Below are positions 1 to 64,000 of a stretch of DNA of 64,000 nt, piece by piece; within the stretch, counting starts at the first letter, position 1, and the number at the start of each line of letters is the position of its first letter. A program made the translations under genes and the position numbers. Origin of the DNA: an uncultured Selenomonadales bacterium. GTDB taxonomy: Bacteria > Bacillota > Negativicutes > Selenomonadales > Selenomonadaceae. Under the pieces are notes generated by a model. It was not told where the DNA came from. It saw nothing but the letters and a program-made list of their open reading frames with translations, and searched no databases. The DNA is taken from the NCBI GenBank assembly GCA_947307055.1, contig CAMZHX010000012.1, positions 1 to 64,000 on the forward strand, given 5' to 3'.

Positions 1-1039
1 TGAAAATCGAAATGCCGCCGTTCGGGAAATATTTTTTATAAAGCGCGTGGTCGGGATGATTTTCAAGCGCAGGGTGATTGACCTTGTCGACTTTGGGATT
101 TTTGGCGAGGTAGTCGACGACCTTGAGCGCGTTTTCAACGTGACGTTCGACGCGCAAAGATAAAGTCTCGACGCCCTGCAAAAGTATGAACGCGCTAAGC
201 GGAGAAATAGCCGCGCCGGTGTCGCGCAGGAGAATCGCCCGAATGTATGTCACGAAAGCCGCCGCACCCAAAGCTTTGTAAAAGCTGACGCCATGATAAC
301 TCGGATTGGGCTCGACGAGCTGCGGGAACTTGCCGGACTTCTCCCAATCAAAGTTCCCGGACTCAACGATAACGCCGCCAAGTGTCGTTCCGTGTCCGCC
401 GATAAATTTCGTCGCGCTGTGAACAACTATATCCGCGCCAAACTCGAACGGGCGAATTTGATAAGGCGTCGCAAAAGTGTTATCGATAACGAGCGGAATT
501 TTATGTTTGTGCGCGATGTCGGCGACCGCTTGAATGTCAATCAACGTCGCGTTCGGATTGCCAACCGACTCGATGAAAATAAATTTTGTGTTGTCTTTAA
601 TGGCCGCCTCGAAAACGTCAACGCCTTTAGTCGGGTCAACAAAAGTCGTCTCAATCCCGAAGGCCGGCAACGTATGCTCGAAAAGATTAAAAGTGCCGCC
701 GTAAATGGTCGTGGCCGCAACGATATGATGACCTTGTTGGGCGAGGGCTTGAGCAACGTAAGTTACAGCCGCCGCGCCGCTCGCTACAGCTAATGCCGCC
801 GAGCCGCCTTCCAAAGCCGCAATGCGTTTCTCTAAAACGTCTTGAGTTGGATTAGTCAAACGCCCGTAAATATTTCCCGCGTCCTTTAATGCAAAACGAT
901 CTGCCGCGTGTTGGAAGTTGTGGAAGACGTAGGAAGTTGTCTGATAAATCGGGACGGCGCGGGCATCGGTGACGGGGTCAGCCTGTTCCTGCCCGACGTG
1001 CAGTTGAAGTGTTTCAAATTTATATTTGCGTTCACTCAT
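1..1039 (-). CDS. metY: O-acetylhomoserine sulfhydrylase, partial
   Basis: PLP-dependent Cys/Met metabolism enzyme that makes homocysteine from O-acetylhomoserine and sulfide in the cytoplasm. The frame reads from the ATG at 1039 for about 346 codons to the window edge without a stop. The family is usually about 425-430 residues, so roughly 80 C-terminal residues lie outside. The N-terminus has the family signature ([10 protein letters not shown], then [13 protein letters not shown]), and the PLP-lysine motif [11 protein letters not shown] is present. A GGAGGG site sits 6 bases before the ATG, behind a near-consensus promoter. The leader is only about 38 bases, too short for a SAM riboswitch. 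Cystathionine gamma-synthase relatives share the fold, but the start and the PLP motif fit MetY better. Confidence 0.93.
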
Positions 1040-1083
1040 TTAAATTCCCTCCAAAAAATTCATTGAACTATAACGCAGCTTGT

Positions 1084-1112
1084 ATAATAATTTACGATTA
1101 TGAATTTGTCAA
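1084..1112 (-). promoter_or_regulatory. metY promoter
   Basis: On the minus strand TTGACA (1107-1112), a 17-base spacer and TATTAT (1084-1089) form a near-consensus housekeeping promoter. The implied leader to the metY ATG is about 38 bases. Confidence 0.8.
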
Positions 1113-1123
1113 GCGGCTAAACT

Positions 1124-1870
1124 TTACAAGTCGTAGCCGATAAACGTCGTGACGACACTAGCTAATTTCTTTTTAGGCTCGTGAGTTGATTTTGAATCAG
1201 CTTGCGAATTTATTTTCTCGACGAGTTCAGCGAGTTTATCTGGCGTCGTGACTGCGAAGGGGATTTCGTCGATGTTCGGATTGCTCGCAAGAAACGACAT
1301 AAATTTAAAGCCTCTGATGAATTTCATATCTGCGCAGCCGATTATCAAATCAATTTCCGATTCGCTCAAAATTTTTTGCGCTTTCGGGATTGACGTTGCG
1401 ATTAAAGCTTCGTGCGGGAAATTCTTTTCGATTACCTCGCGCATTTCCTGTAAAATTTCTTCGTCGTCGCCGTAAAGCAAAATTCCCGAATAATTTTCCT
1501 GCGCGATTTTTTTCCCGACGCGCTCGACCAATTCGGCGGGCATGAACGGTTTCTTTATATAATCTGTGACGCCCAGCGTCCCGACTTTTTGAATATTTTC
1601 TACGTCGCCCGATGCCGTCAGCATCATGATTGGCACGTCTTTAATCCGCTCGTCGCCGCGAATTTCCTGCAGCGTCTCTATTCCGTCGAAATCCGGCATC
1701 ATTATATCGAGTAGGACAAGGCTAATATGTTGTTGGCGCAGGATTTCTAAGCCGTCAAGCCCGTTATCGGCCACGAGAACTTTGCACGGCAATTTCCGCT
1801 CCAAAATCATTTTCGCTATTTGCAAATTCATTTCGTCGTCGTCGATGACCAAAATTTTTTTCTCTCGCAT
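1124..1870 (-). CDS. double-receiver response regulator without output domain
   Basis: A 248-residue cytoplasmic protein. Residues 1-122 form a canonical CheY-like receiver: acidic cluster D10-D12, phospho-acceptor D55 in LLDIMMP, T86 in the MLTAS segment and K107 in KKPF. Residues about 127-222 align as a second receiver, but the phospho-acceptor position appears to be Cys179 (LIIGCADM), so it is probably a pseudo-receiver. No DNA-binding, GGDEF or enzymatic output follows. It is the last gene of the five-gene signalling operon, 12 bases after the hybrid kinase, with its own GGGGG ribosome site. It probably accepts phosphate from one of the two HPT-bearing kinases encoded upstream; that partnership is inference. 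Confidence 0.88.
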   Translation of the reverse strand: MREKKILVIDDDEMNLQIAKMILERKLPCKVLVADNGLDGLEILRQQHISLVLLDIMMPDFDGIETLQEIRGDERIKDVPIMMLTASGDVENIQKVGTLGVTDYIKKPFMPAELVERVGKKIAQENYSGILLYGDDEEILQEMREVIEKNFPHEALIATSIPKAQKILSESEIDLIIGCADMKFIRGFKFMSFLASNPNIDEIPFAVTTPDKLAELVEKINSQADSKSTHEPKKKLASVVTTFIGYDL

Positions 1871-1882
1871 AATTATTCCCCC

Positions 1883-4426
1883 TTAAAGTGTCGCGGCAAG
1901 TTTGGTTGCTTCTTCGGCGAGCGCGTCATAAAGTTGCATTGCTGCCGCGTGATTCTGTTTGATAAATTCTTCGCTCTGTTGCTTTTCGAGCTCGGAACTT
2001 GTTGCCGCCGTCAAAATTTTTCCTGACATTTCCAAAGCTTTCGCGGCCGCCGAAGTTTTTTCTCCGCCGATTGATAAAGCTGTCGACTTGAGCGAGTGCA
2101 CGAAGATTGTATAATTTTTCCAGTCTTGCGCGTCGAAGGTCTCTTGCAATTTTTGCATTTTATCGGGTTTGAGTTCGGCGAATTTCAGCAAGAAATCTTT
2201 ATAAAGGTCGGGCATTCCCGCGCTGTATTCCATTCCCATTTCGACGTTGATTAAATCGCTGATGGCTGTAAGTTTTTCATCTGGCGGCGATTTTTCTTGA
2301 GGCGTTGGCGTAGAAATTTTTTCTTCCGGCAAATATTTCATGAGCATTTGCTCCATTAAGTTTACGTCGATTGGCTTGCTGAGGTAATCGGTAAAGCCTT
2401 CGGCGAGTAATTTTTCGCGCGTGCCGGAGATAGCGTTTGCGGTCAGCGCGATTATTGGCGCGTCTTTGCTGAGGTTATTTTCCATAGTCCGCGCCATTTT
2501 CAACGTTTGAATTCCGTCGAGGCTGGGCATCATTTGGTCGAGGAAAATCAAATCGTAATGATGTTCAGCGAGTTTTTTTAGGCAAATCATGCCGCTCAAT
2601 GCCGTATCGATTTTGACTTTAGTCATTTTGAGAAGATTTGTAGCGACGAGCAGATTCATTTCGTTATCATCGACGACTAAAATTTCGGCGTCGGGCGCGA
2701 CGAATAGCGGTTGATATTTTTCTTTTGCAGAGGTTGGCTCGTCGGTGAATTCGCCGATTAACTCATCGCCGGCGATTTTTTGAGGAATCGTCACGACGAA
2801 AATTGAGCCTTCGCCGTAAACGCTTTGAACAGAAATTTTGCCGTTCATCATCTTGACGAGCTTATTTGTTATCGCGAGTCCTAAGCCGGTACCCTCGATA
2901 TTCTTATTCTTTTTCGCGTCGAAGCGTGCAAAGTCCTCGAAAATTTTTGGAATATCTTCGTTGCGAATGCCAATTCCGGTATCTTTGACGGTGAATTTTA
3001 AAATAGTTTCGTTGCTGGAAATTTTTTCGCTCTCGACGCTGAAAATTACGTCGCCGGCTCTGGTATATTTGACAGCGTTGCTTAAAAAATTCAGTACAAT
3101 TTGCCTAATCCGAACCGAATCACCGAATAAAATATTTTCGGTCGCGGGATTTACTTGCAATTTGAAGGATAAATTTTTCTTTTCGGCACGCGGGCGCATC
3201 ATCGTCACTAAACTTTTAATAACGTCGCTAAGCTTATAATTTTCCTCCGACAAATTAAATTTTCCGGATTCAATTTTGCTGAAGTCGAGAATATCGTTAA
3301 TCAAGCTCAACAAAGTTTCGCTAGCGGCGGCGGCATTTTGAGCGTAGCCGATGATGTCTGGATTTTGACTTTCGCGCAAAATCATCTCGTTCATGCCGAT
3401 AATTGCGTTAATTGGCGTGCGGATTTCATGGCTCATGTTGGCTAGGAACGCGCTTTTAGCGTTATTTGCGGCGTCAGCGGCCTCTTTTGCCTCGCGCAGA
3501 GCGTCACTTTCCTCAGCTTTTGTGCGCATTAGGAATAAATACGCGCTGACCAACGCCAAAACTATTAAAATTAACGTCCCGCCGCTCAATAACAGCGTGT
3601 AAATCCTAAAAATATCGCCCGCGACCGCATTCCACGGCACAAATCCTATCATTGTGCAATTAGTTTGCGGCAAATCCGTCGCGAAAAGGAAAAATTTTCC
3701 AAAAGAACTTTCGCAATAGACCGCCGCCGACCTATGTTTTTTCAATTTGTCGCGTATTTCCTTGAAACCTTTTTGGATTGTCACGTCCAAAAAAAATTCT
3801 TTATCTGTTTCGCCGTAATTTTTATATGGGATAATAATTCGCCCGTTTCGTTCCTGAATTAAAAGGCGCGTGTCCGAATTGTATTCCGCCAAGCCGAATA
3901 AATCTGTTAAGAGTTTTTCTCCGTAAAGCCGATAAATTACCGCTTGAACATTTCCGCCGCGCATGATCGGCACTGCGAATAAAATTCCTTTGCCGTTGCA
4001 ATAATCTACGACATTATTTCCGCGATAAGTCGACGGGAATCGCAAAAAATCCCATTTAGATATAATTTTCCCGTGAATTGCTGAACCGTCCAATTTCAGC
4101 AAGCCAACCGAAATATTTTCATTTTCCGCCTTTAAAATTGTTAAAAAATGTTCTTCTGTCGTTGAATCGGGATATTTTTCCAAATATTTTGCTGCCAATT
4201 TCAATTCTGCGAGTTCTTTTGCAAATCTTTCTTCGGCCACGATTGATAAATCTGCGGCTTGTTTTGCCATAGTTTTTTCGAGCGTTGCATTTAATAAATT
4301 GCTGACTTCTTGACGCATAAAAAAGCCCGCTAATATTAAAATTGCGAGTACGATTGTAAATTGCAGAATTATTTTTCTAATATATTTTTCGCTCAGTGAA
4401 AAGTCTTTATCATTCAAGCACCTCAA
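1883..4426 (-). CDS. hybrid sensor histidine kinase (HisKA-HATPase-REC-HPT)
   Basis: An 847-residue membrane kinase with a complete internal phosphorelay. An N-terminal membrane segment (about 20-37) and a second (about 277-300) bracket a roughly 240-residue extracytoplasmic sensor resembling a double Cache fold. Then come HisKA with H333 (MSHEIRTP), HATPase with GTGLGLAI, a receiver with D630 (LDQMMP) and an HPT domain with H777 (FVHSLKST). The start is uncertain: no ATG is in frame, and TTG at 4426 or at 4417 is possible. The beginning overlaps the end of the upstream BMP gene by 17 bases, suggesting translational coupling. The ligand is unknown; the adjacent binding protein is an obvious candidate input. 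Confidence 0.9.
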   Translation of the reverse strand: MRCLNDKDFSLSEKYIRKIILQFTIVLAILILAGFFMRQEVSNLLNATLEKTMAKQAADLSIVAEERFAKELAELKLAAKYLEKYPDSTTEEHFLTILKAENENISVGLLKLDGSAIHGKIISKWDFLRFPSTYRGNNVVDYCNGKGILFAVPIMRGGNVQAVIYRLYGEKLLTDLFGLAEYNSDTRLLIQERNGRIIIPYKNYGETDKEFFLDVTIQKGFKEIRDKLKKHRSAAVYCESSFGKFFLFATDLPQTNCTMIGFVPWNAVAGDIFRIYTLLLSGGTLILIVLALVSAYLFLMRTKAEESDALREAKEAADAANNAKSAFLANMSHEIRTPINAIIGMNEMILRESQNPDIIGYAQNAAAASETLLSLINDILDFSKIESGKFNLSEENYKLSDVIKSLVTMMRPRAEKKNLSFKLQVNPATENILFGDSVRIRQIVLNFLSNAVKYTRAGDVIFSVESEKISSNETILKFTVKDTGIGIRNEDIPKIFEDFARFDAKKNKNIEGTGLGLAITNKLVKMMNGKISVQSVYGEGSIFVVTIPQKIAGDELIGEFTDEPTSAKEKYQPLFVAPDAEILVVDDNEMNLLVATNLLKMTKVKIDTALSGMICLKKLAEHHYDLIFLDQMMPSLDGIQTLKMARTMENNLSKDAPIIALTANAISGTREKLLAEGFTDYLSKPIDVNLMEQMLMKYLPEEKISTPTPQEKSPPDEKLTAISDLINVEMGMEYSAGMPDLYKDFLLKFAELKPDKMQKLQETFDAQDWKNYTIFVHSLKSTALSIGGEKTSAAAKALEMSGKILTAATSSELEKQQSEEFIKQNHAAAMQLYDALAEEATKLAATL

Positions 4427-5519
4427 CTCCCCTCACGAGCCAATTTATATTTTCCAAAAGTGTATCATCGCTTATTGCCTCACCTTTTTTGCAACGAATT
4501 TTGCCCTGATTATCGTAAATTTCGCCCGCAAATATCAAATTATGGTAAATAATTCCCTGTTTTATCGATTCAATTTGCGAAATCATTTCTTTTGTGACGC
4601 TCGGCGAATAATCAGACAACGTGACTGCACCGCGATCTATCCCTAACCAATGATTTTTAACAGAATTTAATTCGCCTTTTAAATATCGCTGAATTATATC
4701 CGTGTAATACAAATCCCAGCGACAAATTACCGAAGTTAAATAATGTTCGGAATATCCGCTCAAAATTTCGTTATAAGCGATGAAGTCCACGCCGAATTTT
4801 TCTGCAACTTGCGCGGTTGCGTCTTCGTCCTGGTGATATGTCAAAACATCCGCGCCCGCCTCCTCAATCAATCGTTGCGCGTGAATTTTTTCTATTTCCT
4901 CGTTTTGCCAGGAGCCTGTCCACATTACGACGACTTTGGCCTTTGGATTTGTCCGCAAAACGCCCAAAGTGAACGCATTTATTCCGCGATTTACTTCGGT
5001 ATTTGGCATTGCGGCAACGTAGCCTATTACGTTCGATTTAGTTTTCATGCCCGCGAGCGCACCCGCCAAATATCGCGCTTGATACATTCTAACGAAATAC
5101 GCCGTCATATTTTTTGCGTGAACTTCGGCGGAATTGGTCGCAAATGCTATGCCGGGATATTCTCCGACCAAATTTTGAGCCTCAATCGAGTAGGAATAAC
5201 TTGCCAAAAAAATCATTCCCGCGCCATTTTCGGCTAAATTTTTTATTGCGGCGGGGCATTCTCCGCAATTTTCTTTGACTTTATCGCGAACTAGCAATTC
5301 AACGTCGAAATTTTCGCAAGCTGTCTTTATTCCGCGATATTGCGACTCATTCCATCCCGCAATTTTTATATCGCCGAGAATTATAAATCCGATTTTTTCG
5401 CGATGTTCTTCAAATTCGTAACTGAAATTAAAAATTACCATAACGAGCGGCGTTAATATTAAAAAGCTAAATATTGCCGCTATTAAATTGAAATTTTTAA
5501 GTTTAAGTAAGTAATTCAT
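4410..5519 (-). CDS. membrane-anchored BMP-family substrate-binding protein
   Basis: A 369-residue protein with one N-terminal membrane segment (about 12-33) and no lipobox, followed by a periplasmic-binding fold of the basic membrane protein (BMP/Med/PnrA) type. Supporting segments are the IGFIILGD opening strand, AGMIFLASYSYS, GYVAAMPNTEVNRG and the DVLTYHQDE region. Known BMP proteins bind purine nucleosides for ABC uptake or act as regulators such as Med. No permease or ATPase gene is nearby. It sits between a REC-GGDEF gene (12 bases) and a hybrid kinase (17-base overlap), so a role as a sensor subunit for the kinases is more likely than transport. That role is inference. The ribosome site is weak. 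Confidence 0.8.
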   Translation of the reverse strand: MNYLLKLKNFNLIAAIFSFLILTPLVMVIFNFSYEFEEHREKIGFIILGDIKIAGWNESQYRGIKTACENFDVELLVRDKVKENCGECPAAIKNLAENGAGMIFLASYSYSIEAQNLVGEYPGIAFATNSAEVHAKNMTAYFVRMYQARYLAGALAGMKTKSNVIGYVAAMPNTEVNRGINAFTLGVLRTNPKAKVVVMWTGSWQNEEIEKIHAQRLIEEAGADVLTYHQDEDATAQVAEKFGVDFIAYNEILSGYSEHYLTSVICRWDLYYTDIIQRYLKGELNSVKNHWLGIDRGAVTLSDYSPSVTKEMISQIESIKQGIIYHNLIFAGEIYDNQGKIRCKKGEAISDDTLLENINWLVRGVEVLE

Positions 5520-5531
5520 TGCAATTTACCG

Positions 5532-6794
5532 TTAAATTATCTTTTCCTGCTCAAAATTTATTGCAACTGCCAAATTTTTATCCAAGCGCGAAATTATTCT
5601 GTCACGAATTTTTAGCGAATCTTCTTCTGAAACTTCAGGCAGTAATATCAAAAATTTTTTCCCGTTTTGCGTTACGCAATCGCTTTTTCTCAGGGATTTC
5701 AACAAAATTTCTTTGAATTCTTCCGAAAAATCGCCTGACAACGTGAATTGCATTAAAATCAATCCGAGCTTATAATTTTCTGCAAGGCGAACTAAAAAGC
5801 GATATATTTGCTTAAAAATATTGAACTCGACGAAATATGCGCCCGATTCGTTATTTCTTTCGCCTAAAATCATTCTTATTTGCGAAATTCCTTCGACCAT
5901 CGATATTTTTTTGCTGTGATTCGCGCCGAAAATAGAAATTCCGTGTTTACCGTGCTGTTTGACTTCGTAAAGGGCTTTATCGGCTTTTTCGCACAATTTT
6001 TGGAAGTCTCTGCCCTCATCTGGCACGAAAACTGCGCCGATACTCGTTCCAAGCGGGATTTCCATATCATTTCCGAGCAAATTTTTAGCAGAAATTAAAA
6101 GTTGTTCATTAAGAAAGGTTGCTTTTGTTTTTAAAACGTTTTCGTCCGATATTTTTTCCAGAAATGCTATAAATTCATCGCCTCCCATACGTCCTGCCAA
6201 ATCGTTTTCGCGAATCACTTTTTTTATCAATTCCGCGAACAAAATTAGGATTTTATCGCCTGCTCCGTGCCCGTAAACATCATTTATCAGCTTAAAACTA
6301 TCCAAATCGAGCAAAAGCAATGCGCCCGACGATTTTTTTACCATTTCGCTGATTTTTTCGTGCGATGCCGATTTATTTAACAATTTTGTCAGCGAATCCG
6401 TTGAAACTGCCGCTTCGAGCCCGTGAATTTTGTCTAAATGCTCGATTATATTCCCGACTCGCCTCAAAAGTACATCGGGGCGAAACGGTTTGCGAATGTA
6501 ATCTGCCGCGCCCACTTCAAAGCCTTTTGTCTCGCTTTCGTCGCTTTCGTCGGCGGTCATGAACATTATCGGCACGGGTTCTTCGCTTTTTTCCTGCAAA
6601 ATCCTATGCAATTCGTACCCGTCCATTTCCGGCATCATTAAATCCGACAAAATCATGTCCGGACGCTCGTTTTCAAAGATTTTTATTGCTTCTTCGCCCG
6701 TTGTCGCCGTCAAAATCTCGTATTTTCGCGATAATATTCGCTCCGCCATCATCAACATCATTTCTTCATCGTCGACGACCAATATTTTATTCAT
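5532..6794 (-). CDS. REC-GGDEF response regulator (probable diguanylate cyclase)
   Basis: 420 residues. Residues 1-120 are a receiver with acidic pair D8-D9, phospho-acceptor D51 (SDLMMP) and the KPF lysine. Residues about 130-290 are a GGDEF domain with an intact GGDEF motif at 204-208, preceded by LTKLLNK, so c-di-GMP synthesis is expected. Residues about 310-420 look like a second, degenerate GGDEF half: SDCVTQNGKKF stands where the catalytic loop would be, followed by LLPEVSEED. That tail is unusual and may be regulatory. The gene overlaps the end of the upstream giant kinase by 8 bases and is 12 bases from the BMP gene, so it is probably phosphorylated within this pathway. Confidence 0.9.
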   Translation of the reverse strand: MNKILVVDDEEMMLMMAERILSRKYEILTATTGEEAIKIFENERPDMILSDLMMPEMDGYELHRILQEKSEEPVPIMFMTADESDESETKGFEVGAADYIRKPFRPDVLLRRVGNIIEHLDKIHGLEAAVSTDSLTKLLNKSASHEKISEMVKKSSGALLLLDLDSFKLINDVYGHGAGDKILILFAELIKKVIRENDLAGRMGGDEFIAFLEKISDENVLKTKATFLNEQLLISAKNLLGNDMEIPLGTSIGAVFVPDEGRDFQKLCEKADKALYEVKQHGKHGISIFGANHSKKISMVEGISQIRMILGERNNESGAYFVEFNIFKQIYRFLVRLAENYKLGLILMQFTLSGDFSEEFKEILLKSLRKSDCVTQNGKKFLILLPEVSEEDSLKIRDRIISRLDKNLAVAINFEQEKII

Positions 6795-9700
6795 TTTCCA
6801 GCCACTCCCCGATTTCCTCGCGAATTTTCTTGTAATCCGCCATTAAAACCTCATGATTCGCCAAAATTTTATCAGTCTCGTTATTTTTTGCGGCCAATTC
6901 CAGATTTTTAGCCTCTTCACTCAATTTTTCTGCGCCGATTGACATTGAAGTTGATTTTAGTGCGTGAATCAAAATTTGATAGTTTTTCCAGTCCTGCGCG
7001 GCGAATTTTTCTTGAATTTTGTCTGCTTTTTTGCCGTCCGCGAACGTTGTCAGCATTTGTATCATAAATTCTTTACTATCCATGCAATATTTCAAGCCGA
7101 CTTCCAAATTTATATCAGGACACATTTCCGCGAATTTTTTACGCTCTTTTTGGCTAAATTCGTCTTCGCCGACGCTTTCTTCTGTTTTTTCCTCGATTTT
7201 TTCTTCCAGAACGACTTTTTTATCCTCTTCGCTCTCGAATTTTATCATTTCGGGCGGTAAATGCCGTTCCAATATCCCTTCAAGCTCGGAAACTTCTATT
7301 GGTTTGCTCAAATAATCGTCGAATCCCTCGCGCAAATAAATTTCTCGCATTCCCGCTATCGCGCTCGCTGTCAGCATTACTACTATAGTTTTTTCGCTCA
7401 AAATCTTTTCTGCACGCATTTTTTTCAAAGTTTCGATACCATTCATGCCCGGCATCATATTATCTAGGAAAATTATATGGTAAAAATTCTTTTTTGCGAG
7501 CTCAATTCCCTCTTGACCGCTGTCGGCTAAGTCGGGAACAATCAAATTTCGCTTCAAGAGTCCTGTTATAACTTTTAAATTCATGTCGTTATCGTCGACA
7601 GCCAAAACTTTTGCGCCCGCCGCCGTCAAATATTTTTTCTCTGAATTTTTCGCGTGATTGTTATTTTTCTTGATTAAAAAGTCGCCTAAAGCTGTCCTAT
7701 CAATAATTTTTTGGCTCAAAACGAACGAAAACTCCGAACCTTTGCCATATTCGCTTGAAACTTCCAATTTGCTGCCCATCATCGTTAAAAGTTTCTGCAC
7801 AATCGATATTCCAAGCCCTGTACCCTCGATATTGCGATTTTTTTCCTCGTCGAGCCGCTGAAATGATAAAAATAGCTTGTCAATATCCTCTTCGCGAATT
7901 CCTATGCCCGTATCGCTGATTTTTACTTCCAAAATAAATGTGTCCGTGTCGATTTCTTTTCCGCTCATTTTCAACGTCACTGAGCCTTTATGTGTGTATT
8001 TTACCGCGTTCGTTAGCAAATTCGTTATTATTTGACGCAATCTAACATCATCGCCATATAAACTTCTCGGCAAAGTCGAAGATATTTCCGTTTTGAACTC
8101 CAAGCCCTTTTTTTTCGCCCGTTCGACCGTCATATTTACCAAATCGTTTATTAAATTCCCCATTTCGTAGCGCACGGGCACAATTTCCATTTTCCCGTCC
8201 TCGATTTTTGAAAAATCTAATATCGAATTGATTAAACTAAGCAAAGTTCGTCCCGCGCTCTGAATATTTCCCGCATAATCTAATATTTCTGGCGTTTTAC
8301 TCTCGCGCAAAATCATTTCGTTCATGCCGAGCACTGCATTTATTGGCGTCCTTATTTCGTGGCTCATTTGCGCTAAAAATTGCGATTTCGCCTTATTTGC
8401 CGCCGTTGCCGTGTCAGATGCTATTTTTAATTGCTGATTTACCGAATTTTGCCACCTCAATAGCCGATTTATCAGCGAACCCATTATCGCGACGCATATT
8501 GATAATAAAATTACAAAAAGTCCGCCCAATAACGTAATATGGCCGTAAATATTCCACAAATTATTCGCAACTATCACCGTAAATCCCGACGTTTTATTTT
8601 TTTTCGACAAACACGCTACCGAATTGTCCGCGTAATCTGTCAAAGTCATTACTTCGTTGCCGCCGTAATAAACTTTTGCGTATTCCGTGCTCGAAATTTC
8701 CGTCATATGGCGCATCGACAGCTGATAATTGCTGTTCGGGTGATTTATTATCATTCCGTTTTTATCGACCAGAAAAGCATAACCATTTTTGCTGTAACTT
8801 TCGCCTAAAACTTCGGTCAATTTGTCAATATAAAAATCTATGGCGAAAATCCCCAAAAAATCGCCGTTTTCCCCGTAAACCATTTGCGAAAGCGTCACGC
8901 AATACAAGCCCGTTTGCGCGTCGTAATATGGTGACGAGACGCTAAATCCGTCCTCAGATTGCTCCGTTTCAATATACCACGGCCGCTTATCAACATGCCA
9001 ATTCGGGTCGGTCGATTCCCAACCATTATTCATTATTACGGAATGTTCTTTATAGGGATTGGCCATGTAGCAAACCGAAATTTCCGGATAATTTTTAGCT
9101 AAATCGTCCAAAAATTTCACTGCAGATTGATAATCGTCCATAATTTTAGGATTTTCGCTGATTATGTTGGCGAACATGCCCAAAATACTTTTTTGACGCT
9201 CAACCCACATTGAAACTTGATGTTCGTAGGCGTCAAGCTCGCGATTCATTTTGGTATCGCCCCAACTTATCGTCGTATTAAAACACATTCCAAACGCACA
9301 AATCATCGCCAAAATCAGCACAGAAATTATTCCAATTCGAGAATAGCGACTGACTTTTGACAATTCTTTGTCCCGAAATTGTATTGCCGACGAAATTTTT
9401 TTGTCATTTGATACGATATTCGAGAACGAAAATAAATTGTCGAGCATATCCGAGAGTTTTAAGGCTGATTCTCGAACTTCTGCGGCTTTTTCTGTCGGAT
9501 TTGATTCGGAATGCATTGTTTCTACGCTTGCGGCGGTCAAAATTTTATGCAATGGGTCTCGCAATTCCCTTGAAAGTCGCGATAAAAATTCTTCCTTCAC
9601 GCGCAAAGCATTTTCCGCCATTAAGCCATTTTTCATCGCGTTGAGATATAAAACGATTATCGCCAATATCATTATCAGACTTAAAAGCGTCGCGAATATT

Positions 9701-10566
9701 ATTTGAATATAACTTTCCCTGTAAAATGCCCAATTATTAACGCTCAAAATCATATACCAGCCGTTATTTGTCTCATTGCTAAAAATTGTATGTTCGCCGT
9801 CGTCCATTTGCGCCGTAAAGCTCTCGCGGTGATTCGATTTCATGACGCGATTCAAAATTTCCTCGTATTCGGGCAATTTGTTTGAAACTTTCTGCCCGAC
9901 AAGATTCATGTCGGTGTAGCCAATTATCATGCCGGTTTTCGTCACAATCAGCGCATTTCTATTGCCTAGCTCGCCCATGCGCATTATCAAATATTGCACT
10001 TCCGAAAAATTAAAATCCAACGCGACGACAATATTGCTATCGGGCAAAGCCTTCGACATCGTATAACACATTATGCCGCTCATCGCGTCGATATATGGTT
10101 CGCTGACGTAAATTTTGTCCGGATTTTCGAGCGCACCTTTATACCAAAGCCTTTCCTGCGCGTGATACTCCGCCGGCATATCAAAATCCGGAATTATCGA
10201 CCAATCTTTTCCCGCGACATAAACATTAAAGCAGACGCCGCCCGTTAAATTTCTCTGCTCCCTTTTGCGCTTGTAGAAAAAACTTTTGAGTTCTTCTTGA
10301 GACGCGCCCGACTTTATCAGCCGTTCAGCCTCCATTGCCATTCGCGCCGTTGCACCCTCTGCGGTTTGGAGTGCCCCTTGAAAGTCCGAGCGAATTACTT
10401 CCAGTTGCATTCGCCCGATTTCTTCCGTTTGATTCGAGGTTATTTGGTACATTAGGCGGACGTTCATCGCTATCACGATTAAAAATATCAGCGTGATTCC
10501 GATTATTATCGCGAAGTCTGAACGTCTTCCCTGTTTGAGTATTTGCCAATTCTGAAATATTTTCAT
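6787..10566 (-). CDS. giant two-Cache hybrid histidine kinase with a pseudo-HisKA
   Basis: 1259 residues, first gene of the signalling operon, with ribosome site GGGGGTGAG before the ATG. Order: membrane segment (about 18-38), a Cache-type sensor (about 40-285), a membrane segment, a helical segment at about 320-390 that mimics HisKA but reads LSRELRDPL with R333 in place of the catalytic His, another membrane segment (about 405-425), a second Cache sensor, a membrane segment, true HisKA with H736 (MSHEIRTP), HATPase (GTGLGISI), receiver with D1035 (LDNMMP) and HPT with H1201 (IHALKST). It looks like an internal duplication in which the first kinase core lost its ATPase and His. Cache domains usually bind small molecules such as amino or carboxylic acids. 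Confidence 0.9.
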   Translation of the reverse strand: MKIFQNWQILKQGRRSDFAIIIGITLIFLIVIAMNVRLMYQITSNQTEEIGRMQLEVIRSDFQGALQTAEGATARMAMEAERLIKSGASQEELKSFFYKRKREQRNLTGGVCFNVYVAGKDWSIIPDFDMPAEYHAQERLWYKGALENPDKIYVSEPYIDAMSGIMCYTMSKALPDSNIVVALDFNFSEVQYLIMRMGELGNRNALIVTKTGMIIGYTDMNLVGQKVSNKLPEYEEILNRVMKSNHRESFTAQMDDGEHTIFSNETNNGWYMILSVNNWAFYRESYIQIIFATLLSLIMILAIIVLYLNAMKNGLMAENALRVKEEFLSRLSRELRDPLHKILTAASVETMHSESNPTEKAAEVRESALKLSDMLDNLFSFSNIVSNDKKISSAIQFRDKELSKVSRYSRIGIISVLILAMICAFGMCFNTTISWGDTKMNRELDAYEHQVSMWVERQKSILGMFANIISENPKIMDDYQSAVKFLDDLAKNYPEISVCYMANPYKEHSVIMNNGWESTDPNWHVDKRPWYIETEQSEDGFSVSSPYYDAQTGLYCVTLSQMVYGENGDFLGIFAIDFYIDKLTEVLGESYSKNGYAFLVDKNGMIINHPNSNYQLSMRHMTEISSTEYAKVYYGGNEVMTLTDYADNSVACLSKKNKTSGFTVIVANNLWNIYGHITLLGGLFVILLSICVAIMGSLINRLLRWQNSVNQQLKIASDTATAANKAKSQFLAQMSHEIRTPINAVLGMNEMILRESKTPEILDYAGNIQSAGRTLLSLINSILDFSKIEDGKMEIVPVRYEMGNLINDLVNMTVERAKKKGLEFKTEISSTLPRSLYGDDVRLRQIITNLLTNAVKYTHKGSVTLKMSGKEIDTDTFILEVKISDTGIGIREEDIDKLFLSFQRLDEEKNRNIEGTGLGISIVQKLLTMMGSKLEVSSEYGKGSEFSFVLSQKIIDRTALGDFLIKKNNNHAKNSEKKYLTAAGAKVLAVDDNDMNLKVITGLLKRNLIVPDLADSGQEGIELAKKNFYHIIFLDNMMPGMNGIETLKKMRAEKILSEKTIVVMLTASAIAGMREIYLREGFDDYLSKPIEVSELEGILERHLPPEMIKFESEEDKKVVLEEKIEEKTEESVGEDEFSQKERKKFAEMCPDINLEVGLKYCMDSKEFMIQMLTTFADGKKADKIQEKFAAQDWKNYQILIHALKSTSMSIGAEKLSEEAKNLELAAKNNETDKILANHEVLMADYKKIREEIGEWLENE

Positions 10567-10584
10567 CAGCTCACCCCCGCGAAG

Positions 10585-10615
10585 ATTATAGTTTAATCGC
10601 GCTACCTCGAATCAA
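10585..10615 (-). promoter_or_regulatory. possible promoter of the signalling operon
   Basis: On the minus strand a perfect TATAAT (10585-10590) lies 19 bases after TTGATT (10610-10615). The spacer is long, so the -35 assignment is tentative. It lies just before the ribosome site of the giant kinase. Confidence 0.45.
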
Positions 10616-10643
10616 TCAGTTTTACAAGAATTTTAATCACTTT

Positions 10644-11240
10644 TTATTTGAAAAGCAACATATAAATTGCGACCGCCGTAAAATATGGACCATAGGCGAA
10701 GTAACTGCCGCGATTTTTTTTCTCCAGCAAAATCATCGTCAAGGCCGACACGCCGCCTAAAATCGTCCCGTAAAGTACGACGTTAAGCAATTTTATCGCG
10801 CCTAACCATATGCCTAGCCCGAAAATCAATTTGACATCGCCGCCGCCCAATGAACCTTTAGAGATTACAGAGAGCAAGAAAAAAATCACGCCGCCGATTG
10901 CCGCCGCTATTAAATTTTCTTCCAGCCTCGAACTTTGATAGGCATAAGCCGCGCCGAGCATCGCAAATGGTATCGTCATTGCGTCGAACAGCATGTATTG
11001 TTCAAAGTCCGTCGCCGTCATCAGCACGAGAAAAAATATCGCCGCCATTATCCACAAGTCGTCCGTCAAAATGAAACTCAACAGCGCAATGAATAATAGT
11101 AGCTTGCGAAATCGCGAGCGTCTCGAAATTTCTTCAGGGAATGTTAGTTCGGAGCAATTCAAATACAATCTGTCAATCCACAGCGAGCCAGCAAAAGTCA
11201 AAATCGCCGCGCCCAAAACTTTTATAATTACGTCCAACAT
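10644..11240 (-). CDS. A24-family prepilin peptidase lacking the methylase domain
   Basis: A 198-residue polytopic membrane protein with about six hydrophobic segments. It carries the two aspartate motifs of type IV prepilin peptidases: TDFEQYML before an IP segment, and GGGDVKLIFGLG (the GxGD motif). The N-terminal cytosolic methyltransferase domain with its CxxC pairs, present in PilD/ComC (about 250 residues), is absent, which leaves a cleavage-only form as in TadV/CpaA-like enzymes. It would cleave leader peptides of pilin-like proteins at the membrane. No pilin genes are nearby, but comEC at the far end of the window is compatible with competence pili elsewhere in the genome. It is monocistronic behind its own promoter. 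Confidence 0.85.
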   Translation of the reverse strand: MLDVIIKVLGAAILTFAGSLWIDRLYLNCSELTFPEEISRRSRFRKLLLFIALLSFILTDDLWIMAAIFFLVLMTATDFEQYMLFDAMTIPFAMLGAAYAYQSSRLEENLIAAAIGGVIFFLLSVISKGSLGGGDVKLIFGLGIWLGAIKLLNVVLYGTILGGVSALTMILLEKKNRGSYFAYGPYFTAVAIYMLLFK

Positions 11241-11268
11241 CTTGACTGCTCCTCAAAAAGTTTCGTCC

Positions 11269-11296
11269 ATTATACCAAAAAAATATCCCCTGCCAA
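11269..11296 (-). promoter_or_regulatory. prepilin peptidase promoter inside the htpG terminator
   Basis: Minus strand TTGGCA (11291-11296), 16-base spacer, TATAAT (11269-11274). The -35 box lies in the 3' part of the htpG terminator hairpin and the spacer contains its U tract. Confidence 0.65.
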
Positions 11297-11309
11297 AGTC
11301 GACAGGAGA
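11286..11309 (-). terminator. htpG rho-independent terminator
   Basis: Arms 11286-11294 and 11301-11309 pair over 9 base pairs as minus-strand RNA, including two G-U wobbles, with a 6-base loop. A run of seven U follows (11277-11283). Confidence 0.75.
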
Positions 11310-11313
11310 TTTT

Positions 11314-11350
11314 TTAATTCGTAATGCGTAATTCGCAATGCGTAATTTTA
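11314..11350. repeat. heptad repeat, TAATGCG type, single arm
   Basis: Five degenerate 7-base units (TAATTCG, TAATGCG, TAATTCG, CAATGCG, TAATTTT) sit between the htpG stop and its terminator and just touch the stop codon. It belongs to the same family as copies at 25184, 30873 and 55162. Confidence 0.8.
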
Positions 11351-13249
11351 TTTTGTCAGCAGGTCGGTTACTTTGTTAGCGAGGTCGGCGGGGTTGTCCG
11401 GCATTACGCCTTCAATCAGCAATGCGAGTGAATAAAGCGTCGTGCATAAATCTTTGAACGATTGCGAGTCTTTGCCTTGCGCGTGGAGGCTCTCCAATTT
11501 TTTGAAGACTGCGTGATTCGGATTGAGTTCCAAAATTTGCGTCGCCTTGAATAGCGGATTATTCATTGCCGCGAAAGTTTTTTCCATTGTCAGCGAGGGG
11601 CCGCCCTCCCCCGTCACCAAACATACTGCGCTAGATTTAAGCCGCGAAGTCAATCGAACTTCCTTGACCGCGTCGCCGATTGCCTCTTTTACGTCCTTCA
11701 GCAAATCTTCGTTGCTCTTGGCAATCTCTTCGACTTCGGCCTTGACTTTTTGCGATTCGGCGTCATCAAGCTCGAAATTCTCTTTGGTTATCGATTGGAA
11801 ATGTTTTTCGGCGTATTCGTGCAGAACTTCAATCGTGAACTCGTCGACAGGGTCAGTCAAATAAATTACCTCAAGCCCGCGCTCGCGTAGAAGTTCCATT
11901 TGCGGAAGGGCTTCAATCGCTGCGGAATCTTTGCCCGCCGCCGTGTAAATATTTTTCTGGAAGTCGGGCATTCTCTCGACGTACTCGGCAAGCGTAGAAA
12001 ATTTCCCGTCGCGCGAAGTCTGGAATATAAGCAAATCTTTCAAGGCGTCCTTTAACTTCGTATCGAACATGCTGTTATACACGCCGATTTTTATCGACTT
12101 GCCAAATTGCGTCCAAAATTCCTCGTACTTAGCGCGCTCGTCCTTGAGCATTTTGGAGAGTTGCTTTGAAACATTTTTCTCCAGAGCCTTGCCGATAACT
12201 TTGACCTCGACGCTTTGCTGAAGGAGTTCGCGAGAAATATTCAGCGGCAAGTCGGGCGAATCAACTAAGCCCTTCATGAAGCGCAACCAATCCGGCAGGA
12301 AATCTTTGCACTTGTCCATAATGAAGACGTGACGCGAATAAAGTTGCAAGCCCGCTTCATAGTCGGAGTAGTAAAGATTTTGCGGGGCGTGCTTAGGAAT
12401 GCAAAGGAGCGCGGTATATTCGGTCGTGCCTTCCGCCTTGACATGGAAAATTTCCAGCGGAGCTTCCCACTCATGCAGTTGCTGCTTGAAAAATTCGTCG
12501 TAGTCCTCGCGCGTTATCTCGGACTTATTGCGCGTCCAAAGCGGCTTCATTGAATTGACTGTACGAATTTCAATCGACAGCTCATCTTCGGGCTTATTCT
12601 TGACCTCGAAATTCATTTTAATTGGGTAGCGCACAAAATCCGAATACTTTTTAACGAGCCGCTCCAATTCGTAAACGTCAGTGAAATTATATTCGTCGCC
12701 GCCGCAGAATTCCTTCTTGAGGTGCAGGACGATGATTGTGCCTTGCGAATCTTTTTGCCAGTCTTCGATTTCGTATTCGCCCGCGCCGTCGGAAGTCCAT
12801 TTGACAGCGGAATCAGTACCGGCCTTGCGCGTTATGAGTTCGACTTTATCGGCGACAATGAACGCGGAATAAAAACCTACGCCGAATTGCCCAATGAGTT
12901 CCTGCGCGGCGGCGTTGGAAGATTCGCGGATTTTGTCGAGAAAATCTTTGGTGCCCGATTTGGCGATTGTGCCGATATTGTTTATAACTTCATCGCGGTT
13001 CATGCCGATGCCGTTATCGGAAATCGTTATGGTTTTGGTGTTGGCGTCGGGGAGAATGAAAATTTCTGGCTCGAAGTCGTCAACGAGCGTGGCGTTTGTC
13101 AGTAGCTCAATGCGGAGTTTGTCGAGCGCGTCGCTTGCGTTTGAAATGAGTTCGCGCAGGAAAATTTCTTTGTTGGTGTAAATCGAATTGACGACCAGGT
13201 CGAGCAAGCGTTTAGTCTCGGCTTGGAACTGTAACTTTTCTACAGGCAT
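11348..13249 (-). CDS. htpG: Hsp90-family chaperone HtpG
   Basis: A 633-residue cytosolic ATP-dependent chaperone. The N-terminal GHKL ATPase shows ELISNASDALDKLR, DNGIGMNRDEV and GQFGVGFYSAF. The middle and C-terminal dimerisation domains are full length. I start it at the ATG at 13249 (MPVEKLQF), because GGAGGT at 13258-13263 is spaced 8 bases before it; the TTG at 13264 lies within that ribosome site. It is 66 bases downstream of prs, with a terminator-like hairpin between them, so expression may depend on read-through or on a weak promoter near the prs stop. There is no CIRCE element. Confidence 0.97.
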   Translation of the reverse strand: MPVEKLQFQAETKRLLDLVVNSIYTNKEIFLRELISNASDALDKLRIELLTNATLVDDFEPEIFILPDANTKTITISDNGIGMNRDEVINNIGTIAKSGTKDFLDKIRESSNAAAQELIGQFGVGFYSAFIVADKVELITRKAGTDSAVKWTSDGAGEYEIEDWQKDSQGTIIVLHLKKEFCGGDEYNFTDVYELERLVKKYSDFVRYPIKMNFEVKNKPEDELSIEIRTVNSMKPLWTRNKSEITREDYDEFFKQQLHEWEAPLEIFHVKAEGTTEYTALLCIPKHAPQNLYYSDYEAGLQLYSRHVFIMDKCKDFLPDWLRFMKGLVDSPDLPLNISRELLQQSVEVKVIGKALEKNVSKQLSKMLKDERAKYEEFWTQFGKSIKIGVYNSMFDTKLKDALKDLLIFQTSRDGKFSTLAEYVERMPDFQKNIYTAAGKDSAAIEALPQMELLRERGLEVIYLTDPVDEFTIEVLHEYAEKHFQSITKENFELDDAESQKVKAEVEEIAKSNEDLLKDVKEAIGDAVKEVRLTSRLKSSAVCLVTGEGGPSLTMEKTFAAMNNPLFKATQILELNPNHAVFKKLESLHAQGKDSQSFKDLCTTLYSLALLIEGVMPDNPADLANKVTDLLTK

Positions 13250-13272
13250 AATTATTACCTCCAAAAAAATTA

Positions 13273-13296
13273 GCGGCGAGCAACTTGCCCGCCCGC
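13273..13296 (-). terminator. hairpin with U tract between prs and htpG
   Basis: Minus-strand arms 13287-13296 and 13273-13281 pair over 9 base pairs with one bulged G and a 5-base loop. UAAUUUUUUU follows and runs straight into the htpG ribosome site. It is either the prs terminator or an attenuator for htpG. Confidence 0.65.
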
Positions 13297-13315
13297 GAAA
13301 GTTATTTATCGTTAC

Positions 13316-14272
13316 TTACTTAAAAAGCAAACTAACTGAACGGTTCGATTGAATGCTTAGAATCACGTCGCCGATAGCCTCCGCCATACTCAGCACGGTA
13401 ATTTTAGGCGATTGTTTTTCGGACGGCAAAGGTATCGTATCTGTAATGACGAGCTGTTCCATTTCGGAATTATTGATTTTCTCGACGGCGTTTTTACTCA
13501 AGACGGCGTGCGTGCAAGCTGCGATAACTTTTTTTGCGCCGAGCTTTTTGAGAGCCTTTGCGCCCTCGCAGAGACTGCCCGCCGTGTCGACAATGTCATC
13601 AACCATAAGTGAAACTTTGCCTTTAACGTCGCCGATAATGCTCATAACTTCGGCTTCACCAGGACGCGGACGCCGCTTTTCGATGATAGCGATTGGGGCT
13701 TTGAGGTAATCGGCCAACTTCCTGGCGCGAGTGACACCGCCTAAATCGGGCGAGACGACAACCAAATCATCTCCAAAATTTTGCTTATTGAAATACGCGG
13801 CAAGAATGGGAGCCGCTCTAAGGTGGTCAACGGGAATATCGAAAAAGCCTTGAATTTGCCCCGCGTGCAGGTCGACCGTCAAAACTCTAGTAATGCCCGC
13901 CGCGACGATTAAATTTGCAACGAGTTTAGCCGAAATAGGTTCGCGCCCGCGAGTTTTCCTATCTTGACGGGCGTAAGCGTAGTAAGGCACGACCGCCGTA
14001 ATTGAATGCGCCGAAGCTCTCTTGCAAGCGTCCGCCATGATAAGCAAATCCATCAAGTTATCGTTGACGGGTTGGCAAGTCGGATTGACGATGAAAATAT
14101 CTTTGCCGCGAATGCTCCGGTTAATCATGACTTGCGTTTCGCCATTGTTGAATCGCCCGACGAATGTATCGACCAGTTCAACGCCGACGCGCGCGGCGAT
14201 TTTCTTAGCCAATTCGGGATTAGCATTTCCCGTCATCAAGCAGAGGTTACTCGTGTTGCCGTTAATGCTCAC
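13316..14272 (-). CDS. prs: ribose-phosphate pyrophosphokinase
   Basis: A 318-residue cytosolic enzyme making PRPP from ribose 5-phosphate and ATP for nucleotide, His and Trp synthesis. Motifs: the VDLHAGQIQGFF ATP/metal segment, VVVSPDLGGVTRARKLAD, and the PRPP loop VDDIVDTAGS. Length is typical of bacterial class I enzymes. I choose the GTG at 14272, 9 bases after GGGAG; the TTG two codons upstream is only 3 bases from it. It sits downstream of glmU as in many Firmicutes, but here a DUF1919-like gene and an 8-base repeat hairpin separate them. Confidence 0.96.
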   Translation of the reverse strand: MSINGNTSNLCLMTGNANPELAKKIAARVGVELVDTFVGRFNNGETQVMINRSIRGKDIFIVNPTCQPVNDNLMDLLIMADACKRASAHSITAVVPYYAYARQDRKTRGREPISAKLVANLIVAAGITRVLTVDLHAGQIQGFFDIPVDHLRAAPILAAYFNKQNFGDDLVVVSPDLGGVTRARKLADYLKAPIAIIEKRRPRPGEAEVMSIIGDVKGKVSLMVDDIVDTAGSLCEGAKALKKLGAKKVIAACTHAVLSKNAVEKINNSEMEQLVITDTIPLPSEKQSPKITVLSMAEAIGDVILSIQSNRSVSLLFK

Positions 14273-14291
14273 TTTCAACAGCTCCCTTTCT

Positions 14292-14367
14292 TAGGTGGTT
14301 AGGTTGTTAGGTGGTTAGGTTGTTAGCTAATTACTATCCACCTATCAACCTATTAACCTATTAACCT
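14292..14367. repeat. 8-base tandem repeats forming an inverted repeat
   Basis: The left arm has units AGGTGGTT and AGGTTGTT alternating. The right arm has CTATCCAC, CTATCAAC and CTATTAAC units, its imperfect reverse complement, with a short gap between. The right arm supplies the last codons and stop of the DUF1919-like gene. A related structure is at 28709. Confidence 0.85.
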
Positions 14368-15255
14368 TTTCTTGCCGTAAAGCAACAAGTCCCAAACGTC
14401 GTAGGCGTCAATTTCGCCCGTGATAATCCCTTCCGACGCGTGTAAAAGATTCCCGTCGCAATATTTCGGATCGACGTAAAAACCCGACTCAAGATCGGTC
14501 TCGAACGGCACAAAGCAAACTTTCTTAGCATAGGGCAGACAATCAAAGCGTTCCAAAACGGCGGGGCTTGACGTGTGCATTGTCACGAGGACATTTGACC
14601 AGTTAATTTTTTCCTTGCGCTCGTTCCAAAGTTCCAAAGCGTCAGCGTCATTATTGTAGCCGTTCATGAACCATTGAGTGCCGTCGAGCCAGAATATCGG
14701 ATAATTTATGCCCAAGTCCGAATTATATTCCGTGCGCTCGAAGTGCAAATCCTTTTTGAGGTGCCAACGCGCTTCGGGCAGGAAGTTCATAAAATTTTCC
14801 TCGCTGGTATACATGCCGACGGTCGGCGACAGTTCGGGCAGCCCTAGTTTGTGATAGGCAATGCCAGCCCACCAACCCATTGATAAAATCGACAAGTTAG
14901 CGCGGCGCAATTCCTGATACTTTTCGAGCGTGAAACCTGGCATTAAAACTGTGCGGTCGAGGACAAATTTATCAGTGTCGACGCCGAGTTCCTTAGCCTC
15001 CGCCAAAATCGGCGCAAGGTCGACATCATGACCCGTCACTAAAATTAAATCGCAGTCGATGCTTGCTAAGTCTTTTTTGTCTATGATGTTGGGGATTTTG
15101 TTAATGGGCATTGGAACTGATTCGACTATGGCGACTATATTGACGCTGCCCTTTGGTTTGTCGAGTGCTGCAAATGCCGATTTCAACAAGCTTTGCCCTT
15201 TAGCTTTAGCTTGAGTTGCGACCGTGTCATATTGCACCCAAATTACTACGTTCAT
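14353..15255 (-). CDS. DUF1919-like protein of unknown function
   Basis: 300 residues starting at the ATG at 15255, 6 bases after GGAGGT. The open frame continues upstream only through repeat DNA. The segment LSILSMGWWAGIAYHKLG, then SPTVGMYTSEENFMNFL and the later HTSSPAVLERFD resemble DUF1919 proteins, which occur in polysaccharide and glycan gene clusters. The first about 110 residues form a separate alpha/beta-looking region (LILVTGHDVDLAPIL) that may be a nucleotide-binding or nucleoside-diphosphate-sugar reductase-like module. It lies between glmU, which makes UDP-GlcNAc, and prs, which hints at wall or surface glycan work. Biochemical function is unknown. The final residues RLIG come from the repeat. 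Confidence 0.7.
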   Translation of the reverse strand: MNVVIWVQYDTVATQAKAKGQSLLKSAFAALDKPKGSVNIVAIVESVPMPINKIPNIIDKKDLASIDCDLILVTGHDVDLAPILAEAKELGVDTDKFVLDRTVLMPGFTLEKYQELRRANLSILSMGWWAGIAYHKLGLPELSPTVGMYTSEENFMNFLPEARWHLKKDLHFERTEYNSDLGINYPIFWLDGTQWFMNGYNNDADALELWNERKEKINWSNVLVTMHTSSPAVLERFDCLPYAKKVCFVPFETDLESGFYVDPKYCDGNLLHASEGIITGEIDAYDVWDLLLYGKKRLIG

Positions 15256-15271
15256 AAAAAGACCTCCTGTT

Positions 15272-15360
15272 AAGGGAGAAGGGAAATGGGAAATGGGAAA
15301 TGGGAAAAGTCTTTTCACTCCCCCTTTTCCCTTCTCCCTTCTCCCTTCTCCCATTTCCCT
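15272..15360. repeat. heptad repeat hairpin, GGGAAAT type
   Basis: The left arm has GGGAGAA, GGGAAAT (three times) and GGGAAAA. The right arm has CCCTTCT (three times) and CCCATTT, the approximate reverse complement, separated by about 12 bases. It fills the whole glmU to DUF1919 spacer and starts next to the glmU stop. Confidence 0.88.
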
Positions 15361-16722
15361 TTACTTCCGCTTATCGTCCCAAACTGCGATATTGACTTGA
15401 CGCGAACGAGCTACGGCAAGATTATCTTTCGGGACGTCCTTAGTAATAGTTGAGCCCGCCGCAATGTACGCGCCCTTTTCAACCGTCACCGGCGCAACTA
15501 AATTCGTATTGCAACCGATAAAAGCATTGTCGCCAATCTTCGTGCGATATTTCTTTTTGCCGTCGTAATTGCAAGTGACCGTCCCGCAACCAATATTGAC
15601 ATTCGAGCCAACGTCCGTATCGCCGATATATTGCAAGTGCGGGAGTTTTGAACCCTCGCCGACGTTGGAATTTTTAATTTCGACGAAGTTGCCGATTTTA
15701 ACGTTCTGACCAATCGTGGTACCAGGTCGAATATGAACGTAAGGACCGAGCGTGACGCCGTCGAGAATTTCGGCCTCGTGGCAGTAGCTGAATTGAACCT
15801 TAACCCTGTTGCCGACCTTCATATCAGAAAGGCGAACGTTCGGTCCGATTTCGCAATCCTCGCCGATAATCGTATTGCCTTCAATGTAGGTGTTGGGGCG
15901 GATAATCGTATCCTGCCCGATAATCGCGCCGTCCTCAATGAAAGTCGTATTGGGGTCGATAATCGTGACGCCCGCCTCCATTAAAGCTTGTTCCTTGCGC
16001 ATACGGATTGCTTTATCGGCGGCGGCCAGTTGACTTCGCGTATTTATCCCGATAGTTTCGATGCAATATTCAGCCTTGAACACGCCAACTTTATTACCTT
16101 CCGCCTTTAGAATCGGCAAGACGTCGGGCAGATAGTATTCGCCTTGCGCGTTATCGTTGCCGACTTTTTCGAGCGCGGCGAAAAGTTTTTGCGCGTCGAA
16201 GCAGTAAACGCCGGAATTGACTTCGCGAATTTTTTTCTGGTCGTCGGTAGCGTCCTTTTCCTCGACGATTTTTTTAAACGAGCCGTCTTCTTCGTGAAGA
16301 ACTCTTCCGTAGCCTGTAGCGTCGGGCATTTCGGCAGTCAGGACGGTCGCCGCGCAGTTTGAGCTTTCGTGAGCCGTAGCGAAATCTTTAAGCAGTTTGC
16401 TAGTCAAAAGCGGGGTATCGCCGCACAAAATTAAAATGGTGCCTTTCGAGTCCACGAACTTTTCCTTAGCAGAAAGGACTGCGTGACCTGTGCCGAGTTG
16501 TTCTTCTTGCACGGCGAATTCTACGACGCCCGAAAAAGTTTTCTCAACGAGTTCCGCGCCCGAACCGATTACTACGACTTCGCGGGTCGAGCCGATTTTT
16601 TTCGCCGCCTCTATGACGTATTGAAGCATGGGTTTGCCGCAGACTTTATGCAGGACTTTAGGCAATTTGCTTTTCATGCGCGTACCTTTGCCCGCCGCCA
16701 ATATCAATGTTTCTAAATGCAT
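15361..16722 (-). CDS. glmU: bifunctional GlcNAc-1-P uridylyltransferase / GlcN-1-P acetyltransferase
   Basis: A 453-residue cytosolic enzyme making UDP-GlcNAc for peptidoglycan and surface glycans. The N-terminal Rossmann pyrophosphorylase has LILAAGKGTRMKSKLPKVLH, then the CGDTPLL and EVNSGVYCF segments. From about residue 250 the left-handed beta-helix of hexapeptide repeats (IIRPNTYIEGN, IGPNVRLSD, then GTVTCNYDGKKKY) carries acetyltransferase activity. Length matches the family. AAAGGAGG lies 7 bases before the ATG. The canonical neighbours ispE and gntR lie upstream, with hicAB inserted 12 bases before glmU. Confidence 0.97.
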   Translation of the reverse strand: MHLETLILAAGKGTRMKSKLPKVLHKVCGKPMLQYVIEAAKKIGSTREVVVIGSGAELVEKTFSGVVEFAVQEEQLGTGHAVLSAKEKFVDSKGTILILCGDTPLLTSKLLKDFATAHESSNCAATVLTAEMPDATGYGRVLHEEDGSFKKIVEEKDATDDQKKIREVNSGVYCFDAQKLFAALEKVGNDNAQGEYYLPDVLPILKAEGNKVGVFKAEYCIETIGINTRSQLAAADKAIRMRKEQALMEAGVTIIDPNTTFIEDGAIIGQDTIIRPNTYIEGNTIIGEDCEIGPNVRLSDMKVGNRVKVQFSYCHEAEILDGVTLGPYVHIRPGTTIGQNVKIGNFVEIKNSNVGEGSKLPHLQYIGDTDVGSNVNIGCGTVTCNYDGKKKYRTKIGDNAFIGCNTNLVAPVTVEKGAYIAAGSTITKDVPKDNLAVARSRQVNIAVWDDKRK

Positions 16723-16734
16723 GTTACGCCTCCT

Positions 16735-17082
16735 TTAAGCGGTCTTCTTGACCTTGACTTTTTTAGCTTTGATTCTTTTCTTTATGTCCAAAATTTTTCT
16801 CAACTGCAAGAGCTCGCGATAAAGCTCGGTGTCCGCAAAAACGTATTGCACAAAACTATTCTTGTCGTCAAGCTTAATGTCTTCGAGTTTGCTCGCCTTA
16901 GGGATTGGCTCTCCGCTTTCCTCTGCGTCCAACAGCATTAAAGTTAAAACGTCTTCCGCATAATCAAGGGCGTCAGTCAAATTATAACCGAAAGTAAACC
17001 AATTATCGGCGTCAGGAAATTTTACTATATAACATTTGTCCGGTTCGTACCATGTAAAAACGGCGGGATAAGCATATCTCAC
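16735..17082 (-). CDS. hicB: HicB-family antitoxin
   Basis: 115 residues from the GTG at 17082, 8 bases after AAGGGG; an in-frame GTG three codons earlier overlaps that ribosome site. The N-terminus (YPAVFTWYEPDKCYIVKFPD, then a DALDYAEDVLTLML helix) is the degenerate RNase H-like HicB fold that binds and silences HicA. The C-terminus is a lysine-rich tail without an obvious DNA-binding HTH or ribbon, so autoregulation in the usual way is uncertain. It follows hicA after 12 bases, in the usual toxin-first order. Confidence 0.85.
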   Translation of the reverse strand: MRYAYPAVFTWYEPDKCYIVKFPDADNWFTFGYNLTDALDYAEDVLTLMLLDAEESGEPIPKASKLEDIKLDDKNSFVQYVFADTELYRELLQLRKILDIKKRIKAKKVKVKKTA

Positions 17083-17094
17083 AGAAACCACCCC

Positions 17095-17280
17095 TTATTT
17101 TTTTATACCGGCTTGTTTAAAAATATCTTCCGCCAAATATTTCGGAAGGTCTTGTCCAGAATGTCGCGGCACAGAAAATTGTTTTTCTGAAGGATTTATC
17201 CAAATATCATGACCACTACCGTGACGAAGAAATTGACAGCCGTGCTTCTTCAAAATTTTTATAAGCTCGGAACGTTTCAT
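17095..17280 (-). CDS. hicA: HicA-family mRNA interferase toxin
   Basis: A 61-residue double-stranded RNA-binding-like fold. The family motif is clear: KILKKHGCQFLRHGSGHDIW with catalytic His24, followed by the PRHSGQDLPK segment. It would cleave mRNA when not bound by HicB. The ATG overlaps the gntR stop by 4 bases (ATGA), so toxin translation is coupled to a housekeeping-operon regulator. This is unusual for a toxin-antitoxin pair, which normally has its own promoter. None is evident here. Confidence 0.88.
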   Translation of the reverse strand: MKRSELIKILKKHGCQFLRHGSGHDIWINPSEKQFSVPRHSGQDLPKYLAEDIFKQAGIKK

Positions 17281-17960
17281 TTGCTTTTTCTCATAGCTTT
17301 GAGCAAAGTTTCTTCGGCCTGTTCCATGTGACGTTCAGCCGCCTCGCGAGCCGCATCTGAATCTCCTGCCGCTATCGCCTCGACCATTGCGCGATGTTCT
17401 TCCAAAGTTTCTTGAAGGCGTCCGGGATAAGACATTGACAGCGTCCTAAAGCGTGCTAGTTGTTCTTTCAAGTTGCTGATTATCGCGACGAGCCGTTCGT
17501 TGCGGCTGACTTGATAGAGCAGTCCGTGAAACTCAATATCGGTCGCGACGATTTTATCAATGTCGTTATTTTTGATGTGCCCTTCGATTTCGACGAGCAA
17601 GCTTTGGAGTTTTTCGAGTTCCTCTGGCTCAATGCGCATGGTCGCCAATTCGGTAGAGAGAGATTCGAGGGCCGAGCGTATCTCGAAAATTTCTTTGACA
17701 TCTTTGACTGACACGTCCGAAACGTAAGTTCCGCGACGCGGCATCATTATAACGTAGCCTTCTTGTTCGAGCTTGCGAATTGCCTCGCGGACGGGCGTCC
17801 GACTTATTCCTAACTCTTCGGCGAGCTGCACTTCCATTAACCTTTCGCCAGGTTCCAAAATCCCGCGCCGTATCGCGTCGCGCAATGCCTCGCAAACCGT
17901 TTCCCTAAGCGGCTGGTAGCTGTCTATTGTTATCGGTTCCAGTCTCTTACTCATCGTCAT
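17277..17960 (-). CDS. GntR-family (FCD) transcriptional regulator
   Basis: 227 residues. An N-terminal winged helix-turn-helix (about 12-78: LREAIRDAI-type opening, GERLMEVQLAEELGISRTPV, RKLEQEGYV) is followed by an all-helical FCD ligand-binding domain (about 85-220). FCD members usually sense organic acids or sugar acids. A GntR gene between ispE and glmU is a recurring Firmicutes arrangement, though its target is not deducible here. The ATG at 17960 is used; the ATG two codons later is also possible. It lies 10 bases after ispE and overlaps hicA by 4. Confidence 0.93.
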   Translation of the reverse strand: MTMSKRLEPITIDSYQPLRETVCEALRDAIRRGILEPGERLMEVQLAEELGISRTPVREAIRKLEQEGYVIMMPRRGTYVSDVSVKDVKEIFEIRSALESLSTELATMRIEPEELEKLQSLLVEIEGHIKNNDIDKIVATDIEFHGLLYQVSRNERLVAIISNLKEQLARFRTLSMSYPGRLQETLEEHRAMVEAIAAGDSDAAREAAERHMEQAEETLLKAMRKSK

Positions 17961-17970
17961 TCATCCCTAT

Positions 17971-18831
17971 TCAAAAAAACTTGGTGACAAAAACTTGCGC
18001 GCCCGAATCTTTGACGCTCTGTGAAATTTTTTCTACGTTGTGTTCGTCGGTCACGGCAAAAACAGTCGGTCCTGAGCCGCTCATCAAAGCGACTTTAGCT
18101 CCGGCGGTGAGCATTTTACTTTTCAATTCGGCAATGGCTGGGATTTTTTTTATCGCGACGTTCTCAAGGGCATTGGAGAAATTTTTAAAAGCCGCGTCGT
18201 AATTTCCGTGCTCGAATTGCTTAATAATCTCGGCGTTTGGCGGGTGAATTTTAGCGGGGTTATCGTCGTAAGTTTTGTAAGCCCAAGGCGTTGAAATTTC
18301 TCCGACGGGCTTAGCCAAGACGACATCGAACTTTTTAATCGGGGTGAGTTGGGTCAAAATTTCTCCGCGACCTTCGGCAAGGCAAGTGCCGCCGATTATG
18401 CAAAACGGAACGTCTGAGCCGATTTTTTCTCCGATTTTGCAAAGTTGCGCGTCCGTCAAATTAGTTTCGTAAAGGCGATTCATGCCGCGAAGAACTGCCG
18501 CCGCGTCAGTTGAGCCGCCTGCAAGCCCTGCCGCCATTGGAATTCTTTTCTCAATGTTTATCTTGACGCCGAAATTTTCCCCACAGAATTTTTGAAACTC
18601 AATCGCTGCCCTCCATGCCAAATTTTTTTCATCGCAAGGAATATTTTCGCCGCCGATAATTTTTGTCGTGTCCATTTCCAAACTTATGCCGCCCGAAGAC
18701 TTTTCAAGCTCCACCGTGTCGGCAAGGTCAATCGCCTGCATAATCATCGACACTTCGTGATAACCGTCTGCCCTCGCGCCCAAAATGTCCAGTGTAAGAT
18801 TTATTTTCGCCCGCGCTTTTTCACTAACCAT
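17971..18831 (-). CDS. ispE: 4-diphosphocytidyl-2-C-methyl-D-erythritol kinase
   Basis: A 286-residue GHMP kinase of the MEP isoprenoid pathway, cytosolic. Motifs: KARAKINLTLDILG with DGYHEV near the start, the ATP-binding PMAAGLAGGSTDAAA, and the C-terminal MSGSGPTVFA. The ATG at 18831 is chosen because it brings the start in line with the family; an upstream GTG at 18873 has no ribosome site. It is the first gene of the ispE-gntR-hicAB-glmU-DUF1919-prs run behind a good promoter. Confidence 0.96.
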   Translation of the reverse strand: MVSEKARAKINLTLDILGARADGYHEVSMIMQAIDLADTVELEKSSGGISLEMDTTKIIGGENIPCDEKNLAWRAAIEFQKFCGENFGVKINIEKRIPMAAGLAGGSTDAAAVLRGMNRLYETNLTDAQLCKIGEKIGSDVPFCIIGGTCLAEGRGEILTQLTPIKKFDVVLAKPVGEISTPWAYKTYDDNPAKIHPPNAEIIKQFEHGNYDAAFKNFSNALENVAIKKIPAIAELKSKMLTAGAKVALMSGSGPTVFAVTDEHNVEKISQSVKDSGAQVFVTKFF

Positions 18832-18863
18832 TTGCTCACCAGCCTTTTCATTTTCGGCTAGTA

Positions 18864-18892
18864 ATTCTAGCACGCTTTAATTTTTTTGACAA
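18864..18892 (-). promoter_or_regulatory. ispE operon promoter
   Basis: Minus strand TTGTCA (18887-18892), 17-base spacer, TAGAAT (18864-18869), about 30 bases before the ispE ATG. Confidence 0.65.
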
Positions 18893-18919
18893 GATGCCGC
18901 CAATTTGGCAAAAAAATAT

Positions 18920-18937
18920 CCCGAAGTTCCCTTCGAG
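18920..18937 (-). terminator. rpiB rho-independent terminator
   Basis: Minus-strand stem of 7 base pairs (arms 18931-18937 and 18920-18926, one G-U) with loop GGAA, followed by AUAUUUUUUU. Confidence 0.78.
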
Positions 18938-18960
18938 ATAAATTTATCGGGGAAATTTTT

Positions 18961-19404
18961 TTACTTAGTCTCAAGAGCCATAATTTTATTGACGCGGCGT
19001 TCGTGACGATCGCCCGCAAAATCGGTAGTCATCCAAGTGCGAACAATTTCCGCCGCAACGCCGTAGCCGATAACGCGCCCGCCCATCGCCAAAACATTTG
19101 CGTTGTTATGCTCGCGGCTCATCTTCGCTGAGTAAACTTCATTGCACAGTGCGCAACGTATGCCCTTAATTTTGTTGGCGGCAATGGAGATGCCAATGCC
19201 CGTGCCGCAAAGGACTATCCCCCTATCAGCCGCACCGCTCACTACGTCCGCGCAAACTTTCTCGGCAATGTCGGGATAATCGACTGAATCTGTGCCGAAA
19301 GTGCCAACGTCTTTGACCTCGACGCCTTCAAACTCCGACAAAACTTTTTTGACTTCCTCTTTCAGTTCAACGGCTCCGTGGTCGCTACCGATTGTGATTT
19401 TCAT
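18961..19404 (-). CDS. rpiB: ribose 5-phosphate isomerase B
   Basis: A 147-residue cytosolic RpiB/LacAB-type isomerase interconverting ribose 5-phosphate and ribulose 5-phosphate. Motifs: IGSDHGAVELKEEV at the start, DYPDIAEKV, and the active-site loop GIVLCGTGIGISIAANK with the catalytic Cys. The HNNANVLAMGGRVIG segment is also typical. AAAGGAGC precedes the ATG. It stands alone between a perfect consensus promoter and a clear terminator. Confidence 0.96.
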   Translation of the reverse strand: MKITIGSDHGAVELKEEVKKVLSEFEGVEVKDVGTFGTDSVDYPDIAEKVCADVVSGAADRGIVLCGTGIGISIAANKIKGIRCALCNEVYSAKMSREHNNANVLAMGGRVIGYGVAAEIVRTWMTTDFAGDRHERRVNKIMALETK

Positions 19405-19429
19405 TCAAACCGCTCCTTTCTGTGAGCCG

Positions 19430-19458
19430 ATTATATTTCAACATAGGACGTTTGTCAA
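19430..19458 (-). promoter_or_regulatory. rpiB promoter, perfect consensus
   Basis: Minus strand TTGACA (19453-19458), exactly 17 bases, TATAAT (19430-19435). It is the strongest-looking promoter on the reverse strand here. Confidence 0.88.
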
Positions 19459-19463
19459 AGTTT

Positions 19464-20087
19464 TTACGGCTGAATGTCATCGAATATTGCCGGCAATTTC
19501 TCGACGAGGATTTTATAAATTTTCAACGCGACTTCCCGCATTTGTGGATGAGCCGCTTTAGCCGTTCGGAGCTTCAAAAAATGTCGCCACTCGCGCAGAT
19601 TCATCGTCACGAAAATTTCCGTCTTGAGCGAGTTGGGCAGGATTGACCGCGCCTCTTCCGGTCGCGCATTATTTTTCCGCATCGTCAAGTAAATTTCTTC
19701 GAGCCGCGCCATTGTCTCTTTCCACAACAGAAAATTTTCATCATCATCGCGCCAAAAGCACGGCTTAATAAAAGTCAGCTCGCCGCCGAATTTTCCCGCG
19801 CTGTAGTCGCAATAACGCGTTGATTCTTGAGAGTAACTTGCTAAGCGATGGCGAACAAGTTCATGAGTGACGCCCCTATCGCAGATGATTTTAAAAGAAA
19901 TGGTCGCGTGTTCGATAACCGATTCGTGACCGCGCTTGATTATCCCGCGAATAAATTTTTCTGCGCTGTCGTCTTTGATGTTGCCTTCGGACTTATAGCA
20001 AACTCGCCCGGCGCGCTCAATTTTTTTCATAATCGCAATCGCGTCGAAGTCGTCTACCAATTCAACGCTCGGTTCGATAATTTTCAT
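19464..20087 (-). CDS. thyX: FAD-dependent thymidylate synthase
   Basis: 207 residues. ThyX makes dTMP from dUMP with methylene-tetrahydrofolate, FAD and NADPH, instead of ThyA. The ThyX motif is RHRLASYSQES. The HESVIEHATISFKI segment before it and NLREWRHFLKLR near the C-terminus are family hallmarks. The protein opens MKIIEPSVEL after an AAAGGAG site. It ends just before the rpiB promoter and diverges from pepD. No thyA is visible in this window. Confidence 0.95.
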   Translation of the reverse strand: MKIIEPSVELVDDFDAIAIMKKIERAGRVCYKSEGNIKDDSAEKFIRGIIKRGHESVIEHATISFKIICDRGVTHELVRHRLASYSQESTRYCDYSAGKFGGELTFIKPCFWRDDDENFLLWKETMARLEEIYLTMRKNNARPEEARSILPNSLKTEIFVTMNLREWRHFLKLRTAKAAHPQMREVALKIYKILVEKLPAIFDDIQP

Positions 20088-20187
20088 GTTGCCAACTCCT
20101 TTCTTACAAGGATTTTATCACAATGCAGGAATTTTTCATAGTTTAGCCGAATTAAACGGCGTTGAAATTCGGAAGGAGTAATGACTA

Positions 20188-21645
20188 ATGAGCGAAAAAA
20201 TTTTGGACGGCGTGCTCGAAAAGTTTGCAAAGCTGGCGGCGATACCTAGACCGTCGGGGCATGAAGAGCAGGTCAGCAATTTCTTAAAAAATTTCTTTGA
20301 GGAGCACGGCTTCGAGGTTGTGCAGGACGATTCTAAAAATATCATAGCCGAGATTCCCGCGAGTATTGGCAAGGAAAATGCGCCGCTGACGATTCTTCAA
20401 GCGCATATGGATATGGTTTGCGTGGCGGCCGAAGGTTACGAATATAATCCGACGCGCGACCCGATAAAGTTGATTCGCGGCGAAAAATTTCTTGAGGCAG
20501 AGGGGACGAGTCTCGGCGCGGACGACGGCATTGGCATTGCGGAAATTCTATATCTCGTCGAGAATCGCGAAAAATTTTCTCACGGCAGGCTCCGAATAAT
20601 TTTCACTGTCAACGAGGAACAGGGCATGGTCGGCGCAATGAATCTCGACGAAAAATTTTTAGCCGCCGCCGATTTTCTCATCAACTGCGATTCGGAAAGG
20701 TTCGGTGAATTGGTCGTAGGTTGTGCGGGCACTGTTCACGCGACGCTTTGGCGCGAGCTTCATTACGTCCGCCCCGATACCAAATTGCCTTACAGCTTGG
20801 AAATTAAAATTGGCGGATTGCGCGGCGGGCATTCGGGCGAAGAAATTGCGAGCGGGCGAATCAACGCTATCAAAATTGCCGCGCAGATTATGCGGCAGAT
20901 AACGTTGCGCGGGAAAATTCGCTTGGCGACTTTCAGCGGCGGCAAGGCTTTTAACGTCATACCCGACAGCGCGGAATTTACTTTTGCTACCGACTTGAAA
21001 GCACCGGTCGTCGAAAAAATTTGCGCTGAACTTGAGAGCCGTTTGAAGAAAATTTACAGCACCGAGCTGAATTTGAAAATCGAGGTCAAGATCGTCAGCC
21101 GCCCCGATAAAGTTTTGCACGTCAAGGATTACGACGCGCTGTCGAATTTTATAACGCTGATTCATAGCGGCGTTTATCTGCTGTCGCCCGAAGACCCTAC
21201 GCAAGTTATCGCGTCGGCTAATTTGGGCGTAGTGCGCATTGACGGCGATATTATCGAGCTGAAAATTTTGCCGCGAGGCAATGACGACGCGCTTATCGAT
21301 GAATTTATCGAGGGCTTCGACCAGGCAGCGAGACTTTGCGCGTTTGAGCGGAAATTTTCGCCACCCACGCCCGCTTGGATTTTTAATCCCGACAGCAAAC
21401 TTTTGGAGCTCGCCGAAGAAATTTTCACGGAGCAAAACGGCTACGCGCCCGCAATCAAAACGACTCACACCGGACTTGAGACGAGTTTTTTTGCAAAGAA
21501 AAATCCCGCGCTCGAAATAATTTCAATCGGCACGACTAACGAAAACATTCACAGCCCTAACGAACGACTGCACCTCGACACGGTCGCGCCGCATGTAAAA
21601 TTTATCGCGGGAATGCTTGAAAAAATTTCTGCGATAGAATCTTGA
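20188..21645 (+). CDS. pepD: M20-family aminoacyl-histidine dipeptidase
   Basis: A 485-residue cytosolic zinc dipeptidase (PepD, Xaa-His dipeptidase/carnosinase type). Metal-site motifs in order: LQAHMDMVC (His and Asp), SLGADDGIGIA (bridging Asp) and NEEQGMVGA (catalytic Glu). The lid/dimer domain follows (GGHSGEEIASGRINA), and a late TTHTGLETSFF segment contributes the last His ligand region. The ATG at 20188 is 9 bases after GGAG. Its 3' end overlaps the convergent acyltransferase gene by 44 bases. Confidence 0.95.
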   Translation: MSEKILDGVLEKFAKLAAIPRPSGHEEQVSNFLKNFFEEHGFEVVQDDSKNIIAEIPASIGKENAPLTILQAHMDMVCVAAEGYEYNPTRDPIKLIRGEKFLEAEGTSLGADDGIGIAEILYLVENREKFSHGRLRIIFTVNEEQGMVGAMNLDEKFLAAADFLINCDSERFGELVVGCAGTVHATLWRELHYVRPDTKLPYSLEIKIGGLRGGHSGEEIASGRINAIKIAAQIMRQITLRGKIRLATFSGGKAFNVIPDSAEFTFATDLKAPVVEKICAELESRLKKIYSTELNLKIEVKIVSRPDKVLHVKDYDALSNFITLIHSGVYLLSPEDPTQVIASANLGVVRIDGDIIELKILPRGNDDALIDEFIEGFDQAARLCAFERKFSPPTPAWIFNPDSKLLELAEEIFTEQNGYAPAIKTTHTGLETSFFAKKNPALEIISIGTTNENIHSPNERLHLDTVAPHVKFIAGMLEKISAIES

Positions 21646-22663
21646 CGCCCAAAGTTATCGCGACTATTGCGACGTAAAAAATTAGCGCGTTTGGAGCGGT
21701 CATTATCAAGCCAAGTTTGCCCAGCGCGAGCGACAAATAATGTATCGCGAACGGGTGCGCTAAGTATACGAAGTAGGAATTTTTGCCGAGTATGCTCAAA
21801 AAACTTTTCAACCGCGCAGGGAGCTTGCCGAATTCAAACAGCATGAAGAAAAATATCGACGCGCCGATTGTGTAGAAGATTCCCGCCGGCGAAAGTTGAT
21901 GCGCCGTGTTGACCGCAGATAACGCCGAAAAGTTTTCCGTATATATCAGAAAATAATACCAGCCCAATAAAGTTGTCAGCGTGAGGAAAAATCCCGCGCT
22001 GATAATTTTTTTGTGCTCCGAACACCACGCGAAAAATTTTTCAGAGTGAACGCCCAATGCGCCGCCCAATATGAATATAAAGACATAGTGCAAGACCAAC
22101 CAATTCAATCGCCACTTCATGAAAAGATTTTCCGACGTGCCCGCGCAGTAGCTCGACCACCAATCAAACACAATCTGCGCGGCAAGTAATAAAATCAATT
22201 TCGCGGGCGTCATGCGTCGCACAATCCCAATCCATAGCGGCATCAGCAAATAAAACCAAATCAGTATCACCAAAAAATATAAATGATACTTCGCCAGCCC
22301 AAAGAAATAAATTTCCGCCGCGTAGTCGAGGTCGGGGAAAAGTTGATAGCCGTAAAACCAGTTGTCGTGCAAAAGATATAGCGTCGACCAAAGCAAATAC
22401 GGAATCAAAACCGCTTTAAATCGCCGCCGTAAAAATTTCCCGTACTCGAACGGCTCGGAAAGGTTCATGCGGTAAAATAATCCGAACGCCGAGATAAAAA
22501 AGAAAATCGGCACGCTAAAACGCGAGACGATTTCAAACAGCGCGACTAAATGGACATTAGGCGTCGGGTTCAAAAGATATTGCGAGCCGGTGTGAATCGC
22601 GACCACGCCCAACATCGAGACGCCGCGAATGTATTCGATTGACAATAAGTAAGGCTTTTTCAT
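21602..22663 (-). CDS. acyltransferase 3 family membrane protein
   Basis: 353 residues with about ten membrane segments. The opening (IEYIRGVSMLGVVAIHTG) contains the family His; the RRFKAVLIPYLLWSTLY segment and the YFVYLAHPF motif near the C-terminus are typical of acyltransferase 3 (OafA/WecH/NodX-like) proteins. These O-acetylate wall, capsular or lipid-linked sugars from the cytoplasmic side. The acceptor cannot be deduced. It overlaps the upstream SIMPL gene by 4 bases (ATGA) and the convergent pepD gene by 44, so no terminator separates the last two. Confidence 0.88.
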   Translation of the reverse strand: MKKPYLLSIEYIRGVSMLGVVAIHTGSQYLLNPTPNVHLVALFEIVSRFSVPIFFFISAFGLFYRMNLSEPFEYGKFLRRRFKAVLIPYLLWSTLYLLHDNWFYGYQLFPDLDYAAEIYFFGLAKYHLYFLVILIWFYLLMPLWIGIVRRMTPAKLILLLAAQIVFDWWSSYCAGTSENLFMKWRLNWLVLHYVFIFILGGALGVHSEKFFAWCSEHKKIISAGFFLTLTTLLGWYYFLIYTENFSALSAVNTAHQLSPAGIFYTIGASIFFFMLFEFGKLPARLKSFLSILGKNSYFVYLAHPFAIHYLSLALGKLGLIMTAPNALIFYVAIVAITLGVKILSQKFFQAFPR

Positions 22664-23367
22664 CTGCTGATTTCAAATTCAATATGAACGCTCGCCGAAC
22701 ATTGCAAAGTTCCGCTCTCAATCGGCGTTTCAAATCCAACGGCAGAATCTTCAGCCATTGCACGAGCCATTTTGTAATTTTGCGGCGCAGATACGCGGCT
22801 TGAGTTGATCGAAACGTTTCGGACACTCACAATACTTTTTCCGAGCGTTGCCGCTACGATTTCGGCTTTGCGTTTGGCGTCGAGAATCGCAAGCCTTAAA
22901 GCCTCGTCTTGATGAGCCGCTTTGTTGCGTAGTCCGAAATTCAAGCTGTCAACGTGATTCGCTCCGTGATTCAACGCCGCGTCAATAACTTTGCCGACTA
23001 AATTTAAATCGTCGACGATAATCGTTACGGAATTAGTCGCCTCGTAGCCTTCGAGAATACTTTTGCCGTTTTCTGTGTGCCGATACGTCGGAGAAAAACT
23101 GTAATTGCCGGTCGAAATGTTTTTGCGCTCAATGCCCAACGCCACAATCGAATTTATAACCGAAGTAGCAGTTTTGGCATTAGCGGCTTGCACGGCGGAA
23201 GGATTTTTTTCGCGAGTAATTACTCCAACGGAAATCGTAGCGCGGTCAGGTGTCGCCTCGACTATTCCTTCGCCGCTTACAGATATTATCGGCGGATTTT
23301 CTTCTGCAAAAGCTGTCGCGCATATCATCATCACCATTAACAGCGTCAAACTGAAAAATTTTTTCAT
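22660..23367 (-). CDS. exported SIMPL (DUF541) domain protein
   Basis: 235 residues from the ATG at 23367 with AAGGTGATT ahead. A Sec signal peptide covers about 1-21 (MKKFFSLTLLMVMMI then ATAFA). The remainder is a SIMPL/BP26-like fold, opening ISVSGEGIVEATPDRATISVGV, with the repeated VIDAALNHGANHVDSLNFGL region. SIMPL proteins are periplasmic or surface oligomers of unclear function, linked in some bacteria to oxidative stress. The open frame extends further upstream, but only inside the neighbouring glycosylase gene. Confidence 0.9.
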   Translation of the reverse strand: MKKFFSLTLLMVMMICATAFAEENPPIISVSGEGIVEATPDRATISVGVITREKNPSAVQAANAKTATSVINSIVALGIERKNISTGNYSFSPTYRHTENGKSILEGYEATNSVTIIVDDLNLVGKVIDAALNHGANHVDSLNFGLRNKAAHQDEALRLAILDAKRKAEIVAATLGKSIVSVRNVSINSSRVSAPQNYKMARAMAEDSAVGFETPIESGTLQCSASVHIEFEISR

Positions 23368-23419
23368 GGCAATCACCTTACGTATCGATTTTATTACGAG
23401 ATAATATTTAATCATTTGC

Positions 23420-24235
23420 CTAACAGAAATTGCTTTTTCCATTTCTTTTGTGGTAGAAAATGTATTGCTGAAGAATGCCAGCGTTGGCTCCGAACGCGTC
23501 AAAAATATTTTCGCCGTTGAAATCTTCGTCAATCGCCCGCTTAATCCAGACGTCGACGGGTGCGCGGTCAACTCGGTGATAGGCGAACAGCGCGACGCAA
23601 TTTGCAACTTTATCGCCAACGCCCTTGATTTTTTTCAACGCCTCGACAAGTTCAGCGTCCGAAAATTTTTCAAGCGCAGTCAAATTAATCACGCCGCCCG
23701 AAATTTTATTCAGTGCGTCTCGGATATAATCTTTGCGATAAGCCAAACCAAGTCCGGTCAAGTCGTCGCCGAATTCTTCAAGGCGCGGGAATAAATAAAC
23801 TTCGCCGACGCGCCGCCCGAATCTCGCGCAAATTTTTTCGACGGAACTTCTGATTGACGGGATATTTTTCCGCTGACTGATTATGAAACTTATCAGCATT
23901 TCAAAGGGCTCCTGATTCAAAATCCGAATGCCCTTGCCGAATTCGGTAGCATCGCGCAAAATTTTTTCGTAAGGCTTACCGATTGCGAAAGTTTCAATGT
24001 CGCGCCGAATGCTCGCGTAGTTCGTGTTCAAGTCGAAGTAATTTTTCCAGACGTTTTGCCAATCTTCCGCCGAGCAATCGACTTCAAAAATATTTTCGTT
24101 GCGCTCGCTAATGTGCAAAATTTTTTCCCCGATAATAAATCTGAACACGCCTGACAAAATTTCTTTTGGGCGGAAGCATTGCCCGCTGTCGACGATTTTT
24201 TTCAAGTCGAAGTCGTCCGCAATTCTAATTTCCAC
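23420..24235 (-). CDS. OGG1-type DNA glycosylase/AP lyase
   Basis: A 271-residue HhH-GPD DNA repair enzyme of the eukaryote-like OGG1/AlkA group, probably removing 8-oxoguanine. The N-terminal beta domain (about 1-100) contains DSGQCFRPK. The helical domain has SFIISQRKNIPSIR, the hairpin IKGVGDKVANC with the Schiff-base Lys209, and APVDVWI with catalytic Asp228, so both lyase and glycosylase residues are present. The start is GTG at 24235, 7 bases after GGGAGG, overlapping the end of aroB by 11 bases. Oxidised-base repair in a presumed anaerobe fits transient oxygen exposure. Confidence 0.88.
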   Translation of the reverse strand: MEIRIADDFDLKKIVDSGQCFRPKEILSGVFRFIIGEKILHISERNENIFEVDCSAEDWQNVWKNYFDLNTNYASIRRDIETFAIGKPYEKILRDATEFGKGIRILNQEPFEMLISFIISQRKNIPSIRSSVEKICARFGRRVGEVYLFPRLEEFGDDLTGLGLAYRKDYIRDALNKISGGVINLTALEKFSDAELVEALKKIKGVGDKVANCVALFAYHRVDRAPVDVWIKRAIDEDFNGENIFDAFGANAGILQQYIFYHKRNGKSNFC

Positions 24236-25286
24236 TGCATAACCTCCCGAAAACTTTTTTGACAATCTGCGCGGGCACGTCGCTACAAATTTCGACCTCG
24301 CCAAAATTTTTCATGAGCACCCAGTTGACGACGCCGCCGACAGTTTTTTTATCGCGGAAAGTCACGTCGCAAAGCTTATCGGCATCAAGCCCCGCGCAGT
24401 TGGTGACCATGCCGAATTTTTTTATGAGCCGCTCCAAACGCGCAACGTTATCTGCAGAAGTCTTGCCTAGCTCCGAACTTATTTGCGCCGCCGCAATCAT
24501 GCCAATGGCGACTGCCTCGCCGTGACGATATTTTTTGTAGTGGGTTTGCTCTTCGATAGCGTGCGCCATTGTGTGACCGAAATTTAAAATCCGCCGCAAG
24601 CCCGATTCTTTTTCGTCCGCGCCGACCACTTCCGCTTTAATCTCGCAAGAACGCTTGACGATGTGCGCCAGCGTTTTCAAATCGCGGTTGAGAATCTTTT
24701 CGGCGTTGTCCTCAAGGTAGCTGAAAAATTCCGCATCGCTAATCACGCCGTATTTGACGACCTCGCCGAGACCGGATTTAATTTCGCGGTCGGGCAACGT
24801 CTTTAGGAAATTCAAATCGATAAAGACGGCTCGCGGCTGATGAAATGCGCCGATTAAATTTTTGCCGAGCTCGTGATTGACAGCGGTTTTGCCGCCGACG
24901 CTCGAATCAACTTGCGCAAGTAAAGTCGTAGGAATTTGTATTAAATCGATGCCGCGCATAAAAGTTGCCGCGACGAAGCCCGCTAAATCTCCGACAACGC
25001 CGCCGCCTAAAGCAATCACGGCCGATTTCCTATCGAGCCCCGCCTCAATCGCTCGCGTGTAAAGTTTTTCGGCCTCGCGCAGATTTTTGGAAGTCTCGCC
25101 GTCGGGAATGATTGCGACTTCGTAAGGGAAATTCTCCTTGCACAGCTCGAAAATATTTTTCTGCGTGACGACCAAAATTTTTTCATTACGCATTACGCAT
25201 TGCGCATTTCGCATTGCTTTTAAAATGTTCGTACCGATAAAAATTTCGTAGCTCGCCGCGCCCAAGTTCACAAAAACTTTTTCCAT
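24225..25286 (-). CDS. aroB: 3-dehydroquinate synthase
   Basis: 353 residues; NAD- and metal-dependent step 2 of the shikimate pathway. Motifs: IIPDGETSKNLREAEKLY, ALGGGVVGDLAGFVAATF, PTTLLAQVDSSVGGKTAVN and the metal-site GHTMAHAIEE. The start is ATG at 25286, after GGAG. An in-frame heptad repeat encodes AMRNAQCVMRNEK at about residues 23-36, between the first two strands. This is an added loop not expected in AroB. It follows aroK by 4 bases in the order aroC-aroK-aroB-ogg. Confidence 0.96.
   Translation of the reverse strand: MEKVFVNLGAASYEIFIGTNILKAMRNAQCVMRNEKILVVTQKNIFELCKENFPYEVAIIPDGETSKNLREAEKLYTRAIEAGLDRKSAVIALGGGVVGDLAGFVAATFMRGIDLIQIPTTLLAQVDSSVGGKTAVNHELGKNLIGAFHQPRAVFIDLNFLKTLPDREIKSGLGEVVKYGVISDAEFFSYLEDNAEKILNRDLKTLAHIVKRSCEIKAEVVGADEKESGLRRILNFGHTMAHAIEEQTHYKKYRHGEAVAIGMIAAAQISSELGKTSADNVARLERLIKKFGMVTNCAGLDADKLCDVTFRDKKTVGGVVNWVLMKNFGEVEICSDVPAQIVKKVFGRLCSGN
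25184..25217. repeat. heptad repeat inside aroB
   Basis: Five 7-base units (CATTACG twice, CATTGCG, CATTTCG, CATTGC) lie in frame within aroB and encode an extra N-terminal loop. The family is the same as at 11314, 30873 and 55162. Confidence 0.85.
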
Positions 25287-25290
25287 AATG

Positions 25291-25812
25291 TCAACTCCTG
25301 AACTGCCGCAAATATCTGCAAATATCGTCGATAATTTGGAGCGGCGACCAATTTGTCGTGTCAACCTGATAATCTGCGCGGTCGTAAAATTTTTTTCGTT
25401 CGGCGAGAAGTCTTTTAATAGTTTCAAGCCGCTCATCGCCGCCGCCGTCTAGGACAGGACGTTCACCGCGCCGCGCAGTTCGATTGAAAATTTCTTCTGG
25501 CTCGGTCGTCAAGCAAATCAGCACGCCCGAACTTTTCAGCAGGCGCAAATTTTCTTCGTCCTTGACGGTGCCGCCGCCAGTCGCAATTACTAGCCCGCGC
25601 CGCTCGCTGAGCTCCTTGACTGCAAGGCGTTCGAGTTCGCGGAAATGTTCTTCGCCGAACTTCTCAAAAATTTTCGGGATTGACATGCGGTTTTCGTCCT
25701 CGATTTTTTTGTCGATGTCAATGAATGGTCTACCTAGTCGCGTCGCCAAAAGTTTGCCTAAGCTCGTCTTGCCCGTTCCCATAAAGCCCGTCAAAATTAC
25801 GTTGTCTCTCAT
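25291..25812 (-). CDS. aroK: shikimate kinase
   Basis: A 173-residue P-loop kinase phosphorylating shikimate. It opens RDNVILTGFMGTGKTSLGKLLA (Walker A GFMGTGKT); the shikimate-binding DIDKKIEDENRMSIPKIF and RELERLAVKEL, the GGGTV loop and the lid RRGERPVL are all present. The ATG at 25812 overlaps the aroC stop by 4 bases (ATGA). The frame extends upstream inside aroC, but that segment is not AroK-like. Confidence 0.95.
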   Translation of the reverse strand: MRDNVILTGFMGTGKTSLGKLLATRLGRPFIDIDKKIEDENRMSIPKIFEKFGEEHFRELERLAVKELSERRGLVIATGGGTVKDEENLRLLKSSGVLICLTTEPEEIFNRTARRGERPVLDGGGDERLETIKRLLAERKKFYDRADYQVDTTNWSPLQIIDDICRYLRQFRS

Positions 25813-26894
25813 AAGCCAAAATCCCTCGCAAGTCGCTGGCGATAATTTTCCAAGTTGGCAAGGGTATCGCACAACGCGTCGCCGCCAAATTTCTCGACGA
25901 ATGCGCCCGCCGTCACGATAGCCGCCATAGCCTCGCCGACAACCTCCGCCGCCCATATTGCGCAAGTGTCGCTACGTTCCTTACTGGCGGTCGTCGGAGT
26001 TTTCGTCGCAATGTCGACCGTTTGAAGCGGCGTCATCAAAGTCGGAATGGGTTTCATTGCGGCGCGTATGATTAAATTTTCGCCGTTCGTCATGCCGCCC
26101 TCGAAGCCGCCCGCGCGATTAGTTTTGCGGAAAATTTTCCCGTCGCTGATAAAAATTTCGTCGTGAACCTCGCTGCCGAGTTTGGAAGCGTTAGCAAAAC
26201 CGTCGCCGAGCTCGACCGCCTTGACAGCTTGAATCGACATGAACGCTGCCGCAAATTTCGTGTCAAGTTTCCTATCCCATTGAATGTGACTGCCTAAGCC
26301 CGCAGGTACGCCCGAAATTTTTATCTCGAAAAGCCCGCCGACCGTATCGCCTAAAGCTTTAGCCTCATCGATTCGATTTTTAATTTCTGATTCGCCGCTG
26401 ACACCGCCGACGCTCAAAACTTCGCCCGAAATCTCGACGCCGCAACTTTGCAAGAAAATTTTACACAACGCGCCCGCCGCAACTCTCATTGCAGTTTCGC
26501 GAGCACTCGACCTTTCCAGAATGTCGCGCACGTCCGAGCGATTATATTTCGCCGCGCCGGTCAAGTCAGCGTGACCCGGTCGAGCATTCGTGACTTTCGC
26601 TCCACAAGGTAAACCCTCCGCGCTCATTTTCTCCCGCCAATTTTCCCAGTCGCGATTCTCAACGCTCAAAGTTATCGGACTGCCAATCGTCTCGCCGAAT
26701 CGAATCCCGGATAAAAATTCTACGCGGTCGCTTTCGATTTTCATACGTCCACCGCGACCGTAGCCGCCTTGACGACGTTTAAGTTCCGCGTTGACAAAAT
26801 CGCTCGAAACTTTGACGCCCGCCGGCAAGCCCTCTAAAATACAAATCAATCGCGAGCCGTGACTCTCGCCGCCGCTCATGTATCTTACACCCAT
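25809..26894 (-). CDS. aroC: chorismate synthase
   Basis: 361 residues; FMN-dependent last step of the shikimate pathway. Family signatures: SGGESHGSRL at the start, RRQGGYGRGGRM, the GHADLTGAAKYN segment with RDILERSSARETAMR, and the FEGGMTNGE region. The ATG at 26894 is 6 bases after GGAGGA; an ATG ten codons upstream lacks a ribosome site. It is the first gene of aroC-aroK-aroB-ogg behind a promoter with perfect TATAAT. Confidence 0.96.
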   Translation of the reverse strand: MGVRYMSGGESHGSRLICILEGLPAGVKVSSDFVNAELKRRQGGYGRGGRMKIESDRVEFLSGIRFGETIGSPITLSVENRDWENWREKMSAEGLPCGAKVTNARPGHADLTGAAKYNRSDVRDILERSSARETAMRVAAGALCKIFLQSCGVEISGEVLSVGGVSGESEIKNRIDEAKALGDTVGGLFEIKISGVPAGLGSHIQWDRKLDTKFAAAFMSIQAVKAVELGDGFANASKLGSEVHDEIFISDGKIFRKTNRAGGFEGGMTNGENLIIRAAMKPIPTLMTPLQTVDIATKTPTTASKERSDTCAIWAAEVVGEAMAAIVTAGAFVEKFGGDALCDTLANLENYRQRLARDFGL

Positions 26895-26933
26895 AAACTT
26901 TCCTCCATAAAAAATATACCGCATAACGCGGCT

Positions 26934-26961
26934 ATTATATCATCTAAAAATTTTTTGTCAC
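26934..26961 (-). promoter_or_regulatory. aroC operon promoter
   Basis: Minus strand GTGACA (26956-26961), 16-base spacer, TATAAT (26934-26939). A short CCGC-GTTAT-GCGG hairpin with a U-rich tail follows in the leader. Confidence 0.65.
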
Positions 26962-26963
26962 GA

Positions 26964-28691
26964 CTAAGCGGCGGCATTCGTCGACAGATTGTAGTAAACT
27001 CCGCGCCGCTCCATTAAAAATTCGTGCGTGCCCTCTTCGGTAATGTTGCCGTGTTCCAGAACCAAAATCCTATTCGAGTTGCGAATTGTGGCGAGCCGAT
27101 GAGCAACCGTAATCGTCGTGCGATTCTCTGAAAGTTTTTGCATAGCCTTTTGAATTTGGCGTTCGGTCTCGTTATCGAGTGCGCTTGTTGCCTCGTCGAG
27201 GATTAAAATTTTCGGATTGCGCAAAAACATTCTCGCGATTGCCAGACGTTGTTTCTGCCCGCCGCTCAATTTGACGCCGCGTTCGCCAATAAAAGTATCG
27301 TAGCCATTGGGGAGCGCGCTAATAAATTCGTGCGCCTCCGCGAGTTTAGCCGCCTCGAAAATTTCTTCGTCGGTAGCATCTTCGCGCCCATAGGCAATGT
27401 TATCGCGGACGCTCGCCGAAAATAGGAAGGTGTCCTGCTGAATCATGCCGACTTCCTTGCGCAAGCTGTCGGTCTTGAAGGTTTTAATGTCGCGCCCGTT
27501 GATTGAAATTTTCCCGCCGTTTAGGTCGTACATACCCAGCAACAGTTCGCAAAGAGTCGTTTTGCCGCCGCCAGTCATGCCGACAATCCCGACGTGTTCG
27601 CCCGCCGCGATGCTCAAATTAAAGTCGTTGAAAATCGGCGCATTGTTCTCGTAGGCAAAATTCACGTGCGAAAATTCAATCGCTTGAGCATTTCCCTCGA
27701 TTTTGGCGACGCGTTCGGCAGAAAGTTCGTTTGATTCGGGCAGGCTCATCAGTTCGCGATAACGTTCGACGCCCGCCATGCCCCGTTGATAAACCTCGCT
27801 CAACATCATCAGCTGGAAGACGGGTCTCATGCAAATCATCATGTACAGCAGGAACGCAACCAGGTCGCTAATTTTCATCAAGCCGAGACTGATTAACGCG
27901 CCGCCCAAAATGATTATCGTTAAGTTCATGACGTTGGAGAAAAAGTCAATGCCGCCGTGAAGTTTGCCGACCGTTTGGAAAGAATTTTTCTGCACCGACA
28001 AAAGATTTTCGCCTGCGCGGAGCATTTTATCAAGTTCCTTGTCTTCGTTGCTGAAGATTTTCACGAGGCGAATCCCCTGCAAGCTCTCTGAAATTTGCCC
28101 GCTCAAGTCGCCGGTATTTTCGCGCGCTTGCATGAACATTTTTTTCATATCGCGGTTTAGTTTGATTGTCGTAAACGTTTTGAAAATTAGTAGCGCAGTC
28201 ACGACGATTGCCAGTTGCCAATTCAGGTAGAAAAGTAGCGCGACCGAGCCGAGCATAGTTATTGAGCAGGTAACGAATAGGTGAGGGATTGCGAACATAA
28301 GCCCGCCGACTTCCGCGATGTCATTGACGAGCCGCGACAGAAGTTGTCCGCTTTGGGCGTTATCGTAGAAGGAATAGCCCATGCGTAGCAGGTGACGGAA
28401 AAGTTTTTCGCGCATAGTGAATTCGATTTTGGCACCCATGCCGCGCCCGACGACTTCGACTTTATAATTGAGGAAATAATTTGCGGCGTAAATGGCGAGA
28501 AGTGCGCCGGCAGTCAAAATCATTTCGGGCGAGAGGCCGTTTGGCAAAAGTTCATCCATTACGTGGCGAATCAGCATAGGCGACAAAAGTCCGAGCCCTG
28601 CCGCGATTAGCGAGCCGATTAGCACGAATGAAAATGCTTTTTTGTGCGCCGAATAGCTTTGCGCGAAAAAGTTCAGCTTGTCCTTAAGCAT
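26964..28691 (-). CDS. MsbA-type ABC exporter (fused permease-ATPase)
   Basis: A 575-residue half-transporter. Six membrane helices occupy about 1-310 and the nucleotide-binding domain about 335-575: Walker A GMTGGGKTTL, Q-loop IQQDTFLF, signature LSGGQKQRLAIARMF, Walker B ILILDEATSALD and the H-loop TVAHRLAT. It would act as a homodimer exporting lipid, peptide or drug. It lies downstream of a marR gene with only a repeat hairpin between, a standard arrangement for regulated multidrug efflux. A GGGAGGG site precedes the ATG. The substrate is not deducible. Confidence 0.93.
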   Translation of the reverse strand: MLKDKLNFFAQSYSAHKKAFSFVLIGSLIAAGLGLLSPMLIRHVMDELLPNGLSPEMILTAGALLAIYAANYFLNYKVEVVGRGMGAKIEFTMREKLFRHLLRMGYSFYDNAQSGQLLSRLVNDIAEVGGLMFAIPHLFVTCSITMLGSVALLFYLNWQLAIVVTALLIFKTFTTIKLNRDMKKMFMQARENTGDLSGQISESLQGIRLVKIFSNEDKELDKMLRAGENLLSVQKNSFQTVGKLHGGIDFFSNVMNLTIIILGGALISLGLMKISDLVAFLLYMMICMRPVFQLMMLSEVYQRGMAGVERYRELMSLPESNELSAERVAKIEGNAQAIEFSHVNFAYENNAPIFNDFNLSIAAGEHVGIVGMTGGGKTTLCELLLGMYDLNGGKISINGRDIKTFKTDSLRKEVGMIQQDTFLFSASVRDNIAYGREDATDEEIFEAAKLAEAHEFISALPNGYDTFIGERGVKLSGGQKQRLAIARMFLRNPKILILDEATSALDNETERQIQKAMQKLSENRTTITVAHRLATIRNSNRILVLEHGNITEEGTHEFLMERRGVYYNLSTNAAA

Positions 28692-28708
28692 TTAAATCCC
28701 TCCCTGTT

Positions 28709-28775
28709 TTAGGTGGTTAGGTGGTTAGGTTATTAGTCTATCCACCTATCCACCTGCTAACCTATCCACCTACTA
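28709..28775. repeat. 8-base tandem repeats forming an inverted repeat
   Basis: Units AGGTGGTT (twice) and AGGTTATT face TATCCACC (three copies) and TGCTAACC on the other arm. It lies between marR and the ABC gene and touches the marR stop codon. It is the same family as 14292-14367. Confidence 0.85.
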
Positions 28776-29258
28776 AAGTCTGAACGTCGGGTAATTTTGC
28801 CCCTCAAAATAATTGTCGTTATCGAGCTCGTGTTGAATCCACTCTTTCAACTCTTCGGAAACTTTGTCGAGCAATTCCTGAAACTCTTCGCGCTCCGTCG
28901 CGGTCAAGCCAACGTAAAGTTCCTCGTAATCGGGCTTTTGCAGTTGGAAAGTCTCGCCTTTCTCCGTCAGCTCGATAATCAAGGCGCGCTTATCTTCTTT
29001 GGCGCGGTAGCGGATTATATAGCCATTCGCTTCCAATTTCTGCAGGAGCTCGCCGAGTGATTGCGGGCGCAAATCCAAAATGAAGCCGAGTTCTTTTTGC
29101 GTGATGCTGTGCATTCTGCGCAACGCCTTGAGAATCCGCCCTTGCCCCTGCCACGGGTCTAGCCCGCCGAATTTTTTCCCGTACCACATCATGTGATAGC
29201 GGTGCAGCAGGTTGTACATTTCCAAAAGACTTTTTGTCAGGTCTCTCTGTTCTGCCAT
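28773..29258 (-). CDS. MarR-family transcriptional regulator
   Basis: 161 residues from the ATG at 29258, 8 bases after GAGGAGG. The winged helix covers about 35-125: GRILKALRRMHSITQKELGF, RPQSLGELLQKLEANGYI and the wing RAKEDKRALIIELTEKGE. Flanking helices form the dimer interface. An inverted repeat over the promoter suggests that it represses its own transcription and that of the downstream ABC exporter. The repressor role is inference from the operator position. Confidence 0.93.
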   Translation of the reverse strand: MAEQRDLTKSLLEMYNLLHRYHMMWYGKKFGGLDPWQGQGRILKALRRMHSITQKELGFILDLRPQSLGELLQKLEANGYIIRYRAKEDKRALIIELTEKGETFQLQKPDYEELYVGLTATEREEFQELLDKVSEELKEWIQHELDNDNYFEGQNYPTFRL

Positions 29259-29283
29259 ATACGATTCCTCCTCAAAAAAATTC

Positions 29284-29329
29284 AAGGTACCCTGTAAAAA
29301 ATAATACATGGCACCCTTAAAATAGTCAA
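29284..29329 (-). promoter_or_regulatory. marR promoter with overlapping operator repeats
   Basis: Minus strand TTGACT (29324-29329), 17-base spacer, TATTAT (29301-29306). Inverted half-sites AAGGTACCCTG (29284-29294) and CATGGCACCCTT (29307-29318) flank the -10 box, one within the spacer and one just downstream. This is a layout expected for repression by a MarR dimer pair. Confidence 0.75.
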
Positions 29330-29357
29330 TATAGTTTTGAGATTTTTAACCAAAGAT

Positions 29358-30143
29358 TTAATGTAGGGCTTTGGTCGGGCAAATTTTCTTGCAACGCTCG
29401 CAACGGACGCATTCGGCGGAATTGAAATCCTTAGTCGGGTCGAGGTCGAGTGGACAAACATTTTTGCAACGCCCGCAATCGACGCATTTATCTTGCGCGA
29501 ATTTTATTTGGGAGAAACTGTACTTGTTGAGCAGACCATAAATCGCGCCGAGCGGACACATTACGCGGCAAAAAAATCTGTGGACTAAGACGTTCCCGAC
29601 AATCACGGCTACTAAGACGGAAATTTTCAGCGCGAACAGATTGCCTAAGACGTCGTGAAATTCTTTGTGCGTCGCGATTAGTGGCAAGCCCGCCTCCAGA
29701 GTTCCGGCGGGGCAAATGTATTCGCAAAAAGTCGGCTCGCCAAATTTCGTCGCGACTGGCAGAACCAGCACGAAGATTATCAGCAGGAAATATTTCACGC
29801 GATTGACTTTGCGCGGCAGTTTAAATTTCGGCGACGGGATTTTATTTAGCAACTCTTGAATCAGCCCGAACGGACATAGGAACCCGCAAATCACGCGCCC
29901 GAATAGCAAGCCGATTAGAATTATGAAGCCTGCCGCGTAAAAACTGAACTTGCCGCCTGAACCGCCAACCGCTTGCAACGCGCCAATCGGACAGCTAAAA
30001 GTCGCCGCAGGACATGACCAGCAATTCAAGCCGGGCGCACAGAAATTTTTCAGCTCGCCGCGATATAGTTTACCGCTTAGAAAATTCGCCGCGTAAGGAT
30101 TCGTTAAAATGGTCGCCGCTAACTGAATCAGTCGCCTATTCAT
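29358..30143 (-). CDS. 4Fe-4S membrane protein (NapH/CcoG-like)
   Basis: 261 residues from the ATG at 30143. About four to five membrane helices carry cysteine clusters: CAPGLNCWSCPAATFSCPIG near the start, two membrane-proximal CxxxCP motifs (CGFLCPFG and CRVMCPLG), and a C-terminal double ferredoxin (CVDCGRCKNVCP and CVRCERCKKICP) binding two 4Fe-4S clusters. The family passes electrons across the membrane. It is the last gene of a three-gene unit with a thioredoxin-like lipoprotein and a CXXC peptide, so delivery of reducing power to extracytoplasmic thiols is a reasonable inference. The ATG overlaps the preceding stop by one base. Confidence 0.88.
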   Translation of the reverse strand: MNRRLIQLAATILTNPYAANFLSGKLYRGELKNFCAPGLNCWSCPAATFSCPIGALQAVGGSGGKFSFYAAGFIILIGLLFGRVICGFLCPFGLIQELLNKIPSPKFKLPRKVNRVKYFLLIIFVLVLPVATKFGEPTFCEYICPAGTLEAGLPLIATHKEFHDVLGNLFALKISVLVAVIVGNVLVHRFFCRVMCPLGAIYGLLNKYSFSQIKFAQDKCVDCGRCKNVCPLDLDPTKDFNSAECVRCERCKKICPTKALH

Positions 30144-30295
30144 CAGCCCAGCCCGATGCATTCAAGACATACTCGCGACGCCTTAGCAAAAATCGTTTCC
30201 AATTCGCCGCGCTCAATGCCAAATAAAATCATCGCCGCGCTTGCCAAGAAAATTATCAGCCGCGCCCTATTGTTTGAGAAGTTTTTCGAGTTCAT
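30143..30295 (-). CDS. CXXC-motif membrane microprotein (CD1871A-like)
   Basis: A 50-residue protein with one hydrophobic segment (ARLIIFLASAAMILFGI) and a C-terminal ASRVCLECIGLG containing CLEC. This matches the small CXXC proteins that accompany TlpA and 4Fe-4S membrane proteins in anaerobic Firmicutes. The start overlaps the tlpA-like gene by 29 bases, and the stop overlaps the next ATG by one base (TGATG), so all three are translationally coupled. A thiol relay between the ferredoxin protein and the TlpA lipoprotein is inferred. Confidence 0.78.
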   Translation of the reverse strand: MNSKNFSNNRARLIIFLASAAMILFGIERGELETIFAKASRVCLECIGLG

Positions 30296-30803
30296 TTTTG
30301 TAAGCCTCAACGTCCGCGCCGATAACCGCCTTGCCGACGACTTCACCTTTGCTGTTTACAAAAATCGTCGTCGGTACCGCCTCGACATTCTCCATAAATT
30401 TCAAAAGTTGCGCGTCGGGGATAATGTTCACGAAATCGGCGTTAGCCTCCCGTGTTATCTGAATCGCCTTCTGAATCTGAGAAGATTTTTCGGAGGCGTC
30501 GCAAACCAATCCGATAATTTGAGCGTCAGCGGGAAGAGCGCGAGCCATTTCGCCGAGTTCGGGCATTTCAGCTATACACGGCGGGCAGAACGTCCCCCAA
30601 ATGTTTACGACGGTAATTTTTTTCGCCGCGAAAATTTCATTGGTGACGGTTTCGCCGGTGATAGTTTTGGCCGTGAAGTTCGGAATATTTTTCGCGACGG
30701 GCGAAGCTTGCGCGGTGTTTGAAGTTTCGTTAGTATTGGCGGAGTCTCCGCAACCGGTCAGCAGAAGAGCTACCGCGCAAATTGCTATCAAAAAATTTTT
30801 CAT
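30267..30803 (-). CDS. TlpA-family thiol-disulfide lipoprotein
   Basis: 178 residues from the ATG at 30803, 9 bases after GGAG. A lipoprotein signal ends at the lipobox LLTGC (about residue 17). The thioredoxin fold follows with active site WGTFCPPCIAEMPEL and the cis-Pro region AVPTTIFVNSKGEVVG. It acts on the outer face of the cytoplasmic membrane as a reductant or oxidant of protein or cytochrome-maturation thiols. It is first in the trio with the CXXC peptide and the 4Fe-4S membrane protein. Confidence 0.93.
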   Translation of the reverse strand: MKNFLIAICAVALLLTGCGDSANTNETSNTAQASPVAKNIPNFTAKTITGETVTNEIFAAKKITVVNIWGTFCPPCIAEMPELGEMARALPADAQIIGLVCDASEKSSQIQKAIQITREANADFVNIIPDAQLLKFMENVEAVPTTIFVNSKGEVVGKAVIGADVEAYKNELEKLLKQ

Positions 30804-30833
30804 GTGAATCATCTCCAGAATCATTTTGGGAAA

Positions 30834-30862
30834 ATTTTAGCACGCAAAATTTTTCAGTGCAA
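30834..30862 (-). promoter_or_regulatory. tlpA trio promoter
   Basis: Minus strand TTGCAC (30857-30862), 17-base spacer, TAAAAT (30834-30839). Confidence 0.6.
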
Positions 30863-30872
30863 TAAAATTTTT

Positions 30873-30906
30873 CATTACGCATTACGCATTACGAATTACA
30901 CATTGC
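30873..30906. repeat. heptad repeat, CATTACG type
   Basis: CATTACG three times, then AATTACA and CATTGCC, in the divergent spacer between the tlpA-like gene and csaB. No inverted partner lies next to it. Confidence 0.8.
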
Positions 30907-30942
30907 CTTTTGCAGGGGAATTGCGGCGCGGGCAGAATAAGA

Positions 30943-30989
30943 TTAGGGACTAGGAACTAGGAATTAGGGACTAGAATTAGGGAGTAGGA
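30943..30989. repeat. heptad repeat, TAGGGAC type, before csaB
   Basis: Units TAGGGAC, TAGGAAC, TAGGAAT, TAGGGAC, TAGAAT, TAGGGAG, TAGGAAA. The last units merge into the purine-rich ribosome site of csaB. No clear csaB promoter was found in this spacer. Confidence 0.8.
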
Positions 30990-31000
30990 AAAGGAAGAGA

Positions 31001-32095
31001 ATGAGAATTGTAGTTTCCGGCTATTACGGCTCTAAGAACGGCGGCGATGAAGCGATGCTCGCGGCGATGCTCGAAGTGTTGCGCGAAGAGGTTTCCGACT
31101 TGCAAGTTACAGTCATCTCGCTCAACCCCGAATATACGCGCCTGCGCCACAAAGTCGACGCGGTACCCATGCCGGATATTTTTTCTATCATAAAGAAAAT
31201 TCGCGCGGCGGATTTACTAATTTCGGGCGGCGGCTCACTTTTGCAAAACGTAACGAGCGGGCGCAGTCTTTATTATTACCTCGCGATAATTTTTTTTGCG
31301 CTTGTATTGCGCCGACCTGTCATGCTCTACGCGCAAGGCATCGGTCCGATTCGCGGAGCGTTGGCTCATAAGCTCATGAATTTAATTGTTAATCGCGTCG
31401 ACCTCATAACAGTTCGTGACAGAGGCTCACTCGAAGAACTTGCGCGCCTCAAAATCACTCGCCCGAAAATTTTCTGCACTGCCGACCCGGTCTTAGCGAT
31501 AAAACCTGTGCCGCTCGAACTCGGCGAAAAAATTTTGGCGCGTCATTCGCTCAAGAAATCGGACGGGAAATTTATTGGCGTGGCGATTCGTCATTGGCTA
31601 GGCTGGGGTCGTTTTCAAGTCGAACTGGCCGCCGCGCTCGATAAAATCATTGAGGCGACCGGCGCGAAAATTATTTTTATCCCGATGAAGTTCCCCGAAG
31701 ATATTCGCTCCGCCGTCTCGACCGCCGAACTCATGAAGGAAAATTGCCTTGTCTTTGAAGAAGAATTTTCGACGCAAGAAATTTTAAGTTTAGTCGGCTG
31801 CATGGATTTGCTAATCGGCGTTCGACTTCACGCGCTGATTTTCGCGGGCGTCATGAATGTCCCATTGCTCGGCATCTCCTACGACCCGAAAATTGAACGC
31901 TTTCTCGATTCGATTGGCGAAAAACCGCTCGGCAATATGTCAGACGTGACGGCGCAAGAAATTTTCGACGCGACCTTGAAAAAGTTATCGGAGCAAAAAG
32001 AATTCCGCGACGACACGTTATTAAGGGAGCTTAGCAAACTCGCCAGGCAAAATGCAAAGCTCGCCGTTGAACTGCTGGAAAGGGAAAAGGGGTAA
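31001..32095 (+). CDS. csaB: polysaccharide pyruvyl transferase CsaB
   Basis: 364 residues. CsaB adds ketal pyruvate to the wall polysaccharide that anchors SLH-domain surface proteins. Family marks: VSGYYGSKNGGDEAMLAAML at the start, ADLLISGGGSLLQN, YAQGIGPIRG and the C-terminal GVRLHALIFAGVMNVPLLGISYDPKI. The fold is GT-B like. The last residues REKG and the stop codon fall in a GGGAAAA heptad repeat, so the C-terminus has been reshaped by the repeat. The ribosome site AAGGAAGAG also borders a repeat. Confidence 0.93.
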   Translation: MRIVVSGYYGSKNGGDEAMLAAMLEVLREEVSDLQVTVISLNPEYTRLRHKVDAVPMPDIFSIIKKIRAADLLISGGGSLLQNVTSGRSLYYYLAIIFFALVLRRPVMLYAQGIGPIRGALAHKLMNLIVNRVDLITVRDRGSLEELARLKITRPKIFCTADPVLAIKPVPLELGEKILARHSLKKSDGKFIGVAIRHWLGWGRFQVELAAALDKIIEATGAKIIFIPMKFPEDIRSAVSTAELMKENCLVFEEEFSTQEILSLVGCMDLLIGVRLHALIFAGVMNVPLLGISYDPKIERFLDSIGEKPLGNMSDVTAQEIFDATLKKLSEQKEFRDDTLLRELSKLARQNAKLAVELLEREKG

Positions 32096-32150
32096 GGGAA
32101 AAGGGAAAAGTTTAACCCCCTTTTCCCTTCTCCCATTTCCCATTCCCCTT
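32080..32150. repeat. heptad repeat hairpin at the csaB 3' end
   Basis: The left arm (AAGGGAAA, GGGGTAA, GGGAAAA, GGGAAAA) and the right arm (CCCTTCT, CCCATTT, CCCATTC, CCCTT) are roughly complementary. The left arm codes for the csaB C-terminus and stop. The right arm runs up to the -10 box ahead of fur, so this hairpin could serve as the csaB terminator. Confidence 0.85.
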
Positions 32151-32158
32151 TGCTGTGC

Positions 32159-32164
32159 TATAAT
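32159..32164 (+). promoter_or_regulatory. fur -10 box
   Basis: A perfect TATAAT lies 28 bases before the fur ATG. No good -35 exists, because that region is the C-rich repeat arm, so the promoter may be weak or activator-dependent. Confidence 0.45.
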
Positions 32165-32192
32165 CCATTCAAAGAGCGAAGGAGGCTTTAAC

Positions 32193-32660
32193 ATGAGCGA
32201 AAATCATCAACTGTTCGGCACCGAAGACCTGCGCGGGAAATTGTCGGAGCGCGGCTACAAAATGACCCCGCAACGCAAGGAGATTCTTCAAATTTTCGTC
32301 AATCACCCGGACAATCACCACATGAGCGCGGAGGACGTTTACAACATTCTGCGCGAAAACAAATCGGAAATTGGTTTGGCGACGGTCTATCGCGCCCTCG
32401 ATTTGCTGAACGAGCTTGGGATTCTCGTTCAAGTGGATTTCGGCGACGGCTGCGCCCGCTACGAACTCAATGCCGCCGACCCCAAAGTTCATCACCACCA
32501 CCATTTGATTTGCCTCAAGTGCAAGAACGTTATCGAGTTCGATGAAGATTTGCTCGACCAGTTGGAGGCCTACATTGAGAAAAAATCCGGCTTCCAAATT
32601 TTGAATCACGAAGTAAAATTTTTCGGCTATTGCAGTGAGTGTCGCGGCAAGGAGGATTGA
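32193..32660 (+). CDS. fur: Fur-family metal-responsive regulator
   Basis: 155 residues from the ATG at 32193, 7 bases after AAGGAGG; the longer open frame upstream is repeat DNA. The N-terminal winged helix includes GYKMTPQRKEILQIF and SEIGLATVYRALDLL. The dimer/metal domain has the HHHHHLIC cluster, the structural zinc pair CLKC and a second pair CSEC. The family covers Fur, PerR and Zur; the residues seen do not settle which metal it senses. It is followed 6 bases later by hemZ, so heme synthesis may be transcribed with its regulator. Confidence 0.92.
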   Translation: MSENHQLFGTEDLRGKLSERGYKMTPQRKEILQIFVNHPDNHHMSAEDVYNILRENKSEIGLATVYRALDLLNELGILVQVDFGDGCARYELNAADPKVHHHHHLICLKCKNVIEFDEDLLDQLEAYIEKKSGFQILNHEVKFFGYCSECRGKED

Positions 32661-32666
32661 AATTTT

Positions 32667-34196
32667 TTGAGCGTTAAGGTAGGGACGTTGCGACTTCTCG
32701 GCGACGATTACTCCAAAATTATCGGCGAAGTTTTGCGCTCGCTCGGCATTAAAATTGTCAGCGATGGCGCGACCGACTTCGACAGCATGGAAATTTTCAA
32801 CGAGATTATCGGCAGACGAGTTATCACGCGCATAAAAATTTCTATTGACGGCGTCGAGGCGGTTTTGCAGAAAAGTTTGCTGGCTCGTCCTGATGAGAGA
32901 TTCGGCGCGGAAGTCAATCGCCTTGTCAAAAAAAATTTGTACCTGCTACTCGTTGACAATTTCGGACTCGACTGCGTGCCCTACGGGATTTTGCACGGCG
33001 TCCGCCCAACCAAAATTATTCAGCGGTGGATTGCGGAAGGGTTCGGCGTCACAAGTCAAGGCGTCATTGATCGCGATAAAATTTCGCGCCGCATTTGCTC
33101 CGACTACTTGACCGACCCCGATAAGGCCGAACTTCTTACCGAAGTTTCAATACGCCAGCTCCCGATTCTGAATTCCGGCGACGCTAAAACTGTCAGCGTT
33201 TACGTCGGGATTCCTTTTTGCAAGACGCGCTGCTTGTATTGCTCATTCCCAGCGAACGTCCTGCCCGCCGAAAATAAAATTGCCGACTTCATGCGCATTT
33301 TGACTCGCGACATTGAGGCGGCGTCCGACGCGGTTAAACGTTACGACTTTAAGATTCAGACAATTTACATTGGCGGCGGCACTCCGACTGCCCTGCCCGA
33401 AAATTTTTTTGCCGCGATGATTGAGACCGTCCACAAAAATTTTCACGGCGTGAGCGTTGAGGAATTCACGGTCGAGGCGGGGCGTCCCGATACCATTACC
33501 GCGCAGAAAATTTCCGTCATGAAAAATTTCGGCGTCACGCGAGTCAGTATCAATCCGCAGACTATGCAACAACGCACGCTTGATTTTATCGGGCGCAAAC
33601 ATTCCGTCGAAGATTTTATCCGCGCCTTCAACGACCTGCGAGCCGCTAGCGATTGGAAGATAAATGCCGATTTGATTTTGGGCTTGCCCGGCGAACGTCT
33701 TGCCGACTTCCAAGACAGCTTGAAAAAAATTCTCGCGCTCGAACCCGACGATATAACTTTGCACGCTTTGGCGATTAAACGCGGCTCGAAAATGCAGGTG
33801 CGAATTGCCGACGAAATTAACCGCCTTGAGGATTTCAACTTGCCGAGCGATAACGAAGTTCGCCAGATGTCCGCGTTCGCCGAAAAACTTCTACGCGAGG
33901 AAAATTATCTGCCGTATTATTTGTATCGGCAAGGCTATTCGAGCGGGCAAATTGAAAATGTCGGCTGGTGCAAGCGCGGCGCGGAAGGGATTTACAACGT
34001 GCAGATTATGGGTGAGCGTCAAACGATTTTGGGAATCGGCGGAGCGGCCTCGACCAAAGTCCCAGACCCGATTAACAAAAAAATTCAAACGTCGTTCAAT
34101 GCAAAGGACTTGACGACTTACCTGCGCGACATCGACAAATACATTGAGCGGCGCGAAAATATTTTGGCGGAAATTTATCGAGGGGGAGGAGTTTAG
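32667..34196 (+). CDS. hemZ: oxygen-independent coproporphyrinogen III dehydrogenase HemZ
   Basis: A 509-residue radical-SAM enzyme. An N-terminal extension of about 165 residues typical of HemZ precedes VYVGIPFCKTRCLYCSF with the CxxxCxxC cluster. Then come YIGGGTPTALP, EFTVEAGRPDTI, the VSINPQTMQ segment and NADLILGLPGE, and the C-terminus has the HemN-like ENVGW region. The reaction converts coproporphyrinogen III to protoporphyrinogen IX without oxygen, supporting an anaerobic host. Start is TTG at 32667, 11 bases after GGAGG. Confidence 0.93.
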   Translation: MSVKVGTLRLLGDDYSKIIGEVLRSLGIKIVSDGATDFDSMEIFNEIIGRRVITRIKISIDGVEAVLQKSLLARPDERFGAEVNRLVKKNLYLLLVDNFGLDCVPYGILHGVRPTKIIQRWIAEGFGVTSQGVIDRDKISRRICSDYLTDPDKAELLTEVSIRQLPILNSGDAKTVSVYVGIPFCKTRCLYCSFPANVLPAENKIADFMRILTRDIEAASDAVKRYDFKIQTIYIGGGTPTALPENFFAAMIETVHKNFHGVSVEEFTVEAGRPDTITAQKISVMKNFGVTRVSINPQTMQQRTLDFIGRKHSVEDFIRAFNDLRAASDWKINADLILGLPGERLADFQDSLKKILALEPDDITLHALAIKRGSKMQVRIADEINRLEDFNLPSDNEVRQMSAFAEKLLREENYLPYYLYRQGYSSGQIENVGWCKRGAEGIYNVQIMGERQTILGIGGAASTKVPDPINKKIQTSFNAKDLTTYLRDIDKYIERRENILAEIYRGGGV

Positions 34197-34199
34197 AAT

Positions 34200-34973
34200 A
34201 TGAGACAATTTATAGTTGACGCCTTCACGGAGAAAATTTTCAGCGGCAATCCTGCGGCGGTCTGCGTCGTAGAAAATTTTCCGCCCGAAGATTTGATGCT
34301 GAACATTGCCCGCGAAAATAATTTGTCCGAGACGGCATTTGTTGCTAAGGAAGAGAATTTTTATCGGCTCAGATGGTTCACGCCCGCCGCAGAAGTTGAT
34401 TTTTGCGGACATGCCACGCTCGCGACTGCCTTTGTTATTTTGACGCAGATTGAAAAAAATTTGTCGGTCGTAGAGTTCGAGACTTTGAGCGGCAAGTTTA
34501 CGGTTGAGCGCAAAGGAAATCTTTTCGAGATGAATTTTCCGGCATACGCGCCGAAAAAAATCCCAGTGACCAAAGATATGCAAGACGCTATCAACGCGAA
34601 AATTTTGGCGGCTTACATCGACCGCGATTTACTTATGGTGTTGGAATCGGCGGAGGCGGTTGAAAAGCTCGCGCCCGACTTCGATAAATTACAAAATCTT
34701 GAAGGTTTGATTCAAGCTGTGACTGCCGCCGATAAAAATTTCGATTGTGTGTCGCGAGTATTCGCGCCGAAATTAAAAATCGCTGAAGACCCTGTGACCG
34801 GCTCGACGCATTGCCTGATTGCGCCTTACTGGTCGGAGCGGCTCGGCAAGAAAAATATTATTGCTCGTCAAGCATCGGAACGCAGCGGGATTTTACAATG
34901 CGAGGTTTTAGGCGAGCGCGTTAAAATTTCTGGGAGCGCGGTTTTGTTCGCCGTCTCCGATTTGAAAGTTTAA
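34200..34973 (+). CDS. PhzF-family isomerase/epimerase-like protein
   Basis: 257 residues with the two-lobed diaminopimelate-epimerase-like fold of the PhzF family: VDAFTEKIFSGNPAAVCVVE, ARENNLSETAFV with the catalytic Glu, FCGHATLATAFV, and EDPVTGSTHCLIAPYW. Most family members have no assigned substrate; here it is transcribed between hemZ (3 bases) and hisS (14 bases). Phenazine synthesis is not implied. The GGGGGAGGAG ribosome site is strong. Confidence 0.9.
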   Translation: MRQFIVDAFTEKIFSGNPAAVCVVENFPPEDLMLNIARENNLSETAFVAKEENFYRLRWFTPAAEVDFCGHATLATAFVILTQIEKNLSVVEFETLSGKFTVERKGNLFEMNFPAYAPKKIPVTKDMQDAINAKILAAYIDRDLLMVLESAEAVEKLAPDFDKLQNLEGLIQAVTAADKNFDCVSRVFAPKLKIAEDPVTGSTHCLIAPYWSERLGKKNIIARQASERSGILQCEVLGERVKISGSAVLFAVSDLKV

Positions 34974-34987
34974 GGAGGGTTAAAATT

Positions 34988-36244
34988 TTGCTGACGAATG
35001 CGCCGAGAGGCACTAAAGACATTTTGCCGGGACAAGTTGACGCTTGGCTTTGGCTTGAAAATAAAATTCGGGAGCTGTGCAAAGTTTACGGCTACGAGGA
35101 GATAAGGACGCCGACTTTCGAGCACACGGAATTATTTCAGCGCGGCATAGGCGAGGGCACGGACGTCGTCGAAAAGGAAATGTACACGTTCACCGACAGA
35201 GGCGACCGCTCGATAACGTTGCGCCCCGAAAATACCGCGTCGGTCGTGCGCGCCTACCTGCAGAATAAACTTTACGCTAACGCCGGACTTGTGAAGCTTT
35301 TCTATATCGGCTCGATGTTTCGCTATGACAGACCGCAGGCAGGGCGGCTCCGCGAATTTCATCAATTTGGCGTGGAGGCTCTGGGCGAAAAAAATCCCGC
35401 CGTCGACGCCGAAATAATTTTGTTGGCTTGGGAGTTTCTTAAAAGTTTGGGACTCGCTGATTTGAAGTTGAAAATTAACACGGTCGGCTGTCCTGCATGT
35501 CGCCCTGTCTACAAAAAGAAACTCACCGAATATTTTACTGAGAACGTCGACGAACTTTGCGGGGATTGTCGGCGACGGCTGGAGAAAAATCCGTTGCGCA
35601 TTCTCGATTGCAAAGTTGACGGCTTGAAAGAATTCATGGAGGACGCGCCCAAGATTGAAACTTGTTTGTGTGACGAGTGCCGCGAACATTTCAACGCCGT
35701 TAAAAATTTCTTGACGGCGGCGTGCATTCCCTTTGAAATTGATAGCCGACTGGTTCGCGGGCTCGACTACTACACCAAGACCGCGTTTGAAATTCAATAT
35801 CCGCCGCTGGGTGCTCAATCGGCGGTGGCGGGTGGCGGTCGCTACGACGGCTTGATTAAAGAAATCGGCGGCGATGATACTCCAGCAGTCGGATTTGCGG
35901 CGGGGCTCGAAAGAATTTTGCTCGCGCTCGAACTCCAAAGACTTTTGCCCGAACAAAATAAACAAATCGCCGCGTTCATAGTCGCGAGCGGCGCGGCGGC
36001 TGAAACTTACGCCTTCAAACTCATGACCGATTTGCGGCGGGAAAATATTTCGGCGGCTATGGACTTCGCTAGAAAAAGTATGAAAGCTCAAATGAAAGCG
36101 GCGGCAAAGTCTGGCGCAAAATTCGCGCTGATTATCGGCGAGGACGAAGTCGCAAGCTCGACCGTCACAGTAAAAAATTTGGAGACCTCCGCGCAGGTCA
36201 AAATTCCTGTGCAAGAAGTCTCCGCCAAAATTATTTCCCAGTGA
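34988..36244 (+). CDS. hisS: histidyl-tRNA synthetase
   Basis: 418 residues, class II synthetase, cytosolic. Motif 1 region PRGTKDILPG and YEEIRTPTFEHTELF; motif 2 FRYDRPQAGRLREFHQFGVE; the His-binding signature RGLDYYTKTAFE; motif 3 AVGFAAGLERILLALE; then the anticodon-binding domain. Start is TTG at 34988 after AAGGAGGG. No T-box leader fits in the 14-base gap from the PhzF-like gene. Its end overlaps the convergent lipase-like gene by 14 bases. Confidence 0.96.
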   Translation: MLTNAPRGTKDILPGQVDAWLWLENKIRELCKVYGYEEIRTPTFEHTELFQRGIGEGTDVVEKEMYTFTDRGDRSITLRPENTASVVRAYLQNKLYANAGLVKLFYIGSMFRYDRPQAGRLREFHQFGVEALGEKNPAVDAEIILLAWEFLKSLGLADLKLKINTVGCPACRPVYKKKLTEYFTENVDELCGDCRRRLEKNPLRILDCKVDGLKEFMEDAPKIETCLCDECREHFNAVKNFLTAACIPFEIDSRLVRGLDYYTKTAFEIQYPPLGAQSAVAGGGRYDGLIKEIGGDDTPAVGFAAGLERILLALELQRLLPEQNKQIAAFIVASGAAAETYAFKLMTDLRRENISAAMDFARKSMKAQMKAAAKSGAKFALIIGEDEVASSTVTVKNLETSAQVKIPVQEVSAKIISQ

Positions 36245-37505
36245 AAAATGCTTTTAATCGTTCGTTCAAAGTTTCTTGAGCGGCAAGCGCGGCCTCAAAA
36301 ATCGTCAAGTCTTTTGTCGTGGAGCCCGATGTTTGCATAGAAATCGGGAAGCCGTTCTTGTCCAAAATAATTTCTTCCAACGTGACTTGCCTATCACCCA
36401 ACGGCGCGTCGCGAATTTTTTTTGCCTTGAGCACGCGAATCAAAACGTAATCGCAACCCAAACTCTTAGCAACGTCGACGAACTCGCCAAAGTCCTCGTC
36501 AAAAATATTTTTCTCCTTAACGTCAAGGCTCAATGTCTCGTCGAGAATCAGATTGCTGAAATGATTCGTCAAGCTGTCGTTTAGCGCGTTCAGAATCAAA
36601 TCTTTGTCCGACTTGTGAAAACTGCCTTTAACTAGTTGAATCGGCGCGGCGTAAATCGACGCGGAAATTTTATCGGTCGATTCGTGCTTGAAAGTGCCGC
36701 CCGCCTTGTAGTAGTCGCGGATTGCGCAATCGAGGTAGACCGCCATTTTATGTTCAAAGTGGTCGCTCGTGACGCTCTGCTGATATTCCAAAGCCTCGCC
36801 GAATTGAACATAGCCCAAAATGCGCAGAGATTTTTTAAGCAAGTCGCCTTTCATGACCACGCGCGTTAAGTCGATTTTGTCAGCGTAATTTTTGGCGAAC
36901 TCACGACTTCCGACAGCCATCGCGCCGAAACTTATGACCTTGAGTCGATTTTTCGTGACGCCCATATCAGCCAACCGGAAAGCCGCAATCGTCGCGACCG
37001 AACCGCCTAAGCTGTGCCCCGTCAAGTAAAGCGTCTCGTTGGGATTTTGCTTTAGGGAAGTCGTCAAGCGTTCGGCAAGACCGTCGCTCAAAACTACGTC
37101 GGCATAATCGCGAAAGCCTCTGTGCACGAAAATTTTATCTCCGAAATCTTCATCATCGTAGCCGAGCGGCACAGATTTTTTATCCAGAGTGACCCGCCCG
37201 ATTCGGAAATCAATCTCGAAATCTTTAATGGTTTCGGTGCCGGCTATCGCCAAAATTTTCACGTCGCCTTTGCTCACGAGGTAGGCTTTGGCGTTGGCGC
37301 GATTATTCTTGCGCGAGATTTTTTCAATCACCCAGCCGCGAGACGTAAGAGCCGAGCGCATAAGATAGCTTTCGTCGTCGCTGTAGGCTCCCATTGAACA
37401 AATCGCGCAAACCAATCTTATTTCCGCCGCGTCGAGATCGTCACTTGCCGCCGCAGAGTTCGCCAGCGTCATCAAGAAAATCAGCGCGGCTAAAAATCTT
37501 TTCAT
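36231..37505 (-). CDS. exported class 3 lipase-like protein
   Basis: 424 residues with a signal peptide (about 1-20, cleaved after SAAA). Residues about 30-240 form an alpha/beta hydrolase of the fungal lipase class 3 type: the AIAGTETIKDF oxyanion region, HRGFRDYADVVL, and nucleophile Ser165 in LTGHSLGGSVATIAAF. The following about 170 residues are not recognised and may be a substrate or wall-binding domain. The true substrate (lipid, ester or peptide) is unknown. The start overlaps the upstream C_GCAxxG_C_C gene by 4 bases. Confidence 0.82.
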   Translation of the reverse strand: MKRFLAALIFLMTLANSAAASDDLDAAEIRLVCAICSMGAYSDDESYLMRSALTSRGWVIEKISRKNNRANAKAYLVSKGDVKILAIAGTETIKDFEIDFRIGRVTLDKKSVPLGYDDEDFGDKIFVHRGFRDYADVVLSDGLAERLTTSLKQNPNETLYLTGHSLGGSVATIAAFRLADMGVTKNRLKVISFGAMAVGSREFAKNYADKIDLTRVVMKGDLLKKSLRILGYVQFGEALEYQQSVTSDHFEHKMAVYLDCAIRDYYKAGGTFKHESTDKISASIYAAPIQLVKGSFHKSDKDLILNALNDSLTNHFSNLILDETLSLDVKEKNIFDEDFGEFVDVAKSLGCDYVLIRVLKAKKIRDAPLGDRQVTLEEIILDKNGFPISMQTSGSTTKDLTIFEAALAAQETLNERLKAFFTGK

Positions 37506-37909
37506 TTAATCAACTGCTCCTCCGCGATTTCGACGCCGTGTTTAATGCAATCGGGGCAGGAACAAATCATCTTGCCGGTGTCGACGCCTTTAAGCTCGCG
37601 GCAAATTATCGCGCCGGACTTATCGCGAAAACTCGTCAGCATAGCTTTAGAAATTTTCATCGTCGCGCCCTTCGACTTGGGCGATTCCAAATTGCCGGAA
37701 CTATTCTTCAAACCCGCGATAAGCAAAGCCCCCGTCAACGCGCCGCACACGCCGTCCATATTGCCCATTCCGAAACCGAACCCTTCCGTCGCCTTGAATA
37801 AAATTTCTTTGGGCACGTCGACCAAATCCGCGCAGGCGACCGCTACCGATTGCGAACAGCTATAACCTTTGCGGTGCAGTTCGTCCGCCAATTTAATTCT
37901 CTCGCTCAT
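37502..37909 (-). CDS. C_GCAxxG_C_C family protein
   Basis: 135 residues from the ATG at 37909. Spaced cysteines follow the family pattern: GYSCSQSVAVA, GVCGALTGALLIAG, ICRELKG and CSCPDCIKHG. The family is common in anaerobes and is suspected to bind a metal or iron-sulfur cofactor; no reaction is firmly known. The start five codons upstream is less likely given the ribosome site GGGAGTGG. A TATAAT lies about 40 bases upstream with no clear -35. Confidence 0.85.
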   Translation of the reverse strand: MSERIKLADELHRKGYSCSQSVAVACADLVDVPKEILFKATEGFGFGMGNMDGVCGALTGALLIAGLKNSSGNLESPKSKGATMKISKAMLTSFRDKSGAIICRELKGVDTGKMICSCPDCIKHGVEIAEEQLIK

Positions 37910-37947
37910 GTTAACCACTCCCATATTTCAAGAATTGATTTGAGGGG

Positions 37948-37953
37948 ATTATA
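37948..37953 (-). promoter_or_regulatory. candidate -10 box before the C_GCAxxG_C_C gene
   Basis: Minus strand TATAAT with no recognisable -35 at 16-18 bases. Tentative. Confidence 0.35.
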
Positions 37954-38008
37954 ACACAAAAAATTCATTGCATAGAGTTTTGAATGTCGAAGTAGCGGAG
38001 AAAAATTT

Positions 38009-38659
38009 TTAACCGATATTGACGGCGTGAACGATTTTATAACCGCGTTGTTGGAGGATATTTTTTACTTCGTCTGAGGCGTCATGTTCATCAAGGCGCA
38101 CGACGAGTTCATAGCGGTTATCATTTTGCTTGCAAGTTATGAAGCTGTCGATATTAATGCCTTTATCGGCGAAAATTTTAGTGATGTCAGCCATAACGCC
38201 GACTTTGTTATCGACTTCGAGAGTCAAGCGGGTTTTACCGCCGCCGGGTAGCCCCATAACCTCAATAAACGTTTTAAGAATATCGGTTGCGGTGATGATA
38301 CCGACGAGCGCGCCGACATCAGAGATAACGGGCAAGCCGCCGACTTTATTTTGATACATGATAAGGGCGGCTTCTTCGACGGTTGCGCCTTCGTTTACGG
38401 TGATAACTTTGTCGTGCATTATGTCTTTGACGGAAATTTTATCGAGAAGGGAGCGAATCTCGAATTTTGAAAGAGTAGTGGCGGGGCTGGGCGCGACGCG
38501 CATAATATCGCGGTCGCTGAAGTATCCGACGAGTTTTCCGCCGTCTACGACGAGCATTCTATGGAATTTATGTTTTTTCATGAGCCTATCGGCCTGTTGA
38601 ATGGTTGCATCGCTTGTCACGGACACGGGGTGCTTAGTCATTCTTGCTGCAACGAACAT
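38009..38659 (-). CDS. CBS-pair and ACT domain protein (AcuB-like)
   Basis: 216 residues from the ATG at 38659, 7 bases after GGAGG; the ATG two codons earlier sits against the ribosome site. Two CBS motifs (about 1-65, with VVDGGKLVGYFSDRDIM, and about 75-135, with KVGGLPVISDVGALVGIITATDIL) form a Bateman module that usually binds AMP, ATP or SAM. An ACT domain follows (about 142-216: LTLEVDNKVGVMADITKIFADKGINI), a fold that often binds amino acids. It ends the liv-led transcription unit, so sensing branched-chain amino acids is a possibility. No enzymatic domain is present. Confidence 0.88.
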   Translation of the reverse strand: MFVAARMTKHPVSVTSDATIQQADRLMKKHKFHRMLVVDGGKLVGYFSDRDIMRVAPSPATTLSKFEIRSLLDKISVKDIMHDKVITVNEGATVEEAALIMYQNKVGGLPVISDVGALVGIITATDILKTFIEVMGLPGGGKTRLTLEVDNKVGVMADITKIFADKGINIDSFITCKQNDNRYELVVRLDEHDASDEVKNILQQRGYKIVHAVNIG

Positions 38660-38671
38660 TTTCATTCCTCC

Positions 38672-39700
38672 TTACTTAAAAATGGTTTGAACTTCTTCCG
38701 GAGTGAGTGTTGAGAGGTGCGCAAGCTTATTTCTGGCGTCGCGATAGATTTTTAAGTTTTCCCAATCATTTTGAGGGAGATTTTGTCCGCCGAGCATAGA
38801 ATATAGGTCGCCGAGCTCTGCTTCATCGGGATTTAGGATATTTTTGCCGGAATTCATTTCAAAAGGCAAAAGTTTTTCGATTAGAGGCTGATATTTTTTG
38901 ACAAAATCGCGGCGGAAAATTTCTAGGAGTGGGAAAATCAATTTAAGTTGTGTCGTCCAGATAGCGCGGTCGATTTCTTCGCGAGATTTATTTTCTAGGA
39001 ACTTTTGCGGGTTTTTGAGGAAATCTGCGCCGCATTTTATACATTCCGCGCCTTTTTCTACGTCTAAACCGGTAGTATTTGAAACTAATTCGGCGAGATA
39101 GCGTTTTAAGAACTTATCGCCCTTGCCGAACTCGGCCGCGATAAAAATATTGAACGCGTAGCAGTCGTAATCGCTGATTTCGTCGGCGCAGTAGAAAATT
39201 TCAACGTCAGTTCTGCCCGTCGAGGCAAAATCGTCGTCAGTTTCGAGTAAAAATATCCCTTTAGAGCGTCCGCGCAGGAATTTATGATAATCGGCGATGA
39301 AATTGAACCAAATTTGAGCTTGAGTTGTTGAGGCGTCGCGAATCCACAGGCAAATATCGTTTAAAGTGATGTCGTCGCGTTCAGCGAGGAATTTAACGTG
39401 AGCATTTTGCCCAAAGGGAATGAATTCGGACTTAATATCGTCGCTGCAAAAGTTTTCAAAGACAAAAGTTGCGGGTTCGGGCGAAATATCAGCCGCGTTG
39501 ACCTCGTGAACGGCTTTAATGCCGCCGAAATTTTTATTTAAGAACTCGTGGAGGATTTCGCGCATATCTTCGAGCCAAGGCGTTTCTTTCGACAGACAAA
39601 TCACGGAACTTTTGCCACTTGCGAGGGCGTTAGCGACTTTATCTAAAAATTTTCTTGCGCCGGTAATTTGACGCCACCAAATTTCGCTAGTTTCAATCAT
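38672..39700 (-). CDS. uncharacterised ATPase partner with HEPN-like Rx4H motif
   Basis: 342 residues, not recognised. It opens SEIWWRQITGARKFLDKVAN, then GKSSVICLSKETPWLEDM, which has the shape of a first strand and turn but is not a full P-loop. An alpha/beta half (1-190) is followed by an all-helical half (about 200-342). Near the C-terminus DARNKLAHL gives R323-x4-H328, the spacing of HEPN ribonuclease motifs (R-x4-6-H), within a helical region as HEPN would need. It begins 3 bases after the ATPase stop (TAA, AAA, ATG), and its ribosome site lies in the ATPase end, so the two are made together. A toxin or RNase effector is one hypothesis; an adaptor is another. Confidence 0.6.
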   Translation of the reverse strand: MIETSEIWWRQITGARKFLDKVANALASGKSSVICLSKETPWLEDMREILHEFLNKNFGGIKAVHEVNAADISPEPATFVFENFCSDDIKSEFIPFGQNAHVKFLAERDDITLNDICLWIRDASTTQAQIWFNFIADYHKFLRGRSKGIFLLETDDDFASTGRTDVEIFYCADEISDYDCYAFNIFIAAEFGKGDKFLKRYLAELVSNTTGLDVEKGAECIKCGADFLKNPQKFLENKSREEIDRAIWTTQLKLIFPLLEIFRRDFVKKYQPLIEKLLPFEMNSGKNILNPDEAELGDLYSMLGGQNLPQNDWENLKIYRDARNKLAHLSTLTPEEVQTIFK

Positions 39701-39703
39701 TTT

Positions 39704-42700
39704 TTAAGTCCTCGAAAAATCCGACATTATTTCCGCTTCGATTTCGTCGCTAGTGCCCATCATGTTGAGAAATCTTTGACGAACGAAGAGATATTTGCCC
39801 TTAGCGACTTCGCGCAGGATATTTAGTTCGCAAAGTTCCTTCAAAAGTGCTTCGACCTGCTCAGAATTTTGCGGAATGAGTTCCTCAATCCCGAATTCCT
39901 CAGCGGTATCGAGAATATCTTTAGCGGAGTAACCTTCGATGCTGTCGTCGTTGTGATAACGCCACGCCATCAAATGCGCAATGACATAATAAAATTTATC
40001 GTCGCCCAAGCGGAGCGTCATATTGATTTTGTTTTTGATTTCCTCGTTGAAAGATTCTTCGCCGAGCACGCTTTGAATATGCCCTTCCTTAATTTCGTAA
40101 ATGGGCGAATTAGTTTCCTTGTAGGAGGCGTAATCGGATTTGGAGAGAGCCTCAATCAGTCGGGCGCAGTAAAGTTGAATCAAGCCCGGAAAATAATTTG
40201 TCGTTTCGAGAATCATCATCGCGAGGGAATCGGCATTTTCATTGTCGGAAAAATAAAGTCCGAGACAGCGGAGCGGTTCTTTAAGAAGTCTGGTAGCGTC
40301 TTCCAAGTCGAAGGGCTTAACGACGAGCGACGGCAATTTAGAAATCTGATTGTTATTGCCGAGAGCCTCATCTCTGTAGAATCGGACGACATCGCGCAAG
40401 CCCGCCATAACGAATTTGAAGCGGCTACCGTTATGGAGTTGGTTTTGAATGTCGATGAGTTCGAGGACGGGCTTAAAATCAATGTCGCGGCAATCTTTGA
40501 TAAAGTCGTCGGCCTCGTCGAGCGCGAGCATAAAGTGCGGGATTTTATAGGGCGTGTCACTTGCGAGGCGTTTTTTGATAGCGGCGGCGAGTTTCGTCCA
40601 ATCGTAGGTATCGGCAAAAGTTTCGTCGAAGAATTCATCTGCGCGGAGGGCCTGACTAATTTTGAGTGCGGCGGCGGCGCAGTTGCATTTGTCGAGGCTG
40701 ACGAGGATAGCGCGGTCGTTATTTTCGTTGCGGTCGAGACTAGCGCAAGCCATTTTAAGGAGCGCGGTTTTGCCGAGTTGACGCCCGCCGTAAACGATAT
40801 TAACGTCGTCGAAATCGAGGATACGGCGCATTTCCTTTTCGCGCCCCATGAAAATTTCGGGCGGAATCGGGACGTTGGGATTAAAGACGTAAGGTTGGCA
40901 CGCGGCGAACGGCATAATCAGCGACATCAAAATTTTGTTAATCTGCATGTCGTCATAATTCTTGACGAGGTACATCATCAAAACCCTATCGACGACCGCG
41001 AAAATTTTCGTGATGCCCGATTCGGCCTTTATCTTGCGAGCGAGACTGCGACGGGTCGGCAATTCAAGCGCGTAATCGAGAAGTACCAACGTATTTTCAG
41101 CGTTGCCAATCTCTTTGAAGCGCGCGATAAGCCCTTCAGCGTTGTAAGTACCGAAAATGCACGTGACGCGGAAGCCGTAAATTTCAGCATTGGAGCCGAA
41201 CGCGGCTATGGGGTGATTGTAGTTGGAAGTTTGGACGTTGCGCGGCGCAATGAGTTTGACTTTGTAATTTATAGCGTTTTTGCTAATCGCGCCGGTTTTG
41301 CTGACGCTCTCGACCTTGAAACCGAGCGTGTTGAGGAGTTTAGCGAGCCTATCTTCGCCGACGTCGCCATTTTGCGGAAAGCCGTTAGGAATCCAGTTGT
41401 CGACCAGAATTTCGCCGCCCTTGATAGCTTTAGAGGTTGCGGCTTTGGAAAACTTCTGATTCTTGCCGACCAGATTTTTAAATGACTCGCCGCTTTTGCG
41501 CACGCGATTATAATAAATTTCGTAATCTTCCAGGAAGTGCTGAAGATGCGTTTGCCCTTCAGACGATTCTGGCTCGTCATAGAGTTTGCCCTCGCCGAGA
41601 CGATTTATTAAACCTTGCGCAACCGTGTAATTTCTGCGGTCAATCATTTTCTGAATCTGCGCGACGGTATTTTTCAACGCGGGCGAGTCTTCATCTTCGT
41701 CGGTTTTGCGGCAGTAGTTTTTAATCCCGCGCTCCAAATTTTTCTCTACCAATTCGGCATACTTTGCGGCGTCCTCTTTGGTCTTATTTTCCCAATAATT
41801 TTTGACGCGGAAGAACACGCCAATATTATCATTGCCCTGCGCGAACTCAAAGCAACGGTCGATGAGTTTCAGAATTTTTTCTTTGGAGTTTTCGGGCGCG
41901 TTGTCGAATTGTCCGTAACTTTGCGCGAGTTCAAGGAAGCCAAAAAATTTTTTCTTATCGTTGAGGGCGATACGTTTAGCGGCGTCGGCACTTTCGCGCA
42001 ACTTATATTTATTTTTAGTTATGATAGATTCCTCGCCGATGTCCTCAAGGTAATCGTCGATGAGTTTAGCCGAGCCGAAGTCCCAACCTTTTTTCTCGAA
42101 GATGATTTCCATACGTTCGGCGAAAGTAGGCAAATCTGCGCGGGAATGCGTAACGATTCTGCCGGCAATGGAATTATTTGTGCCGTCGAGCGTATTGAAA
42201 TTGAAGTTCGGGAAATAATTTTCGTCCAAAAGAACTTTATCGCCGCGAAGAAAATCTATGTAGAAATATTTATACTGTTCGGGCTTGAAGTTCCCTTCCA
42301 ACTTGTCAGCAATTTCCTGCAAAGTTTCATGCAAGACGGCGGCGGCAGGAATTTTTTTGCCTGTCAAAATCGCTTGAGCCTTCTTGATATTGTCGATTAA
42401 ATTTTTGCGAATCCTCTTGTATTCCTCCGAGCCGATGTCCGATTTCAACGGCGCGCTCTCCTCAAAGCAACTCACGCGCTCGCAAAGAATTTCAATCGCC
42501 CTCTTGAGCAAAGTATTTACGTGATTGCGGAGCTCGCCGACCAGCGACATATTTTTTTTGCGGCGAATATTTTTGCCGGCCTGTTCCCACGCGTCGTCGA
42601 TAATCGTATCGAATTTGAACTTGTCGATATTCTCGACGTTCAAGCTGATATCGTCGTCGCGCATGTATTCTTCCTGCAGATAATTCTTCAAGTTATGCAG

Positions 42701-45019
42701 AATATCTTCATCAAAAATTTCTTCGGCGATGTGCTCCAAGTAATTTGTCAGCTCGCTGCCCTTGAACAAAATTTTGCGCGTCTCGATGAAGCGGGGATTG
42801 TTAGCGCGTTCTCTGGGGTTGTTGATTATGTCGAGGCAAGTTTGCGCCTCTTGACGAAGTTTGGCGATTTTGATTTCGATTTGCGCACGATTCTTGACGC
42901 GATAATCGGCGTAATAATCCGCGCCGTTTTTAGCCTTTTCCTTGAAGTTCATCAGCGCGAAAATCAAATCGGCGAGCGGCGAATTTTCTTCGACGACCTC
43001 GAAATTTTTGACAATCCCGTGCAAAACTTTCATATTATGGTCAAACTGCTTGTGATTGTAAAAAAATGTGCGTAACGTCGCGGCCGTCAAAAAGTTTTCG
43101 TCGGGATTATCGCTCTCGTTGAACAGCGAAATTATTTTGCCCGAATCGTAACTTATCGCCAAAAGCGGGTCGTTAATCGCGTAGGCCAGCTGATGATAAA
43201 GCGGAATATAATTTTCGTCCTGCGCGGTCAGAGCTTTGAGGTAAGCCGCCGCGCAATAGAATTTTTTAGCGGCAAGCATTTCGTTAAGCGGCTGCATTTC
43301 GTCGGTGATAGGCTCGTCGTCAAAAGTTTCGGCGGGAGTTTCAACGGCAGAAATTTTTTCGACAGGAGCCTCAACGACTGGAATTTTTTCAGCGGGAGCC
43401 TCAATGGCGGGAATTTCATCGTCGGGAGTTTCAGCGGCGGCAATGTCTTCGTCGAAAGCTCCGGACGCGATAATTTCTTCGACGACCTCGTCAGCATTGG
43501 TAAATTTGTCTTCAAAGAATTTGAGCGGAGTTTTTTTAGCATCGTCATCGGTCGACAATTTAACCCAAATTTTTTCGGGCACAATCGCTTCGTCCTCGCC
43601 GCGCAGATAAAATTTGTCTTCGTCAATCAGGTAGATATAATTCACCGTATCTTTCGGGAAATTTTCAGCCAAAGCCGTTTCGAGCGCGATGAAAATTTTC
43701 TCGGCATGTTGGAGAGTGAGCCCCGCCAAAATCACGCGCTGAAATGTTATATCGGTCGCGAGGTATGCCTTGAGGTTATCGAAAAAGTCGTTGCACTCGT
43801 CGAGATTCTCCCAGAAACAGCCAAGCCCCAAATCGCGCCCATTACGCCCCGAAAACTCTACGCGGAACGATTGCGCAAACAAAGCCTTCTTCTTGCGGTA
43901 GTTGCCGTGCTCGCGCTCGATTGCGTACAGGCGGAAATAAATCATACGCGCCAACGGCTTGCGAGCACCCTCGCCCAACAATAAAGTTTCGTCCGGCTCA
44001 ATCAACGGCTCTTTGCCAATGTTCTTGAAAAATTTCTTGAGCACTTCGCTTTTGAAAAAGTCGTAGCAACTCTGCGTCAAGCTGTAGAAATCGCCCATGT
44101 TCGCGAAGACGTACTTTTGAAAGTAGCCCTTATTGAACAAAAGTTGGGCGATAGCCTCGAAGGGCTCGCGCGGAAATTTATCCTCGACGGGGATAGCGCA
44201 TTTGGAGTAGCCGCCATTGTTCAGCGTCGTGAAAAGTACAAGCTTTATGCCGTTGGGATTTTCAAAGTCGCGCTTGAAACGCTTTGCAGTGATTTCGCGT
44301 TCGCGCCCGCAATCCTCAAAGGTAAAAGCCCTCTCGAACGGCGCAAAGTCATCGTCAGTCAATAGCGCGTCATTTTCGCGAACAATTTCTGCAAAGTCGA
44401 CAGTCTCAACAGGCGATTCGTCATCGAGTTCGGGCGGCTCAGGTTGTTCGCCGTCAAAAAGCAAATCGCCACCGAAAACCGCCTTCCCGATAAAGTCATC
44501 GTCAAAAGTTTCGCTTAGTGCCTTGCCGAGCACAAATTTTTTCCCGAAGTCTTTTTCCTCCGCCGTCTCGATGAATTTTGCATAGGGTTCGACCTTAGCT
44601 TGAAGTTTCGAGTCACGAGACTTTTTGCCTAGTAGCGGTTTCAATTTCTTTTGATACTTGACCAAAATTTTTTGAACGTCGGAACTTTTCGCGTTAAGAG
44701 TCAGAAATTTTTCAGCGCGCTCGAAAATGCTCGCCGTGATTAGCCGATTTTCTTCCGCGTTTAAAGCTTTCTCGAACTCCGGAAAAGTTCGCGGCTTATC
44801 GCTGTCAAAAAGTTGCTCGTAAAGCTCCGAGCACTTATCGATTGATTCTTCCCATTCGGAAAACTCTTCGCTAAAACCCTTCAAAGATAAAGCTTCCGGA
44901 AATTTTTCCTGATTGATAACCTTTTCAAAGATATCAAAATATTCTTTGAGTGATTCGCCAAGCTCGCGCAAGTTATTTAAAATGCGTCGCGCCTCATAGA
45001 TTTTTTCCAGCCTCTCCAT
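39704..45019 (-). CDS. 1771-residue helical-repeat P-loop ATPase, undescribed family
   Basis: I do not recognise a named family. Layout from the ATG at 45019: helical and coiled-coil 1-150; acidic linker; an alpha/beta region about 215-520; a Pro/Glu/Ala linker of imperfect ten-residue repeats at about 526-566; long TPR-like helices about 570-1190; an alpha/beta module about 1205-1385 (opening DVGEDRLAKLLNTLGFKVES), possibly nuclease-like; then an Orc/STAND-like ATPase with the FMGREKEM box, Walker A GGRQLGKT (K1417), Walker B LALDEADD (D1501-E1502) and sensor segment VMAGLRDVVRF; the end is winged-helix-like. The GGAGG ribosome site lies inside the last codons of livF. Sensor ATPase size and layout recall STAND-type defence proteins; that is inference. 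Confidence 0.65.
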   Translation of the reverse strand: MERLEKIYEARRILNNLRELGESLKEYFDIFEKVINQEKFPEALSLKGFSEEFSEWEESIDKCSELYEQLFDSDKPRTFPEFEKALNAEENRLITASIFERAEKFLTLNAKSSDVQKILVKYQKKLKPLLGKKSRDSKLQAKVEPYAKFIETAEEKDFGKKFVLGKALSETFDDDFIGKAVFGGDLLFDGEQPEPPELDDESPVETVDFAEIVRENDALLTDDDFAPFERAFTFEDCGREREITAKRFKRDFENPNGIKLVLFTTLNNGGYSKCAIPVEDKFPREPFEAIAQLLFNKGYFQKYVFANMGDFYSLTQSCYDFFKSEVLKKFFKNIGKEPLIEPDETLLLGEGARKPLARMIYFRLYAIEREHGNYRKKKALFAQSFRVEFSGRNGRDLGLGCFWENLDECNDFFDNLKAYLATDITFQRVILAGLTLQHAEKIFIALETALAENFPKDTVNYIYLIDEDKFYLRGEDEAIVPEKIWVKLSTDDDAKKTPLKFFEDKFTNADEVVEEIIASGAFDEDIAAAETPDDEIPAIEAPAEKIPVVEAPVEKISAVETPAETFDDEPITDEMQPLNEMLAAKKFYCAAAYLKALTAQDENYIPLYHQLAYAINDPLLAISYDSGKIISLFNESDNPDENFLTAATLRTFFYNHKQFDHNMKVLHGIVKNFEVVEENSPLADLIFALMNFKEKAKNGADYYADYRVKNRAQIEIKIAKLRQEAQTCLDIINNPRERANNPRFIETRKILFKGSELTNYLEHIAEEIFDEDILHNLKNYLQEEYMRDDDISLNVENIDKFKFDTIIDDAWEQAGKNIRRKKNMSLVGELRNHVNTLLKRAIEILCERVSCFEESAPLKSDIGSEEYKRIRKNLIDNIKKAQAILTGKKIPAAAVLHETLQEIADKLEGNFKPEQYKYFYIDFLRGDKVLLDENYFPNFNFNTLDGTNNSIAGRIVTHSRADLPTFAERMEIIFEKKGWDFGSAKLIDDYLEDIGEESIITKNKYKLRESADAAKRIALNDKKKFFGFLELAQSYGQFDNAPENSKEKILKLIDRCFEFAQGNDNIGVFFRVKNYWENKTKEDAAKYAELVEKNLERGIKNYCRKTDEDEDSPALKNTVAQIQKMIDRRNYTVAQGLINRLGEGKLYDEPESSEGQTHLQHFLEDYEIYYNRVRKSGESFKNLVGKNQKFSKAATSKAIKGGEILVDNWIPNGFPQNGDVGEDRLAKLLNTLGFKVESVSKTGAISKNAINYKVKLIAPRNVQTSNYNHPIAAFGSNAEIYGFRVTCIFGTYNAEGLIARFKEIGNAENTLVLLDYALELPTRRSLARKIKAESGITKIFAVVDRVLMMYLVKNYDDMQINKILMSLIMPFAACQPYVFNPNVPIPPEIFMGREKEMRRILDFDDVNIVYGGRQLGKTALLKMACASLDRNENNDRAILVSLDKCNCAAAALKISQALRADEFFDETFADTYDWTKLAAAIKKRLASDTPYKIPHFMLALDEADDFIKDCRDIDFKPVLELIDIQNQLHNGSRFKFVMAGLRDVVRFYRDEALGNNNQISKLPSLVVKPFDLEDATRLLKEPLRCLGLYFSDNENADSLAMMILETTNYFPGLIQLYCARLIEALSKSDYASYKETNSPIYEIKEGHIQSVLGEESFNEEIKNKINMTLRLGDDKFYYVIAHLMAWRYHNDDSIEGYSAKDILDTAEEFGIEELIPQNSEQVEALLKELCELNILREVAKGKYLFVRQRFLNMMGTSDEIEAEIMSDFSRT

Positions 45020-45024
45020 ATAAA

Positions 45025-45735
45025 TCAACCTCCCAGATAGGCTTTGCGAATGTCCTCACTTGCAGCTAGTTCTTCAGCGTCGCCAGAAATCGTGATTCGC
45101 CCCGTCTCCAAAACATAAGCGCGATTTGCAATCGACAACGCCATATTTGCATTTTGTTCGACGAGCAAAACTGTTGTTCCTGTCTTATGTATGTCAGCGA
45201 TGATTGAAAAAATTTCGCGGATTAGGAGCGGCGCAAGTCCCATTGACGGTTCGTCTAGGAGCAAAAGTTTTGGTCGGCTCATAAGTGCGCGCCCCATTGC
45301 GAGCATTTGTTGTTCGCCGCCAGATAATGTTCCGGCAAGTTGCAATCTTCTTTCCTCAAGGCGCGGGAAGCGTCCGAAAACCATTTTGAAATCATTTTGA
45401 ATTTCGTCCTTATCCGAGCGCGTGAAGGCTCCCAGCTCTAAATTTTCTTGAACGGTCATTTCCGCGAAAATCCGCCGACCTTCGGGCACTTGCGAAATCC
45501 CTTCCCGAACAATTTTATGAGCCGGCACGCCCGCGATATTTTTGCCGAGAAAATTTATCTCGCCGGTCTTGGGCTTGAGTAGTCCCGAAATTGTTCGTAG
45601 CGTCGTCGATTTGCCCGCGCCATTCGCGCCAATCAACGTGACAATCTCGCCCTCCTCGACAGAAAGACTTATGCCCTTTATAGCGTGAATCGCGCCGTAG
45701 TAAACGTTGATGTCTTTGACCTCCAACATTGCCAT
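45025..45735 (-). CDS. livF: branched-chain amino acid ABC transporter ATPase LivF
   Basis: 236 residues, the second ATPase of the LIV-I type importer. Walker A IGANGAGKSTTLRT, signature LSGGEQQMLAMGRAL, Walker B LLLLDEPSMGLAP, H-loop VEQNA. It pairs with LivG on the LivHM permease. It is separated from livG by two foreign genes (an acetyltransferase and an exported HD protein) but remains in the same tight unit, with gaps of 4 bases. Its last codons contain the ribosome site of the giant ATPase gene. Confidence 0.95.
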   Translation of the reverse strand: MAMLEVKDINVYYGAIHAIKGISLSVEEGEIVTLIGANGAGKSTTLRTISGLLKPKTGEINFLGKNIAGVPAHKIVREGISQVPEGRRIFAEMTVQENLELGAFTRSDKDEIQNDFKMVFGRFPRLEERRLQLAGTLSGGEQQMLAMGRALMSRPKLLLLDEPSMGLAPLLIREIFSIIADIHKTGTTVLLVEQNANMALSIANRAYVLETGRITISGDAEELAASEDIRKAYLGG

Positions 45736-45739
45736 AAAA

Positions 45740-46972
45740 TCACCCCTTTATAAATTCAAATGTCACAGGAAATTGATGCTTGCGCGTGGCGTCTTTGCAA
45801 TAGCGAGAATACATGCGGGAAATTTTTTTCTTGTCAACTTTGGAGTAGTCGCCGACAATTTGAATGTGCGCTTCGACTGGAAATTTTTTCATGGTATCGA
45901 GTTCGCCGAGCCGCTCCTCAATGCAATTCTGCGTAGACAAAGGAAAGCTCTTGCCGTTCAAAACTTTAAAGATTTCGCGAACCGAATTACTTTTGCGATT
46001 GTAAGCGCAGGACATAGAAAGATTGCCTTCGCCCGCCATGTACATGCGCCCGTAGCCGCTTTGGTCAATGCCGCTAAGCAAAGAAGTCCTGACGCCCGTA
46101 TCAACATCGAGGACAAAAATTTTCGCCTTCTCAATTTCCGCCATCCAATTTTTCGCCGGCGAGACGTAAGAATCAAAGTCGACTAAAATGGCTTCGCCGC
46201 CTTGAGTGTAGGGGAATTGAGCTGCCTCGCGGTTGGCGTCGCCTAATCTCAAAGCCGCAATCGTCGCGGCACTCTGCGCTAAAGTTTCGCGGTTAAATTT
46301 GTAAACGTCGACGAGTTGCTTTGGATTTTTTTCGGAGGGCTTTTGATAAGTTTCGCCGTTCGTCCAAGTCGATTTGTCAAAATAAATCGGCGCGGCGGGA
46401 TATTTTTCGTTGTAAAGCTCGACGGCGGCATCAATGCGGTTGAAACAATCCGTCCATTGCTCGTGGCTAGTCAGGTCGCGGACGCCCGAACAACTTTTGC
46501 TATGCCCCATGCAGTCAAGCGCAATCATATCGACGTTGACGCCCAAAGCCGTAATCGCCTCGCGATTTTCCAGAACATGAATCGCCGAGTTCAACGAATG
46601 GTCTTTGCGTAGCGCGTTGCCGTCTGTGTATGTCTTGAAAGTCCCGCCGTCCATGCCCGTATCATGCATAAACGCCGCCACTTGCAATTCAATGCGGTCA
46701 ATCGACGAGTAATAAGGATTCCCTAAGCCTGCGCGCTCGACGGCGTCGGCGGCCTCTTGCGATTTGATTGCGACAAGTGCCGCATGATGTTCGCCGTGAT
46801 CGCTGTAAGTCCTAAGCTCCGCGAATTCAAAGGCGCGACCTTTAGCATTGGCGTAGTACTCCGCCGAAAGATTTTTAGCCGCTTCTGTTGCCGTTTCAAA
46901 GTCAGCTGCCGAGACGACCTGCGCAAGTAAAAATATCCACGCGAACAGCAACGAACCTAAAAATTTTCTCAT
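45740..46972 (-). CDS. exported HD-domain protein
   Basis: 410 residues with a signal peptide (about 1-22). Residues about 55-240 carry an HD-superfamily metal site: SDHGEHHAALVA (H59, H62, H63), AAFMHDTGMDGG (H103-D104) and KDHSLNSAIHVL (H125, H132). HD proteins are usually intracellular phosphohydrolases, so secretion is notable. The remaining about 170 residues include an FPYTQGGEAILVDFDSYV segment and a conserved-looking Cys pair (SCAYNRKSNS, NCIEERLGEL), without recognised fold. It lies inside the liv operon between livF and the acetyltransferase gene, 4 bases from each. The link to amino acid uptake is unknown. Confidence 0.75.
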   Translation of the reverse strand: MRKFLGSLLFAWIFLLAQVVSAADFETATEAAKNLSAEYYANAKGRAFEFAELRTYSDHGEHHAALVAIKSQEAADAVERAGLGNPYYSSIDRIELQVAAFMHDTGMDGGTFKTYTDGNALRKDHSLNSAIHVLENREAITALGVNVDMIALDCMGHSKSCSGVRDLTSHEQWTDCFNRIDAAVELYNEKYPAAPIYFDKSTWTNGETYQKPSEKNPKQLVDVYKFNRETLAQSAATIAALRLGDANREAAQFPYTQGGEAILVDFDSYVSPAKNWMAEIEKAKIFVLDVDTGVRTSLLSGIDQSGYGRMYMAGEGNLSMSCAYNRKSNSVREIFKVLNGKSFPLSTQNCIEERLGELDTMKKFPVEAHIQIVGDYSKVDKKKISRMYSRYCKDATRKHQFPVTFEFIKG

Positions 46973-46976
46973 AAAC

Positions 46977-47942
46977 TCAACTCCCGATAATTTTCGCTAC
47001 ATATTGAGATAAATTTTTCATAGTAGAATAAGTTTCATCATGTAGTGAGATAAATTTGTCAATGTCATTAAAATACTTGAAGTTGTCGTGGATTTTGTCA
47101 AGGTTCCAATCCCACCACTTAATCCTCAATAACGCCTCGATAACGTCGGGCGGAAAACGATACTTGATAATTTGCGCGGGGTTGCCGCCAACAATTGCAT
47201 AAGGTGGCACGTTTTTAACAACAACGCTGTCCGAAGCAATGACCGCGCCGTCGCCAATAACTAACGGCTTGTTTGGATTTGTACACTTCAAAATACAACC
47301 GCGACCTATCCAAACATCATTGCCAATTAAAATTTTGCACGTGCCCTGCGGCGGCATGAATTTTGACTCTCTGCGACCGTTCAGACTGAAATACCATGCT
47401 GGAGCAGAGCTGACATTTTTATAATTATGATCTGCATTTCTTCCCAATTCAAAGACTATATTTCTGGCAATAGGGCAGAATTTTTTTATAGACACCTCAC
47501 CCTTACCTTCAATCTTCGCAGAATTTATGTAACTTTTCATACCCATTGAAAGCTTTATAAGTTTATCTTTCATAGTGTAAACTTGTGGGTAAATCGTCTG
47601 AATGCACAACTTAAATACTGCTTTTTCCAAGATACCATAAGCAATGCCTTCGATAATTAAACGAGAAAAGTCTAAATTCGGTACCATAAAAACTGCGCCA
47701 TCGATAATTTTACTGCTTGGAAAACCAATTTTCTCAAGCATTTTCATACGTTTATAAAAAAGCTTTTTAGAAGAAATTATTGCGAGGTCAAAATTAAAAA
47801 CATTTTCACCCCCCCCTACTCTACTTGTATCATCAATGCAGGCGACGATTTCTAAATTGCCGCGTTTAACTTCTGCGTCATAAAACGGCTTGAGTTTAGG
47901 ATAAAGGGCGTCTGTGCCGAAGATTAGAGTTTTGTATGCCAT
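46977..47942 (-). CDS. hexapeptide-repeat acetyltransferase with N-terminal Rossmann-like domain
   Basis: 321 residues. The first about 80 resemble the NAD- or sugar-binding half of PglD/CapD-like proteins (TLIFGTDALYPKLKPFYD then VACIDD). From about residue 140 a left-handed beta-helix of the CatB/xenobiotic acetyltransferase type follows: ILIGNDVWIGRGCILK, IGDGAVIASDSVVVKNVP and PYAIVGGNPAQIIKYRFP, with the C-terminal IKWWDWNLDKI that closes CatB-like enzymes. An O- or N-acetylated surface sugar is the probable product. Base use is less regular and more A+T rich than its neighbours, suggesting later acquisition into the liv operon. Confidence 0.82.
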   Translation of the reverse strand: MAYKTLIFGTDALYPKLKPFYDAEVKRGNLEIVACIDDTSRVGGGENVFNFDLAIISSKKLFYKRMKMLEKIGFPSSKIIDGAVFMVPNLDFSRLIIEGIAYGILEKAVFKLCIQTIYPQVYTMKDKLIKLSMGMKSYINSAKIEGKGEVSIKKFCPIARNIVFELGRNADHNYKNVSSAPAWYFSLNGRRESKFMPPQGTCKILIGNDVWIGRGCILKCTNPNKPLVIGDGAVIASDSVVVKNVPPYAIVGGNPAQIIKYRFPPDVIEALLRIKWWDWNLDKIHDNFKYFNDIDKFISLHDETYSTMKNLSQYVAKIIGS

Positions 47943-47954
47943 AAAAACTCCTCC

Positions 47955-48734
47955 TTAATTGATAGCCTCCGCGCCGAGATATGCGCGAATAACTTCGGGG
48001 TCGTTTTGAATTTCGGCGGGCGTGCCGTCAGCGATAATCATGCCGTATTCAAGAACGTAAATGCGCTCGCAAATGCCCATAACAAGGCTCATATCGTGTT
48101 CAATTAGGAGAACCGTCAAGCCGAATTGCTTGCGAATCCAGCGAATCATTTCCATAAGCTCTTGAGTTTCTTGGGGATTCATACCGGCGGCTGGCTCGTC
48201 GAGGAGTAAAAGTTTGGGCTTAGCGGCAAGGGCTCGCGCAATTTCTAATCGACGTTGTGCACCGTAGGGAAGATTTTTCGCGACCTCGTAGGCGTGCTCC
48301 TCAAGCTTGAAAATTTTCAGAAGGTTTAACGCCTCGTCCTCAATAGATTTTTCCTCGCCGAAGTAGCGACCCATGCGAAAAATCGTTTCAATCAGCCCGT
48401 ATTTAACGTGGCAATGATAAGCAATCTTAACGTTGTCAAGGACGCTCAATTCACTGAACAGCCGAATATTTTGGAAGGTGCGAGCAATGCCGCGTTGCGT
48501 AATCTCGTAGGGTTTGAGCCCGACAAGCGATTTGCCGTCAAAAATAATTTCGCCGGTCGTCGGCTTGTAAACGCCCGTTATCAAGTTGAAAGCCGTAGTT
48601 TTGCCCGCGCCATTCGGACCAATAAGCCCAATGAGTTCGCCCTTGTCAATGTAAATGTTGAAATCCGAAACTGCCTTGAGGCCGCCGAAAACTTCGGAGA
48701 CGTCAGTAGTTTCGAGCAAATGTTTATCAGCCAT
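47955..48734 (-). CDS. livG: branched-chain amino acid ABC transporter ATPase LivG
   Basis: 259 residues. Walker A IGPNGAGKTTAFNLITGVY, the LivG-type signature LPYGAQRRLEIARAL, Walker B LLLLDEPAAGMNP, H-loop IEHDMSLV. The start overlaps the livM stop by one base (TAATG). It energises uptake with LivF. Confidence 0.95.
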   Translation of the reverse strand: MADKHLLETTDVSEVFGGLKAVSDFNIYIDKGELIGLIGPNGAGKTTAFNLITGVYKPTTGEIIFDGKSLVGLKPYEITQRGIARTFQNIRLFSELSVLDNVKIAYHCHVKYGLIETIFRMGRYFGEEKSIEDEALNLLKIFKLEEHAYEVAKNLPYGAQRRLEIARALAAKPKLLLLDEPAAGMNPQETQELMEMIRWIRKQFGLTVLLIEHDMSLVMGICERIYVLEYGMIIADGTPAEIQNDPEVIRAYLGAEAIN

Positions 48735-49699
48735 TAAGTTGCCGCCCCCTTTGCCCCCGAAATTTTATCTAGGAATTTTTTAATCGGTCCGACGTTCGTC
48801 AGCTCCATGTAGCCGAATAAACCTTGCGGGCGATAGAACATCATTAAAATCAATGCCAGCGCGTAAATTATCATGCGAACTTCCGGGAAGGACGCTAACG
48901 CCGCCGATATGAACGTCACGACGAACGCTCCCGCGATTGACCCTGTGATTGAGCCCATGCCGCCCATAACGACCATGATTAAATAGTTGAACGACGACAG
49001 GAACGTAAATGAATTCGGGCTGATTAAATAGAATTGGTGAGCGAACAGCCCGCCCGCGACCCCTGCTAATGCCGCGCCCAATGTGAACGCCATGACTTTA
49101 TATTTTGTCGTGTTGACGCCCATAGCCTCTGCCGCAATCTCGTTTTCGCGAATCGCTATGCAGGCGCGCCCGTGCGACGAGTTCACGAAATTTTTTATGA
49201 AAAACAAAGTCGCGAGCATCGCGAAAAAAACCCACGTAAAGTTCGTCAAATGCGGAATACCTTTGAAGCCCGCCGCGCCCCCGACGTAGTCAATGTTCAT
49301 GATGACAATTCGGATAATTTCTCCAAGACCCAAAGTCGCAATCGCTAAGTAGTCGCCGCGCAGTCGCAAGGTCGGCAGCCCGATTAAAAATCCTAAAATG
49401 CCAGCCGCTATCGCGCCGGCTATCAACGCGACCATCAAAGGCAGTCCAAACTTGACAGTCACCACGACGCCGACATAAGCCCCGACCGCCATAAATCCCG
49501 CGTGCCCTAATGAAAATTGTCCGGTGTAGCCGTTGATTAGATTCAGGCTCGCCGAAAGAATTATGTTGACGCAAATTAAAATTATGTTCAGCTCCCAAAA
49601 CGAGCCGATAATTTTTGTGATAATCATCATCTGCAACACGCCGTAGAGCACCAGCGCGAAGACTAGCATAACTAAATCTCTTTTTCTCGCTGAGTTCAT
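48734..49699 (-). CDS. livM: branched-chain amino acid permease LivM
   Basis: 321 residues from the ATG at 49699 with AGGTGTG ahead; the longer frame would overlap livH. About eight to ten membrane helices; family segments SASLNLINGYTGQFSLGHAGFMAVGAY, LPTLRLRGDYLAIATLGLGEIIRI and the EAA-like ENEIAAEAMGVNTTKYKV loop contacting the ATPases. It forms the channel with LivH. Confidence 0.94.
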   Translation of the reverse strand: MNSARKRDLVMLVFALVLYGVLQMMIITKIIGSFWELNIILICVNIILSASLNLINGYTGQFSLGHAGFMAVGAYVGVVVTVKFGLPLMVALIAGAIAAGILGFLIGLPTLRLRGDYLAIATLGLGEIIRIVIMNIDYVGGAAGFKGIPHLTNFTWVFFAMLATLFFIKNFVNSSHGRACIAIRENEIAAEAMGVNTTKYKVMAFTLGAALAGVAGGLFAHQFYLISPNSFTFLSSFNYLIMVVMGGMGSITGSIAGAFVVTFISAALASFPEVRMIIYALALILMMFYRPQGLFGYMELTNVGPIKKFLDKISGAKGAAT

Positions 49700-49703
49700 A
49701 TCG

Positions 49704-50591
49704 TCACACCTTTTCGTTAGTGTTCTTGCCAAAAAGTCCGCTAGGTTTAATCAGTAAAACTAAAATCAGAATCGCAAAAGCAGCCGCGTCTCTGAACGTC
49801 GACGATAAAAAGCCTGCAACTAATGCCTCCACGACGCCCAAAACTATTCCGCCAACAACCGCGCCCGGTAAAATTCCTATGCCGCCGAGTACCGCCGCCA
49901 CGAATGCTTTAAGACCCGGCATAATGCCCATAAGAGGATCAATCGTGTTGTAGTAGACGCCGACCAAAACCCCTGCCGCCGCCGCTAGTGCCGAACCTAT
50001 GCAGAACGTCATCGAAATAACTTTGTCCGAATCGACGCCCATAAGCTGTGCAGTCTCCGTGTCGAAACTTGCCGCACGCATCGCCTTGCCGAGTTTCGTT
50101 TTCTGCACAATGTAAGTCAGCACCGCCATTAAAATTATAGTTATGCCGAGAATCAAAAGTTGTTGCCCGTTGATTATGAAGCCGCCGACATTGAATGAGA
50201 TATTCGGCATGACTTCGGGGAAGGTGCGCGGCGTCGGCGTGACAAAGTACATGCTCGTGTACTCCAGGAAGAACGAAACGCCAATCGCCGTTATCAAAAG
50301 GGAAATGCGCGGCGCATGTCGCAACGGTTTGTAGGCAATTCTCTCGACGAGCATTCCAAGACAAGCCGTCAACGCCATTGAAATTAGGAGCGCGGGCAGA
50401 ATCGGCAAATTTCCTATCGTGACCGCCGCGAAGCCGATATACGCGCCGACCATATAAACATCGCCATGCGCGAAATTTATCAACTTTATAATGCCGTAAA
50501 TCATCGTGTAGCCCAGAGCAATCAGCGCGTAAATACTGCCCAAGCTCACGCCGTTTATCAACTGCTGAACAAGTTGATGGATAAAGTCCAT
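49704..50591 (-). CDS. livH: branched-chain amino acid permease LivH
   Basis: 295 residues, about eight helices. It opens with LINGVSLGSIYALIALGYTM and continues with INFAHGDVYMVGAY; the coupling loop AASFDTETAQLMGVDSDKVI and the GIMPGLKAFVAAVLGGIGI segment are typical. Its ribosome site is locked in a terminator-like hairpin that ends in seven U directly before the ATG, so expression relative to livK is probably reduced or regulated. Confidence 0.95.
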   Translation of the reverse strand: MDFIHQLVQQLINGVSLGSIYALIALGYTMIYGIIKLINFAHGDVYMVGAYIGFAAVTIGNLPILPALLISMALTACLGMLVERIAYKPLRHAPRISLLITAIGVSFFLEYTSMYFVTPTPRTFPEVMPNISFNVGGFIINGQQLLILGITIILMAVLTYIVQKTKLGKAMRAASFDTETAQLMGVDSDKVISMTFCIGSALAAAAGVLVGVYYNTIDPLMGIMPGLKAFVAAVLGGIGILPGAVVGGIVLGVVEALVAGFLSSTFRDAAAFAILILVLLIKPSGLFGKNTNEKV

Positions 50592-50598
50592 AAAAAAA

Positions 50599-50622
50599 CC
50601 TCCTCGAAAGTTCTCAAGGAGG
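50599..50622 (-). terminator. livK-livH attenuator that sequesters the livH ribosome site
   Basis: Minus-strand RNA folds arms 50613-50622 and 50599-50608 into a 10-pair stem (three G-U) with loop AACU. Seven U follow (50592-50598), then the livH ATG. The 3' arm contains the livH GGAGG, so the element can both terminate transcription and block translation. Confidence 0.8.
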
Positions 50623-50673
50623 ATTTTAACTTCTTATCGCGATATTGTCACGTGTTATTTTGTCGAATTTTTA

Positions 50674-51882
50674 TCAGCCTTCGGGAGTGACGGGCGCAAT
50701 TTTCGTGCGCAGTGAGCGGACACCGTCTTTGGTCTCGATAACGACGATACCTTTAATCGGGTTATGGGTCGCGGCGTCCATAGTGATTTTGCCTGTGCCG
50801 ACCGGCAAATCTTTTATGCTTTCGATGTTGTCGCGGATTTTTTGCGAAGTGTCGCCGTCGCGTTCAATGGCGTTGATTAACATTTTGCCCGCGTCGTAGC
50901 CCAGAGCCGCGAAGACGTTCGGGTCGTTATTGTATTCGCCCTTGTAAGCTTTGATAAAGGCTTGGACTTCCTCGTCGCCCTCGAAATAGTGCGTGCAGAA
51001 GAAAGTATTATTAAGGGCTTCTTTGCCGGCGATGTCGACAACTTTTGTATCGTCCCAACCGTCGGTGCCGAGAATAGTAGCGGTTATGCCGAGTTCGCGA
51101 GCCTGCTTGACGATTTTGCCGACCTCTTCATAGTAAGCCGGGACAAAGATAACGTCAGCATTAGCGGTTTGAATTTTCGTCAACGCGGCTTTGAAGTCCT
51201 GGTCTTTAGCTAAGAAAGCCTCTTCCATAACGACTTTGCCGCCGTCAGCCTCGAATCTCTCTTTGAAAATTTTGCCCAAACTCTTTGAATAATCGGAGCT
51301 GGAATCGAGATAAAGCACAGCGGTTTTAGCGTTTAAATCTTTCGCAGCGAATTGCGCCATAACCTCGCTTTGTTGCGGGTCTATGAAGCACGCGCGGAAA
51401 ATGTAAGGTTTAACTTTGCCGTTCTCGACCGTAACGTCGGGATTAGTCGCGGCAGGACCGATAACCGGAATCATATTATCGGTTGCGACTTGCGATTCGG
51501 CGATAACGTTAGCAGTGACGGCCGGACCGATAATCGCGATAACTTTGTCATCGGAAATCAATTTAGTCGCTGCGTTGACTGATTCGGCCGCTTCGGATTT
51601 TGCGTCTGCTTCGACGATTTTAATTTTCTTGCCTTTGATGCCGCCGGCGTCGTTGACTTCCTTAATAGCCAACTTTAGTCCGTTGTTAGCATTCGCGCCG
51701 TATTGCGCGTGATTGCCTGTCAGCTCGAAATTGGAGCCGATAACAATTTCATCGCCCGCAGGTTTATCACCGCCGCCCGAAGAACCTTTTTCTCCGCCGC
51801 CGCAACCCGTGAACAATGCGCTTGCCAAAATCCCGCAAGCAATCATCGACGCCAATTTGAATTTCTTCTTACTGAAAAACAA
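50674..51882 (-). CDS. livK: branched-chain amino acid binding lipoprotein
   Basis: 402 residues from the TTG at 51882, 9 bases after GGAGGT; the longer frame upstream covers the promoter and has no ribosome site. Lipoprotein signal ending in ALFTGC, then a Gly/Ser linker and a type I periplasmic-binding fold: EIVIGSNFELTGNHAQYGANANNGLKLA-like opening, AIIGPAVTANVIAE, VLYLDSSSDYSKSLG and ATILGTDGWDD. It captures Leu/Ile/Val or related amino acids outside the membrane. It is first in the liv operon behind a good promoter. Confidence 0.94.
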   Translation of the reverse strand: MFFSKKKFKLASMIACGILASALFTGCGGGEKGSSGGGDKPAGDEIVIGSNFELTGNHAQYGANANNGLKLAIKEVNDAGGIKGKKIKIVEADAKSEAAESVNAATKLISDDKVIAIIGPAVTANVIAESQVATDNMIPVIGPAATNPDVTVENGKVKPYIFRACFIDPQQSEVMAQFAAKDLNAKTAVLYLDSSSDYSKSLGKIFKERFEADGGKVVMEEAFLAKDQDFKAALTKIQTANADVIFVPAYYEEVGKIVKQARELGITATILGTDGWDDTKVVDIAGKEALNNTFFCTHYFEGDEEVQAFIKAYKGEYNNDPNVFAALGYDAGKMLINAIERDGDTSQKIRDNIESIKDLPVGTGKITMDAATHNPIKGIVVIETKDGVRSLRTKIAPVTPEG

Positions 51883-51931
51883 TTTTACTCGACCTCCAAA
51901 AAAATTTGTGACGCTGAAAACTTTTGGCGCA

Positions 51932-51960
51932 AGTATATTTAAAAAGCTCGCCAACGTCAA
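51932..51960 (-). promoter_or_regulatory. liv operon promoter
   Basis: Minus strand TTGACG (51955-51960), 17-base spacer, TATACT (51932-51937), about 50 bases before the livK TTG. This is the only good promoter found for the roughly 14-kb reverse unit down to 38009. Confidence 0.72.
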
Positions 51961-52141
51961 GAATTTTTCCGTAAAAAAAGTTCTCGCCATCAGAAAATTA
52001 ATATAGGATTAAATAAATAGGGGGCTTTCGATGGAATCAATGGCAAAGTTGAATGGTTGCACAAAAAATAATGAATATTCTTAAAGCCTTATTGCAACAC
52101 ATCTTTGGCAGCGCAACAATCTTTAGAGCCTTTCAATTTTA
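51961..52141. other. intergenic stretch with no supported gene
   Basis: About 180 bases between the liv promoter and the microprotein promoter. It holds only a 17-codon ATG frame at 52031 with a poor ribosome site, and a loose inverted repeat (GTTGCA near 52056, TGCAAC near 52092). I see no recognisable RNA or gene. Confidence 0.5.
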
Positions 52142-52170
52142 TTGACATCTTATCTTTGCTTAAATATAAT
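52142..52170 (+). promoter_or_regulatory. microprotein promoter, perfect consensus
   Basis: TTGACA (52142-52147), exactly 17 bases, TATAAT (52165-52170). The next coding start is the TTG at 52215. Confidence 0.85.
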
Positions 52171-52214
52171 CTATTTTACTAAGGAGATTATTCGACCTTT
52201 GGAGGTGCGCTCCA

Positions 52215-52313
52215 TTGAAATTATTACGCTGGGGGATTCGAGCAATAATCGCGATTGCGGCAGTTCATGTGATTTTTTTGCTGTACATGCTAATTAAAAT
52301 GCTGACTGCCTGA
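52215..52313 (+). CDS. 32-residue membrane microprotein
   Basis: A TTG start lies 9 bases after GGAGG, itself 31 bases after a perfect promoter. The product has a basic N-terminus (KLLRWGIR), one hydrophobic helix (AIIAIAAVHVIFLLYMLI) and a short KMLTA tail, so it should insert once in the membrane. No family is recognised. Its last 20 bases overlap the end of the convergent rRNA methyltransferase gene. Options include a type I toxin-like peptide, a transporter or kinase accessory peptide, or a leader peptide. The strength of the signals argues that it is expressed. Confidence 0.62.
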   Translation: MKLLRWGIRAIIAIAAVHVIFLLYMLIKMLTA

Positions 52314-53037
52314 CGATTTCGGAAATGATTATCGCGGCGGAGGTCGCAACGTTTAAGCTTTCGGCGTGCCCGCTCATCGGTATGAAAATTTTTCGGGCGG
52401 CGTCGAGGATTTCTTTTGAAACGCCATTCGCCTCCGACCCAAAAATTATCGCGACAAAATTTTTCCCGAAGTCATGCCGATAATAAATCTCCGCCGAATC
52501 GTCGACTGCCGCTGCTAAAATTTCTCGCGAACTCATTGCCCGTAAAAATTCTGCGCGGCTCATCGTCACGAACGGCAAATAAAAAATCGCGCCCATTGAT
52601 GACCGCACAACTTTTGGATTGAAAATTTCCGCCGAGCCGTCAAGCAAAATTATTCCGCAATCAAATGCCGCCGCCGTCCTCAAAATCGTCCCGACGTTGC
52701 CCGGGTCTTGTACTCCGTCCAATGCCACGACTATTTTTTTTGCGGCGACTTCCTCCAACGTCGAGAACTTCTGCCGCACTACTAATAAAATTCCTTGCGG
52801 TGTCTGCGTGTCGCTCAATTTTTCCATTGTCGCCGCTGATATTTCTTCCAAATTCTTCAACCGCTCGACCAATGCCGCCGACCGCCCGTCCGATAAAAAT
52901 TCCCGCGTGTAAAATCCAAATTCAATCTGCGCGGGCGGCACTTCCTCGCAAAGCCGCAATCCCTCCGCCACGAAAAGTTTCAACTCGTTGCGGTATTTTT
53001 TTTGCGCCAACTTGCGGACGAGTTTTATATTTGACAT
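52294..53037 (-). CDS. TrmH/SpoU-family RNA 2'-O-methyltransferase
   Basis: 247 residues. An N-terminal substrate-binding domain (about 1-90: KLVRKLAQKKYRNELKLFVAEG) precedes a SPOUT knot: ALDGVQDPGNVGTILRTAAAF (motif 1), IIFGSEANGVS (motif 2) and IPMSGHAESLNVATSAAI (motif 3). The target is 23S rRNA or tRNA ribose, as for RlmB/YsgA relatives; which site is not deducible. Its ATG region overlaps the -35 box of the divergent metal-ATPase promoter. Confidence 0.92.
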   Translation of the reverse strand: MSNIKLVRKLAQKKYRNELKLFVAEGLRLCEEVPPAQIEFGFYTREFLSDGRSAALVERLKNLEEISAATMEKLSDTQTPQGILLVVRQKFSTLEEVAAKKIVVALDGVQDPGNVGTILRTAAAFDCGIILLDGSAEIFNPKVVRSSMGAIFYLPFVTMSRAEFLRAMSSREILAAAVDDSAEIYYRHDFGKNFVAIIFGSEANGVSKEILDAARKIFIPMSGHAESLNVATSAAIIISEIVRQSAF

Positions 53038-53059
53038 TTGTTATCCTCCGTTATATATT
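53031..53059 (+). promoter_or_regulatory. metal efflux operon promoter
   Basis: TTGACA (53031-53036), 17-base spacer, TATATT (53054-53059), 30 bases before the HMA gene start. It overlaps the start codon region of the divergent methyltransferase gene. No metal-regulator box was identified. Confidence 0.7.
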
Positions 53060-53088
53060 TTTATAAAAATTTCAGGGAGTGACCCGCT

Positions 53089-53307
53089 TTGAAGAAGACT
53101 TACAAAATTGATGTCGATTGCGCTAACTGCGCCAACCTTATGGAGGTCGAGACCAAAAAAACTGCCGGTGTTAAAGATGCCGTCGTTAATTTCATGACGC
53201 TCAAAATGAAGGTCGAATTTGATGACGGCGTCGACGCTAGGGAAGTTATGGAGCACGTCCGCATAAATTGTAAGCGCGTCGAAAAGGACTGCGAGATTTT
53301 CTTGTGA
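53089..53307 (+). CDS. small HMA-domain metal-binding protein
   Basis: 72 residues, TTG start after GGGAGTG. A single ferredoxin-like HMA fold (KKTYKIDVDCANCANLMEVE, with CxxC at CANC) that lies in front of a P-type ATPase lacking its own N-terminal metal domain. It may act as a detached metal-binding domain or chaperone that feeds the pump. The stop overlaps the pump's GTG by 4 bases. The segment VEKDCEIFL ends the protein. Confidence 0.85.
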   Translation: MKKTYKIDVDCANCANLMEVETKKTAGVKDAVVNFMTLKMKVEFDDGVDAREVMEHVRINCKRVEKDCEIFL

Positions 53308-55160
53308 ACGCTAAGCAAAAGAAAAATTTAGCGCGAATCCTAATCGCGGCGGCATGGCTAATCGCGCTGAACTTCGTAGAAATTGCCGGCGTCGAAAGAT
53401 TTCTGCTCTATCTGATTCCCTATCTGATTGTCGGCTATGACATTTTGCTAAAAGCTCTGCACGGGCTAAAAAATCTGCGCGGACTCGATGAAAGTTTGCT
53501 GATGACGATAGCGACGCTCGGCGCAATGGCTTTGGCGATTCACGACGACGGCGACTACACAGAGGCTATCGCCGTTATGCTATTCTACCAAATCGGCGAA
53601 TGGTTTCAAAGTTACGCGGTCGGCAAAAGTCGCAAAAATATTTCCGAACTCATGGACATTCGCCCCGATTATGCCAACGTCGAGACGGCGGACGGGCTAG
53701 AACAAGTTGACCCGGACGATGTCGAGGTCGGCACAATTATTATCGTTCAGCCCGGCGAAAAAATTCCGATTGACGGCGTTATCGTCGCGGGCAATTCGAC
53801 TTTGAACACAATCGCTTTGACCGGCGAAAGTTTACCGCGCGAAGTCTCCGCAGGTTCCGAAGTTATCAGCGGTTGTATAAATCTCAATGGCGTTTTGAAA
53901 GTTCGCACGACCAAAGAGTTTGGCGAGTCGACCGCCTCGAAAATTCTTGAGCTCGTCGAGGACGCTAGCTCCAGAAAGTCGAAGTCCGAAAATTTTATCA
54001 CGAAGTTTGCTAGGATTTATACGCCGGTCGTAGTTGCCTGCGCGATTGCCCTTGCGATTATCCCGCCGATTTTTTCGGGCGAGTGGGGCATTTGGATTTA
54101 TCGTGCGCTGATTTTTTTGGTGATAAGTTGTCCGTGCGCGTTGGTGATAAGTATTCCGTTGAGTTTTTTTGCCGGGATTGGCGGCGCAAGTCGCGAAGGA
54201 ATTTTAATCAAGGGCTCGAATTTCCTTGAGACGCTCTCGAAAGTCAAAACGGTCGTCCTCGATAAGACCGGCACGCTGACGCATGGAAATTTTGATGTCG
54301 AAGCCGTTCACAGCAAAAATTTGAACTTCGACGCCGAAAAACTTTTGCACCTCGCCGCGCACGTCGAAAGATATTCCACGCACCCTATAGCCAATTCCCT
54401 GCGCAAGGCTTATCCCAATGAACGCGACGATTGCTCGGTTGAAAGTGTCGAGGAAATTGCAGGGCGCGGCATTCGAGCCGAAATCAACGGGCAAATTGTC
54501 TGCGTCGGCAACGAAAAATTTATGGACGAGGTCGGCGCAAAGTGGAAGGCTTGCTACAAGGTCGGGACGATTATTCATGTCGCGGTTGACGGCGAATACG
54601 CCGGGCACGTCGTCATTTCGGACGCGCTCAAAAGTCACGCCAAAGCCGCCGTCGCTGATATGAAAAATGCGGGCGTCGAAAATATTTTCATGTTGACGGG
54701 CGACAGCGAGAAAATCGCGGCGAAGGTCGCGCAGGAAGTCGGCATTAAAAATTATCGCAGCGAACTTTTGCCCGCCGATAAGGTCACAGAGTTTGAAAAA
54801 ATTTTGTCGGCGTCGAGTGGCAAAGTTGCATTCGTCGGCGACGGGATTAACGATGCGCCCGTCTTGAGCCGCGCTGATGTCGGTATTGCAATGGGTGCTT
54901 TAGGTTCGGACGCGGCGATTGAGGCGGCTGACGTTGTGCTTATGGACGACGACCCGCGCAAAATTTCTAAGGCAATCAAAATCGCTCGCAAATGTCTGGC
55001 TATCGTCAAGCAAAATATCTGCTTTGCAATCGGCGTGAAAATTTTATGCTTAATACTCGGCGCGATTGGGCTGGCTAATATGTGGGCGGCAATCTTCGCG
55101 GACGTCGGCGTCATGATTATCGCCGTCCTGAACGCAATCAGAACGCTGAAAAGCAATTAG
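53304..55160 (+). CDS. P1B-type Zn/Cd/Pb-exporting ATPase (ZntA/CadA-like)
   Basis: A 618-residue pump starting at GTG 53304. Metal-path motif SCPCALVIS (C276-P-C278), phosphorylated Asp320 in DKTGTLT, HP motif in YSTHPIANSL, hinge GDGINDAP, and the last helices with MWAAIFADVGVMIIAVLNAIR. The CPC with a late-helix Asp fits the divalent Zn/Cd/Pb group rather than copper pumps. No HMA domain is fused; the adjacent gene provides one. Zinc or cadmium detoxification at the membrane is expected. A heptad-repeat hairpin follows its stop. Confidence 0.92.
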   Translation: MNAKQKKNLARILIAAAWLIALNFVEIAGVERFLLYLIPYLIVGYDILLKALHGLKNLRGLDESLLMTIATLGAMALAIHDDGDYTEAIAVMLFYQIGEWFQSYAVGKSRKNISELMDIRPDYANVETADGLEQVDPDDVEVGTIIIVQPGEKIPIDGVIVAGNSTLNTIALTGESLPREVSAGSEVISGCINLNGVLKVRTTKEFGESTASKILELVEDASSRKSKSENFITKFARIYTPVVVACAIALAIIPPIFSGEWGIWIYRALIFLVISCPCALVISIPLSFFAGIGGASREGILIKGSNFLETLSKVKTVVLDKTGTLTHGNFDVEAVHSKNLNFDAEKLLHLAAHVERYSTHPIANSLRKAYPNERDDCSVESVEEIAGRGIRAEINGQIVCVGNEKFMDEVGAKWKACYKVGTIIHVAVDGEYAGHVVISDALKSHAKAAVADMKNAGVENIFMLTGDSEKIAAKVAQEVGIKNYRSELLPADKVTEFEKILSASSGKVAFVGDGINDAPVLSRADVGIAMGALGSDAAIEAADVVLMDDDPRKISKAIKIARKCLAIVKQNICFAIGVKILCLILGAIGLANMWAAIFADVGVMIIAVLNAIRTLKSN

Positions 55161-55161
55161 G

Positions 55162-55230
55162 AATGCGCAATGCGTAATGCGTAATGAAAAGAAGGTTTTG
55201 TTAATTACGCATTACGAATTACGCATTAAC
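55162..55230. repeat. heptad repeat hairpin, ATGCGTA type
   Basis: The left arm (GGAATGCGCA, ATGCGTA, ATGCGTA, ATG) and the right arm (TTAATTACG, CATTACG, AATTACG, CATTAA) are inverted around a short AT-rich loop. It fills the spacer between the P-type ATPase and the coiled-coil membrane protein and could act as a terminator. Confidence 0.85.
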
Positions 55231-55244
55231 TCGGGGGTTTGACT

Positions 55245-55934
55245 ATGGAAGAAACGACAGTTTTATCTAGCGCGCTAAACTTTTTGAGCTTGGGACTAAG
55301 CGTCGTGCTTTTATTCGCGGTGGCTTATTTATGGTCAAGCAATAGTCGCAAAAGTGCGCAGCTACAACAAATACAATCGGACTTGCAAAAAGTGAAAAAG
55401 AAATTGAGCACGCTGGAAGAAAAAGTTCGAGAGATACGCGAGCCAACAGTAGTTTCAGAAGTCCCGCCGGTCGAGCCGTTCGGCTTGAATTTGGACGAGC
55501 CGCGAGAAGTTAGAATAGCGACGCCGCTTGAGCCGCAAAAACCTTGGCTGAATTTTATAAAAGAGTACAACGAGTTCGCCGAAGCTTTAGCATCACCTGG
55601 ACAGCTGAAGAAGTGCGAAAAATTTGTCCGCGATAACAAGTTGAAAATTTTGACTTACGGCAGCGCAATGACTTTCCGCCCTGCTATCGACGTTAAGGAC
55701 AGCATTTATTGGGCGTTCAAAGGTTCGGGCAATGAATTCGCAATCGTGCCAAATCCGATGAATCCTTGCGACGAGGAACTACACGAATACGGCGGCATGA
55801 AGGAAATTTACGCGCTGAATTATCAAGACGGCGTCTATCGGAAATATTTTGTCAAGTTGCCCGCGATTTTCATTTCCGACCCTGTCAACGGTTGGATGCT
55901 CAAAGATACGGGCGTTGTGAATTTGGAGAGGTAA
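55245..55934 (+). CDS. membrane-anchored coiled-coil protein, unknown function
   Basis: 229 residues from the ATG at 55245 after GGGGG. One N-terminal membrane helix (about 12-32) is followed by a coiled coil (about 35-68: QLQQIQSDLQKVKKKLS), a Pro/Glu-rich linker, and a C-terminal globular domain (about 105-229) with KFVRDNKLKILTYGSAMTF and an EFAIVPNPMNPC segment that I do not recognise. It is 1 base ahead of the GH3 lipoprotein gene, so a wall or envelope role is plausible by position only. Confidence 0.7.
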   Translation: MEETTVLSSALNFLSLGLSVVLLFAVAYLWSSNSRKSAQLQQIQSDLQKVKKKLSTLEEKVREIREPTVVSEVPPVEPFGLNLDEPREVRIATPLEPQKPWLNFIKEYNEFAEALASPGQLKKCEKFVRDNKLKILTYGSAMTFRPAIDVKDSIYWAFKGSGNEFAIVPNPMNPCDEELHEYGGMKEIYALNYQDGVYRKYFVKLPAIFISDPVNGWMLKDTGVVNLER

Positions 55935-55935
55935 T

Positions 55936-57042
55936 ATGAAAAAATTTTTTGGGATAATATTCGCGGTGATATTTTTGCTGACGGGTTGCGGCGAAGTGCG
56001 CGAGGTCAAAGCCGATGTTGTACCCGTACCGCCGCCCGACCCGATTGAGGAAAAATTGAACTCGATGACGCTAAAAGAAAAAATCGGGCAAATGGTTATG
56101 GTTGGCGTTTACGGCACAGAGCTAAACGACGACATAATTTTTTCGATGAACAATTTTCATTTCGGCGGCGTGATTTTTTTCGACAGGAATCTTGAGAGCG
56201 TCGCGCAAAGTAAAAAATTTACGGAAGACATAGAGGTGGCGGCAAATCAAAAAGTTCCGTTATTTTTCGCGCTCGACGAGGAAGGCGGCAGAGTTGCTCG
56301 CGGCAGAAATTTTTTAGAAGTCGCGCCTTCGCAAGAAAGTATCGGGCTTAGCGGTGACCCAAGCAACGCAACTTTTTGGGCTAAGCACAACGCCACGATT
56401 TTAAAAAGTCTCGGCGTCAATATAAATTTTGCGCCCGTCGCTGATGTGGGAAGTAAAGATACGCGCTCATTCGGCGACGACCCTCAACTTGTTACTCAAT
56501 TTGTCGAGGCCGCCGCGCAAGGTTACGAGCAAGAAAATTTCCTCTACACGCTCAAACATTTTCCGGGTATCGGCAAAAGTAAAATCGACCCGCACCAAGA
56601 AATTTCTAGCGTCGAGGACAGCAAAGCTATTCTTGACGCCGAAGACTTGCCGCCGTTCAAAAAAATTATTCGCGAGCACGACAACTCAAAATTTATGATT
56701 ATGGTTGGGCATTTGAGGTACGACGCGCTCGACCCTGTGAACTCCGCGAGCTTGTCGCCCGCCGTTATGACCGGACTTCTTCGCAACGAGCTGGGCTTTA
56801 GCGGCGTCGTGATTACCGATGATTTGGAAATGGGCGCGATTAAAAACCATACCGACTTGGCAACGCTCGGCGTTCAAATGATTTTGGCGGGCGGCGATAT
56901 TGCGCTTGTTTGCCACAATTACGAAAGTCAGCAAATCGTTTACAACAGCATTCTTGAGGCGGTCAAGCGCGGCGAAATTTCCGAAGAGCGCATTGACGAA
57001 TCCGTCCGCAGAATTCTACGCATGAAGGCGCACTTACAATGA
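55936..57042 (+). CDS. GH3-family (NagZ-like) beta-N-acetylhexosaminidase lipoprotein
   Basis: 368 residues with lipobox LLTGC at about residue 18. The GH3 barrel includes LKEKIGQMVMVGVYG, ALDEEGGRVARG, the NagZ-type loop KHFPGIGKSKIDPH (a His/Asp acid-base loop in which the usual second His of the FPGHG stretch is Ile), and the nucleophile region VVITDDLEMGAI. It would trim N-acetylglucosamine from muropeptides at the cell surface. The start is ATG, 2 bases after the preceding stop. It overlaps the nitrilase gene by 4 bases. Confidence 0.9.
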   Translation: MKKFFGIIFAVIFLLTGCGEVREVKADVVPVPPPDPIEEKLNSMTLKEKIGQMVMVGVYGTELNDDIIFSMNNFHFGGVIFFDRNLESVAQSKKFTEDIEVAANQKVPLFFALDEEGGRVARGRNFLEVAPSQESIGLSGDPSNATFWAKHNATILKSLGVNINFAPVADVGSKDTRSFGDDPQLVTQFVEAAAQGYEQENFLYTLKHFPGIGKSKIDPHQEISSVEDSKAILDAEDLPPFKKIIREHDNSKFMIMVGHLRYDALDPVNSASLSPAVMTGLLRNELGFSGVVITDDLEMGAIKNHTDLATLGVQMILAGGDIALVCHNYESQQIVYNSILEAVKRGEISEERIDESVRRILRMKAHLQ

Positions 57043-57800
57043 AAATCTCAATCGCACAATTTAAATCGGAACTCGGCGCGGTCGAAGAAAATTTCCGAAC
57101 GGCGGCAAGACTAATCGAGGCGGCGCGAAATTCCGACGTGATACTTTTGCCGGAGCTTTGGTCTACGGGATATTATCCGACGCCCGTTGAAAATTTCGCT
57201 GATAAGGACGGCGAGCGCACTAAAGAATTTCTCTGCGCGGCGTCCGAAAAATTTTCCGTGAACATAATCGGCGGCTCGGTCATAGTCGATAGCGGCGGCA
57301 AAATTTTTAATCGATGCATGGTCGCGAATCGTCGCGGGGAAATCGTCGCGAGTTACGACAAAACGCACCTGTTTAGCTTCGCGAATGAAGGCGACGTTTT
57401 CAGCGCGGGCGATAAAATTTCTATCGTCGAGCTTGACGGCGTGAAATGCGGCTTGGCGATTTGTTACGACTTGCGCTTTCCCGAATTCATTAGGAAAATT
57501 GCGCTGGCGGGCGCGGAAATTATTTTTATCCCTGCCGCGTGGAGTTTGAAACGCTTGACGCCCCGACAAGTTTTGACTAAGGCGCGCGCGATTGAAAATC
57601 AAATTTTCGTAGTGTTCGCGAACAGTTCGGGCAAATCGGAAATTATAAATCCGCTCGGCGAAGTCTTAGCGATTGCTGAGCGCGGCGAAAAAATCTTGAC
57701 GGCGGAAATAAATCTGCGCGAACGAGCGGAAGTTATCGCGACGATGAATCTTTTGGGCGATAGAAATTTGGCAGTCGATTTTTTGGAAGGGATTAGATGA
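57039..57800 (+). CDS. nitrilase-superfamily amidohydrolase
   Basis: 253 residues, cytosolic carbon-nitrogen hydrolase. The catalytic triad is visible: Glu39 in LLPELWSTG, Lys108 in YDKTHLF and Cys142 in AICYDLRFPE. The RAIENQIFVVFANSSGK segment is typical of omega-amidase/YafV-like and NIT-type members, so deamination of alpha-keto amides or repair of deaminated metabolites is the likeliest activity. It overlaps its neighbours by 4 bases on both sides. Confidence 0.9.
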   Translation: MKISIAQFKSELGAVEENFRTAARLIEAARNSDVILLPELWSTGYYPTPVENFADKDGERTKEFLCAASEKFSVNIIGGSVIVDSGGKIFNRCMVANRRGEIVASYDKTHLFSFANEGDVFSAGDKISIVELDGVKCGLAICYDLRFPEFIRKIALAGAEIIFIPAAWSLKRLTPRQVLTKARAIENQIFVVFANSSGKSEIINPLGEVLAIAERGEKILTAEINLRERAEVIATMNLLGDRNLAVDFLEGIR

Positions 57801-60388
57801 CGAAGGAAAATTTTGACGTGACGGGTATGAGTTGTTCGGCGTGTTCGGCGCGTGTCGAAAAGGCGGTTGGCGCAATCGTCGGCGCGGATAATGTCAGCGT
57901 CAATCTCCTGACAAACTCTATGCAAGTCAAGTTCGACGAGGCGAAAATTTCTGTCGCGCAAATTGTTGACGCGGTTATCAATGCCGGCTACGGAGCGGCG
58001 GTTAAAGGAACAAGGAACAAGGAACAAGGAACTAGGGAAGAACGCACCATTGATAAAGAAATTGACGCGATGAGATTTCGGCTCACGTGGTCGATAATTT
58101 TTTTACTGCCGACAGTCTATATCGCGATGCATTCGATGTTGCCGCTGCCCGTGCCGCAAATTATCTCGGAGCTGTTCGACGGTCGAGCAAATGCCGTGAC
58201 GTTCGCCTTCGCGCAATTCTTGCTAATCCTGCCGATTATGTATCTCAACCGAAAATATTACGTCAACGGATTTAAAACTTTGCTGGCGGGCGCACCGAAC
58301 ATGGACAGCTTAGTTGGAATGGGTTCAATGGCGGCGGCGATGTTCGGAGCGTTCGCGCTATTCAGAATCGGTCAAGGGCTGGGCGCGGGCGATTTCCAAC
58401 TTGTCGACGAGTACAGCCGCAATTTGTATTTCGAGTCGGCCGGAATGATTGTCACGCTGATAACGGTCGGGAAATATTTTGAGGCGCGAGCTAAGGGCAA
58501 AACTTCCCAAGCGGTCGAAAAGCTCATGAACCTTGCGCCGAAAAAAGCTACAGTCCTGCGCGGCGGCGAGGAAATGACGATTGCGGTTGAGGAACTTGTT
58601 ATCGGCGATGAAATTTTAGTTAAGCCCGGCGAGAGTTTTGCGGCGGACGGGATAATTTTGGACGGCGCGACGACCATTGACGAAAGCGCGATAACCGGCG
58701 AAAGTTTGCCCGTTGAAAAAATTGTCGGTGATAGCGTCACGAGCGGCACGTTGAATAAGAGCGGCTTTGTAAAATTCAGAGCGGTCAAGGTCGGCGGCGA
58801 AACGACGATTAGCAAAATAATTTCGTTGGTCGAGGAGGCGAGCGCGAGTAAAGCTCCCATTGCTAAGACTGCCGATAAGGTCGCGGGGATTTTCGTTCCT
58901 GCCGTGATTGTGATTGCGTTGATTGCGGGCGCGGCGTGGCTTGTAAGCGGCGCGAGTGTCGAATTTGCTTTTTCGATTGCGGTTTCGATTTTGGTCATAA
59001 GTTGTCCATGTGCGTTGGGATTGGCGACGCCGGTCGCGATAATGGTCGGCACCGGTAAGGGAGCGGAGAACGGAATTTTAATAAAGTCTGGCGAGGCTCT
59101 CGAAACGGCGCATAATATTGATACGGTCGTCCTCGACAAGACCGGCACGCTGACTGAGGGCAAGCCGTTCGTCACGGACATTTTGTTAGGGAAAAGGGAA
59201 ATGGGAAATGGGAAAAGGGATTTGGAAAATTTCTTGAAGATTGCGGCCGCGCTTGAACGCGGTAGTGAACATCCACTTGCAAAAGCAATCACAACATACG
59301 CTGACAAAATCATTCCTCATTCCTCATTCCAAATTCCTGATTGCTTTCAAGCTGTGTTCGGGAAGGGCGTTCGCGCTGAAATTGACGGCGTCGAATGTTA
59401 TGCCGGCAACGAAAAATTTTTGACGGAGCTGGGCTTCAATCTCGAAAGCTTGAGCAAAAAATTTTCAGCTCTTGCAAGCGACGGCAAAACGCCGATTATT
59501 TTTGCTCGCGACAGGAAAATTTTGGGCGTGATTGCGGCGGCAGACGTTGAGAAAAAAACTTCCGCGCAGGCGGTCGGGGAGTTTAAAAATTTGGGCGTTA
59601 ATGTTATCATGTTGACGGGCGACAACGAGCGAACCGCGCAAGCTATCGCTAGACGGCTCGGCATTGAAAAAATTATCGCGGGCGTTCTCCCCGAAAATAA
59701 AGCGCAGGAAGTTGCAAAGCTCCAAGCGCAAGGTCGCAAGGTCGCGATGATTGGCGACGGCATAAACGACGCGCCGGCACTCGCGAAAGCTGATTTAGGC
59801 ATAGCGATTGGCGCGGGCACCGACGTTGCGATTGAGAGCGCGGGCGCGGTTTTAGTCCGAAATGATTTGCTTGACGCGGTCGCCGCGATAAAATTAAGCC
59901 GCGCAGTCATGACAAATATAAAGCAAAATTTATTCTGGGCGTTCTTCTACAACGTGATTTGCATACCGCTGGCGGCAGGAATTTTCTATCCGGCGTTCGG
60001 AATAAAACTTTCGCCGATGATTGGCGCGGCGGCAATGAGTATGTCTAGCGTGTGCGTTGTGCTCAATGCGTTGCGACTAAAATATTTCAAGGTCGAGCGG
60101 ACAAAAAATTTCGACGCGACCCCGCAAAATGTTAAAGTTCGCGTGGAAAATCTCAACATGGAAATTTTAAAGGAGGAAATTCAAATGCAAACAACATTCA
60201 AGGTCGAGGGCATGATGTGCAAACATTGCCAAAAACACGTTCACGACGCGCTGGCGAAAATGGACGGCGTTACAGGGGTTGAAGTGAGTTTGGAAAACAA
60301 TTCGGCGACGGTCACTGCGACTAAAGAAATTTCGCTTGATGATTTTGCCAAAGTTATTGATGACGCAGGCTACGAGCTTGTCAGATAA
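57797..60388 (+). CDS. copA: copper P-type ATPase with in-frame C-terminal CopZ module
   Basis: 863 residues. N-terminal HMA with C13 and C16 (TGMSCSACSARVE), eight membrane helices, CPC at C403-P-C405, phosphorylated Asp447 in DKTGTLTEG, HP motif in GSEHPLAKAI, GDGINDAP, and the last helices with the YNVICIPLAAG and MSMSSVCVVLNALR segments of Cu(I) pumps. The frame continues through a linker into a second HMA domain (C808, C811; MMCKHCQKH) at the extreme C-terminus, which is unusual. Three heptad repeats lie in frame: in the HMA-to-membrane linker (about 70-82) and in two loops of the ATP-binding region (about 465-476 and 506-516). Confidence 0.93.
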   Translation: MTKENFDVTGMSCSACSARVEKAVGAIVGADNVSVNLLTNSMQVKFDEAKISVAQIVDAVINAGYGAAVKGTRNKEQGTREERTIDKEIDAMRFRLTWSIIFLLPTVYIAMHSMLPLPVPQIISELFDGRANAVTFAFAQFLLILPIMYLNRKYYVNGFKTLLAGAPNMDSLVGMGSMAAAMFGAFALFRIGQGLGAGDFQLVDEYSRNLYFESAGMIVTLITVGKYFEARAKGKTSQAVEKLMNLAPKKATVLRGGEEMTIAVEELVIGDEILVKPGESFAADGIILDGATTIDESAITGESLPVEKIVGDSVTSGTLNKSGFVKFRAVKVGGETTISKIISLVEEASASKAPIAKTADKVAGIFVPAVIVIALIAGAAWLVSGASVEFAFSIAVSILVISCPCALGLATPVAIMVGTGKGAENGILIKSGEALETAHNIDTVVLDKTGTLTEGKPFVTDILLGKREMGNGKRDLENFLKIAAALERGSEHPLAKAITTYADKIIPHSSFQIPDCFQAVFGKGVRAEIDGVECYAGNEKFLTELGFNLESLSKKFSALASDGKTPIIFARDRKILGVIAAADVEKKTSAQAVGEFKNLGVNVIMLTGDNERTAQAIARRLGIEKIIAGVLPENKAQEVAKLQAQGRKVAMIGDGINDAPALAKADLGIAIGAGTDVAIESAGAVLVRNDLLDAVAAIKLSRAVMTNIKQNLFWAFFYNVICIPLAAGIFYPAFGIKLSPMIGAAAMSMSSVCVVLNALRLKYFKVERTKNFDATPQNVKVRVENLNMEILKEEIQMQTTFKVEGMMCKHCQKHVHDALAKMDGVTGVEVSLENNSATVTATKEISLDDFAKVIDDAGYELVR
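58005..58040. repeat. heptad repeat in copA, AAGGAAC type
   Basis: Four tandem 7-base units (GGAACAA three times, GGAACTA) encode a charged GTRNKEQGTREER linker after the first HMA domain. Confidence 0.85.
59188..59220. repeat. heptad repeat in copA, GGGAAAT type
   Basis: GGGAAAA, GGGAAAT (twice), GGGAAAA encode GKREMGNGKRD soon after the phosphorylation motif. It is the same family as the hairpins at 15272 and 32080. Confidence 0.85.
59311..59344. repeat. heptad repeat in copA, ATTCCTC type
   Basis: ATTCCTC (twice), ATTCCAA, ATTCCTG encode IPHSSFQIPD in a loop of the nucleotide-binding domain. Confidence 0.8.
60185..60388 (+). CDS. copZ: internal CopZ-type copper chaperone start within copA
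   Basis: AAAGGAGG (60169-60176) lies 8 bases before an in-frame ATG at 60185, ideal for independent initiation. The 67-residue product would be a complete CopZ: FKVEGMMCKHCQKHVHDAL with C12 and C15, ending in DDAGYELVR. The preceding copA frame has no stop before this point, so both a CopA-CopZ fusion and free CopZ can be made from one message. That CopZ is released separately is inference from the ribosome site. Confidence 0.72.
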   Translation: MQTTFKVEGMMCKHCQKHVHDALAKMDGVTGVEVSLENNSATVTATKEISLDDFAKVIDDAGYELVR

Positions 60389-60389
60389 A

Positions 60390-61514
60390 ATGAACATTTG
60401 CCTTTTGATTAAAGATTTTGCTATGGGGAAAAAATTTTTGCCTGACGGTCGCCCGACGAAAAGCGGCGGCGAAATTCACGGCGAAAATCACGCGCTCCAA
60501 CTCATTAAACTCGGTCATCGCGTAACAATCATGGCTAAAAAGCGTTTTTTCTTCACAAAAGCCCGCGAAAATTTAAATTCTATTGATTTAGTCAGACTCC
60601 ATCCGCCTTTTCGCTGGTTGGAGATTTTTTTGCGACTTTTAACGACTCACAGCGATATTGACGCATTTTATATCATCGGGACGCCGAAATTTGCTGTTTG
60701 GGCGATTATTTTTGCCAAAATCTTTAAAAAACCCGTGACTTTGGCTCTGACCGGTAAATCTGAAATTTTTTCCGCAAATAAGAATTGGCGCAATAAAATT
60801 CTGGCAAAATGTACAAATTATATCGCTACTACTAAGGAAATTCACGACGGATTTATTAAAAACGGCGGAATTTCTCCCGAAAAAATATCAATTCTTCCGC
60901 ACGGCATCGACACGAATAAATATCCAAAATCGGACGAAAATCGCCGTAAAAATCTCAAAATCGCTCATAAAGTCGACCCGAATAGGAAAATTTTACTGTT
61001 TTGCGCCCGAATTGTTATCGATAAGGGAATTGACACTTTGCAGGACGTTTGGAAAATTTTGCATAAAAAATTCCCCGACGCGTTACTTTTCGTCGTCGGA
61101 GGCGGCATAAATCAACTTTTGGACGATTTGCGGAGACTTTCTGCCGAATTGGACAATTCAATCAAAGTTATTGGCGAAGTCGACGCGCCACAGGAATTTT
61201 ATCAAATGGCGGACGTTTATATTTTCCCGTCGCGTCATGAAGGCTTGCCGACTTCGCTTTTGGAGGCTATGTCGAGCGGACTTCCCGCAGTCACGAGCGA
61301 TATTGGCGGCTGCGAAGACGTAATTTTTAACGACGTGAACGGTTATCGCGTTTTTTCAGAAGATGCCGCCGCTTTTGCAGAAAAAATTTCGATTCTCTTT
61401 GAAAACGACGAGCAAAGAAAACTTTTCGGAGAAAATGCCGCCGATTTAATCCGTAAAACTTGCGATTTCTCGATTGTTATCCCGAAACTTGCGGAAATTA
61501 TCAAATCCGAATAA
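60390..61514 (+). CDS. GT4-family glycosyltransferase
   Basis: 374 residues from the ATG at 60390, 1 base after the copA stop. GT-B fold: an acceptor-side N-terminal half with SGGEIHGENHALQLIKLGH, then a donor-side half with KILLFCARIVIDKGIDTL, VGGGINQLLDDL and the EX7E-type motif region HEGLPTSLLEAMSSGLPAV. It transfers an activated sugar, probably to a surface glycan or lipid. The ribosome site is weak, consistent with coupling to copA. Confidence 0.9.
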   Translation: MNICLLIKDFAMGKKFLPDGRPTKSGGEIHGENHALQLIKLGHRVTIMAKKRFFFTKARENLNSIDLVRLHPPFRWLEIFLRLLTTHSDIDAFYIIGTPKFAVWAIIFAKIFKKPVTLALTGKSEIFSANKNWRNKILAKCTNYIATTKEIHDGFIKNGGISPEKISILPHGIDTNKYPKSDENRRKNLKIAHKVDPNRKILLFCARIVIDKGIDTLQDVWKILHKKFPDALLFVVGGGINQLLDDLRRLSAELDNSIKVIGEVDAPQEFYQMADVYIFPSRHEGLPTSLLEAMSSGLPAVTSDIGGCEDVIFNDVNGYRVFSEDAAAFAEKISILFENDEQRKLFGENAADLIRKTCDFSIVIPKLAEIIKSE

Positions 61515-61538
61515 ATTTTTGAGCGAAAGGAAAGTATC

Positions 61539-62318
61539 ATGATTAAAATTTCTGAGGCGTTCGCACACGGCAAAGCGTTTATCCCGTTCATAACTTGCGG
61601 CGACCCGAATTTGAAAACTACTGCCGCCATTGTTCGAGCCGCCGTCGAGAACGGTGCCGACCTCATCGAACTCGGTATCCCATTTTCCGACCCGACCGCC
61701 GAAGGCGTCGTGATTCAAGCCGCAAACGAAAGGGCTCTTCAAGGCGGCGTCACGACCGATAAAATTTTCGATATGGTTCGAGACCTGCGCCGCGACGTTA
61801 AAATTCCGTTCGTCTTTATGACTTATGCCAACGTAATTTTTTCCTACGGCGCGGAGAAATTTATTTCGACTTGCAAGGAACTTGAGGTTGACGGTTTGAT
61901 TCTGCCCGATTTGCCCTTCGAGGAAAAAGCCGAATTCTTGCCAACTTGTAAAAAATACGGCGTCGATTTGATTTCCATGATTGCTCCCACTTCCGAAAAT
62001 CGAATTGCCATGATTGCTCGCGAGGCGCAAGGCTTCGTTTATATCGTGTCGAGTTTGGGCGTTACGGGCGTGCGTAGCGAAATCAAAACCGATTTGACTT
62101 CGATTGTCGCCGCCGTCAGAGCCAATACAAAAATCCCGTGCGCGATTGGATTTGGCATCTCGACGCCCGCACAGGCAAAGGCTATGTCCAAAATTTCCGA
62201 CGGCGCGATTGTCGGTTCCGCAATCATTAAAATTATTGCTAAGCACGGCGAGGCGGCTCCGAAATTTGTCGGCGATTACGTCCGCGAAATGAAATCCGCT
62301 ATCCGCAATGAAAATTAA
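61539..62318 (+). CDS. trpA: tryptophan synthase alpha subunit
   Basis: 259 residues, TIM barrel that cleaves indole-glycerol phosphate. PFITCGDPNLKTT, catalytic Glu in LIELGIPFSDP, Asp60-region DPTAEGVVIQAANERAL, GLILPDLPFEEK, and the phosphate site GFGIS plus GAIVGSAIIK are present. No trpB or other trp gene is in the window, so the gene appears detached unless its partners lie elsewhere. Ribosome site GAAAGGAA. Its end overlaps the comEC start by 11 bases. Confidence 0.95.
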   Translation: MIKISEAFAHGKAFIPFITCGDPNLKTTAAIVRAAVENGADLIELGIPFSDPTAEGVVIQAANERALQGGVTTDKIFDMVRDLRRDVKIPFVFMTYANVIFSYGAEKFISTCKELEVDGLILPDLPFEEKAEFLPTCKKYGVDLISMIAPTSENRIAMIAREAQGFVYIVSSLGVTGVRSEIKTDLTSIVAAVRANTKIPCAIGFGISTPAQAKAMSKISDGAIVGSAIIKIIAKHGEAAPKFVGDYVREMKSAIRNEN

Positions 62319-64000
62319 AATCTCGAACGCATTCCTGAACATTTTGCTCGCGGCAATGGCGGCGGGCATTCTTTTTACGGAAAATTTCCACCGCTCGCCA
62401 AAATTTTTAATCGGGACGTGCGCGGCGTTGATAATCGCCGGAATAATTTTGACGTGGCGCAAGAAAAATTTGACCGCGTGGATAATCTGCACGATAATTT
62501 TCTTCGCAGTCGGCGGCTTAAGATTTTCAGCGGTCGATAGTCTTCCACCCAATGACATTTCCAAATTTGCGGGGCAACAAATTTTTCTGACAGGCACAGT
62601 GCGCGAGGAGCCGCAAATAAAAATCCTCCCGAACGAGCTAACGCAAGTGCGTTTTGTGGTCGATGCGCAATCAATCAAACTCAAGGGCGCGGAGGAAAAA
62701 ATTTCGGGTGGCTTGATTCTGACTTACTACCCCAAGACCGGCGAAGAAATTCCAAATGCTCGAATTGGCGACAAAATTTCTGCCGGCGGCAATTTAAAAC
62801 TCCTGACCAATTACAACAATCCGGGACAAATCGACGGCGTAACGCGCATGAAAGCAACCGGGATAACGGCGCGGATGTCGGCGGGCAAAATGGGAATTGC
62901 GGTCGAGGAAATTGACGGCGGGCTTTGGACAAAATTTTTGCGGACGGTCGTGGCGATTCGTCAACATTATCGCGAGTCAATGGAAAGCGTTATGTCGCGA
63001 GAAGATGCCGCCGCAATTTTCGCAATGCTATTCGGCGGCTACGCGGGATTAAATCCGGAGCTGGTTGAAGATTTTCAAACGACGGGCATTGTGCACATTT
63101 TATCGGTGAGCGGCTCGCATATGAGCTTGTTGGCGATGGCGACGGCTTGGCTCTGCGCGGTCTTGAGATTCCCGCGAGCTTTGACGTTTGCGCTCGGACT
63201 TTTCATAATCGGAACCTACGCGATATTGAGCGGACTTTTGCCGCAAGTTTTGCGCTCGGCGTCGATGGGCGTTCTAGTTTTCTTCGCCAAGACGCTCGAC
63301 GCGGAGGCGGAAGGCGCACGAATTTTGACGTTGACGGCGTTTGCAATGCTAATCAATCAGCCGCTGTTGCTGTTCGACGTGAGTTTTCAGTTGAGCTTTT
63401 CGGCGACGGCGGGGCTGATGTACTTGTCGGAAGACTTGCGGAAACTTTTTGAGCGACTGCCGAAATTTTTCTCGGAGCCAATGTCGATGACAATCGCGGC
63501 GCAACTGGCGAGCCTACCGATTATAATTTGGTACTTCAATCAAATTTCGCTTAGCTCGGTTTTGGCGAATGTTTTCGTAATGCCGCTGTTGGAAGTCGTG
63601 ATAATCGGCGGGCTTTTAGGTGGGATAATTGCGGCGATTGTGCCGGTTGGCGGGAAAATATTTTTCGTGGGCGAGGCGTTAATATTTGGCGCGGGCGCGG
63701 AGTTGAATCGAATTTTCGCGAGGCTACCATTTAGCGCGGTGCAAGTGCCGACTTTGGGAATATTGGCGGGTTTCTTTTACTATGCCGCGATTATTTTGCG
63801 ACGCCCCGTGATTTTGTTGGCGATAGTCTTTTTACTCGCGCTGAACATTTTCAGGACGGGCGACGTTGAAGTTAATTTCGTGGACGTGGGGCAGGGTGAT
63901 TGCGCGGTCGTGATTACTCCGCACAAAAAATGTCTGATTTTTGATACGGGCGGCGTCCGCGATAAAATGTTCGACGTGGGCGGGCGAGTGGTCGTTCCCT
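62308..64000 (+). CDS. comEC: DNA uptake channel ComEC/Rec2, partial
   Basis: The frame runs from the ATG at 62308 to the window edge, about 564 residues. N-terminal membrane segments and an OB-like soluble region (about 75-200) are followed by the Competence domain with VHILSVSGSHMSLLA and about eight helices (VSFQLSFSATAGLMYL). Then comes the start of the metallo-beta-lactamase domain (VNFVDVGQGDCAVVI, FDTGG). The C-terminal about 200 residues, including most metal ligands, are beyond the window. It imports single-stranded DNA in natural transformation. The start sits inside the trpA end. Confidence 0.93.
   Translation, partial: MKIKISNAFLNILLAAMAAGILFTENFHRSPKFLIGTCAALIIAGIILTWRKKNLTAWIICTIIFFAVGGLRFSAVDSLPPNDISKFAGQQIFLTGTVREEPQIKILPNELTQVRFVVDAQSIKLKGAEEKISGGLILTYYPKTGEEIPNARIGDKISAGGNLKLLTNYNNPGQIDGVTRMKATGITARMSAGKMGIAVEEIDGGLWTKFLRTVVAIRQHYRESMESVMSREDAAAIFAMLFGGYAGLNPELVEDFQTTGIVHILSVSGSHMSLLAMATAWLCAVLRFPRALTFALGLFIIGTYAILSGLLPQVLRSASMGVLVFFAKTLDAEAEGARILTLTAFAMLINQPLLLFDVSFQLSFSATAGLMYLSEDLRKLFERLPKFFSEPMSMTIAAQLASLPIIIWYFNQISLSSVLANVFVMPLLEVVIIGGLLGGIIAAIVPVGGKIFFVGEALIFGAGAELNRIFARLPFSAVQVPTLGILAGFFYYAAIILRRPVILLAIVFLLALNIFRTGDVEVNFVDVGQGDCAVVITPHKKCLIFDTGGVRDKMFDVGGRVVVP

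Follow-up and report, generated by a model that had tools for sequence, protein, structure and literature searches.

The window (the whole 64,000-nucleotide stretch of DNA that was analysed) carries on its minus strand two adjacent genes, referred to here as BIG and SMALL, within a run that carries amino acid transport genes. The run is tight and on one strand: a livF-like gene (ending at 45025) is followed by BIG, SMALL and a CBS/ACT gene (starting at 38665), with 3 bases between the BIG stop and the SMALL ATG. The upstream gene is called livF-like because of its ABC_tran match and its position in a run of liv genes. The features of the locus, in the direction of reading, are as follows:

45025..45735, minus strand: upstream flank, livF-like ABC ATPase (ABC_tran, E 3.7e-33)
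39704..45028, minus strand: BIG, a large ATPase of STAND-like type (1774 aa counted from the TTG; coordinates with stop)
43259..45028, minus strand: rapidly diverging N-terminal part of BIG (residues 1-590), a putative sensor (from identity to L034)
41459..43231, minus strand: BIG residues 600-1190, middle region of intermediate conservation (no Pfam domain over cut-off)
40859..41338, minus strand: BIG residues about 1231-1390, conserved pre-ATPase module (conserved A2 columns, several phyla)
40169..40852, minus strand: P-loop ATPase domain of BIG, residues about 1393-1620 (sub-threshold Pfam AAA_22 and ATPase_2)
40766..40789, minus strand: Walker A GGRQLGKT, BIG residues 1414-1421 (GGRQLGK[ST] in 14/14 BIG sequences)
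40508..40522, minus strand: Walker B LDEAD, BIG residues 1503-1507 (DE in 14/14 BIG sequences)
38672..39700, minus strand: SMALL, the 342-aa partner of BIG (coordinates with stop)
39071..39700, minus strand: SMALL residues 1-210, predicted alpha/beta N-terminal domain without Walker motifs (AF2 secondary structure)
38675..38989, minus strand: SMALL residues 238-342, very probably a HEPN-type domain (hhalign to HEPN_Swt1)
38717..38734, minus strand: Rx4H motif RNKLAH, R323-H328 of SMALL (invariant R and H)
38009..38665, minus strand: downstream flank, CBS-CBS-ACT protein (CBS, E 7.8e-32; ACT, E 2e-9)

BIG starts with a TTG at 45028, and an in-frame ATG at codon 4 (base 45019) gives a protein of 1771 residues, so that the Walker lysine is K1417 in ATG numbering and K1420 in TTG numbering. 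The open reading frame translations recovered the gene positions, the 3-base spacing and the 1771 residues (from ATG) given in the initial annotation, together with every motif that it had named: GGRQLGKT, LALDEADD and MGREKEM in BIG, and ARNKLAH with R323 and H328 in SMALL.

The P-loop proposed for BIG goes beyond a chance resemblance, as all 14 aligned sequences retain the Walker A motif and the Walker B DE. GGRxxGK[ST] is present in 21 of the 22 BIG sequences of a wider alignment, where L053 is without the region. The Pfam matches of BIG all lie below cut-off (AAA_22 at 1411-1546, ATPase_2 at 1393-1456, and AAA_14), and for the helical repeats and winged-helix-like end named in the initial annotation Pfam retrieved neither a repeat family at E<=1 nor a winged helix-turn-helix match. 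The PDB profile match of the ATPase is to the STAND ATPase PH0952 (6mfv), with an E value of 8e-4 over a short alignment of 33 residues. BIG resembles STAND ATPases in its GR..E box, Walker A and Walker B, and we take its NYxPGLIQ motif to be similar to the STAND GxP motif. It differs from them in that the ATPase is C-terminal, behind about 1390 residues, and the putative effector is a separate protein. NLR/Avs-like immune ATPases belong to the STAND kind. The pre-ATPase module appears by eye to be alpha/beta; a nuclease in this module was considered and rejected, since the alignment, inspected by eye, shows no conserved nuclease motif.

The three parts of BIG diverge at different rates. Identity between the window and L034 is 43% over residues 1-590, 75% over 600-1190 and 87% over 1200-1774, and the corresponding values between L038 and L042 are 52%, 74% and 89%. 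The livF-like flank at the homologous sites L034-L042 is 91-97% identical to the window gene. This pattern, with a fast N terminus and a conserved ATPase end, is that of a putative sensor. Domain swapping as its origin was ruled out because the N-terminal tree groups as the C-terminal tree does, the window, L034, L033 and L036 falling together in both (support of 0.992 and 1.000, respectively), which indicates fast divergence. L037 and L039 show an odd profile, in which the middle region (54%) is less conserved than the N terminus (67%) and the C terminus (85%), and this hints at local recombination.

The C terminus of SMALL is very probably a HEPN-type domain, as the initial annotation had proposed from the motif. 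R323 and H328 are invariant in 26/26 aligned relatives, with the domain borders set by a pattern that requires the motif and that none of the 26 supplied sequences failed. An alignment of this region (A5) matched seven HEPN_Swt1 (PF18731) members in hhalign with a probability of 93.7% and an E value of 2e-7, against 0.1% and 0.2% for the controls. The AF2 model of SMALL built with 4 sequences (pLDDT 67, pTM 0.39) places helices at residues 240-269, 271-277, 296-303, 310-327 and 334-341, with pLDDT block means of 65-87 across residues 231-320, and is consistent with a HEPN domain; the model made without other sequences reached a pLDDT of only 40.5. Pfam and NCBIfam returned no match for the window SMALL, and no individual SMALL sequence scanned reached the Pfam HEPN cut-off; single-sequence HEPN matches below it were found for L058, L059, L064 and L065. 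When the HEPN profile was searched against the PDB, the best E value (0.001) belonged to a designed helical repeat protein, which was discarded as chance because no single stretch passes alone; the CRISPR-associated 8y75 aligned over RNxxAH with a weak E value of 0.34. SMALL shares with the HEPN superfamily, as covered in part from PMC3710099, the Rx4H motif, a predicted C-terminal helical domain and the profile match, and differs in passing no Pfam cut-off, in the attached, predicted alpha/beta N terminus and in having a separate giant ATPase as partner.

SMALL was also considered as an ATPase, and this was rejected because its N-terminal “GKS” is not conserved as a P-loop. The comparison of this N terminus with the BIG ATPase profile gave 0.2% for the window-type set and 0.9% for the distant set, and a PDB sequence search with it gave no match. 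The strand order in the AF2 model nevertheless makes it plausible that this is a Walker-less STAND (iSTAND) domain.

The suggestion that neither protein falls in a known family held in the databases searched. BIG had no match at all in PADLOC-DB 2.0.0, where the window SMALL gave a best E value of 0.03 and 19 SMALL members a best of 0.012 (RTasHEPN), with no family match in either case. No NCBIfam family was matched by BIG or SMALL, and no Pfam match rose above cut-off. A non-exhaustive search of the literature, with sources covered in part, retrieved neither the pair nor a pPIWI_RE-ATPase-HEPN fusion. BIG and SMALL are an unnamed two-part system.

Within the taxonomic family, 59 of the 62 genomes with a BIG core also have SMALL, and the three BIG-only matches stop at contig ends. 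The two genes are adjacent, with BIG first, in 51 of the 59. Pairing is thus conserved within the family, in favor of the initial annotation, but is not universal in other phyla: of 17 distant loci selected by their ATPase, 9 have the HEPN partner and 8 lack it. SMALL occurs in 52/66 same-genus genomes, which is high for a defence gene. The site of the window pair is common to all nine mapped close relatives (L034-L042) and is a stable address, unlike typical islands. Four further loci of the same genus (L049, L051, L052 and L053) mapped to other sites, and in L105, L109 and L104 the livF and CBS/ACT genes are kept with the pair absent between them, suggesting gain or loss of the pair. Broken- or partial-looking copies were seen in G182, G517 and G068.

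Members of the ATPase family were found in genomes of Selenomonadales and on plasmids from Pseudomonadota, Cyanobacteriota, Actinomycetota and Rhodothermota, and the flanks of the plasmid homologues are unrelated to those of the window. A plasmid search with SMALL matched 2 of 72,556 records. Two contigs of a viral collection carry a pair; scans with A2, A3 and A4 retrieved these same contigs (A4 just one of them), and a viral search with SMALL by itself found no relative. None of 50,697 phage records matched.

Distant relatives from other phyla carry fusions to the ATPase core. The RNaseH domain of pPIWI_RE was found in L062, L067, L068 and L071, with the X and MID domains also in three of them, and these fused cores retain the HEPN partner; Azospirillum is one source of the pPIWI_RE form. 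In one relative the core is joined to an entire sigma-70 factor, and there the HEPN partner is absent. Pfam found no pPIWI_RE X, MID or RNaseH domains in the window pair. In the portion of PMC3702460 covered, pPIWI-RE is described as standalone genes and in a three-gene REase/DinG neighborhood; here, in contrast, the module is fused to a BIG-type ATPase that is followed by HEPN. The pPIWI_RE and sigma-70 fusions appear to point to recognition.

A defence-type gene was pinned nearby at 5/24 relatives' loci. The PADLOC neighborhood scan gives no protein names for its matches, and the control set, drawn from other taxa, also matches, in up to 15/109 members. The neighbors include a DruE-like gene immediately upstream in L070 (two apparent members being one split gene), AbiEi at 2.2 kb in L065, PDC-S37 at 2.5 kb in L064, HerA and a DNA methylase adjoining in L059, and a Cas_GSU0054-like gene adjoining in L060. 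MkoA was set aside as generic because it is also matched in 13/14 control genomes. For the type IIG enzyme close to L053, the genome concerned contains 22 matches. The defence role first suggested for the pair thus appears to gain moderate backing from genes beside some relatives, whereas the window copy sits in a metabolic operon.

The reading that we favor, with a probability of roughly 0.57, is a two-protein immune module in which the STAND-like sensor ATPase BIG releases the HEPN RNase SMALL upon infection. The variable N-terminal half of BIG would recognize an infection signal, and the C-terminal P-loop ATPase, assigned from sequence, would change state with ATP. SMALL would be the effector, kept inactive until BIG is triggered, and R323 and H328 of its HEPN-type domain, supported by profile and motif, would cut RNA. 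Its release would stop translation and block phage multiplication by abortive infection. Across the relatives, a constant ATPase core would carry an exchangeable N-terminal part (pPIWI_RE, sigma-70 or unassigned sequence), and the HEPN partner would be common yet replaceable. This reading is favored by the HEPN evidence, the pairing within the family, the sensor-like rate pattern, the gain or loss of the pair, the defence-type neighbors, the pPIWI_RE fusions and the two viral contigs with a pair. Against it count the place of the window copy among transport genes at a shared, stable site, the frequent carriage of SMALL in the genus, the distant loci that lack the HEPN partner, the failure of every SMALL scanned to pass a Pfam HEPN cut-off, the hits in the control set, the lack of a match among phage records and the broken- or partial-looking copies. 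A wider and more tentative proposal is that of a modular immune chassis, in which the conserved core joins an exchangeable recognition end to an output that can likewise be swapped, frequently a HEPN RNase and sometimes joined to a kinase-type domain. The recognition end might be a fast-evolving protein sensor, a guide-binding pPIWI_RE or a sigma-70 factor watching RNA polymerase. In the pPIWI_RE form, guided nucleic acid recognition would switch the ATPase and so cause RNA to be cleaved. Such an Argonaute-to-HEPN route was not found in the literature covered in part (PMC3702460, PMC12839542, PMC3710099, PMC7159879 and PMC13092281).

The pair might instead be a toxin-antitoxin or post-segregational system, selfish or stress related, with SMALL acting as RNase toxin, BIG as its ATP-dependent restrainer, and no phage recognition. 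The adjacency of the genes and the HEPN-type partner fit this, and the part of PMC3710099 covered interprets dyads of HEPN with MNT or ParA-like ATPases in this way. The fusions that indicate recognition speak against it, as does the occurrence of the BIG core with no HEPN partner in nearly half of the distant loci. A typical antitoxin is far smaller than 1774 aa, and BIG with its fast-evolving N terminus appears oversized for that role; we regard this explanation as unlikely. It is more doubtful still that the pair is a housekeeping module for stress or nutrient response, linked to the supply of branched-chain amino acids, with HEPN trimming RNA in starvation. This is suggested by its place between livF-like and CBS/ACT genes, and the close same-strand spacing, the identical site in close relatives and the frequent carriage of SMALL in the genus agree with it; the same-genus loci at other sites, the unrelated plasmid flanks, the sites that hold both flank genes with no pair, and an N-terminal divergence of BIG far exceeding that of the flank do not.

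Relatives adjoining helicases or methylases (L059, L063 and L139) raise the further possibility that the pair is a degraded piece or a satellite of a restriction system, BREX-related or other, and needs a methylase, PglZ or helicase in trans. According to the part of PMC12839542 covered, HEPN may be carried by DUF499 ATPases related to BREX, and iSTANDs of the BrxB type are small partners that lack Walker motifs. These systems resemble the pair in a STAND/ORC-type ATPase, sometimes HEPN linked, and in the idea of a small Walker-less partner. The window pair, however, has no DUF499 match and no BREX-named match in Pfam, PADLOC or NCBIfam, its SMALL N terminus reaches only 0.2% against the BIG ATPase profile, and Pfam found no methylase, PglZ or helicase among the 8 flanking proteins scanned, which makes this origin improbable. 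Least credible is a HEPN-like domain that binds nucleic acid or protein non-catalytically, with BIG as a remodeler or transcription regulator. HEPN domains judged inactive are known from the covered part of PMC3710099, and the relative of BIG fused to sigma-70 would suit a regulator, but binding would hardly demand an R and H invariant in every one of the aligned sequences over very distant relatives.

If the immune reading is true, an unnamed ATPase family would be the hub of a defence system with swapped recognition and killing parts. It would provide a case of a sensor ATPase commanding a separate HEPN RNase, and it may account for the role of some pPIWI_RE Argonaute-like proteins.

Two open reading frames of the window lie on its minus strand, separated by 3 bases, as the initial annotation had placed them. 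They encode a giant STAND-like ATPase of 1774 amino acids (BIG) and a 342-residue partner with a HEPN-type C terminus (SMALL), flanked as follows:

ends 45025, minus strand: livF-like ABC ATPase gene, flank of BIG (ORF and Pfam)
39704-45028, minus strand: BIG (ORF)
38672-39700, minus strand: SMALL (ORF)
starts 38665, minus strand: CBS/ACT gene, flank of SMALL (ORF and Pfam)

All four genes are co-oriented, and the source genome (2.46 Mb in 56 contigs, the window being one contig) contains a single BIG match. Two additional genes occur within the liv run at 45740-47942 of the window, one HD-like by a weak match (E 0.046), the other giving a weak hexapeptide match. Their number varies among relatives, where the liv genes remain >90% identical; the second shows 51-65% identity and reaches two copies.

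The earlier remark that neither protein is recognisable as a described family held in database searches. NCBIfam gave no match for either protein, Pfam gave none for SMALL and only sub-threshold AAA matches for BIG, all within residues 1393-1546, and PADLOC gave none for BIG and a chance-level best match for SMALL (E 0.03). Searched against the PDB, a profile of the BIG C terminus matched PH0952, a STAND protein (E 8e-4), over an aligned stretch of 33 residues. The Rx4H motif of HEPN type proposed for the end of SMALL is borne out by an alignment of 26 SMALL C termini, in which the arginine and the histidine are the sole invariant columns, and by a profile comparison with seven HEPN_Swt1 members (93.7%, E 2e-7), in which an unrelated helical alignment used as control gave 0.1% and 0.2%. 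Single-sequence matches to HEPN_Swt1 were below its cut-off (E 0.0093 in locus L059, 0.061 in L058, 0.017 in L065, and 0.03 in L064), as was the one found among a set of 19 SMALL sequences (E 0.2). The AF2 model of SMALL, built from four sequences, has a pLDDT of 67, highest in the C-terminal part.

SMALL is present in 61 of 189 genomes of the taxonomic family and, counted from the rows of the same search, in 52 of 66 genomes of the genus. The BIG core is found at strong scores in 62 family genomes, weak rows (E 5e-6 or worse) having been set aside because they look like generic P-loops, and 59 genomes carry both. In 51 of these the genes are adjacent on the same strand with BIG first, in three they share a contig farther apart (614, 702, and 2003 bases), and in five they are on separate contigs. 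The three BIG matches without SMALL (genomes G050, G083, and G100) all stop at a contig end; SMALL without BIG occurs in G099, close to a contig end, and in G115, as a weak match in a 163-residue frame. Several copies appear disrupted or incomplete: G182 has BIG in two pieces with stops and a short SMALL, G068 has a frame without the ATPase core (L053) and SMALL matched as two pieces, and G517 has a stop inside the SMALL match.

Beyond the family, SMALL was found in 5 of 398 genomes of a phylum sample, source genome included, and BIG homologues lie upstream of SMALL in L058, L059, L060, and L061. BIG relatives occur in 25 of 72,556 plasmid records (27 when the query was the Salinibacter copy). 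Among 17 distant loci, comprising 15 hand-picked plasmid loci and two viral-collection contigs, all found via the ATPase, a HEPN SMALL follows the ATPase in nine (L062, L064-L068, L070, L071, and L137) and none follows it in eight (L063, L069, L135, L136, and L138-L141). On the question raised by the initial annotation, whether the two genes always occur together, the pairing is conserved within the family (59 of 62 BIG-core genomes) and not universal at distant loci (9 of 17). In L138 (9409-12177) and L139 (9433-12234), a gene of 922-933 residues stands in place of SMALL and is overlapped by the betaproteobacterial BIG homologue; in L139 a gene that is helicase-like by eye follows it.

Several distant loci encode fusions, including the following:

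L062:1693-11463: pPIWI_RE-ATPase core fusion (Pfam)
L062:11556-13133: SMALL relative with a HEPN part, then a C-terminal AAA_33 kinase-type domain (Pfam)
L063:5077-11946: sigma-70-ATPase core fusion (Pfam)

Domains of pPIWI_RE over Pfam cut-offs start the giant protein in L062, L067, L068, and L071. Upstream of the fusion in the first three lies a further large gene of ~1130 residues, which in L062 has no Pfam match over the 567 residues scanned. The giant protein of L063 (Brasilonema plasmid pBOCT2) opens with sigma-70 regions 1.2, 2, 3, and 4, all over cut-offs, and is followed by a gene annotated as a helicase. The AAA_33 domain of these SMALL relatives, which resembles polynucleotide kinase, is over the cut-off in L062 and L067 and below it in L066, and the L068 protein is similar to these by eye. 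This combination of HEPN and AAA_33 parts hints at RNA-end processing coupled to cleavage.

The pair occupies the livF site in all nine mapped close relatives (L034-L042; L033 and L035 are one contig, counted once), in some with one more ORF alongside, and their livF-like gene is 91-97% identical to that of the window. Three of seven regions fetched from pair-less genomes keep both flank genes, spaced by 24 bases (L105), by ~0.5 kb in which a small ORF lies (L109), or by one other ORF (L104); the other four are rearranged or unclear. Four mapped genus copies are located elsewhere (L049, L051, L052, and L053). In two pair-less genomes, genes of 308 and 303 residues, alike at their starts, adjoin the livF-like gene (L103:2886-3812 and L104:14589-15500), as if the site accepted other cargo. 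Comparison of ten BIG sequences of the genus and that of L043 revealed a rate gradient: over residues 1-590, 600-1190, and 1200-1774, identity is 43, 75, and 87% between the window and L034 and 52, 74, and 89% between L038 and L042.

A neighbour scan covered 109 ORFs around 24 loci that are not at the livF site, 23 of 132 listed ORFs having been dropped for size or as unlikely genes. It matched 166 PADLOC models at E<=1e-8, which is not a gene count because many models overlap on one protein; each of the best 25 of the 166 was found in one or two members. A control set that differs in taxa, 109 ORFs drawn at random from the 256 of the window, six pair-less loci, and nine livF-site loci, matched five models (mad3, mad8, AriA, HEC-01A, and LeoBC) in up to 15 members, taken to be its ABC ATPases. 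Matches were placed by searching five models (DruE, AbiEi, PDC-S37, type IIG, and MkoA) in the 24 genomes or records. A defence-type neighbour was placed in 5 of the 24 loci: a full-length DruE match with one internal stop directly upstream of BIG in L070, where two scan members are halves of one gene; AbiEi 2.2 kb from BIG in L065; PDC-S37 2.5 kb from SMALL in L064; in L059, HerA and a DNA methylase adjoining the pair; and an adjoining Cas_GSU0054-like gene, below the Pfam cut-off, in L060, taken to be the scan member that matched Cas56g (E 2.7e-138). The DruE, type IIG, and PDC-S37 models also match in 7, 4, and 5 of 14 control genomes, respectively. L053 has a type IIG match 1.8 kb from SMALL, yet was not counted, its genome (G068, of the window's genus) holding 22 matches to this restriction-methylase model, unusually many and some of them fragments. 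MkoA was rejected as generic (13 of 14 control genomes). These neighbourhoods provide fair support, not proof, for a defence role of the pair.

The pairing, the match of SMALL to HEPN in motif and profile, the intact Walker motifs, the rate gradient, the fusions, and some defence-type neighbours form the observed basis for reading BIG as a sensor ATPase that would unleash the putative RNase SMALL upon infection. The N terminus of BIG would sense an infection signal, ATP would switch the state of BIG, and SMALL would cleave RNA, with abortive infection as the probable outcome; we give this whole chain a probability of about 0.57. In the parts consulted, a HEPN review mentions HEPN domains fused to STAND or DUF499 ATPases (PMC3710099), a BREX paper covers DUF499 and iSTAND partners (PMC12839542), and a paper on pPIWI-RE reports standalone genes and a three-gene arrangement (PMC3702460); the BIG-SMALL pair is absent from the descriptions in those parts. 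The coupling of an NTPase switch to a HEPN effector is of a known kind; the BIG-SMALL family and its fusions appear to be new.
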